Source: a virus. From it: DNA of 30,296 nt. The position numbers were made by a program, and so were the translations under genes. Location of the stretch: positions 1-30,296 of IMG/VR virus record IMGVR_UViG_3300030333_002107; one strand, given 5' to 3'. A model generated the notes under the pieces. That model was not told the origin of the DNA and made no database searches. It saw nothing but the letters and a program-made list of their open reading frames with translations. Positions 1 to 30,296 of the stretch are shown here, piece by piece (positions within the stretch are counted from its first letter, which is position 1; the number at the start of each line of letters is the position of its first letter).

Positions 1-1
1 T

Positions 2-148
2 AATCATAGTTATGTAAATGATGAGTTGTGGAGAGAAAGAGATATGGGTTCTGATAAGGTTCAAAAATTATCTCCAACAGCACTCATACCAATACTAGTA
101 AAAGCAATACAAGAACTTTCAGCAGAGATTGATAAATTAAAAGGATAA
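2..148 (+). CDS. Tail fibre/spike C-terminus with peptidase S74-type chaperone tail (partial)
   Basis: The frame is open from the window edge and stops with TAA at 146-148, so only the last 48 residues are visible. They read as the end of an intramolecular chaperone (peptidase S74) domain: the segment LSPTALIPILVKAIQEL followed by a short helix ending in KLKG is the usual closing helix of that family. In S74 proteins this domain trimerises the fibre and then cuts itself off. The catalytic Ser/Lys region would lie upstream of the window. The next fibre gene starts two bases after the stop. Similarity is by recognition of the terminal helix only. Confidence 0.72.
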   Translation, partial: NHSYVNDELWRERDMGSDKVQKLSPTALIPILVKAIQELSAEIDKLKG

Positions 149-149
149 T

Positions 150-1391
150 ATGGCATTAACAAAGATAAATACTAAGCTAATAGCAAATAATACGATTGCG
201 TTAACAAATATCGCAGATAATGCGGTGGACGCAACAAAGATAGCTTCCAATAGTATTCTTACTAGACATATAGATGATGACCAAATAACAGCAGATCAAA
301 TAGTAGATGATATAGCATTAGCAGGTAATATTAGTACTACAGGAAACTTTGGAGTAGGTGCAGCTCCGACAAATGGTGGAATTTCAACAGCAGCTAGTCC
401 TGTACTATCAATAAGCGGTACTGTTCCAGAACTCAACTTTGTTGATACTTCTACTAGCGCAAACGATTATTGGATAAGAGTTTCAGACGGACTACAGTTT
501 GGTGAGGCAAGTGATTCAAGAATGTACCTCAAGAATGGTGGAAATTTAGGAATTGGCACGACAAGTCCTGATCAACTACTTCATGTTCATGCAGGAACCG
601 CAGGAAGTGTTTCAGCTAATAGTAATGCGGATTTAGTTATAGAAGATAATGACCATGCTTTTTTACAGTTTTTAACACCTGCTGATAAGGTTGCAGGCTT
701 TTATTTTGGAGATGCAGACGATAATGATGTAGGTTCTATGTTTTATGACCACAATACAAATCATATAGAGGTAAATATTAGTGGAACCCAAGTAATGAAA
801 ATTAATTCAAACGGTAATATCAATATTGGAATTGGTGGATCAGGTGGTGATTTAATATTACAACCACTTGCAAAACTTTATTTAGATGCAGGTGGAAATA
901 CTTATATACAAGAATCTGCTGGTGATGTAATAGATTTTTATGCTGGTGGTGCTAGAAAATTAAGGATAAATTCAAATGGTCTTATATTTAATACTGATAC
1001 AGCAGCAGCCAACGCACTTAACGATTACGAAGAAGGCACTTTTACCCCTAGTTGGACAATTGCAGGTGGGGGTAGTGTTAGTGGTGTGACTTCTACAAAT
1101 GTTGGTACATATACAAAAATTGGTAATATGGTTTTTGTTACGGTTAGGTCGCATTATGTCCAAACAACAGGAAATGTACCAACTTCTTACAGTATGACTT
1201 TACCTTTCCAAGCTAAAAACACAGGTGGTATGGCAGGCTCAGGTATAGGTTCAGAACCAGGACAAACAGGAAAAAGTATGTTTGTTAATATTGATGGTAA
1301 TGGATCTACTTGTACTGTAAAGGCAGAAAATGGTTCCGCACCCCCAGCTAATGCGTACATGGATTTATTTTTTAGCTATGTAGCAGGTTAA
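150..1391 (+). CDS. Tail fibre / receptor-binding protein, 413 aa
   Basis: ATG at 150 has an AAAGGAT ribosome site just upstream, inside the end of the previous fibre gene. Residues about 15-60 are repeat-like (TKIASNSI, QITADQIVDD), typical of the shaft of marine phage fibres. Around residues 130-147 the motif LGIGTTSPDQLLHVHA is the common fibre-head signature. From about residue 290 (NDYEEGTFTPSW) to the end it has a Gly/Ser/Thr-rich beta-structured domain that probably binds the receptor. Unlike the preceding gene it carries no S74 chaperone end. It is the last gene of the + strand structural module and is followed by a strong terminator. Fibre role is well supported; the receptor is unknown. 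Confidence 0.8.
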   Translation: MALTKINTKLIANNTIALTNIADNAVDATKIASNSILTRHIDDDQITADQIVDDIALAGNISTTGNFGVGAAPTNGGISTAASPVLSISGTVPELNFVDTSTSANDYWIRVSDGLQFGEASDSRMYLKNGGNLGIGTTSPDQLLHVHAGTAGSVSANSNADLVIEDNDHAFLQFLTPADKVAGFYFGDADDNDVGSMFYDHNTNHIEVNISGTQVMKINSNGNINIGIGGSGGDLILQPLAKLYLDAGGNTYIQESAGDVIDFYAGGARKLRINSNGLIFNTDTAAANALNDYEEGTFTPSWTIAGGGSVSGVTSTNVGTYTKIGNMVFVTVRSHYVQTTGNVPTSYSMTLPFQAKNTGGMAGSGIGSEPGQTGKSMFVNIDGNGSTCTVKAENGSAPPANAYMDLFFSYVAG

Positions 1392-1395
1392 CATT

Positions 1396-1424
1396 AAAAA
1401 AGCCCGCTTGAAGCGGGCTTTTTA
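1396..1424. terminator. Bidirectional intrinsic terminator
   Basis: Perfect stem AGCCCGC (1401-1407) with GCGGGCT (1413-1419), loop TTGAA, flanked by an A run on the left and a T run on the right, so it has a U tract on both strands. It sits exactly where the + strand fibre genes and the - strand replication genes converge. Confidence 0.93.
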
Positions 1425-1655
1425 TTATCCTTCTTCTGAAGGTTCTTCAGTATCTTCCAACAAAGCAGCTAAATTTGCTTGGAATCCGTTATAAGCCATA
1501 GTATGCCTATCTAATTCCTGTTTGCATTTATCCATTTCTTGTTGAACATAGTTTAATTGACCTACAAAATACTGTGCCTGAGGGTCAAGCTCACTAATAA
1601 TGTATTTTTTGTCATTCAACATTAATACTGGTTCTTGATTTGTGACTTCCGCCAT
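1425..1655 (-). CDS. Small phage protein, DUF6447-like, 76 aa
   Basis: Small acidic protein with an N-terminal beta-rich piece (VLMLNDKKYIISEL) and then a predicted coiled helix (about residues 27-66) with an acidic tail. The layout of 'ligand-like hairpin, then long helix' matches small phage proteins placed in DUF6447; I am only moderately sure of the family name. Start at ATG 1655 is supported by AGGAG eight bases upstream. It is the last gene of the - strand replication block, directly against the terminator and ten bases after the reductase gene. No function is known to me. Confidence 0.6.
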   Translation of the reverse strand: MAEVTNQEPVLMLNDKKYIISELDPQAQYFVGQLNYVQQEMDKCKQELDRHTMAYNGFQANLAALLEDTEEPSEEG

Positions 1656-1664
1656 AATCTTCTC

Positions 1665-3629
1665 CTATTTTATTGGGCAAGCGCCCGTTGCACATTCTTC
1701 ATCTTCTATCTCTAAGAAAGTATTAGCACTTTCTAAATCAATAGGTAGAAGTCCTTTAGTATAGTTTTCATACTCTTCTTTTGTAACCACTTCTTGTGGT
1801 AGGTATAAGTATCCTAAGTCTTTTGCAGTTTTAGTTGGATCATTCCTATAAATAAAACTTACACCGACATAATTATCCCAGTTTTCATACAACCAGTCAA
1901 TAATACCTTCAACTTCATCAGGACTATAACTAATTGTAGCACTAACATTTTGTTGACACCAATTATTTTGTAATAATTTATATCTTTCTAGTTGTTCGAT
2001 GGCGGTTTCCAAATTAACTTCCTTAGTACCCTCGCGATCGAATTCCACATCTTCATAAGATACGGGGAAAGTAGCCAAAATGCCCTCTGGATCTGTAGGG
2101 TGGTCAAATACATTATAATTAGCACTCCGCAAAGTATCAATAATAGGATCGTGCTTACTGAAATTAACATTGTTAAAAACATATTTCCCAAGAGGCTTGT
2201 GCACACCTTCAGTAGTGTCCATGATCTTTGATAATGTTCCTGAAGGTTTGACGGTTGTAACATTTTTTGGCCTGGGAAGATCCAGTTCATCAGCCATACG
2301 GTATGCGGCTGACGTTGTGACCCGTTGCATTTGTTTATAGTCATAAGCTCCTAAATTCCTCCTCCTAGCTATTCCTGTCAATCCTACACCACATAAGTGT
2401 AAAAACTGATTGTTTAGATGCCAGGCTTCTTGTAGAACTCCATCATTGAGGTCTACACAAGTTTGACGATAATTTGCTCTTGCAACCAACTTTAAAGCCT
2501 GTATTAATCCTGCTTGATCTCCTACAAACTTTCCTAAGTCTACTTCTGTTAAATTACAAAAGGTTTTGTTTCCTAATAATATTTCTGCGCAAGGATTAAC
2601 ACCTTTAAACCAAGGTGCTCGTTCTAGTGCTGCTACTCCATTTATGAAGCCAGGCTCAGAACCTCCTGCGTCGCCCATGAGTTGAAATATGTGGGCTAAT
2701 TGATCTCTTGTTGGCTTGTATCGAAACAGTAAAGAATTATTACTTTGCTGTCTTTGTTCGTTTCCAGTAACCCACCAGTCTTTCTTTGCAACTGCAAAGT
2801 CTTCCCATTCGGGTTGTCCGTAATCAAATAGTGCAATTTCAGCACTTCTGCGAGAAGAAAGAACTGTACCAAGCCAGTTAATAATATCTAAAATATCCAT
2901 TCTTCTTAAAAGATTACCAGCTCTTAGGTTTAATATTTGAGCTATTTCTTGATATGCTTTTCCGATTGCTTCACTCCCAGAGGAAATCCAACCATATCCT
3001 TTTAATCTTTCACCCGCAGGTCTAATTTCACTAAAATCAAGTATTAGTGTTTTTGCTGGGTATTTACCCGCTAATAGTTTACCAATACTTCTTGCCCATG
3101 CTTCAGCAGAATCACCAACTGAGATAGTCCATACTTGAGTATCAGGATCCCAAGTTTCTATGTTATCTTCTATTCCGCCTTTTTCTGTTCTTTTAGTGTG
3201 TATCACTCTAATATCAGAGATGGGTTTGTAAAAACCGTTTAATGTACCTGTGATTGGTTTGAAACCTACTCCACAACCTTGTAATAAAAGCCATAGAACA
3301 TCTACTACATCATATACTGTTTCTACTATTGTGAATGAGCAGTTAAACATAGAACTTTCTCGTCTACGAGATATTTCTGTATCTCCTAACCATAGAGTTC
3401 TACCAGCTACACAAACTTTTCTTTCTATAAGAAGTTGTTGTAGTTCTACTAATTCATTCCATTCTTCATCTGTAAGACGAGTTTCACCTTTTGCTCGTTC
3501 CCACAGCCATTTTTGGTGGGCAATTACTCGCCCTACTGTTTGTTCCCAAGTTTCGAACTTAGTTCCCTCTGCATTTAGAGGTCTATTATAAGTCCGTCTT
3601 GTAATTACCTGCGCTCTTGTACTAGGCAT
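1665..3629 (-). CDS. nrdJ: Class II (adenosylcobalamin-dependent) ribonucleoside-triphosphate reductase, 654 aa
   Basis: Makes deoxyribonucleotides from ribonucleotides by a B12-generated thiyl radical. The sequence shows the monomeric RTPR arrangement: first redox Cys in SSMFNCSF (C97), the radical/substrate motif NPCAEI (N345, C347, E349), second redox Cys in FCNLTEV (C358), and a C-terminal thiol-shuttle pair CATGACPIK (C646, C651). At 654 residues it is shorter than the roughly 740 of the Lactobacillus enzyme, but every catalytic motif is present. ATG at 3629 overlaps the end of the exonuclease gene by eight bases and has GGGAG upstream. It needs cobalamin from the host, and a thioredoxin or glutaredoxin (one is encoded at 15822-16049) could reduce its C-terminal pair. 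Confidence 0.95.
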   Translation of the reverse strand: MPSTRAQVITRRTYNRPLNAEGTKFETWEQTVGRVIAHQKWLWERAKGETRLTDEEWNELVELQQLLIERKVCVAGRTLWLGDTEISRRRESSMFNCSFTIVETVYDVVDVLWLLLQGCGVGFKPITGTLNGFYKPISDIRVIHTKRTEKGGIEDNIETWDPDTQVWTISVGDSAEAWARSIGKLLAGKYPAKTLILDFSEIRPAGERLKGYGWISSGSEAIGKAYQEIAQILNLRAGNLLRRMDILDIINWLGTVLSSRRSAEIALFDYGQPEWEDFAVAKKDWWVTGNEQRQQSNNSLLFRYKPTRDQLAHIFQLMGDAGGSEPGFINGVAALERAPWFKGVNPCAEILLGNKTFCNLTEVDLGKFVGDQAGLIQALKLVARANYRQTCVDLNDGVLQEAWHLNNQFLHLCGVGLTGIARRRNLGAYDYKQMQRVTTSAAYRMADELDLPRPKNVTTVKPSGTLSKIMDTTEGVHKPLGKYVFNNVNFSKHDPIIDTLRSANYNVFDHPTDPEGILATFPVSYEDVEFDREGTKEVNLETAIEQLERYKLLQNNWCQQNVSATISYSPDEVEGIIDWLYENWDNYVGVSFIYRNDPTKTAKDLGYLYLPQEVVTKEEYENYTKGLLPIDLESANTFLEIEDEECATGACPIK

Positions 3630-4482
3630 TGTTTACTCCCGCTAAATGTGTTTTTATTCTTGAGGACAAATCCTCTAAATTCATTCCTGATTCAATTATT
3701 GCTTGTTCTGAATAAGACTCTAAATCCATTAACTCTGCGTTGAGCAATAATCTATCAGCGTTTTCGTTTAATTCTTGTATAAATTTATACTTACTATCAA
3801 TCGGACAAGCATTATAAATATCAAATATGTCTCCATACTGTTCTATTAACTGCTCAGCCCGTTTTGGTCCGACACCTTTGATTCCTGGTATGTTATCTCC
3901 TGCATCTCCTGCCAAGCATTTGAATGTAAGAAACATATCCTTATCAAATTTATAGTGTTCGTCCCAGTTATGTACTGTAGTCTCTTTACGAGTTACAGTT
4001 GAAAAACGAGATACATCTTCATCTATGAGTAAATCCCAGTCTTTATCTGATGATATTAACCAAATCTCACCTATATCAAATTCTTTTCGTTTTCCTACTA
4101 TCCATGCGGCTAAATCGTCCGCTTCCAGTCCTTTATGCTTTTCTATTAAATGTCCTTTATCCTGTAATCGTTTAAAGGCATTTGCAAATTCAGCTAAGAA
4201 CTGCTCGAATTCTTGTTTTTCTGCTTCTGTCTGATCTGCGTATCTATCTTTACGGTTTGCTTTATAATCTGGATATATGTTTTTTCTATAAGTACTGCCA
4301 CCATCAGCAAGTATTATGATTTTACCACAATTATACGACTTTGCTAGACTTTCTACTGTTCTTACATAATCATTTGTGTAGTAGGGTACTCTTTTATATC
4401 TCCAACGAAAAGCAACATTTAATCCGTCAACTATCAATAGATTATTGTTATCTTCCAGCTTCCCTGCGTCTGTAAATTTCAT
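3622..4482 (-). CDS. 5'-3' exonuclease / flap endonuclease, 286 aa
   Basis: PIN-like 5' nuclease of the T4 RNase H / polymerase I N-domain family, which removes RNA primers and flaps. Visible motifs in order: LLIVDGLN (D19), IILADGG (D60), YPDYKANRK, GLEADDLAAW, WLISSDKDWDLL, then the helix-hairpin-helix DNA-binding segment GDAGDNIPGIKGVGPKRA. These supply the acidic residues that hold two metal ions. The ATG overlaps the previous stop as ATGA and the end overlaps the reductase start. The polymerase encoded at 12185-14461 lacks this domain, so this gene supplies the missing activity in trans. Confidence 0.93.
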   Translation of the reverse strand: MKFTDAGKLEDNNNLLIVDGLNVAFRWRYKRVPYYTNDYVRTVESLAKSYNCGKIIILADGGSTYRKNIYPDYKANRKDRYADQTEAEKQEFEQFLAEFANAFKRLQDKGHLIEKHKGLEADDLAAWIVGKRKEFDIGEIWLISSDKDWDLLIDEDVSRFSTVTRKETTVHNWDEHYKFDKDMFLTFKCLAGDAGDNIPGIKGVGPKRAEQLIEQYGDIFDIYNACPIDSKYKFIQELNENADRLLLNAELMDLESYSEQAIIESGMNLEDLSSRIKTHLAGVNNA

Positions 4483-4685
4483 ACTAACTCTAATAATTGT
4501 TGCACAGCATCTCTTTTATCTTGATTCTCTACTATAATTGATACTTGCGAATCCATTGCTTCAATAACATCTGGGTGTTCACCTATACCAGCAGGGTTAT
4601 CTAAGTATACCCTTAAGTTTGCTTGTGCTTTTGCTATATTTCCCTCGTAAAAAGTATACAAGGCGTTTAATAATTCTTTGTTCAT
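4479..4685 (-). CDS. Small conserved phage protein, unknown function, 68 aa
   Basis: Starts MNKELLNALYTFYEGNI and is predicted nearly all helical, with no Cys and an acidic character. It lies two bases after the SbcC-like gene and its TGA overlaps the exonuclease ATG (ATGA), so it is translated with the replication and recombination genes. Placement between recombination nuclease and flap nuclease suggests a helper role in that machinery, but nothing in the sequence proves it. I do not recognise a family. Confidence 0.65.
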   Translation of the reverse strand: MNKELLNALYTFYEGNIAKAQANLRVYLDNPAGIGEHPDVIEAMDSQVSIIVENQDKRDAVQQLLELV

Positions 4686-4687
4686 AT

Positions 4688-6478
4688 TTACTCCAGTCTA
4701 GATATATTATCTTCTTTTATAACATCTATCTTCGCAAGTAGCGGGTGTGTCCACCCATGCGATACTATATATGTCTTTAGTTCTTCCTGAAGTAGAATTT
4801 CTACTAGCTTTTCCCTGCCGTTATCATCAAGCACAGCTATAACTTCATCAAGAAATAGTGTGTTAATCCGTGAACTAGAAATGCTACTCATTAATTTGCG
4901 TATTGCAAGTAGTGTAGATGTATTGACTCTTGCGAGTTCTCCGCTTGATAAAGCTAATATATCTACTATCTTTCCGTTGTCTGTAATCTCTACATTCAAC
5001 TTATCATTTGTAACTACGAAACTCAAACTGAATCGACCATCAGATAGTTCAGCTAAGTACTCATTCGTAAGTTGTTCAAGGTCTTTTACAAGATTCTCTA
5101 TCTTGTATGCAAGAAGACCATTCGTGCTGAAAGCTTTTTTAAGTATCTCTAAGTATGTCGCAGTTTCTTCAACTTTAGCCAAACTTCCGACAATTTCTTC
5201 AAGCTCTTTCTCCATATTTTCCGTTTGTTCTTGAATTATCTCAAGTCGAGTATTATGGCGTTCCGCCTTCATATTCTCAGATGAGATTTTTTGTATCTCT
5301 GCGGAAAGATTTGAGATTTTGGAAGAAAGTTCGTCGATCTTATGGGAAAGTTCTTCTGCATCGAGAAGTGTCTCAGGTAGAGTACTATCCCAACGGCGAA
5401 TAGCATTTTCGTAGTCTTCATTTAGTGTTTCTGCTTTTCGCACTTTTTCATTTATTTCACGAGCATATTCAATTTCACTCTCTGTCTCCGCAATATGTTT
5501 AAGTGATACATCTTTTATCTCATTATACATCTTTGTTATATTTGCATGAACTTCTTTATTTATACTTTGTTCGCAAGTTGGACAACTGTCAGATAAAGTG
5601 GATAACTTGTCTAAATGCTTGTTTGCGTGGAGCAAATTGGAATTTACATTCCCAAGTGTCTCCAGTTTAGCGTCAAGATCAATCCGATCACCCTTATAAA
5701 GTCTGTCAGGGTTTTGCTCCAGTTCATCTGCCATCATTTTATAATGATTATTGTCTAGAATTTTTTTGTTTTTCTCAGAGATTTTTTCAAAATCGTTTCG
5801 TAACTGCCTTAATGTTTTTTCGTCTTCTTCCGAGTAATTTGGTAAATTTTTTATGGGTAGTATATCTATACTCTCCAATTTATTTTCTTCTAACCATTTT
5901 ACAATTGTGTCAGACTTACTGTCGAGGCGGTTTAACTCAACTTGAATATTTCGTGCTTGTTCCTTAAATATCTCAAAAAACTCTACATACTCATCTAGTT
6001 TTAATAATTCAATGAGAAACTTCTTACGATTTGTGTCTGTAGCCGTAAGAAATTGTAAACTCATATTTGTGTTTTGATACACAAGTTGAGTAAAAGTCTT
6101 GAAATCTAATCCAAGTAGATTTTGTACTGTTTTGTATGTATTAGTTGCGGTATGAGATGATATGTCTGCACCGTTCTCATAGAGTTTGCACTTGATGTTG
6201 CCTTTTCTTACTACATCAATTTCATAAGTATCTTCATCAACATCAAATGTGAGATTTATATGATACCCTTCGTTAATAAAACGATTCTGGATTTCTGCTT
6301 TCTTAATTCCCTTTGAATTTTTGTTAAATAAAACTTCTTCGAGTATCAAAGGTATACTCGATTTTCCTTGTCCGTTTGTACCGACAAGTTGTGTAACTGT
6401 TGCATCGTTTAGGTCAAGTTTGTTTCCTTCCCCATAACTGAAACAGTTATCCCATTGTAGCGTTTTTAGAGTAATCAT
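4688..6478 (-). CDS. sbcC: SbcC/Rad50-like ATPase subunit (T4 gp46-like), 596 aa
   Basis: ATPase half of the SbcCD/Mre11-Rad50 end-processing nuclease used in phage recombination-dependent replication. Walker A is GTNGQGKSS (about residues 35-41), followed by a long coiled coil interrupted near residue 300 by the zinc hook CPTC, then a second coil, the ABC signature LSSGELARVNTSTL and Walker B TLFLDEVIAVLD near the end. I chose ATG 6478 (MITLKTLQW) rather than the in-frame GTG at 6487, because homologues start here and GGG lies upstream. It overlaps the SbcD-like gene by 32 bases. Shorter than cellular SbcC (about 1000), as usual for phage gp46. Confidence 0.93.
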   Translation of the reverse strand: MITLKTLQWDNCFSYGEGNKLDLNDATVTQLVGTNGQGKSSIPLILEEVLFNKNSKGIKKAEIQNRFINEGYHINLTFDVDEDTYEIDVVRKGNIKCKLYENGADISSHTATNTYKTVQNLLGLDFKTFTQLVYQNTNMSLQFLTATDTNRKKFLIELLKLDEYVEFFEIFKEQARNIQVELNRLDSKSDTIVKWLEENKLESIDILPIKNLPNYSEEDEKTLRQLRNDFEKISEKNKKILDNNHYKMMADELEQNPDRLYKGDRIDLDAKLETLGNVNSNLLHANKHLDKLSTLSDSCPTCEQSINKEVHANITKMYNEIKDVSLKHIAETESEIEYAREINEKVRKAETLNEDYENAIRRWDSTLPETLLDAEELSHKIDELSSKISNLSAEIQKISSENMKAERHNTRLEIIQEQTENMEKELEEIVGSLAKVEETATYLEILKKAFSTNGLLAYKIENLVKDLEQLTNEYLAELSDGRFSLSFVVTNDKLNVEITDNGKIVDILALSSGELARVNTSTLLAIRKLMSSISSSRINTLFLDEVIAVLDDNGREKLVEILLQEELKTYIVSHGWTHPLLAKIDVIKEDNISRLE

Positions 6479-7394
6479 TGAATACACCCATAATTTTTTG
6501 AATTTTATCTGAAGGTAGGTTAAGAATAGAGGTAAAATATTCTACCAATTCTTCTTCTATCGTCAGGTCTTTTAAATCGAGTGTAGATTCAGTACTTCGT
6601 TTTACTACTTTCTTATCCAAGAGTTCAGAGTTCTTAACTGTTGCCAGATCTGCTACATCGCCCTCTATCTCATAGATCGTATGATGATAGTCAGTTGGTA
6701 TCATTTCAGCTTCAGAACGGATAGTTTTTCGGATAAGTTGAGGTAGATTAAACTCATACCAAGTCCACTTGTTATTTACAGATATTATTAAATATCCTGT
6801 TTTGACTAGCTCTCTGTGAAAAGATGTAGTCATTGGGCTGCCTGGATAGACAATGTTTCTTTGTGTATTACTGTGAGCATGAAGATCACCTGCGTATACA
6901 ACAGGAAAATCATTGAATCTATCCAGATCAACCTCTGGTGTTACATGAGGTGGTATTTCACCTCTTACATGAGTAAAGAGTGGTTTATCTTTATTACAGG
7001 CTTCTATTGCGCCTTTCTTGTGTAAGTCTACATAAGGTAATAATGTGCCCCACTCATACTCTGTAGTCGTGTCAATCACTTCAACTAGAGGGTTAACATC
7101 TTTAGTTGCCCTCTTTAAGTTTGAGAAGAATGTTTTATTCTTTTTAGTCGCTTCATGGTTGCCATCAAATATATATGTTGGAATGGTAACTCCTTTGACA
7201 AAATCAAAATATAGAGTTAGTTCGTCCATCGTAGGCACTCTATCGAATAAGTCTCCACCTATTACATGAATATCGACTGATTTTTCTATCATTCTTATTT
7301 CTTCAAAGAATAATTCAAATCGAGTACAAGCCCACGGCAAAGGAACATTCTTCTGCCCTAGCTTTATATGCCAGTCTGCCGTAAATAGTATCAT
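6447..7394 (-). CDS. sbcD: SbcD/Mre11-like nuclease subunit (T4 gp47-like), 315 aa
   Basis: Metallophosphoesterase partner of the adjacent SbcC-like ATPase. Metal-binding motifs appear in order: LFTADWHIKLG (D7, H9), VIGGDLFDR, FDGNHEATK and VVYAGDLHAHSN. Start is ATG 7394, which overlaps the stop of the peroxiredoxin gene as ATGA with AGGAG upstream; a longer frame from GTG 7427 adds residues unlike the family. The C-terminal 80 residues are less conserved and probably form the capping and SbcC-binding part. The pair is expected to process DNA ends and replication intermediates. Confidence 0.93.
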   Translation of the reverse strand: MILFTADWHIKLGQKNVPLPWACTRFELFFEEIRMIEKSVDIHVIGGDLFDRVPTMDELTLYFDFVKGVTIPTYIFDGNHEATKKNKTFFSNLKRATKDVNPLVEVIDTTTEYEWGTLLPYVDLHKKGAIEACNKDKPLFTHVRGEIPPHVTPEVDLDRFNDFPVVYAGDLHAHSNTQRNIVYPGSPMTTSFHRELVKTGYLIISVNNKWTWYEFNLPQLIRKTIRSEAEMIPTDYHHTIYEIEGDVADLATVKNSELLDKKVVKRSTESTLDLKDLTIEEELVEYFTSILNLPSDKIQKIMGVFNDYSKNATMG

Positions 7395-7906
7395 GCTACG
7401 AAATCTTCTCCTTCCTGCCAAGAACACCCTGTAAGACCACCCGCACGGAGAGCTTGTAGTGTTCTTAGGACTTCGTCTGCATTTCTACCTGTATCAAGAG
7501 CATTAACTGATACATGCTGAATGATATTATCAGGGTCAACAATATAAGTTGCTCTATAACATACACCATTTTGATGATCTATTATTCCTAGATCGTCTGA
7601 TAGATACAAACCACAGTCTGCAGCTAAAGTATGGTGAATGTTTGCAATCATTTCATTGTCATTTTTCCATGCAAGTTTACAAAACTCATTGTCCCCACTT
7701 ATGCCAATGACATGAGCATCAGTTTCAACAGCGATTTTATCCATAGCTGCTATCTCTGTTGGACAAATAAAAGTAAAGTCTTTTGGATAGAAATAAATAA
7801 CTTTCCAATGATAGTTTGGTTTAAATTCCACTTCTATAAATTCATTATTTGAAGCTACTCCCTGTAGAGAGTGATTTGCGGGAAATTCGTTTCCTACTCC
7901 GTACAT
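7391..7906 (-). CDS. Peroxiredoxin (AhpC/Prx1-type, 2-Cys), 171 aa
   Basis: Thiol peroxidase that reduces H2O2 and organic peroxides. The peroxidatic motif FTFICPTE places the reactive Cys at residue 48, and a second Cys at 161 (TGCSW) stands where typical 2-Cys enzymes have the resolving Cys. About 171 residues is slightly short compared with the usual 185-200. The start has AAGGGGG upstream and the stop overlaps the SbcD-like start (ATGA), so it is fully embedded in the recombination operon. It may protect the infected cell from oxidative stress or act with the phage glutaredoxin; both are inference. Confidence 0.93.
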   Translation of the reverse strand: MYGVGNEFPANHSLQGVASNNEFIEVEFKPNYHWKVIYFYPKDFTFICPTEIAAMDKIAVETDAHVIGISGDNEFCKLAWKNDNEMIANIHHTLAADCGLYLSDDLGIIDHQNGVCYRATYIVDPDNIIQHVSVNALDTGRNADEVLRTLQALRAGGLTGCSWQEGEDFVA

Positions 7907-7917
7907 ATCACACCCCC

Positions 7918-8550
7918 TTAAGATAACTTAAATTCTGAACTAATTTCTTCTGGAGCCTCATTACCATCTGGTGTGGTAATTCTTTGAAGCAGTTCTAATT
8001 GTGCATCAGCAGTAGGTCTGGGGAGAACATCGTCCATTGAACGAATCTCTGCTATTGCTTCTTGCTCTGCGTCATTGAGAGGTCTGTTTTTGCACTTTAA
8101 TGCTTGGAGTCTATACTCAACATTAAATGCCATTGGCCCGGTTTTAACTCTTTGAAAGTGTATGTCCCAGCCAGTTTCTACATCAGTAGGATCACCAAGA
8201 TCTTCTGCTGCAACCATGATTTGTTCCATCAATTTTTTCTTGAGGTTTAATACTTTAACCTTTCCATCAGCTGGATCTATACATTGAATTGCATATGCCC
8301 AACCACATTTAATTTCTGGAAAAAAGTCACGGACGTAATCTTTTTCTTTGTTGTTGAAGGTTTCAGTTGCTCTGTCAAAAGACAAACATTCCATAGGAAT
8401 ATTTTTGCCGTTCTCACCTTTAACCCAGTATACATATCTTGGTAGTAGATCACCTACCATACGTACTACATTGTTACCTTCTTTGTATTGAAATTGATCT
8501 ATTTTGTTTTTTACTGCGCTACCTTGCGCTTGATTAAATTGTATTGCCAT
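7918..8550 (-). CDS. Single-stranded DNA-binding protein, gp32-like, 210 aa
   Basis: Coats ssDNA at the replication fork. After a short N-terminal basic segment, NNVVRMVGDLLPRYVYWVKG begins an OB-like core, followed by IQCIDPADGKVKVLNLKKKL and then DPTDVETGWDIHFQRVKTGP. This order matches the T4 gp32 core of phage SSBs ('DPA..GK..L.LKKK' then 'GWDI...K.G'). The zinc-binding Cys/His cluster of T4 gp32 is not evident, and the tail is only mildly acidic. Position between the helicase and recombination nuclease genes agrees. Assignment rests on motif pattern rather than on close identity. Confidence 0.72.
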   Translation of the reverse strand: MAIQFNQAQGSAVKNKIDQFQYKEGNNVVRMVGDLLPRYVYWVKGENGKNIPMECLSFDRATETFNNKEKDYVRDFFPEIKCGWAYAIQCIDPADGKVKVLNLKKKLMEQIMVAAEDLGDPTDVETGWDIHFQRVKTGPMAFNVEYRLQALKCKNRPLNDAEQEAIAEIRSMDDVLPRPTADAQLELLQRITTPDGNEAPEEISSEFKLS

Positions 8551-8568
8551 TGTTTTTCTCGTTGTTAT

Positions 8569-8955
8569 TTAAGCGTCTTCAAACTTAAAGAATAGAATAC
8601 CCCTATCCATTGTAAGAAGTCTGTTGTTGTCAAAAACCTCCGCCAGAAAGGGAAGGTCAATTAGTTCTAGTGAGGTATCACCAGTTTGCATATAATGGTT
8701 ATAATTACGATAAGAAGCTACACCAACATATTCTGCACACTCTCTATTAGTATAGTTTTTTCTTTCTATTAGTAACTTTTTAGGGTTTACAAGAAAACTA
8801 TACCCTTCAAAACTTTGACCACAGTATTTATATATTGGGTCTTTGTGATTTTGAGGTACTTTAATATTGTAGGTCAACATATGAATTATCTGCAAAACTT
8901 GACCTGCGTTGCCTTGAGTTGTTTGTAATATTTTTTCCCAATTATATTTTATCAT
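8569..8955 (-). CDS. Unknown phage protein, about 128 aa
   Basis: No family recognised. It reads as a soluble mixed alpha/beta protein with aromatic-rich segments (YKYCGQSFEGYSFLVNP, GVASYRNYNHY) and no Cys pair or membrane segment. The open frame continues upstream to 9060, but a strong promoter (8959-8987) lies across that part, so I start at ATG 8955 (MIKYNWEKIL). That ATG is only three bases after the -10 box, so the true initiation site could be a later codon such as ATG 8880. First gene after the promoter, followed by the SSB gene. Confidence 0.6.
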   Translation of the reverse strand: MIKYNWEKILQTTQGNAGQVLQIIHMLTYNIKVPQNHKDPIYKYCGQSFEGYSFLVNPKKLLIERKNYTNRECAEYVGVASYRNYNHYMQTGDTSLELIDLPFLAEVFDNNRLLTMDRGILFFKFEDA

Positions 8956-8958
8956 TAT

Positions 8959-8987
8959 ATTATACCAAAAATTAAGTGCCTTGTCAA
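8959..8987 (-). promoter_or_regulatory. Strong sigma-70 promoter
   Basis: On the - strand: TTGACA (8987-8982), 17-base spacer, TATAAT (8964-8959), with TGG before the -10 giving an extended -10. Preceded by the shared AAAAATATTAC element. It lies just after the stop of the helicase gene and would drive the 128-aa gene, SSB, peroxiredoxin and the SbcDC block. Confidence 0.9.
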
Positions 8988-9007
8988 GTAATATTTTTCG
9001 GAGGTGG

Positions 9008-10288
9008 TTATAAGGTTGATACCTCATACCCTTGTTTAAGGTAATATCCAAGTCGTGCATTTGCTTGGCGTTTTGCGGTATTCCCTATTAGATGTATATC
9101 AACTACTGTGGGTTGCTTTTTTCCTTCATAGTTTCTAATAATCCTTCCGATTAATTGTGTGAGCAAAGGCTCGTTATTAACTGGTGTACCGAGTATTAAG
9201 CAACTAAGAATATCTAAAGATATACCTTCTGAGAATATACTTTGTGTTCCATACAGTATGTTTTTATCTTCAAATATCTGTTTTATAATATCAGGTCTTT
9301 CTTCGTGTGGGATTGCTCCCGTAACACAAACTGCGTCGTCACCAGTAAGCCGCGCGCAAGTTTTTAAGAAGTCTACTCTATCGCTAACCACTAATACTTT
9401 ATGACCTCGTGCAGCATATGCACTTGCAGTCATTGCGACAGAATTTTGATACTCTGGGTTATAAGCTAATTCATTCACTCTATTAGCCCAAGGTATTGAT
9501 GATCCGTCCATGAACCTTATTGGTAGTTTTAAAATATCAATTTTTGGTGTCATGAAGTTTTCTTTTGGTGGTTTTAAGACATTATCCCCAAAATAATCTC
9601 TGAAAACCACATGTTTACCATCTTTTCTTTGTAATGTTCCTGTTAATCCAATCTTATATCTAGCACAATTTTTATCAACAATTCTTGAAAAAGTTGGACT
9701 ACTAACGTGATGCATTTCATCTAAAATGATTGTTCCAAACTCCCTTCTAATTTCTGGAACTTTTCTATACAATGTTTGAATATTACCAACTACTACTGGG
9801 GTTGATATATCAAACTTACCACTACCTACAATGCCTGGTTGAAAACCAAAGACTTTATTTACTTCTTCTTCCCATTGTTTGCGTAGAGATAAAGTATGAG
9901 TTATCACTAGGGTTTTTTGCCCAAGCTTTTCTGCTATTGCCAACCCAGTAAATGTCTTTCCCCAACTTACCCAAGCGTTAATTATAGAACTATCATTTAC
10001 TTCGTCAAATACTGATTGCTGACTTGGTCGTAATGTTAACTTAAACTTTGGAAACTCTATTGGTTTTTCTACTCTTTTATCTATTATCTCATGATCATGG
10101 GGTATTAAATCTTGTCTTCCCGAAGGTATAGCTACTAATCCATTTTTTATAAGTGCCATGTTTTTTATTATAATTGGAGGATCACCATATTTGTATGCTG
10201 GAATAGAGTAAGTTAGTTCCTTGTCAATCTTCTGCTGTTGTTGCGGAAGGACATCTAAATAAATTCTATCACTGAGAACAGCTTTCAT
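9008..10288 (-). CDS. SF2 DNA helicase, UvsW-like, 426 aa
   Basis: DEAD/H-type helicase of the UvsW class, which remodels branched DNA and R-loops and links replication to recombination. Motif I is NAWVSWGKTFTG (G110-K111-T112), motif II IILDEMHH (190-194), motif III GLTGT, and motif VI QLIGRIIR. Motif I has Trp-Gly-Lys-Thr where most SF2 enzymes have Gly-Ser-Gly-Lys-Thr. The N-terminal 80 residues hold the small accessory domain common in phage UvsW proteins. The start overlaps the oxygenase stop (TAATG), and the stop is followed by a promoter for the genes downstream. Confidence 0.9.
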   Translation of the reverse strand: MKAVLSDRIYLDVLPQQQQKIDKELTYSIPAYKYGDPPIIIKNMALIKNGLVAIPSGRQDLIPHDHEIIDKRVEKPIEFPKFKLTLRPSQQSVFDEVNDSSIINAWVSWGKTFTGLAIAEKLGQKTLVITHTLSLRKQWEEEVNKVFGFQPGIVGSGKFDISTPVVVGNIQTLYRKVPEIRREFGTIILDEMHHVSSPTFSRIVDKNCARYKIGLTGTLQRKDGKHVVFRDYFGDNVLKPPKENFMTPKIDILKLPIRFMDGSSIPWANRVNELAYNPEYQNSVAMTASAYAARGHKVLVVSDRVDFLKTCARLTGDDAVCVTGAIPHEERPDIIKQIFEDKNILYGTQSIFSEGISLDILSCLILGTPVNNEPLLTQLIGRIIRNYEGKKQPTVVDIHLIGNTAKRQANARLGYYLKQGYEVSTL

Positions 10289-10851
10289 TATACAAAATCT
10301 GGTCCGCTAAACCATTGAACTAAAGAGTGTCTTGTACCACTTTTCATAGGAGTAACTGTATGTAAAAGTATAGAAGGAAATACAATTATAGTTCCTTGTT
10401 TATATACTCCTTCGTCCATAGGTAAATTTGTATTACCCCAAATATTTTTTAACAACAAATTACCTCCTGTATAGTTTTCAAGACTTGATAGCTGCACAGA
10501 AACACTTAACTTTCTATAGTGGTCAGCTTCTATATCACAGTCTCTGTGGTAATCATAAAAAGCACCATCTGTATAGGTTGCAAACTGTACATCTTCCCTA
10601 TGGTTTAGAATAAAATTCCAACCAGCTTCCACATTAGCCCTAGCAACATAACTTGCAATCATTTGTTGCAGCCACTCATCTTTTACCCAAGCTACTTGAC
10701 CTTTTCTCATTTTATGGTCAACACTTTTATCTGCATTTATAGTAGCATCTTCTTGAATTTTTTGTTGTCCTAACTCTATTATTGTAGCACACATTTCTGG
10801 GGGTAATGCACTTTCAAAATAATAGTAAGGACACTTAATTACACTTCTCAT
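10288..10851 (-). CDS. 2OG-Fe(II) oxygenase, PiuC/PKHD-like, 187 aa
   Basis: Fe(II)/2-oxoglutarate dioxygenase fold. The metal triad is visible: H102 and D104 in DYHRDCD and H164 in ILLHTVTP, with R174 in SGTRHSLVQW positioned to bind 2-oxoglutarate. The preceding VQFATYTDGAFYDYHRD is typical of the PiuC/prolyl-4-hydroxylase-like group. The substrate is unknown: phage members could act on protein, nucleobase or tail components. It overlaps the next oxygenase gene (10848-11360) by an ATGA, so the two are translated as a pair. Confidence 0.9.
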   Translation of the reverse strand: MRSVIKCPYYYFESALPPEMCATIIELGQQKIQEDATINADKSVDHKMRKGQVAWVKDEWLQQMIASYVARANVEAGWNFILNHREDVQFATYTDGAFYDYHRDCDIEADHYRKLSVSVQLSSLENYTGGNLLLKNIWGNTNLPMDEGVYKQGTIIVFPSILLHTVTPMKSGTRHSLVQWFSGPDFV

Positions 10852-11360
10852 AAATCGTATTCCTCTAATCTTCTATTCCACAAGTTAATATTTAAAGAAC
10901 ATCTAGTACCTTTGTAGGATTCTACTCTGTGCTGTCTACCTGGACCAAAAATTATTAATCTATTTGTTTTTGGAGTAATTTTAACATCTCTAAACAATAA
11001 TCTACCCCCATATAAGTTTTCTACTTTAGTATAATAAACTAGACTACATACTGGAAAGGATAGTATTTTATTTATTGCCCATCTATGCTCATCTTTATCA
11101 TAATGCCAACCACCTGCCATATCTCCTTGAGGTCTAGTATTTAAATGTGTCCACATTTCCATACCTTTTAGTTGTTGAATATCATAATAAGATGAGGCTT
11201 TATGCGCTAATAACCAATAATATGTTTCCATATTGTCTCCATACTTATTCCAATTACGCCACTCTCCTTGAGCATCAATGCCTTCAGCTATAAAGTGTAA
11301 CTCATGTTGATCTCCTTCACTATGAAATACATCATCTAATATTATAATAGGATCCATCAT
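10848..11360 (-). CDS. 2OG-Fe(II) oxygenase, second type, 170 aa
   Basis: A second dioxygenase, only distantly similar to its neighbour. Metal ligands are H86 and D88 in GGWHYDKDE and H144 in GRQHRVESYKGTR, with R153 as the probable 2-oxoglutarate anchor. LLFRDVKITPKTNRLIIFGPG is the expected strand pair before the distal His. I start at ATG 11360, which overlaps the previous stop (ATGA), instead of a GTG nine bases upstream. Two tandem oxygenases inside a replication block suggest a stepwise modification or different targets; substrate unknown. Confidence 0.85.
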   Translation of the reverse strand: MMDPIIILDDVFHSEGDQHELHFIAEGIDAQGEWRNWNKYGDNMETYYWLLAHKASSYYDIQQLKGMEMWTHLNTRPQGDMAGGWHYDKDEHRWAINKILSFPVCSLVYYTKVENLYGGRLLFRDVKITPKTNRLIIFGPGRQHRVESYKGTRCSLNINLWNRRLEEYDL

Positions 11361-11719
11361 GCTGTCCACGCAACTATTGTAATGTATGTTAGAATGTGTA
11401 CTAACTGATCTGCACCTGTTATAGACCTTCTAACTCTGTCCGATAGTCCTTTTCTTTTATAAAGCCATTTTGTTTTAAAGTAGTCTTGGTGATAGTGGAT
11501 AAAAGCATCAAATAACATACAATATATCACTATATCTAATGGTAGAAATAATATCAAACATAAAAAACAAAACACCATATGTGTACTAACATGCTCAAGA
11601 CTTCCTCTCGATCCATAAATATGTTTGTTTGTAGGTGTAGTCCATAACGGATTAAATAAATAATCTGCCATATAATGTTTTAATGCTAACGCCATCATAA
11701 GTGTTGTCGTTGTTGTCAT
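11357..11719 (-). CDS. Membrane protein, DUF3307-like, 120 aa
   Basis: Small integral membrane protein with about three hydrophobic stretches (after residue 45: THMVFCFLCLILFLPLDIV; a segment ending FDAFIHY; and the C-terminal LVHILTYITIVAW). Conserved polar spots KHYMADYLF, GSLEHVSTH and HYHQDYFK lie beside the membrane segments, a pattern I associate with DUF3307 phage proteins. ATG 11719 has GGAG upstream; a TTG at 11731 is a worse start. Function unknown. The His-rich motifs could bind a metal. Confidence 0.68.
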   Translation of the reverse strand: MTTTTTLMMALALKHYMADYLFNPLWTTPTNKHIYGSRGSLEHVSTHMVFCFLCLILFLPLDIVIYCMLFDAFIHYHQDYFKTKWLYKRKGLSDRVRRSITGADQLVHILTYITIVAWTA

Positions 11720-12195
11720 ATCTTTCTCCAAGTATCCTTTTTCTGTTCTTCCTGTAAATCATATAATACCCAAGGGACTCCTCGTCTATAAAGAACCCCT
11801 GCCCAAGAAGCGTTCTCGGGCAGAGGTCTTTTGAGAGGGAAGGGGAAAGGGCAATTTTTTAACCATAGTTTAGATACTATGTTTTTCTGTTCCACTCTCA
11901 AAATCTTATGATATTTTAAATTTACTTTTGTTCTTTTCTGTTTTTCAAAATAAAACCCTACACTATCTATGTAATGTTTTCCTTGATGTTGTAATATTTC
12001 TGGTATATCTTCTAGCATATACTTTAATGGGTATAACCCTTTCATTGGTGTTTGTAATCTTCTTTTACCCAAAGTATCTCCTGACATATTAGTATCGTCT
12101 AATATTTGATTATCTATAAATAATATACCATCAATTAATTCGATATTATTCGTATGTAATACAAATACAGGAAAAACTACTTTATCATATACCAT
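11716..12195 (-). CDS. Unknown phage protein, 159 aa
   Basis: Begins MVYDKVVFPVFVLHTNNIEL and ends with a basic, Trp-containing tail (KKDTWRKI). It has beta-rich N-terminal halves and a segment with many Lys and Arg, no Cys pair and no membrane segment. ATG 12195 lies inside the end of the polymerase gene (11-base overlap) with GAGAAG upstream, so it is co-translated with the polymerase. A longer frame from 12231 lies entirely inside polymerase coding sequence and is unlikely. I do not recognise a family. Confidence 0.65.
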   Translation of the reverse strand: MVYDKVVFPVFVLHTNNIELIDGILFIDNQILDDTNMSGDTLGKRRLQTPMKGLYPLKYMLEDIPEILQHQGKHYIDSVGFYFEKQKRTKVNLKYHKILRVEQKNIVSKLWLKNCPFPFPLKRPLPENASWAGVLYRRGVPWVLYDLQEEQKKDTWRKI

Positions 12196-14461
12196 ACTTC
12201 TTCTCAAACTTACCCATAGAATAGTCATCACCTATTTCAAAATCACAACCTACTGGGCAGCCTGGAATACTAATTCCTCTGTCTTTTTGTACTTCTTCCA
12301 AAACTATTTTAGAGTATTCCTCTACTTTATCTTCTTTCACTTCTGCTAATATTGAGTCGTGAACTAAGGCAAAAATTTTCATATCATTCTGCCAACCGTT
12401 TTGTTTAATTCTATTGTGTGTATCAACTGCACCAAGCAAGTTAATATCTGATGCGATTGATTGAACTAAAAAGTTTAGTCCTGATCTCACTTCATGTCCT
12501 GCAATACCTGAGTTATCTGATGTAACATTAGGTAATCTTCTTTTTCTTCCAAAGTGAGAGTATATAAATCCGTTATCTCTAATAAACTTTGAAGAACGAT
12601 CTATCCATGCTCTAAGTTTATGAAACTGTTTGAAGTAATCATCAATAACTTCTTGTGCTTCTGTCTTACTAAAGTATTTGCCACTATCTTTGGTAACTTG
12701 TTCAGATATTTTAGCAGCTCCAGCACCGTACATTATTCCGAAAGTAACAGCTTTTGCAGCTTGTCTTTCTGTTGAATAATGCTCTGTAATATCATCAATC
12801 TCACCAGGCAGTCCAAAAACTATCTTAGCAATACTACTATGAAAATTACCTCCTGACTTAAATACATTCATAAGTGCTTCATCTTTTGCAAGTACAGCTG
12901 CAACATATACTTCTGCGGTAGTTAAATCCATAGCAACTATTTTATTACCTTCTTTTGCTCTGATACAACCCTTTACAATAGGATTATCACGAGGTATCTG
13001 TTGCATATTCATTTTACCACTAGAAGATAAACGACCAGAAGTTGTACTGTGTATGTTAAACCCAGTTCTTAATCTTTCATCTCTATCCAACTGTGGAAGA
13101 ATCTTATCTAGATATGTATTTTTAATTTTTGATTTCTTTCTTATATCTAATATATGTTGTGGTATCTCATGCTTTTCTGCTAGTTTACCCAAAACCTCTG
13201 CATCGGTAGAGTGTGCACCTGTTCCTGTTTTCTTTCCTGTAGGTTTTAATCCTACAAAATCAAATAAAAGTTCTCGAAGCTGTACTGTGCTGTTAGGGTT
13301 GAATTCTTTTCCTTTAATTCTTTCAAAAGTTTTAACTGCATCAAACTCATACAAAGCATCTACAGCTTCGTCAATATCTTCTTGCATCAATGCTCTACTC
13401 TTTTCTAGTCTCTCTGAGTCAAAAGGTACTCCAATGTCTTGAACATCAGTAAGAAATCTACAAGCTGGTATTAGTATATTTTCATATACATTATATAGTT
13501 TATTATTATTTTTTACTGCTGGATATAGTTTTTCAAAAACCAATAGAGTTACTACTGCGTCCATTGCAGCATATACTTTCATAACATCAAAGGGAATAGT
13601 ATCCCAAGTAAAGTCAGCTTTTAATACCCTGTGTGCTTTTTTATATCCTTCTATCCACTCATACATTGGTTTTTCATAATCACCATATGCAGTAAATTTC
13701 ATAGCAAGATCTTTTAGTCCGTGTGTTCCAGGCTGTTCTTCTAAACAGTAATGTAGTAGCATGGTATCTTCAAATCTAGGAAAATTAAAACCAAAGTGAT
13801 ACTCTAACATAGCTAAATCAAACTTTGCATTATGAAATACTACTATCTTTTGATTAAACAGAGTTTGAAAAAGTTCTTCTGCTTTTTCATCAATACAATC
13901 AGTATTTATGTATGCGCCATGATCTTTTTCATAAGACATACTAATACCTAATACATACCCATCTCGTGGATATAATCCTGTTGTTTCTGTATCTACTGCC
14001 ACCCATTGATTGTCGTGATCTATTGCATTTTGTAAAAACTTGTGCAATTCTTCTGTTTCAGTAATACCATAACACTTATCCTCTGACAATTTTTCTAGTT
14101 TTAGTTCTCCTGAAATATACTTAACTACATTACTTTTACTTTCGTCCCACAGTGGTTTTGCCTCTGGTTTAAAGGCAAGCATAGCAGGATTTATTACAGG
14201 TAAAAACTTATCATCTACACATCTACCACTATATTGTGTTATAGATGTTTCTTTTGTGTAATATTTTAATGCCTCTGATCCGACCAGTATTATCCAGTCG
14301 TATTCATCAATGTTAATATCTATATCAACATCTCGTTTTAATACTTTCTTTTTAGTTGCATCAGAACATAAGGCATATCTATCAAACTCTAATGAGTTAT
14401 CAAATCTTCCTATAAAATCTGTTCTAGATGGTTTACTTTCTATTAGTGCTATTTTAGCCAT
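12185..14461 (-). CDS. polA: DNA polymerase, family A, with 3'-5' proofreading domain, 758 aa
   Basis: Replicative phage polymerase. Proofreading exonuclease motifs: VAVDTETTG (D157, E159), FHNAKFD (N211, D215) and YAAMDAV (D301). Polymerase motifs: TSGRLSS (about 474-480), motif A VAMDLTTAEVYVAA (D512, E517), motif B RQAAKAVTFGIMYG (R566, K570, F574, Y578) and motif C VHDS (H701, D702). F574 corresponds to E. coli Phe762, the dideoxy-discriminating residue. Motif A departs from the usual DYSQIE by DLTTAE but keeps both carboxylates. No 5' nuclease domain; that activity is at 3622-4482. The start overlaps the primase end by eight bases. Confidence 0.96.
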   Translation of the reverse strand: MAKIALIESKPSRTDFIGRFDNSLEFDRYALCSDATKKKVLKRDVDIDINIDEYDWIILVGSEALKYYTKETSITQYSGRCVDDKFLPVINPAMLAFKPEAKPLWDESKSNVVKYISGELKLEKLSEDKCYGITETEELHKFLQNAIDHDNQWVAVDTETTGLYPRDGYVLGISMSYEKDHGAYINTDCIDEKAEELFQTLFNQKIVVFHNAKFDLAMLEYHFGFNFPRFEDTMLLHYCLEEQPGTHGLKDLAMKFTAYGDYEKPMYEWIEGYKKAHRVLKADFTWDTIPFDVMKVYAAMDAVVTLLVFEKLYPAVKNNNKLYNVYENILIPACRFLTDVQDIGVPFDSERLEKSRALMQEDIDEAVDALYEFDAVKTFERIKGKEFNPNSTVQLRELLFDFVGLKPTGKKTGTGAHSTDAEVLGKLAEKHEIPQHILDIRKKSKIKNTYLDKILPQLDRDERLRTGFNIHSTTSGRLSSSGKMNMQQIPRDNPIVKGCIRAKEGNKIVAMDLTTAEVYVAAVLAKDEALMNVFKSGGNFHSSIAKIVFGLPGEIDDITEHYSTERQAAKAVTFGIMYGAGAAKISEQVTKDSGKYFSKTEAQEVIDDYFKQFHKLRAWIDRSSKFIRDNGFIYSHFGRKRRLPNVTSDNSGIAGHEVRSGLNFLVQSIASDINLLGAVDTHNRIKQNGWQNDMKIFALVHDSILAEVKEDKVEEYSKIVLEEVQKDRGISIPGCPVGCDFEIGDDYSMGKFEKKYGI

Positions 14462-15290
14462 ATAATCTTTCCCCTAAATTCTTTACTTGTTGTTCTACTA
14501 GACTGCCCGGGTCTACATTTTGTCCTAAATTTACATTTCTGGTGATAAGTCCTGCTCTTTCTGCTAATATTTTTACATTCTCCGCAGCTTTTTGACCAGC
14601 ATCATCTCCATCAAATATTATGTCTACTCCCATTATGTCTTGCATTTTGAGAATACTAAGTTTATCTGCATCTACATTGTTTGTTCCGAAACAACATATT
14701 GCATTAGATAAACCCTTGTCGAAAAGATTTATCATATCAAAAATCCCTTCGACAAGGATTGCTCTACCTTTTATAGGTTTTATACTAGAGGGGTACAAAG
14801 GAAGTGTAGCTTGTGGAGGATAGATCATGTACTTTAGTTTTTCACTAAATGTCATATGTCTTCCGTTAAAAGCTACGATCTTCCCTGTAATATCACGGAT
14901 AGGAAATACTACTCTGCCCACAAACTGTGTTTCGTGATGTAGAAAAGCATCAAAGTGTTTGTAAGTTTCTGGTTTAATACTTCTCCAGTTACCCACATAA
15001 GGTGTGTGTCCTTTTGGAAAAGGTAAACCTACACTAGAAGATCTTTTCTGTTCTATTGCATCTGTAAGTTTTTGTCTTCTTATATCTAAATAATTTGAAG
15101 GAGCTCCAAATAGTTTAAATATATTTCCCTTAAAACCACAAGAAAAACAGTTGTAAACACCTGTAATATTATCTATTCTCATACTAGGATTTTTGTCCTC
15201 ATGATCTGGGTTCAAACACTTAACTAGATAATCTCTTCCCGAGATTTTGAAGTCAAGTTTTCTTTCCTGTAATAAATCAACTACTTTCAA
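14454..15290 (-). CDS. DNA primase, zinc-binding plus TOPRIM, 278 aa
   Basis: Makes RNA primers for the lagging strand. The CHC2 zinc ribbon is complete (C25, H30, C48, C51 in KCLNPDH and YNCFSCGFKG). The TOPRIM catalytic core shows AILVEGIFDMINL and VDIIFDGDDAGQKAA with its acidic residues. There is no fused helicase as in T7 gp4; DnaB is separate at 16733-18088. The start is TTG at 15290, overlapping the previous stop as TTGA, with GGGGA six bases upstream. An ATG alternative would remove the zinc domain, so TTG is the likely start. Confidence 0.93.
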   Translation of the reverse strand: MKVVDLLQERKLDFKISGRDYLVKCLNPDHEDKNPSMRIDNITGVYNCFSCGFKGNIFKLFGAPSNYLDIRRQKLTDAIEQKRSSSVGLPFPKGHTPYVGNWRSIKPETYKHFDAFLHHETQFVGRVVFPIRDITGKIVAFNGRHMTFSEKLKYMIYPPQATLPLYPSSIKPIKGRAILVEGIFDMINLFDKGLSNAICCFGTNNVDADKLSILKMQDIMGVDIIFDGDDAGQKAAENVKILAERAGLITRNVNLGQNVDPGSLVEQQVKNLGERLYG

Positions 15291-15832
15291 TTACTATCCC
15301 CGTCAGTATTATTATTACCCAAAGAGCCCACAGTAGATGTGTGTTTATCATGCTCCCACTCCAGTTCTTCGCCTATATCTTCAAATTCCGTCATCATAGT
15401 TCCACTCCCATCAGCCACGTGCTCGTAGTATAGGCTTTTAAATACGAGTTCTTGTAACTGGAACCAAATGGCGATTGCTTTGCTTCGAAATGCTTCATCA
15501 CCCCATAAATAAAAAATATTATGATAATCTTGAAGAAATCTATGCACGATTATGCTTTCATTCCATGTATTATCAATATTTTCTTTTATGTGCAAAGCGG
15601 CTCTTATTCTTTGGCTTCCTGCCAAAGGATACCAATTTCTCATAGTTAAATGTGGGTTATGTATTCCTTCTTTGAATATACTCTCCACTAACTTGTGATT
15701 TACTGGTACATTTCTAATATTTTCTTTTACTGTTGGTTGTTTCAACAAGAAATCAGTAGTAGTGTCCACTATCTCAAAAGGTGGCACAGCTACTAGTCTT
15801 GCAGACTTTTTACCTATTCTATCACTCGCCAT
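15287..15832 (-). CDS. ParB-like domain protein, 181 aa
   Basis: The segment LVESIFKEGIHNPHLT followed by WYPLAGSQRIRAAL matches the core of ParB/Srx-fold proteins ('I..SI...G...P', then 'G..R..AA'). The rest is alpha-helical, and the last 40 residues are acidic, Ser/Gly/Asn-rich and probably disordered. ParB-like phage proteins can act as DNA-binding or nuclease-like regulators, but no catalytic residue is clear. The gene overlaps glutaredoxin by 11 bases and the primase by 4, so it belongs to the primase/helicase unit. Confidence 0.55.
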   Translation of the reverse strand: MASDRIGKKSARLVAVPPFEIVDTTTDFLLKQPTVKENIRNVPVNHKLVESIFKEGIHNPHLTMRNWYPLAGSQRIRAALHIKENIDNTWNESIIVHRFLQDYHNIFYLWGDEAFRSKAIAIWFQLQELVFKSLYYEHVADGSGTMMTEFEDIGEELEWEHDKHTSTVGSLGNNNTDGDSN

Positions 15833-16049
15833 CTAACAGCTCCATCATATCCGTATAGCCACCCACATGAGTGCCATCTACTATTATTTGTGGAAATGTT
15901 TTAGCGTGTGGAAACTTAGTTAACATCAGGTCTAGTTGGAAATCTTTTCCCATTTGATAATATTCATAATCAAAACCTCTCTGTTCACAGACCATTTTTG
16001 CTCTTTCACAGAAAGGACAATGTTCTTTTCCATATATAACAACTTTCAT
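15822..16049 (-). CDS. Glutaredoxin, 75 aa
   Basis: Small dithiol oxidoreductase. Active site CPFC (C11, C14) follows VIYGKEH; the cis-Pro loop TFPQI and the GGYTD glutathione-binding end are both present, so the fold is complete. It overlaps the HTH gene stop (ATGA) and lies in the replication operon. Likely partners are the class II reductase (reducing its C-terminal Cys pair) and the phage peroxiredoxin; this is inferred from function, not from contact evidence. Confidence 0.93.
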   Translation of the reverse strand: MKVVIYGKEHCPFCERAKMVCEQRGFDYEYYQMGKDFQLDLMLTKFPHAKTFPQIIVDGTHVGGYTDMMELLDGE

Positions 16050-16732
16050 AATTTTTCCTCGTTTATTCCGTAATCATCTATCAAGTGTTGTATACTTGCT
16101 AGATCATATGCTTTTTTAAATGTGTGAGACTTAAATCTTCTTATGCCAGGCCACCAAGATATCCACATACCTTCTTGCCACTCTATTGGTACATAATACT
16201 GTATTCGATATCCTTTAACTCCCTCTGCTTTACATCGTGGAGAGTTTCCTTCCTCTAGAATTATACCAGCTTTTCCTCCTTTAGCATCTGGGTGACTATC
16301 ATTAAACCAAACCCACTCTCCTACTTCGAATTCATACTTTAAAGTCTCGTCTGGTGGTATGAAAGTTTCTCCCTGTGCAACTTTTGTTGGAACCCCTATT
16401 CTATCTAAGTTTCCTTTTACAAAACCAGGAGAGCGAAACATTTGTTTAGCAATAGTACTTACAGGGGTACCTGTAAGGTATCCCATAATCATTTCTTGTA
16501 GTTCTTCTTTTGAAGCAGGTTTGCCTCTATTTTTATCCATGCGTCTTTTTCTATATGCCTGTTCTTCATGGTGATTCTCTATTATTTTATTTAGTCTGGT
16601 AGTATTATAACTAATATTAAGCATCTCACAAGCTTCTTTTTTAGTTATAGGTTTTTCACTATCCAAAGCGTCTATTACTCTTTGGACATTTTTACTATCT
16701 AGTTTTTCGTATGATTTCTTTTTAATTGCCAC
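16046..16732 (-). CDS. HTH DNA-binding protein of unknown role, 228 aa
   Basis: Two likely helix-turn-helix units: ITKKEACEMLNISYNTTRL (about 29-47) and TPVSTIAKQMFRSPGFVKG (about 94-112), joined by a very basic linker (RKRRMDKNRGKP). The C-terminal half (from about residue 130) is beta-rich with many Trp (VGEWVWFNDSHPDAKGGKAG) and looks SH3-like. Start is GTG at 16732, one base after the DnaB stop, with GAGG upstream. Being between DnaB and the primase group it may help load or regulate the replisome, but no known family is recognised. Confidence 0.6.
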   Translation of the reverse strand: MAIKKKSYEKLDSKNVQRVIDALDSEKPITKKEACEMLNISYNTTRLNKIIENHHEEQAYRKRRMDKNRGKPASKEELQEMIMGYLTGTPVSTIAKQMFRSPGFVKGNLDRIGVPTKVAQGETFIPPDETLKYEFEVGEWVWFNDSHPDAKGGKAGIILEEGNSPRCKAEGVKGYRIQYYVPIEWQEGMWISWWPGIRRFKSHTFKKAYDLASIQHLIDDYGINEEKL

Positions 16733-18088
16733 TTATATCGCCTCATGTATATCTTCACCTGTACTCAGGCTGTCTTTAATTGATTCTCTTTCTTGCGGAT
16801 TCATTGTGGATTGAGGGCCGATCTTTAATGTATCCCAATCCATTACGCTTGTGAATCCTTCCATCTTCGCAGCTCTCATCTTAGTGCAGTTGAATGTTAT
16901 ACATTCATCTTCTGGTGACCAAGTTTCCAATGTGAAAGCTGCATCAGCCGCATCAAGAATACCTTTTGCAAATCTTGCCTCTCCAGTATTATCTGTTTGA
17001 TATGGAGAGAATACTGGTATTTCGTATTCTTGTGCAATACTTTTTAAAGTTTTACTAACTTCAATTTGTTCTGTCCAGTCATACTGTCCCGAACGATTAG
17101 GTGCGTTGTGGCGTCGTACTTGATTTAGATAATCTACTATGATAACTCCAACATTAGTTTGACTTACCTTTGATTCTAGTTCTTGGCGAATTCTAGAAAG
17201 ACTTAGTAGAGGATCGTATACCACATCTAATTGTCGATCTTTAGTGAGCTTTAGTTTTGATAACTTTGTATGGAACTTATCAAAGTCTCTATTTTCATAG
17301 TATTCTGGTAGTAATTCCTGTCCACCATCGAAACGACCTGCCCACCACTCAGCGACTCTATTCCATTCATTCTCTGCCAAGTTTCGAGTTATAAGTCTGC
17401 CTACTGGAACTCTAGTTCCTAGTGCGCACATTCGTTGTAATATGGATCGACTATCCATTTCAATAGTGAAATATATAGAACTTCTGCCCTGATCATAAAC
17501 ATTCGTTGCAATATTCACGCAAGTGAATGTTTTACCAGCTCCTCTACGACCACCAACAAGCACCAAGTCTCTGGGAGAGAACTTCATTTTTTGATCGTAG
17601 TCCTGATTTAAACCAAGAGGTAAATATTTTTTAATATCATCTTGAGATTCAAATAGGTTTATTACTTGCATATTTTCTTCGGGTGGCTTAAGGTCAACCT
17701 TATCGCCAACATCTAAGACTATCTGTTGTAATGCTTCAACATTTTCTTCAGCAGAAGAAATAGCGACAGTCTTCTCAATAAATCCATCTAATTCATCTAG
17801 GATTTCTACTTGTGTGTATTCATTTTTCAGATACTCTAATAATACCCATGCATCTACATCTACCTCAACAGCTTCAATAGCAAATACTTTTTCTTGCAAA
17901 TTTCTATCTCTAATAGAAAGTTTTAAGTCCTCAAAAGTTGGTAGCTTTGTAAATTTTTTAGTATGGGAAGCTATTACACGATGAAGTGCTTGATACTCTG
18001 CTGATAGGTAATTTTCCCGTAGATTACCCCATGTATCATGGTCTTCTTGTGTAATTATTTGTTTTAGTAATGCCGAAGCAAGGTTCAA
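16733..18088 (-). CDS. dnaB: Replicative DNA helicase, DnaB-like (SF4), 451 aa
   Basis: Ring helicase of the DnaB/T4 gp41 type. Walker A is GGRRGAGKTF (180-188), Walker B GVIIVDYLNQ (about 310-320), and the N-terminal 140 residues are helical as in DnaB. The start is TTG at 18088 with a strong GGGAG seven bases upstream; MNLASALLKQI is the usual phage DnaB beginning. A terminator lies only 17 bases upstream (18105-18151), so helicase mRNA depends on readthrough or an unseen promoter. Rare start plus terminator suggests that its dose is kept low. Confidence 0.95.
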   Translation of the reverse strand: MNLASALLKQIITQEDHDTWGNLRENYLSAEYQALHRVIASHTKKFTKLPTFEDLKLSIRDRNLQEKVFAIEAVEVDVDAWVLLEYLKNEYTQVEILDELDGFIEKTVAISSAEENVEALQQIVLDVGDKVDLKPPEENMQVINLFESQDDIKKYLPLGLNQDYDQKMKFSPRDLVLVGGRRGAGKTFTCVNIATNVYDQGRSSIYFTIEMDSRSILQRMCALGTRVPVGRLITRNLAENEWNRVAEWWAGRFDGGQELLPEYYENRDFDKFHTKLSKLKLTKDRQLDVVYDPLLSLSRIRQELESKVSQTNVGVIIVDYLNQVRRHNAPNRSGQYDWTEQIEVSKTLKSIAQEYEIPVFSPYQTDNTGEARFAKGILDAADAAFTLETWSPEDECITFNCTKMRAAKMEGFTSVMDWDTLKIGPQSTMNPQERESIKDSLSTGEDIHEAI

Positions 18089-18104
18089 GTTCTATCTCCC
18101 AGAT

Positions 18105-18151
18105 AAAAAAGGCAAGAAGGATTCCGCGTAGGACGCGACACCTTCCTGCCT
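18105..18151 (-). terminator. Intrinsic terminator between HTH-repeat gene and dnaB
   Basis: On the - strand an 11-base stem (AGGCAGGAAGG with CCTTCTTGCCT, one G-U pair) encloses an inner hairpin CGCGT/ACGCG and is followed by six Ts. It lies after the 240-aa HTH-repeat gene and just before dnaB, so it should separate a highly expressed DNA-binding protein from the replication genes. Confidence 0.9.
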
Positions 18152-18162
18152 AATTATGAAAC

Positions 18163-18885
18163 TTAGCTAGAAGCTTTTTCTTTTCTAGCAGCGCCATCGT
18201 AGTCTGCGCAAGTAAGACCACGTCTTGTCAACATAGTTTTTACGCCTCGTACGGTTTTGCCAATTTCATCAGCGATGTCTGCAACATTCATGTTTTCAAC
18301 ATCTACTTCAGACAAAGGATCAGCTTTACTAGAGCCTTTTGTTTCCTTTTGTCTAGGAATGGCGTTAATATCACCAGACCTTAACAAGCTAAGAGCTTTT
18401 CCTCGAATAGAGTTTACAGTCTTGCCAAGTGCTTCTGCGATTTCTTCAACAAATGCACCATCATTTACCATAGTAGTAAATGTAGCTTCTTCTTCGGGAG
18501 AGTAAGTTCTGACTGATTGAGGTTTCTCAGCTGGTTTAACATGGGAAGTTAATTCCATAGAAAGAATTTTCCCTTGTATTGATTTTGCAGAAAATTCACC
18601 GCCTTCAAAAGAAGAAGCGATATCTGCGTAAGTGTACTGACCGCTGTTGTCAGTAACGAATTGAGATAGAGTAGCTTCTTGTTCTTCAGAAAAAGTTCTG
18701 TGAGAAACTGAAGATGCTAATTCTACTTCATAACCCATTTTTCTTAGCTTACTAGAAACTGAACGAGTTGAAGTTTCGAGTTCTTCAGCTGCGTTAGCAA
18801 CAGTTGCTTGAGAAATTGGGCTTTCTGAACCTATAAAGTCAACTAGACTTTGGGTTCTTTCATCTGTCCATTTAGGTAATGCCAT
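18163..18885 (-). CDS. HTH-repeat DNA-binding protein (Myb/SANT-like), 240 aa
   Basis: Three or four related helical units, each opening with an aromatic-acidic signature (PKWTDERTQSLVDFI, RTFSEEQEATLSQFV, RTYSPEEEATFTTMV) and ending in a recognition-helix-like stretch (STRSVSSKLRKMG, SAKSIQGKIL, TVNSIRGKALSLL, TVRGVKTMLTRRGL). The layout is like tandem SANT/GcrA-type HTHs. The C-terminal unit resembles the 151- and 51-residue proteins at 23862 and 29408. It is followed by a strong terminator and preceded by GGAG, hinting at high expression. A chromatin-like or global regulatory role is plausible but unproven. Confidence 0.62.
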   Translation of the reverse strand: MALPKWTDERTQSLVDFIGSESPISQATVANAAEELETSTRSVSSKLRKMGYEVELASSVSHRTFSEEQEATLSQFVTDNSGQYTYADIASSFEGGEFSAKSIQGKILSMELTSHVKPAEKPQSVRTYSPEEEATFTTMVNDGAFVEEIAEALGKTVNSIRGKALSLLRSGDINAIPRQKETKGSSKADPLSEVDVENMNVADIADEIGKTVRGVKTMLTRRGLTCADYDGAARKEKASS

Positions 18886-19654
18886 GGTTGTCTCCGATTA
18901 TTTCATTTAGGTTTGTTATTATTGTTACGCCCCTTTCTTGGGCTGTTCTTGTTTTTGCGGATTCGATTCCGCTTTCGTTAACTAGAATATTTACATCTTT
19001 AGTTAAACTACTTTTCACGAGATAGCCCTGTTGTTCTAATACTTTCTTTGCGGCTGCCTTTGTAGAGTAGCTTTTTAGCTTACCTGATATACATACTATG
19101 CCTTTGTCTGCACTTTTAGATTCAATCTTGGTAAGCTGTTGCCATCTAAAAGGTAATCTATCATAGCCATCAGTAAAATCTTCTATTAACCAATTTAGTA
19201 AGTTATCTGTAGCTTTCGGACCTAGACCAGCTTCTTTGCATTTGTCTTCATCTATATCGTTAATGTTTCTTATTAGTGAACAAATTTTAGCTGAAGCCGT
19301 CTTTCCGATAAGTTTAATTGAAAAAGCAGGTAGTAAATCTACTAAATCAGTATTTTTACTATTCTCTATTTCTCTGAATAACTTTACTGCTAGTTTCTCG
19401 GAGTTTAATGCATCTATCATCATTTCCAAAGGAATCTGGTATAAATCATGTATACTAGAAACCTCAAGTTTTTCAATAGTGCGAGGGCCGAGTCCCTTAA
19501 TTTTGAGTGTTTTTGCAAAATGCTCAATCATTTTATGAGTCTTACCACCACAAGTGTTAGACTTACAAAAGAGTTGATCTTTTTCCCATTCTAATATCGA
19601 GCCACAAGCTGGACAATTAGCGGGGGGATAAATTTGTTGCATAGTCATTCTCAT
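18872..19654 (-). CDS. NAD-dependent DNA ligase, C-terminal part (zinc finger, HhH, BRCT), 260 aa
   Basis: Corresponds to the last third of LigA as its own gene. A four-Cys zinc finger (C14, C17, C30, C35 in NCPACGS and FCKSNTCGG) comes first, then the helix-hairpin-helix array (KIKGLGPRTIEKL, LIGKTASAKI, GLGPKATDNLLNWL), then a BRCT domain (from about 183; VCISGKLKSYSTKAAAKKVL). There is no adenylation domain; that is encoded at 21697-22647. Start is ATG 19654, nine bases from the predicted transcript start, or a downstream ATG at 19642. It overlaps the HTH-repeat gene by 14 bases. Confidence 0.92.
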   Translation of the reverse strand: MRMTMQQIYPPANCPACGSILEWEKDQLFCKSNTCGGKTHKMIEHFAKTLKIKGLGPRTIEKLEVSSIHDLYQIPLEMMIDALNSEKLAVKLFREIENSKNTDLVDLLPAFSIKLIGKTASAKICSLIRNINDIDEDKCKEAGLGPKATDNLLNWLIEDFTDGYDRLPFRWQQLTKIESKSADKGIVCISGKLKSYSTKAAAKKVLEQQGYLVKSSLTKDVNILVNESGIESAKTRTAQERGVTIITNLNEIIGDNHGIT

Positions 19655-19669
19655 TTTTTATATACATAT

Positions 19670-19698
19670 ATTATATCAAAAATCAGGTGCCATGTCAA
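19670..19698 (-). promoter_or_regulatory. Strong sigma-70 promoter
   Basis: TTGACA (19698-19693), 17-base spacer, TATAAT (19675-19670) on the - strand, with AAAAAATAATTC before the -35. The -35 TGA overlaps the stop codon of the GIY-YIG-like gene. It should give a very short leader (about nine bases) to the ligase C-terminal gene and then the HTH-repeat gene. Confidence 0.9.
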
Positions 19699-20063
19699 GA
19701 ATTATTTTTTGGAAAGTCCCGAAGAATGAGCGAAGTAATTTCGAAACACTCTGTATGACCTCCAAACTTAACTTTTGGCACAAATTTTTCATGTTTATAT
19801 TTTTCATGTAGTTCTTGTTCTTTTTTCCATACATTATAAAGCGTATCGTGGTATGTTCTTTGAATCCTAACTTCATAACCTTTAAAGCCACGACTACGCT
19901 TTATAATGTGCCTCCAGTCCTTGCCAGAGGCTATGCCTACTTTGATACACTCCCTAGCCCAAGATTTTTTATTGACTAGGACTACTCCGTATAAGACACC
20001 ATCTCTTTCTCTTTCGTCTGGATAGTTATCAAAGTAGGTTTGATTATATATTCCGCCTGCCAT
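19695..20063 (-). CDS. GIY-YIG-like (T5orf172-type) small protein, 122 aa
   Basis: LYGVVLVNKKSWA, CIKVGIASGKDWRHII and later KKEQELHEKYKHEKFVP and FGGHTECFEI follow the order of the compact GIY-YIG relatives: strand, 'KVGIT..', an E/H-containing helix, and a final 'G.TE.F'. The catalytic Tyr/Arg/Glu set is not all clear, so nuclease activity is uncertain. Start overlaps the previous stop (TAATG). Its TGA forms part of the next promoter. It could be a repair or homing-type nuclease. Confidence 0.5.
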   Translation of the reverse strand: MAGGIYNQTYFDNYPDERERDGVLYGVVLVNKKSWARECIKVGIASGKDWRHIIKRSRGFKGYEVRIQRTYHDTLYNVWKKEQELHEKYKHEKFVPKVKFGGHTECFEITSLILRDFPKNNS

Positions 20064-20638
20064 TACTGATTTTCAAACCAGTTGTAAACCGCATCATCTA
20101 TCCACTCGCTAGGAACCTGCCCATCTAATGCTTTTAGTGGTTCATGCCAGTCAAAATCTTCTGGGAAGTCTTCCCAACCTATTTCATCTAATAATAGTTG
20201 ATTAAGATCCTCGCCTTCCAATTCTTCGTAGGAACTGAGTCCTTCATCGTCTGACCAAGCAACTCCTATGAAATTACGAAACTCATCTTCATAAGTCATT
20301 CTAAGTTCTTGTCCTAAGAACTTGCCAAGATGTTCTAACATTGGTATTGGTGGTGACCAAGCTGAATAACCTGTTAAATAACTTTCATCTGCATCTTCAA
20401 GGTTAACCCATTTTGCACCGCAGTTATCTACGTGCCAGTTCCAAGAATCTTTAGGCCAACCCTCTGCATCTACTTTTTCGTCTTTCATAGCTTCTTGCAT
20501 AAAAGGTTGGTAGCATACATTTGCAAGTTCTGTAAACTCAAAAGGCCCATTACCATAGTCTCTTGTTACTGTTTCCTCTTTGAAACAGTTTTCCATTGGT
20601 TCGTCTGATGTTATATTAAAATATACATGATTTGCCAT
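20063..20638 (-). CDS. Api92/YubB ferredoxin-like domain protein, 191 aa
   Basis: Begins MANHVYFNITSDEP and contains WNWHVDNCGAKWVNLED, which matches the 'W..W...NWGTKW' core of the Api92/YubB (DUF1281) family with a ferredoxin-like fold. The C-terminal half is strongly acidic (EELEGEDLNQLLLDEIGWE). Function is unknown in phages; an acidic, DNA-mimic-like behaviour could be tested. The start has AAGGGG, which is also the end of the tiny upstream gene. Confidence 0.58.
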   Translation of the reverse strand: MANHVYFNITSDEPMENCFKEETVTRDYGNGPFEFTELANVCYQPFMQEAMKDEKVDAEGWPKDSWNWHVDNCGAKWVNLEDADESYLTGYSAWSPPIPMLEHLGKFLGQELRMTYEDEFRNFIGVAWSDDEGLSSYEELEGEDLNQLLLDEIGWEDFPEDFDWHEPLKALDGQVPSEWIDDAVYNWFENQ

Positions 20639-20639
20639 T

Positions 20640-20726
20640 TTATTTCCCCTTAATAATTTTTTCTATTCTACTTATTCTTAAATAATATAGACCAATATGA
20701 TACCACAAAGAACTAACGTATGCCAT
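20640..20726 (-). CDS. Putative 28-residue peptide filling the gap
   Basis: ATG at 20726 overlaps the SET gene stop (TAATG), and the frame closes with TAA at 20642-20640, right before the 191-aa gene. The peptide starts MAYVSSLWYHIGLYYLRI and ends with a basic segment (RIEKIIKGK), so it looks like a short amphipathic or membrane-associated helix. Coupling to both neighbours and exact filling of the gap support it, but it has no good ribosome site of its own and no family. Confidence 0.45.
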   Translation of the reverse strand: MAYVSSLWYHIGLYYLRISRIEKIIKGK

Positions 20727-21283
20727 TAGAAATATAATCTACCAGCTATTTTTCCTAAACAATTCTCTGATCCACAATTACAATCAAAAGGTTCTGCCAT
20801 TAAATCTTCTGTTGAATTATAATTGAAAGTAATTTCTTGTCCTGCAAAAATAGGTTTATTTGCTACTACTACAGGTTTTGGATTTGATATTATCATGCTT
20901 GTTAAAGTTCCCTTTACACCAACATAAGAAGGAACATATTGTTTTTTAAAAGACATATCTTGTAGCTGAATTAGTATAGATGCATTAGGATCACAACTAT
21001 GATTTAAGTATCCGCCTATCGCACTATCCAAATGTTTTTCTCCAATTTGAATACTGTGTCTTGTAGGTTTGTGTCTCCAAGTTCCTTCTAATTCATGTAT
21101 TAACTGTCCTTCTGAAAAATCTTCTTTTGCATACACACCATAAAATATCCTGTCTACGACAGGGGCAGGGTAATTACCATCATAATTTAAATCAGTAATC
21201 TTGGCTTGTTCTAATCCAAAGTCCTTTTCTTTTATCCCATTAAAATTATGATCTACTGGTTTTACTTCTACTTTTAATTTCAT
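20726..21283 (-). CDS. SET-domain protein lysine methyltransferase-like, with post-SET zinc motif, 185 aa
   Basis: SET motifs in order: YGVYAKEDFSEGQLIHELEG (SAM-binding start), GGYLNHSCDPNA (94-101, the NHSC motif) and ANKPIFAGQEITFNYNS (catalytic Tyr region). The tail DCNCGSENCLG gives C168, C170 and C175, which with C97 forms the four-Cys zinc site of post-SET domains. This is the complete arrangement seen in eukaryotic-type lysine methyltransferases. ATG 21283 overlaps the DUF6552-like stop (ATGA), with AGGAA upstream; a longer frame to 21418 lies in its neighbour. The target is unknown. Confidence 0.85.
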   Translation of the reverse strand: MKLKVEVKPVDHNFNGIKEKDFGLEQAKITDLNYDGNYPAPVVDRIFYGVYAKEDFSEGQLIHELEGTWRHKPTRHSIQIGEKHLDSAIGGYLNHSCDPNASILIQLQDMSFKKQYVPSYVGVKGTLTSMIISNPKPVVVANKPIFAGQEITFNYNSTEDLMAEPFDCNCGSENCLGKIAGRLYF

Positions 21284-21540
21284 GTTATTCCTGCTAATGA
21301 GTTTACTATTCCTGTAGCTAATATAAAACAAGCTACTACATTTAATACTAATATGGCTTTGTCTTTCCACATTATTCCTATCGCTATCCAACCTGCGCAA
21401 CCTATAAAAGAAAGACACATATCAGCAAAAGGAAACTCTCCAGTTGATCTCAAAACCATAGCCATTAAAATAATGGCAGAAGAACCCCACTTTATGTACC
21501 AATCTTTAGTTAATTTAGGTGTTTTAAATTTAGTGGTCAT
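21280..21540 (-). CDS. Small membrane protein, DUF6552-like, 86 aa
   Basis: Three likely membrane segments: GSSAIILMAMVLR, FADMCLSFIGCAGWIAIGIMW and AILVLNVVACFILATGIVNS. The central 'W.IGI.WKDKAILVLN' pattern is typical of the small phage proteins of DUF6552. Its ATG lies inside the end of the 55-aa gene (11-base overlap), and its stop overlaps the SET start. Role unknown; it is probably in the host inner membrane. Confidence 0.68.
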   Translation of the reverse strand: MTTKFKTPKLTKDWYIKWGSSAIILMAMVLRSTGEFPFADMCLSFIGCAGWIAIGIMWKDKAILVLNVVACFILATGIVNSLAGIT

Positions 21541-21697
21541 ATATTTCTCTGTCTGCTAGTGCTTGTATGCTTTCGTCTTCTTCAAACATTTGTCTGAAAA
21601 TATCTATTGTAGGTATCATATGTTCCATAGGACAATAATCTCGTATAAATACTTTGTATGCTCTATATAACTGTTCTTCCGTGTAAAGCAAAAGCAT
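21530..21697 (-). CDS. Small acidic protein, 55 aa
   Basis: ATG at 21697 shares the A of the ligase TAA (TAATG), and GGAGAATATA stands upstream inside the ligase gene. The protein begins MLLLYTEEQLYRAYKVFI, is helical and acidic (QMFEEDESI), and ends IYDH* overlapping the DUF6552-like start. Good ribosome site, coupling on both sides and a coherent frame support a real gene. I do not recognise a family. Confidence 0.65.
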   Translation of the reverse strand: MLLLYTEEQLYRAYKVFIRDYCPMEHMIPTIDIFRQMFEEDESIQALADREIYDH

Positions 21698-22647
21698 TAG
21701 TATATTCTCCTTACTATTCGTGGTATAATTTCACCACTTCGTATTACTTCCACTTTACAACCAATTTCTAACTTTAGTCCTTCAATGTATGCCATATTGT
21801 GTAAAGTTGCTTTACTAACAGTAGCACCATCTATTTCAACAGGGTCTAGAATTCCTACTGGAGAAACTACTCCAGATTTACCTAGTTGCCATACTACATC
21901 AACTAAATTGGTTTCTACACCTTTTTGTATCCTTTTTAAAGCATAAGAACCTTTCGGGTGGTGTGATGTATAACCCCAAACTTCAAACTGTTGGTGATTA
22001 TCTATTCTACAAACCATGCCGTCTGTAGGGTATTCATGCCATTCTTCTTGTGTGATTACATCAAAACCAGATAGTTTTAATACTTCTAATTCTTCTGTCC
22101 AATACTCTTTTGTGAAAGGTTGTGCTGCATAAGCTATAAAGCGTAAATCTCTGTTTTGAAACTCAGCATCATCTTTTAGATTTAAAGCACCTGCAGCATA
22201 ATTTCTAGCATTTTTTATACTTGATGGTGCTACAACTTCTCCAGTTATTTGAACTATACCTTTATAACTACATTGTTTTGGTACTATATGTCGTAGATTG
22301 TGTGTTATATCTACTCCCTTCTTACCATCTCCTCTAGTCAATCCTAATACAAACTCACCATCATAATAGTTTAAAGATACAGCAGCTCCGTCAAGTTTTG
22401 GAGTCCATACCACTTTGCCTGTATATAATTTTAAAGGATTTTTTTCTTCATGTTCATTCTCGAACACTTTTTGAAGTGAATACATACGATACACATGAGC
22501 TACTCTATTATTATCAGCACTATAACCAACTTCTGTAAAGTTTACAGAAGCGGCTAAAAGGTCAAATTCTTCATCTGACAGAAAAGACTCACCATTGTAA
22601 TAAGCCACTGCTGCTTCTTTTAATAGATGTTTTACTTTATCACTCAT
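21697..22647 (-). CDS. ligA: NAD-dependent DNA ligase, N-terminal part (adenylation + OB), 316 aa
   Basis: Contains the NMN-binding part (AYYNGESFLSDEEFDLL), the nucleotidyltransferase domain with active Lys84 in TPKLDGAAVSL, then TRGDGKKGVDIT, TGEVV, ARNYAAGALNLK and DGMVCRID, and the OB fold (about residues 230-316, LGKSGVVSPVGILDPVEIDG). It stops just after GEIIPRIVRR, exactly where a whole LigA would continue into its zinc finger. The missing C-terminal third is at 18872-19654. GGGAG lies in the end of the gene before it, so the start is clear. Confidence 0.95.
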   Translation of the reverse strand: MSDKVKHLLKEAAVAYYNGESFLSDEEFDLLAASVNFTEVGYSADNNRVAHVYRMYSLQKVFENEHEEKNPLKLYTGKVVWTPKLDGAAVSLNYYDGEFVLGLTRGDGKKGVDITHNLRHIVPKQCSYKGIVQITGEVVAPSSIKNARNYAAGALNLKDDAEFQNRDLRFIAYAAQPFTKEYWTEELEVLKLSGFDVITQEEWHEYPTDGMVCRIDNHQQFEVWGYTSHHPKGSYALKRIQKGVETNLVDVVWQLGKSGVVSPVGILDPVEIDGATVSKATLHNMAYIEGLKLEIGCKVEVIRSGEIIPRIVRRIY

Positions 22648-22650
22648 TGT

Positions 22651-23199
22651 CTACTCCCACATTAAATCCATAATCCACTCTGGTGTTTCTCTGTGTTTCC
22701 AGTTCCATATGTGGTTTTTATCTTCGTAATAGTATTTTCTGTATGCTTTGATTGCGTCTTCGTTTTTATACTCATCTGGCATTGCTTGAGCAAAAGGGGT
22801 AAGTCCCTTGCGAGGCAAATCAATATCAGGTAATTTAAGAATTACCTCATCTACAGACTTATGCGACTTGCCATACCTATACCCATACTCATCATTAAGT
22901 GCTAATGATAGACAATATAACCACTCGTAGTTATCAAGTGATTGTCTTACCCATATCGTGCAAGGGTGATTTTCCATTGTAGGTAGATACGGAAAAGGTC
23001 TGGGCTCCTCCTTCTTTACTGTTTTAAGTATAGCTCTTTCGTCTGCATTGATTTTGCGTGGGACATACCCCAAATACTTCTGAATCCAATGAGTCGTGCA
23101 TAACATCTGCGCAGACTCAAGAGGCATCTTCACTATGTGTTTGTCCAAGTGATACTCCGCGCATTTGTCAATATCGTTGTCTAATATAAAAATATTCAT
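22651..23199 (-). CDS. Conserved phage protein, leaderless start, 182 aa
   Basis: Begins MNIFILDNDIDKCAEYHLDKH, with a conserved Asp/His-rich head and HIVKMPLESAQMLCTTHW. I have seen this family in many marine phages and bacteria, sometimes loosely labelled pyrimidine-dimer glycosylase-like, but I know no proven function. The longer frame from 23235 lies across a strong promoter, so ATG 23199 is preferred; that ATG is eight bases after the -10 box, giving a leaderless mRNA. Trp and His are frequent in the C-terminal part (NHIWNWKHRETPEW). Confidence 0.7.
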   Translation of the reverse strand: MNIFILDNDIDKCAEYHLDKHIVKMPLESAQMLCTTHWIQKYLGYVPRKINADERAILKTVKKEEPRPFPYLPTMENHPCTIWVRQSLDNYEWLYCLSLALNDEYGYRYGKSHKSVDEVILKLPDIDLPRKGLTPFAQAMPDEYKNEDAIKAYRKYYYEDKNHIWNWKHRETPEWIMDLMWE

Positions 23200-23206
23200 A
23201 ATGAAT

Positions 23207-23235
23207 ATTATATCAAACTTTTGGGGTTGTGTCAA
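23207..23235 (-). promoter_or_regulatory. Strong promoter with leaderless start
   Basis: TTGACA (23235-23230), 17-base spacer, TATAAT (23212-23207) on the - strand, with AAAAATATTAC before the -35. The ATG of the 182-aa gene is eight bases after the -10 box, so transcription should start at or one base before the ATG and no ribosome site can fit. Confidence 0.92.
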
Positions 23236-23244
23236 GTAATATTT

Positions 23245-23547
23245 TTAGTTAAGGTAAATTTTATCTAAAATATCTTTGAAGTGAGTTTCGAGAATATCTT
23301 TAGCTTCTGCTAGGGATATTATTTCGACCAAACCCTCGAACAAGGATTTAGAGTTTTCAAAATCCAGAGACATAGCTACACCATCTTTGGAAGGTTTAAA
23401 TTCTCCTTCAAAGTCAAGGTAATACTTTCTCAAGTGTAGATATTCTACGCCTCTGAATTCATTAATAGTTAATCTTATCTGTTCGGTTCCACCTTCGTTT
23501 TCTGATATTATTTTTTCGTATACTTCTGGTGCTTCATGTATTTTCAT
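23245..23547 (-). CDS. PC4-like ssDNA-binding protein, 100 aa
   Basis: The core IRLTINEFRGVEYLHLRKYY followed by FKPSKDGVAMSLDFENS matches the PC4 (p15/YdbC) fold, with its beta-strands, basic KPSKDG turn and following helix. PC4 dimers bind ssDNA and unwound duplex and can support replication, recombination or transcription. ATG overlaps the previous stop (ATGA), and the gene ends just before a promoter. It could be a second ssDNA-binding protein beside the gp32-like protein. Confidence 0.68.
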   Translation of the reverse strand: MKIHEAPEVYEKIISENEGGTEQIRLTINEFRGVEYLHLRKYYLDFEGEFKPSKDGVAMSLDFENSKSLFEGLVEIISLAEAKDILETHFKDILDKIYLN

Positions 23548-23810
23548 CGCTTGTTCCTCAGTATAGATTGTAGAGGAACAATGTGAGTTACATTAGCTGG
23601 TCTTAAAAGTCTGTAAGAGTCTGTATCCCAACAAAATAACAATACTGTATCTTGTGTTTCCTTTGCTCTATTCTTTTTAGACTGTATATATTTATTATCA
23701 AAATCTAATGTGCAAACATTGTATTTTAACTTTCTAGAATTGGTACTTCTATAAGTTATTACGGCATCGCCGTATTCTCGGACTAAGTCCTTGAATTTTT
23801 GTTTTTCCAC
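23544..23810 (-). CDS. Small beta-rich phage protein, 88 aa
   Basis: Reads as a compact SH3-like beta barrel: ITYRSTNSRKLKYNVCTL, DTVLLFCWDTDSYRLL and NVTHIVPLQSI. The pattern vaguely recalls WYL regulatory domains, but the similarity is weak. Start is GTG at 23810 with GGAG seven bases upstream; part of that ribosome site lies in a stable hairpin (23819-23855), so translation may be controlled. It overlaps the PC4-like gene by ATGA. Confidence 0.55.
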   Translation of the reverse strand: MEKQKFKDLVREYGDAVITYRSTNSRKLKYNVCTLDFDNKYIQSKKNRAKETQDTVLLFCWDTDSYRLLRPANVTHIVPLQSILRNKR

Positions 23811-23818
23811 TTAAATAC

Positions 23819-23855
23819 TCCATTACATCAAGAAAACTCTTTCTGCTGTAATGGA
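23819..23855 (-). promoter_or_regulatory. Hairpin overlapping the ribosome site of the 88-aa gene
   Basis: On the - strand TCCATTACA (23855-23847) pairs with TGTAATGGA (23827-23819), a perfect nine-base stem; the loop holds a second stem AGAAA/TTTCT. The GGAG ribosome site (23821-23818) uses three bases of the stem, so the hairpin could hide it. It lies between the 151-aa HTH gene and the 88-aa gene and has no long U tract, so it is more likely a translational element than a terminator. Confidence 0.55.
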
Positions 23856-23861
23856 TCGTAT

Positions 23862-24299
23862 TTAATTGTTTAGACTGTTAACTATTCCAGTTAGGTAAAC
23901 TGCTGCTTTACCAGTCAGTTTAGAAATGATACTATCATCTACTTCCTGTCCAGCGTCTGAGATTGCACTTGCTAATGCTTCTTGAGCATCTGCTTTGCTT
24001 ACTCTGCCGCCGCCAGATCCGTTAGATTTAGAACCACCACTTGCTGGTGTTTTCTTAACATATACACCTGCTCGTGTTAAAATCATTCTGACGCCATTAG
24101 GACTTTCGTTTAATTCGTCAGCGATTTCTTTAACCACTTCCATACTTGTTTCTGGAGTTGGTTCCGCTGCAGTATACATTTCTACAGCTTCTGCTTTGCT
24201 TTCATCTGTCCAAGCCACTTTTCTTCTCCGTTTTGAGCCTTTAAATCCAGCACAAGTGCCGTATTTGTCCAGCTGTTGTTGATAAAATCTATCGCCCAT
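23862..24299 (-). CDS. HTH protein related to the HTH-repeat proteins, 145 aa
   Basis: Basic N-terminal region (GFKGSKRRRKVAWTDESKAEAVEMY) with the same W-T-D/E opening as the 240-aa and 51-aa proteins, a recognition helix-like stretch (ELNESPNGVRMILTRAG), a Gly/Ser-rich linker and a helical C-terminal domain. A GGGGA site seven bases upstream of ATG 24299 supports that start; an upstream ATG at 24317 would give an almost leaderless transcript. Abundant DNA-binding or regulatory protein is my best guess. Confidence 0.6.
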   Translation of the reverse strand: MGDRFYQQQLDKYGTCAGFKGSKRRRKVAWTDESKAEAVEMYTAAEPTPETSMEVVKEIADELNESPNGVRMILTRAGVYVKKTPASGGSKSNGSGGGRVSKADAQEALASAISDAGQEVDDSIISKLTGKAAVYLTGIVNSLNN

Positions 24300-24329
24300 T
24301 GCGATTCCCCTTTCCATTTTTTATAATTT

Positions 24330-24359
24330 ATTATAACAAAAATGTAAGGGCGTTGTCAA
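24330..24359 (-). promoter_or_regulatory. Strong promoter of the 145-aa HTH gene
   Basis: TTGACA (24359-24354) and TATAAT (24335-24330) on the - strand with an 18-base spacer, and AAAAAATAATTC upstream. It follows directly after the stop codon of the 93-aa membrane gene. The transcript should begin about 24322. Confidence 0.88.
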
Positions 24360-24362
24360 GAA

Positions 24363-24644
24363 TTATTTTTTGTCTGAACCAAGTGATTTTACATATGCCT
24401 TTACCCATAGGTCTCTTTTATCATCACTTAATATAAGTCCTAAGCCTATAATGGGCAAGAATATGTTTATGCTAATTGAATACACTAAAAAGTGTAAAAA
24501 TGGTTGTCGTAACATGAGATGTCTTGGTTGAGTTCTTTCCAACAACCAAACTATTCTACTCCATGTTCTTCCTACTGACAGTATCCACATTGAACTCCAA
24601 CCAGCTAAAATCCATTGCCAAACGGGCACTTCTGATAATTCCAT
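24363..24644 (-). CDS. Membrane protein, 93 aa
   Basis: Two or three hydrophobic segments (VPVWQWILAGWSSMWILSVG and FLHFLVYSISINIFLPIIG) separated by a basic, Trp/Arg-rich loop (RTWSRIVWLLERTQPRH), then a short C-terminal helix (LWVKAYVKSLGSDKK). ATG 24644 has AAGGAA upstream. No family recognised. Its stop lies just before the next promoter. A role in the inner membrane is likely. Confidence 0.6.
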   Translation of the reverse strand: MELSEVPVWQWILAGWSSMWILSVGRTWSRIVWLLERTQPRHLMLRQPFLHFLVYSISINIFLPIIGLGLILSDDKRDLWVKAYVKSLGSDKK

Positions 24645-24671
24645 AAAATTCCTTCATACTTGCCCTTTCTG

Positions 24672-24983
24672 TTAAAATTTCTTGTTTCCTTCCTGCTGTT
24701 CTATTGTGTGTAATAATATAATAGCATAATGTACGATTTTAAATAAATCATACTCCTTGTCTTCAAAGTTCTTTCCTTTTCTGCCAAAGCGTTGCGCATA
24801 CTTAATTATGTTTCCTAAACAAAATCCTTCTGCTAATCCTTGATCTGCTATAAATTCCGTAGCTTGTATGCGTCCTTGAGCATAATGGGCAGAGTAAGTT
24901 TCGCTAATGTACTCCATTACTCTACCCATTGTTTGTTTCTCGTTAAAAGTCCAAATAGGTTTTTGAGAGTTATTTTCAGCCAC
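24672..24983 (-). CDS. DUF3310 (SaV-like) protein, 103 aa
   Basis: The core ATEFIADQGLAEGFCLGNII followed by KYAQRFGRKGKNFEDKEYD and FKIVHYAIILL matches the DUF3310 family of small phage proteins: a His-Tyr beginning, 'CLGN.IKY..R...K' and a Tyr-rich helix. Its function is not established. The start is GTG at 24983 with AAGGG nine bases upstream and a short overlap with the EF-hand gene stop; ATG 25055 would overlap that gene by 80 bases and is less likely. Confidence 0.72.
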   Translation of the reverse strand: MAENNSQKPIWTFNEKQTMGRVMEYISETYSAHYAQGRIQATEFIADQGLAEGFCLGNIIKYAQRFGRKGKNFEDKEYDLFKIVHYAIILLHTIEQQEGNKKF

Positions 24984-25236
24984 GAATGCTTTCCCTTTTA
25001 GGACATCTTCTTTTATTAAAAAGATAGGCAACAGCGTCGTTAGCTTCTTTACCATTTAATCTTCCATCGTTGTTTTTATCAGCGTGTTCAAATGTTCCCG
25101 CTTTAACTACACAACCTGAAAGAGTTATTTCTCTTTTTAAAATAAAACCATCATCATCGAGGTCAAATCTGTCCATATACTTATTTGCAAAAGCATTAGG
25201 AGCGAATAATAGTGTTAGCACTATGAGTTTTTTCAT
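24976..25236 (-). CDS. Secreted EF-hand calcium-binding protein, 86 aa
   Basis: Signal peptide MKKLIVLTLLFAPNAFA with a likely cut after residue 17, then two canonical EF-hand loops: D25-D27-D29-G30-I32-E36 and D53-N55-D57-G58-L60-E64 (DLDDDGFILKRE and DKNNDGRLNGKE). Two Cys (42 and 78) could form a disulfide in the periplasm. It would bind calcium outside the cytoplasm. Such proteins are uncommon in phages; roles in adsorption blocking or lysis control are possible but not shown. Confidence 0.82.
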   Translation of the reverse strand: MKKLIVLTLLFAPNAFANKYMDRFDLDDDGFILKREITLSGCVVKAGTFEHADKNNDGRLNGKEANDAVAYLFNKRRCPKRESIRG

Positions 25237-25245
25237 TTTTATTCT

Positions 25246-25344
25246 CTATAAAATACCAAAGATTCTAAATGTGTCCCACAATACATAAACAAAACAAAGC
25301 CAAAATCCCTTTTTATAGAAATCAAACTGTTCTTCTTTATTCAT
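25246..25344 (-). CDS. Putative small membrane peptide, 32 aa
   Basis: ATG at 25344 lies inside the end of the DUF6356-like gene (ATGAATAA), and the frame ends in TAG at 25248-25246, ten bases before the EF-hand gene. It starts MNKEEQFDFYKK and continues with a hydrophobic stretch (FWLCFVYVLWDTFRIFGIL). Coupling and gap-filling support it, but it is short and has no own ribosome site. Confidence 0.45.
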   Translation of the reverse strand: MNKEEQFDFYKKGFWLCFVYVLWDTFRIFGIL

Positions 25345-25546
25345 CGTGTGTCTTTAGTTGCTTGCAAGTTAGATCGTGGTGTAATACCTTTATTCTATCA
25401 CTTGCTGTGTTAGTTAATATAAATGGAAAAATGCCATGTATTAGTATAACTATACTTAGCCCTATAAATAAACAACAATACTTTATAGTGCACCATAGAT
25501 GCTCCCAATAAGTTTCACCAACTTCGTTTAGATGATTAAAGTTCAT
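25337..25546 (-). CDS. Membrane protein, DUF6356-like, 69 aa
   Basis: EVGETYWEHLWCTIKYCCLF and then GLSIVILIHGIFPFILTNTA give the family pattern 'vGE.Y.EH...A' and 'liHaifPflf..tAs' of DUF6356. One to two membrane segments. ATG 25546 overlaps the previous stop as ATGA. Function unknown; common in marine phages next to other small membrane proteins. Confidence 0.7.
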   Translation of the reverse strand: MNFNHLNEVGETYWEHLWCTIKYCCLFIGLSIVILIHGIFPFILTNTASDRIKVLHHDLTCKQLKTHDE

Positions 25547-25734
25547 GTCAAATAAATAGATTTTGCATTAGCTCTATTTTGATACTGTTCCCAAAGCCAT
25601 TTCGTATGTTTATCGAAATACACTTCAAAAGTCTCGTAAGGTCTTTGACCGTGTCTATGTCTTTCTAAACAGTTTTCATCATATAAAGACCTGCACCAAG
25701 TCGTAAATTCTTTGTTGTTTTTTAAATTTTCCAT
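25543..25734 (-). CDS. Small phage protein with leaderless start, 63 aa
   Basis: Begins MENLKNNKEFTTWCRSLYDE, rich in Trp, His and Arg, with a helix-turn-like core (FEVYFDKHTKWLWEQY). ATG 25734 lies seven bases after the -10 box of a strong promoter, so the transcript is expected to start at the ATG; no ribosome site exists. It is the first gene of an accessory operon. No family recognised; I have seen similar short proteins in marine phages. Confidence 0.62.
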   Translation of the reverse strand: MENLKNNKEFTTWCRSLYDENCLERHRHGQRPYETFEVYFDKHTKWLWEQYQNRANAKSIYLT

Positions 25735-25740
25735 TATTAT

Positions 25741-25769
25741 ATTATACTAAAATTTGAGAACTTTGTCAA
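25741..25769 (-). promoter_or_regulatory. Strong promoter with leaderless start
   Basis: TTGACA (25769-25764), 17-base spacer, TATAAT (25746-25741) on the - strand, with AAAAAATAGTTC upstream. The ATG of the 63-aa gene is seven bases after the -10 box. The -35 TGA is the stop codon of the third 2OG oxygenase gene. Confidence 0.93.
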
Positions 25770-26308
25770 GAACTATTTTTTGCTTGTTCAATAAAGTTCT
25801 TTTCATTAAAGCTCGCAAACAAAGTAAACCTATAACTAGGCGCTATATGTGATGATGGTCTTATAGTGTGTGGGATTTTTCCGTCAAAAAACACTATTCT
25901 TCCAGGCTTAAACAAACTAGTGTATTCTACTTCTGTTCCTAAGTCGTTAAAGAACAGAGTTTCTCCATAATACTCAGGCTTCCACTCCATATTAATGTAG
26001 TAGAGTAGTGTATATTTTTGAGGGTGGGTGTGTTGAAATTGTATTGAGGAAGGAACAGCTAAATTGATTGTAGCAGATACAAAACTTAATTCTTTCAATT
26101 TATTTCTGAGTTCGTGGTTTTGTATCTCATTAACCAAATTTAACTGTTCCCATGATTCTTTTTTCACCGAATGGTGTAAGCAAGGATACTGTCTATGTTC
26201 AAAGACAGAACTGTCGTCCCAACCTATATTATAGTTGGCAGTTATAGCCATTAGGTAAATATCTGACCTAATGTCTTCGGCTAAACAATTATCGTATATA
26301 TCGATCAT
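25766..26308 (-). CDS. 2OG-Fe(II) oxygenase, third type, 180 aa
   Basis: Core motifs [30 protein letters not shown] and [18 protein letters not shown] are typical of small phage 2OG oxygenases. The proximal ligand motif reads H93-T-H95 instead of the usual H-x-D; the distal H147 and R160 are normal. If the alignment is right, H95 replaces the acidic ligand, which could change the metal chemistry. ATG 26308 overlaps the acyl carrier protein gene by 20 bases. The stop overlaps the -35 of the next promoter. Substrate unknown. Confidence 0.78.
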
Positions 26309-26537
26309 CTACATTATTATCCAAATACATATAGACGTCGCCAACTGTTAATAGTTTCTCCGCCTGATCATCTGGTATTTCAATACCAAATTCATCTTCT
26401 AGTTCTAATACTAATTCAACTGTATCTAGTGAATCAGCTCCTAAATCATTGATAAAGTGGCTTTCTAACTTAATATCCATTGAGTCAATGCCCAAAGAGG
26501 CAGCTACCATATCAATCAATTTTTCCTGCAAAGTCAT
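26289..26537 (-). CDS. acpP: Acyl carrier protein, 82 aa
   Basis: The 4'-phosphopantetheine site is [18 protein letters not shown] with Ser36, followed by [20 protein letters not shown], so all four helices of a functional ACP are present. AAGGAA lies upstream of ATG 26537. It sits between the oxygenase and the holin-like gene. No phage fatty-acid synthase gene is visible, so it would work with host enzymes, perhaps diverting acyl chains or the phosphopantetheine pool. The role is inference. Confidence 0.93.
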
Positions 26538-26546
26538 TTTAGTTCC

Positions 26547-26924
26547 TTACTTTTGTCCTGCTGTTGGGGCTTTGTGGGTTCCAGCATATAAGCCAAACCA
26601 AGCTGCACCAGCACCGACGATTATACTAATCAACCCTGATTGTTCAAGGGTTGGTTCGGGGAGTTCCATAAACCATATTGTTGAGTAGTAAAGTAAAAAA
26701 ATGTAAACACTTAGGAACATTCTAGGGAATATCCTCCAACTGTCTATCATTTGTGCTAACCAGATACCTCGCTGCCAGGGGTTCTCTGGTTCTGCTTTCA
26801 TTTCCATCTCTAAAATTTTTGCCTTTAGTCGTCCTATTTCGTCAACCATTGACATAAACTTCTGGAGATCGATCTCTACTTCATTACGGCTCATGTCTCC
26901 TTGAAAGCGATCCATATCCGCCAT
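26547..26924 (-). CDS. Holin-like membrane protein, 125 aa
   Basis: Cytoplasmic N-terminal coiled helix (EIDLQKFMSMVDEIGRLKAK), then hydrophobic segments SVYIFLLYYSTIWFMEL and LISIIVGAGAAWFGLYAGT with a short 'PEPTLEQS' turn between. 'DSWR.FPR' and 'VGAGAAWFGLY' are typical of a marine phage family often called holin. It is the plausible pore protein of the lysis cassette (lysozyme at 27482). GGGAG upstream of the ATG gives a clear start. Confidence 0.65.
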   Translation of the reverse strand: MADMDRFQGDMSRNEVEIDLQKFMSMVDEIGRLKAKILEMEMKAEPENPWQRGIWLAQMIDSWRIFPRMFLSVYIFLLYYSTIWFMELPEPTLEQSGLISIIVGAGAAWFGLYAGTHKAPTAGQK

Positions 26925-26936
26925 GTTTTTCTCCCG

Positions 26937-26953
26937 AAAAGCTCTTACGAGCT
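26937..26953 (-). terminator. Weak hairpin with U tract
   Basis: AGCTC (26953-26949) pairs with GAGCT (26944-26940), loop GTAA, then TTTTC. It lies at the stop of the 89-aa gene, just before the holin-like gene. The stem has only five pairs, so it is more likely an attenuator or a processing site. Confidence 0.35.
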
Positions 26954-27221
26954 ACTTATTCATATCTTTTATGAATTTATATTTTGGATCATCTATATCT
27001 ATAGGTTCAATATCTATCACATAAGGTTGTTTTCCACTCCCTACAAGAGAGCCTAACGTGAGTTTATCTTTATTATCCCACTCACAAATGATCTCAATTT
27101 TGTAAAGCTGTTTTTTCATTTTATCTAGTTCTCTATTAACTATCTTTTCCAAATCTTCTACATCTGGCATCATATCCCAATCGTCTAAATTTAATTGTTC
27201 CATATCTTTTTCCATAACCAT
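26952..27221 (-). CDS. Small acidic phage protein, 89 aa
   Basis: Begins with an acidic helix (MEQLNLDDWDMMPDVEDLEK), then basic and beta segments (KKQLYKIEIICEWDNKDKLT) and an acidic 'YVIDIEPIDIDDPKYKFIKD' end. Start could be ATG 27221, 27215 or 27203; an AAGG precedes the first. Unknown family. It lies between the cationic small ORF and the holin-like gene, in the lysis region. Confidence 0.55.
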   Translation of the reverse strand: MVMEKDMEQLNLDDWDMMPDVEDLEKIVNRELDKMKKQLYKIEIICEWDNKDKLTLGSLVGSGKQPYVIDIEPIDIDDPKYKFIKDMNK

Positions 27222-27307
27222 CTTAATATACCTTTTCTTTTTTTCTTTTTGGTATTAAATTTTATTTTTGGGTGAAACCACAATGTTTTATCTTTATCAT
27301 CTAACAT
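27191..27307 (-). CDS. Putative cationic Trp-rich peptide, 38 aa
   Basis: The ATG (27307-27305) overlaps the stop of the 59-aa gene (ATGTTAG), and the frame crosses the 80 bases that no other gene uses, ending inside the 89-aa gene. After MLDDKDKTLWFHPKIKFN comes TKKKKRKGILRWLWKKIW: eleven Lys, two Arg, four Trp, three Asp and net charge about +10, an amphipathic helix pattern like membrane-disrupting peptides. It lies between lysozyme and holin-like genes. It has no clear ribosome site, so it depends on coupling; moderate to low confidence. Confidence 0.42.
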   Translation of the reverse strand: MLDDKDKTLWFHPKIKFNTKKKKRKGILRWLWKKIWNN

Positions 27308-27480
27308 TCATTACAACACTCATCAGTTCCACACTCTGTATGAGCCTGGGCTTCTAACATAGTAAATGCTTCTGCTATGTATTCTTCCAAAGTCATTCCT
27401 CTTTTTTCTGCGTGTTGACCACACATCATTATAAAATCGTCAGGAACTTCTAAGTCTTTCCCTTTGTATTTAAGTAACAT
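27301..27480 (-). CDS. Small Cys-rich-tail protein, 59 aa
   Basis: ATG 27480 lies one base after the lysozyme stop, with AGG upstream. Begins MLLKYKGKDLEVPDDFIMM, then a helix (TLEEYIAEAFTMLEA), and ends HTECGTDECCNEC, a cluster of four Cys that could bind metal or form disulfides. Unknown family. It belongs to the lysis operon by position. Confidence 0.62.
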   Translation of the reverse strand: MLLKYKGKDLEVPDDFIMMCGQHAEKRGMTLEEYIAEAFTMLEAQAHTECGTDECCNEC

Positions 27481-27481
27481 C

Positions 27482-27910
27482 TTATAGACCTGCGAACATA
27501 TCGGCTTCTGCTTGTCTACGCCTTGTTAATCCTTCTAATTCTTTTCCGCCCGCTTTATTCCATCTTAGCATCTGTGCGGGAACTTCATCATATTTGCCTT
27601 CATTTAAAACTCTCAACATAGTTGAACTTTTTAAGTTGGAAGGTCCGAGGTTATATGTCCATGATACTAACGCATCAAATTGATGTTGATGTAAAGGAAC
27701 TGTAACTAGTTCATTCACATAGCTTTCATACTCCTTTAATTCTTCTTTCAACATCTGTTCGCCTTCTGCTGACGATATAACCATATTTGGAACTACACCT
27801 TTAGTGTGTCCATATCCAATAGTCCAGACCCCAACTGCGTCTTGATACGCGTGTGATCTAAACCCTTCAAATTCTCTTATTAAGTCTGTGCCTTTATTGC
27901 TTATATACAT
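27482..27910 (-). CDS. Lysozyme, glycoside hydrolase 24 (T4-like endolysin), 142 aa
   Basis: Cleaves the peptidoglycan sugar backbone. Catalytic Glu15 in REFEGFR, Asp24 in YQDAVG and Thr30 in WTIGYGH align with T4 lysozyme E11, D20 and T26. ATG 27910 has AGGA upstream. The in-frame codons upstream encode IKLKWILLALVVLLIGI, a hydrophobic segment as in signal-anchor-release lysozymes, but lack a standard start codon; CTG at 27988, 27958 or 27946 would be needed. With the standard start it needs a holin. Confidence 0.93.
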   Translation of the reverse strand: MYISNKGTDLIREFEGFRSHAYQDAVGVWTIGYGHTKGVVPNMVISSAEGEQMLKEELKEYESYVNELVTVPLHQHQFDALVSWTYNLGPSNLKSSTMLRVLNEGKYDEVPAQMLRWNKAGGKELEGLTRRRQAEADMFAGL

Positions 27911-27977
27911 ATGTATTCCTATTAGTAATACGACTAATGCTAACAGTATCCATTTCAGTTTAATACTGATAGCAGGT

Positions 27978-28061
27978 TTATCCCCCAGTAATCACGAAAG
28001 TAGCACTAGCAGCGCAAGCGGCTATAAATAGAATTAGTGCATAAAATATTAAATTTTTCAT
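27978..28061 (-). CDS. Small lipoprotein-like peptide, 27 aa
   Basis: ATG 28061 has CAGGA upstream. MKNLIFYALILFIAAC shows a signal sequence and a lipobox (I-A-A-C), and the mature part would be only CAASATFVITGG. It may instead be a small membrane peptide. It lies between the lysozyme and Hsp20 genes, with a hairpin (28082-28111) before it. A short outer-membrane lipoprotein or part of a spanin is possible but not proven. A longer frame to 28175 lies within hsp20. Confidence 0.55.
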   Translation of the reverse strand: MKNLIFYALILFIAACAASATFVITGG

Positions 28062-28072
28062 GATTAAAGTCC

Positions 28073-28111
28073 TGTAAATAAAGAGGGCTGCGTTAACCCC
28101 GTATGCCCTCT
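28073..28111 (-). terminator. Probable intrinsic terminator after hsp20
   Basis: AGAGGGC (28111-28105) pairs with GCCCTCT (28088-28082), loop of 16 bases, followed by a U-rich TTTATTT. It comes 14 bases after the Hsp20 stop and just before the lysis genes. The U tract is interrupted, so some readthrough is likely. Confidence 0.7.
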
Positions 28112-28125
28112 CTATCTTCTTAAAG

Positions 28126-28542
28126 TTAATTAATATTAATAAACTTCGGTTTTTCTTCGTCTGGAACTTCGACATTTAGTTTTATTACTAATAATCCGTT
28201 TTCCATTGAAGCATCTTTTATCTTAACATATTCGCCAAGAGTAAAGATTCTACGAAAGTTTTTACTCGAAATGCCTTTGAATATGAACTTTTCATCATCA
28301 GCTAGATTATCTTTGCCTTTACCTTCAATAGTAAGAGTTCTGTCATCTTGCTTTACACTAATGTTGCTCTTATCCCAGCCAGCTAAATCCATTTCGATTC
28401 TATACTGTTCTTCGCCATTCTTAATTATGTTATAGCGAGGATAGTTTCCTGCTGTGCCGTGATTGGCAAGTTCATGTTTCATTCGGTCAAAACCGAGAAA
28501 TAGCCTGTCAAAGTCGGCTAGACTTCCTAATGTGTTTACCAT
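28126..28542 (-). CDS. hsp20: Small heat-shock protein, Hsp20/alpha-crystallin, 138 aa
   Basis: Holdase chaperone. The alpha-crystallin domain runs from YPRYNIIKNGEEQYRIEMDL to the ENGLLVIKL motif (the 'GxLxI' strand), ending VPDEEKPKFININ. About 138 residues is normal. The preferred start is ATG 28542, seven bases after AAGGAG; ATG 28545 is also possible. It has a long structured leader: promoter at 28761-28789, an RNA hairpin region, a terminator and two tandem hairpins next to the ribosome site. It could be used for capsid folding or stress during infection. Confidence 0.94.
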   Translation of the reverse strand: MVNTLGSLADFDRLFLGFDRMKHELANHGTAGNYPRYNIIKNGEEQYRIEMDLAGWDKSNISVKQDDRTLTIEGKGKDNLADDEKFIFKGISSKNFRRIFTLGEYVKIKDASMENGLLVIKLNVEVPDEEKPKFININ

Positions 28543-28555
28543 CATTTTTCTCCTT

Positions 28556-28597
28556 GCACCCTTATCGGAATGCGCTTTTGCTCCCTTATCGGTAAGC
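28556..28597 (-). promoter_or_regulatory. Tandem 18-base hairpins upstream of the hsp20 ribosome site
   Basis: Two hairpins of 18 bases, 28597-28580 and 28573-28556, are spaced 24 bases start to start. Both contain CCGATAAGGG. The stem arms are GCTT/GAGC in the first and GCAT/GTGC in the second, so the third pair changes from T-A to A-T with pairing kept. The second ends one base before AAGGAG. Location and paired changes point to an RNA element that regulates translation, perhaps a thermometer or a protein-binding site. Confidence 0.6.
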
Positions 28598-28613
28598 GTT
28601 AATATCATCTGAC

Positions 28614-28643
28614 AAAAAAACCCGACCACTGGTGGAAAGTGGT
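28614..28643 (-). terminator. Terminator-like hairpin in the hsp20 leader
   Basis: Stem ACCACT (28643-28638) with AGTGGT (28630-28625), seven-base loop, CGGG, then a seven-base T tract on the - strand. It stands 70 bases before the hsp20 start and would give partial termination or attenuation. Confidence 0.55.
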
Positions 28644-28754
28644 GCTCCAACCTCGCCCTCGGAAAGTGTGTTTCCTACTCGTGCCAGACATAAAGAAGTC
28701 GGTTTTGTTATTGCGGTCCGACTAGCTTCCGCTAATTGAATAAATTCCAATTCA
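28614..28754 (-). ncRNA. Candidate structured leader/small RNA, about 140 nt
   Basis: A transcript from the 28761-28789 promoter would run about 140 bases before a terminator-like hairpin (28643-28625, stem ACCACT/AGTGGT, then seven Ts at 28620-28614). Inside are stems AGTCGG/CCGACT and GGAAA/TTTCC, and no coding frame over seven codons from the first ATG. It may be a small RNA or a transcription attenuator controlling hsp20. Five GGA triplets are present. No known RNA family was recognised. Confidence 0.45.
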
Positions 28755-28760
28755 TTATTT

Positions 28761-28789
28761 ATTATATCAAAATATGACCACCTTGTCAA
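28761..28789 (-). promoter_or_regulatory. Strong promoter of the hsp20 leader
   Basis: TTGACA (28789-28784), 17-base spacer, TATAAT (28766-28761) on the - strand, with AAAAATAGTTC upstream. An ATG follows five bases after the -10 box, but its frame ends after seven codons, so the product is probably a leader RNA rather than a protein. Confidence 0.9.
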
Positions 28790-28799
28790 GAACTATTTT

Positions 28800-28952
28800 T
28801 CAGTCGTCATCGAGATCAATGTAGCCTTTCTCTTCAAAATAGTCTATCGTGTCTGACATACCTCTATGCTTACCAAGATCCCACGCAGTAATAACTGCCC
28901 AACCTAGAAAACAAAGATAGATAATGTCTATTTGTGTTTGAGTAAATTCCAT
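28800..28952 (-). CDS. Small membrane protein, 50 aa
   Basis: ATG 28952 has AAAAGGAA upstream. MEFTQTQIDIIYLCFLGWAV opens a single membrane segment that ends near ITAWDLGKHRG; the tail is acidic (YFEEKGYIDLDDD). The order 'TM segment, then a GxxxxIDYFEEKGYI' resembles many short phage proteins. Its stop is 11 bases before the -35 of the hsp20 promoter. No function known. Confidence 0.68.
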   Translation of the reverse strand: MEFTQTQIDIIYLCFLGWAVITAWDLGKHRGMSDTIDYFEEKGYIDLDDD

Positions 28953-28988
28953 AATAGTTCCTTTTAATTGTTGCCCAATCCCAAGTTT

Positions 28989-29288
28989 CTATTTACCAAT
29001 ATCTTTGATGTTCTCTTTCGAGATTACTTGATATCCGCCTTTGTTGTATGCAACAGCTACAGTATATCGTTTTGATACTTCGTTTTTATACTGCGTATCT
29101 TTCTGCGGAATATACTGTGTGCCGTTTAGTGATGGATATTTCTCCTGCTCTGCTTTTATTCTAGCAAGACGCTCCTTCATTTCCGCACTCTGTTTTAGTG
29201 GCTTTGCAGACACTTGTCGTTTGCTGGTGCGTTTCGTTTTGCGTTTTCGTCCACAAGGACTGTAGTTGATACTTCCTTTCACTAGCAT
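28989..29288 (-). CDS. Basic phage protein, 99 aa
   Basis: MLVKGSINYSPCGRKRKTKR is very basic, followed by a Lys/Glu-rich helix (MKERLARIKAEQEKYPSL) and a beta-rich end (YTVAVAYNKGGYQVI). AGGAG lies seven bases upstream of ATG 29288. It looks like a nucleic-acid-binding protein; I recall similar proteins in marine phages but no function. It is the first gene leftwards of the divergent promoter pair. Confidence 0.62.
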   Translation of the reverse strand: MLVKGSINYSPCGRKRKTKRTSKRQVSAKPLKQSAEMKERLARIKAEQEKYPSLNGTQYIPQKDTQYKNEVSKRYTVAVAYNKGGYQVISKENIKDIGK

Positions 29289-29312
29289 AATATTTCTCCT
29301 AATATTTCATAT

Positions 29313-29341
29313 ATTATAACAAATATTCAGCGCGAAGTCAA
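29313..29341 (-). promoter_or_regulatory. Strong leftward promoter of a divergent pair
   Basis: TTGACT (29341-29336), 17-base spacer, TATAAT (29318-29313) on the - strand, with GGAATATTTC upstream. It drives the 99-aa gene through a leader with a good AGGAG site. The rightward partner is at 29373-29401. Confidence 0.85.
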
Positions 29342-29372
29342 GAAATATTCCTAACACCCCCGAAAATAGTTC

Positions 29373-29401
29373 TTGACAAATACTGTTTATTTTGATATAA
29401 T
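29373..29401 (+). promoter_or_regulatory. Strong rightward promoter, leaderless
   Basis: TTGACA (29373-29378), 17-base spacer, TATAAT (29396-29401) on the + strand, with AAAATAGTTC upstream. The ATG of the 51-aa gene is at 29408, seven bases after the -10 box, so the mRNA should begin at the ATG. It drives the HTH and bS21-like genes. Confidence 0.93.
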
Positions 29402-29407
29402 ATCTGT

Positions 29408-29563
29408 ATGAAAAATAAATGGACAGACCGACAAGTAGACTTACTCAAGAGATTCTATGGTGAAATCACCATAGACGAACTCTGCATCATGCTAGAAAAG
29501 TCCAAGTCCGCTATCTATAGCAAAGTCCATTATCTAAGAAAGAGAGGCTGGACATTCAAATGA
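29408..29563 (+). CDS. Small HTH (SANT/GcrA-like) protein, 51 aa
   Basis: MKNKWTDRQVDLLKRFYGEI opens with the same W-T-D/E signature as the 240-aa and 145-aa HTH proteins; TIDELCIMLEKSKSAIYSKV and HYLRKRGWTFK give the turn and recognition helix. The ATG is the expected first base of the mRNA. It overlaps the bS21-like gene as ATGA, so both are made from one short transcript on the strand opposite to most of its neighbours. It could regulate the divergent promoters next to it. Confidence 0.78.
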   Translation: MKNKWTDRQVDLLKRFYGEITIDELCIMLEKSKSAIYSKVHYLRKRGWTFK

Positions 29564-29754
29564 ATTTCGACAGAAAAATGCGAACATTTCGAAGGAGAGT
29601 ACAACGCTCTGGTGTGTTAGAAGAATATCGAAATCGTATGCATTATGTCAAACCAACGACACGAAGAAGAAACGCTCTTAACGCTGCAAAACGCAGAGAA
29701 TACCGCCGCAGAATGGAAGATCAACTTCCTTCTCGTACAAATAGACTATACTAG
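29560..29754 (+). CDS. rpsU: bS21-like ribosomal protein, 64 aa
   Basis: MNFDRKMRTFRRRVQRSGVL followed by EEYRNRMHYVKPTTRRRNAL aligns with bacterial bS21 (in E. coli [21 protein letters not shown] and KPTTERKRAK), and the end RTNRLY matches its RRTRLY. The first 10-15 residues of bS21 are missing, so the length is 64 compared with about 71. bS21 lies at the 30S platform next to the anti-Shine-Dalgarno end of 16S rRNA. It overlaps the leaderless HTH gene by ATGA. It can be expected to enter host ribosomes; phage bS21 genes have been reported from marine viruses. Confidence 0.88.
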   Translation: MNFDRKMRTFRRRVQRSGVLEEYRNRMHYVKPTTRRRNALNAAKRREYRRRMEDQLPSRTNRLY

Positions 29755-29851
29755 CAGTAAAAAAGTCGACACTCATAAGCAAAAATAAAATATTTTATCA
29801 TCAACTGAACCCAGCAAAACTCAGCGGGCAAATAGGTGAGAAAAATGATTC

Positions 29852-29880
29852 TTGCGTTTTTGTTAAAAGTATGTTATAAT
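29852..29880 (+). promoter_or_regulatory. Possible promoter before the long hairpin
   Basis: TTGCGT (29852-29857), 17-base spacer, TATAAT (29875-29880), with TGT before the -10 (extended -10). It is weaker than the others because the -35 matches only at three bases. Transcripts would run into the hairpin at 29927-30010. Confidence 0.45.
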
Positions 29881-29926
29881 ATTAGATATTATTTGATAGC
29901 AATCAAGATATTGCAGTTTATACAAT

Positions 29927-30010
29927 CAACAAAAGAGTATCGCAATTAAAGTTCTTTACGGGAGCGAAGCGGGAGTAAAGAATCTTTTAATTCCGATATC
30001 TCGTTGTTTG
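29927..30010 (+). ncRNA. Long imperfect hairpin, candidate structured RNA or DNA element
   Basis: The two arms 29928-29959 and 29975-30008 pair over about 28 bases with small bulges. The top stem TTCTTTAC/GTAAAGAA (29952-29959 and 29975-29982) is perfect. The loop (29960-29974) contains GCGAAGC, a sequence known for forming an unusually stable mini-hairpin in single-stranded DNA. It lacks a clear U tract, so it is not a simple terminator. Possible origin, packaging or small-RNA element. Confidence 0.5.
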
Positions 30011-30230
30011 TTATGCGATTTCAATCAATCCCTATGACCATTTGAATCAAATAATACTTTAAAAGCCAAGACAAATCCACACATATTCACCAACTGACTA
30101 CAATTGCGCCCAATTTTTGATATAATTTTCCTTAATTTTGCCAAGTCCGAAAGGTATTTTTTGTCAAAGGACTTTACATAACTTTATCGACAAAGCACCC
30201 TTATTCCAAATTTCCCCTAGATTGTATAAA

Positions 30231-30280
30231 CCCCGTTGCGGTTTGGGGTAAAGGGGGTCAGAACGACCCCGTTGCGGTTT
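30231..30280. repeat. Direct repeat of 14 bases with intervening hairpin
   Basis: CCCCGTTGCGGTTT occurs at 30231-30244 and 30267-30280, 36 bases apart. GGGGTC (30254-30259) pairs with GACCCC (30265-30270). The local GC content is much higher than around it. It lies at the window edge, so it may continue beyond it. Confidence 0.75.
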
Positions 30281-30296
30281 AGTTTAAGAAGTATTC

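Follow-up and report, generated by a model that had tools for sequence, protein, structure and literature searches.

Why does the small heat-shock gene of a marine phage carry two small hairpins of the same design directly in front of its ribosome site? The question is raised by the window (the whole stretch of 30 296 nt of viral DNA analysed here), where the following features were located:

28580..28597, minus strand: twin hairpin 1 (GCUU / A bulge / CC / GAUAA loop / GG / GAGC)
28556..28573, minus strand: twin hairpin 2 (GCAU / U bulge / CC / GAUAA loop / GG / GUGC)
28550..28555, minus strand: Shine-Dalgarno (SD) sequence AAGGAG, immediately downstream of hairpin 2 and part of neither stem
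28126..28542, minus strand: hsp20, small heat-shock protein of 138 aa, phrog_432 match

The hsp20 product belongs to the small heat-shock (alpha-crystallin-type) family (phrog_432 Hsp20, E 1.8e-35); an alternative start, ATG at 28545, lies three bases upstream. In each twin hairpin an outer stem of 4–5 bp is followed by a single bulged base on the 5′ side, then by two C-G pairs and a loop of GNRA type, which is GAUAA in the window's clade. The window's outer stems have four pairs, the fourth being U.G in both hairpins, and the two copies are spanned by a 21-nt direct repeat (86% identical, spacing 24). The first-pass annotation had placed two tandem 18-base hairpins before hsp20 with the ribosome site outside the stems, and both statements hold on the minus strand, AAGGAG lying past hairpin 2; its description of the hairpins got the tandem stems right and overlooked the two C-G pairs further in, the single bulged base and the fact that GAUAA forms the loop. 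The gap of one base that it gave between hairpins and ribosome site is correct for AGGAG and wrong for AAGGAG, which abuts hairpin 2 (28556, then 28555). The compensatory T-A to A-T swap between the two stems is real and falls at the third pair (U-A to A-U). The 18-mers of the window fold at −4.4 and −4.5 kcal/mol, and 13–19 of 200 shuffled sequences were equally stable, so that the support from a single genome is modest.

It is the covariation among relatives that settles the reality of the twin hairpins. The same pair was found in hsp20 relatives on uncultured viral contigs and on contigs found through the upstream leader; roughly one hundred different leaders of uncultured phages have twin hairpins in front of hsp20, and the base changes in them are matched. 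The design of the hairpins was constant across 33 distinct leaders, while the sequence of the outer stem varied on both sides: bulge and GNRA-type loop are kept, outer-stem sequence is free. Covariation was assessed in 51 diverse dereplicated twin leaders (set A3). Across them 96.1% of cells were paired, versus 66.3% after shuffling and at most 47% for slid structures; there were 209 double-change cells versus 50 in shuffles, and the covariation score was 0.79 versus 0.19. The search pattern had preset only the C-G cores and loops, and this for part of the leaders; therefore, the covariation of the outer stems was not built in. A covariance model made without the window detected the window's element with 37.8 bits (E 6.5e-12, the tool's E-values being rough). 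Selection on RNA structure, proposed earlier from the window along with a covariation analysis of related phages as its check, is strongly supported by these 51 leaders, and we regard the twin hairpins as a real RNA element with near certainty. Distant relatives have GAAA, GUAA or GCAA in place of GAUAA, and the latter may be read as GNRA plus one extra base. The class of loop matches within every leader: 9 were penta/penta, 86 tetra/tetra and none mixed.

The element follows hsp20. In loci collected by a protein search blind to RNA, the twin model R1 had matches in 75 of 80, always directly upstream of hsp20; in the five misses (L004, L169, L174, L203 and L204) the contig ends ≤50 nt before the gene. 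The protein-blind DNA pattern consisted only of AGGAG and two CCGAAAGG cores, hsp20 playing no part in it, and gave at least 120 stretches in IMG/VR. Among the matches listed, 79 of the 104 newly fetched loci precede hsp20 as judged by a sequence motif, as does L332 by eye, and most of the remaining listed matches read as collagen-like or G+C-rich coding repeats. The pattern thus hit hsp20 genes for the most part, many of them very divergent. Searching 190 and 185 cellular genomes of two classes with the twin model returned three matches (L431, L432 and L433), none of them a twin leader before hsp20; the filters were strict and could have removed weak matches. Among cultivated phages, blastn with this region found nothing matching the leader. 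We consider it very probable that the twin hairpins act on translation of hsp20.

The hairpins share one leader of ∼210 nt, at the head of a long one-strand run of genes, with another folded RNA. This roughly 125-nt structured RNA, module A (28607–28732, minus strand), begins immediately after a perfect promoter:

28761..28789, minus strand: promoter TTGACA-17-TATAAT, 12/12 matches, TG before the −10; kept in all module-A relatives
28698..28732, minus strand: H-type pseudoknot of module A, two helices with an A-rich linker between
28732–28729 / 28716–28713, minus strand: pseudoknot helix P1, GCGG / CCGC
28722–28718 / 28702–28698, minus strand: second pseudoknot helix, GUCGG / CCGAC
28607..28689, minus strand: junction of module A, helices P3–P5
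28689–28682 / 28614–28608, minus strand: P3, GUCUGGCA / UGUCAGA
28675–28671 / 28665–28661, minus strand: P4, GGAAA / UUUCC
28643–28639 / 28629–28625, minus strand: P5, ACCAC / GUGGU

Conserved motifs of the junction are CACGAGUA, GAGGGCGAGG, GGAG, UCCACC and CGGG; the invariants of module A are CACGAGUA, GAGGG, GGAG, CCACC and GGG. In 40 sequences module A had 110 double-change cells versus 36 in shuffles. It had no Rfam match and was not found by blastn in cultivated phages. A put-like or riboswitch-like role is possible: like the put RNA of HK022, module A is a folded RNA right after a strong promoter, heading a long operon. Homology to put was dropped, no sequence similarity being seen in HK022, and so was a bacterial origin, as a GTDB pattern scan for the core of module A yielded 41 matches that were chance G+C-rich coding sequence. 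In the window genome only, P5 with the seven U that follow (28612–28643, minus strand) resembles an intrinsic terminator, which could attenuate the operon; the U-run is not kept in relatives, and we rejected this assignment. Further 12/12 sigma-70-type promoters are present at 29373–29401 (plus strand) and 25769–25741 (minus strand).

Their common leader invites the reading that the hairpins form the 3′ portion of a single large riboswitch- or put-like RNA that includes module A and acts on the whole operon. The parts, however, occur separately: in L032 module A is present without hsp20 and without twin hairpins, and in L167, L171 and L217 hsp20 and its twin hairpins stand behind an unrelated upstream leader. 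A single large RNA is thereby largely refuted, and we give it almost no credence; because each part occurs without the other, the twin hairpins go with hsp20, and module A goes with the promoter or the operon. In L167, L171 and L217 (about 1750–1945) module A is replaced by an apparently structured leader (GTTGGCACTCGTTAAAATGCCCC...). At 950–1110 of L032, a further set of strong hairpins comes after module A, and a 28-aa reading frame stands where hsp20 would be; next is what reads as an endolysin gene.

RNA thermometers are common before hsp20 genes, and a classical one, with heat melting hairpin 2 and so exposing the ribosome site, would be one mechanism for this locus. Here the SD lies beyond the stems. 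By reading, the U(U/C)GCU anti-SD motif is absent from the window leader, which had no ROSE match in Rfam at E ≤ 5; no thermometer was matched in 16 loci carrying twin leaders, and the scans of window and relatives gave nothing at the twin hairpins. Thermodynamic prediction put the openness of the SD at ∼0.6 across twin leaders, nearly flat from 10 to 45°C, compared with ∼0.33–0.47 in cultivated ROSE-like leaders and ∼0.1 in ibpA of E. coli and Pseudomonas, and both hairpins are predicted to stay formed at 37–45°C. In favor of a thermometer, the window alone has a predicted openness that climbs from 0.47 at 10°C to 0.80 at 37°C, single-leader predictions being variable. A third hairpin or a long-range partner of the SD was also sought; no partner was common, the pairing being divided between the upstream and the coding side. 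Together with the SD-hiding hairpins counted below, these results make a thermometer very unlikely as the mechanism of the twin leader.

The same predictions would suit a passive element: two stable hairpins would hold the ribosome site in single-stranded form and shield the mRNA, and with the thermosensor lost hsp20 would be expressed constitutively. The hairpins are predicted to be formed at 0.92 and 0.91 at 37°C (module-A set), the effect of temperature is small and the SD mostly open. The stable first hairpin of Pseudomonas ROSE, suggested to aid folding or message stability (PMC3669281), offers a precedent. Mere stability, however, needs neither a bulge fixed two pairs below the loop, nor invariant C-G pairs, nor a second copy, and we judge a passive role rather unlikely.

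Thermometers do enter the picture through sister phages. Cultivated marine phages have a different two-hairpin leader before hsp20: hairpin I is bulged, and YYGCU of hairpin II is paired to the SD. Such SD-hiding hairpins were found in 72 of 73 leaders of the protein-based IMG/VR sample (marine T4-like phages) and in 9 of 10 cultivated ones, versus 8 of 109 twin leaders; shuffled controls had them in 14–26 of 73 and 1–2 of 109. Conversely, twin-type pairs were present in 96 of the 109 twin leaders, in none of the 73 or the 10 ROSE-like leaders and in no shuffle. Hairpin I with a one-base bulge occurred in all 73 sister leaders, but also in about half of the shuffles. The Rfam model ROSE_3 (RF02523) matched three cultivated records with 69, 34 and 27 bits; one (Pseudomonas phage Y7, possibly host sequence) exceeded the curated threshold, and two were below it. 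ROSE-like two-hairpin leaders appear to be nearly universal before hsp20 of marine T4-like phages (L351–L430, 1–90 nt upstream; L333–L344); most of them score under the ROSE_3 threshold, and we found no description of them.

The short ROSE-like thermometer of Pseudomonas ibpA, ROSE_3 (PMC3669281), resembles the twin leader in having two hairpins near the start of a small heat-shock gene. Its hairpin I, in Rfam 8 bp, a bulged G, 3 bp and a 4-nt loop, has the architecture that each twin hairpin shares: an outer stem is followed by one bulged base on the 5′ side, a short inner stem rich in C-G pairs and a small loop, the hairpin being stable. The twin leader differs in that U(U/C)GCU is absent, the SD is outside hairpin 2 and hairpin 2 repeats the design of hairpin I; unlike the SD hairpin of ROSE_3, the twin hairpins are predicted to be heat-stable. 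The ROSE-like leaders of marine T4-like phages likewise have the gene, the position and the bulged hairpin I in common with the twin leader and differ by the SD-hiding hairpin II. In L386 (R1 match, 29.1 bits) a twin-like GNRA-loop hairpin I is combined with a ROSE-like hairpin II. The early mention of thermometers, not supported as to mechanism here, was thus apt in that hairpin 1 has the architecture of ROSE_3 hairpin I and sister phages have ROSE-like leaders. We infer common descent of hairpin I in twin and ROSE-like leaders, hairpin II having been exchanged in one direction or the other. Loops of hairpin I vary among sister phages (UUCG, AUAA), and loop-specific recognition across all phages was ruled out, as cyanophages carry UUCG; because of this variation, any binding of hairpin I would not be through the loop alone.

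The window phage itself has a DNA polymerase ∼45% identical to those of Aeromonas and Proteus phages, which we take to be T5-type, and encodes a split NAD ligase and SbcCD-like proteins. Its closest cultivated Hsp20 match is 41%, in a phage with a ROSE-like leader. Related phage contigs carry a glutamine riboswitch (L265, 3663–3721, 47.6 bits) and a tRNA gene (L111, 1632–1704), respectively.

We tentatively read the twin pair as a conserved element acting in cis to control translation of phage hsp20, an operator derived from a ROSE-like leader, with a likelihood a little short of even. Two bulged GNRA-type hairpins would sit directly upstream of a ribosome site predicted to be open, hairpin I of the ROSE-like leader having been retained and a second one built alike having taken the place of the thermosensing, SD-hiding hairpin II. 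A protein probably binds the pair beside the SD and represses or tunes translation. That the pair is a protein operator at all we hold to be slightly favored. The first-pass annotation had offered a protein-binding or a duplicated regulatory site; the duplicated site fits best, and protein binding is plausible.

Operator hairpins for some other phage or host RNA-binding protein, such as an N-like peptide or a phage translational repressor, offer one variant. With one base extruded, GAUAA could adopt the fold of GAAA, and GAAA is the loop that relatives carry; boxB hairpins also have GNRA-fold pentaloops, and a bulge with a short stem and loop resembles known phage operators. Boxb and coat-protein operator hairpins are likewise small phage hairpins with GNRA-fold or bulge features; for boxB the likeness is one of loop shape only. 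On the other side, the element accompanies hsp20 across divergent phages and behind differing upstream leaders; such tracking suggests a factor encoded alongside hsp20, or else general machinery, and an unrelated binder seems improbable.

As the protein partner of the operator we favor Hsp20 itself, with odds somewhat under even. The analogy is E. coli IbpA, which binds its own 5′ UTR and represses its own translation; this self-repression depends on an aromatic residue at position 34 (Y34) and needs R93, not replaceable even by K, R93K abolishing activity (PMC10474464). In the phage, free chaperone would stop its own synthesis, while chaperone occupied with damaged protein would permit it. 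Protein binding, the identity of the protein and repression are what we infer here.

Both systems have a small heat-shock protein, a structured leader (a ROSE element in E. coli) and an equivalent of Y34: position 34 was Y in 106, F in 2 and H in 2 of 110 twin-leader Hsp20s. When these 110 were compared with 86 ROSE-leader Hsp20s and all columns ranked by separation, IbpA position 36 separated best (R in 108/110 versus P in 83/86) and position 93 third best (K in 110/110 versus R in 76/86). Both positions are linked to the self-repressing activity of IbpA, which has P36 and R93; the essential arginine of an IbpA-type autoregulator is replaced by K in every twin-leader protein. Judged from these sequences, the changes at 36 and 93 fit an altered RNA pocket; loss of IbpA-type recognition would look alike, and with K93 in all, given the inactivity of R93K in IbpA, recognition may equally be lost. 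Independent repeats of the 36/93 switch were looked for in a tree; the twin-leader proteins form what is essentially a single clade, so that the changes of leader and of residues amount to about one event. One could speculate, with considerable doubt, that a ROSE-like thermometer was rebuilt into a phage-specific translational operator, a double protein-binding site co-evolving with a changed Hsp20 RNA pocket (36, 93); synthesis would then be set by chaperone load, not by temperature.

The twin leader is absent from Rfam 15, and the open-licence papers searched, including work on small heat-shock proteins of marine viruses, contain no mention of such a leader. Among marine phages this leader RNA is widespread, and its covariation is very strong. 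The presence of twin and ROSE-like leaders in one gene family makes it possible to study a change of control from sensing heat to being, apparently, independent of it; and if it is true that Hsp20 binds, the recognition of its own mRNA by a small heat-shock protein, a question open even for IbpA, would become directly testable.
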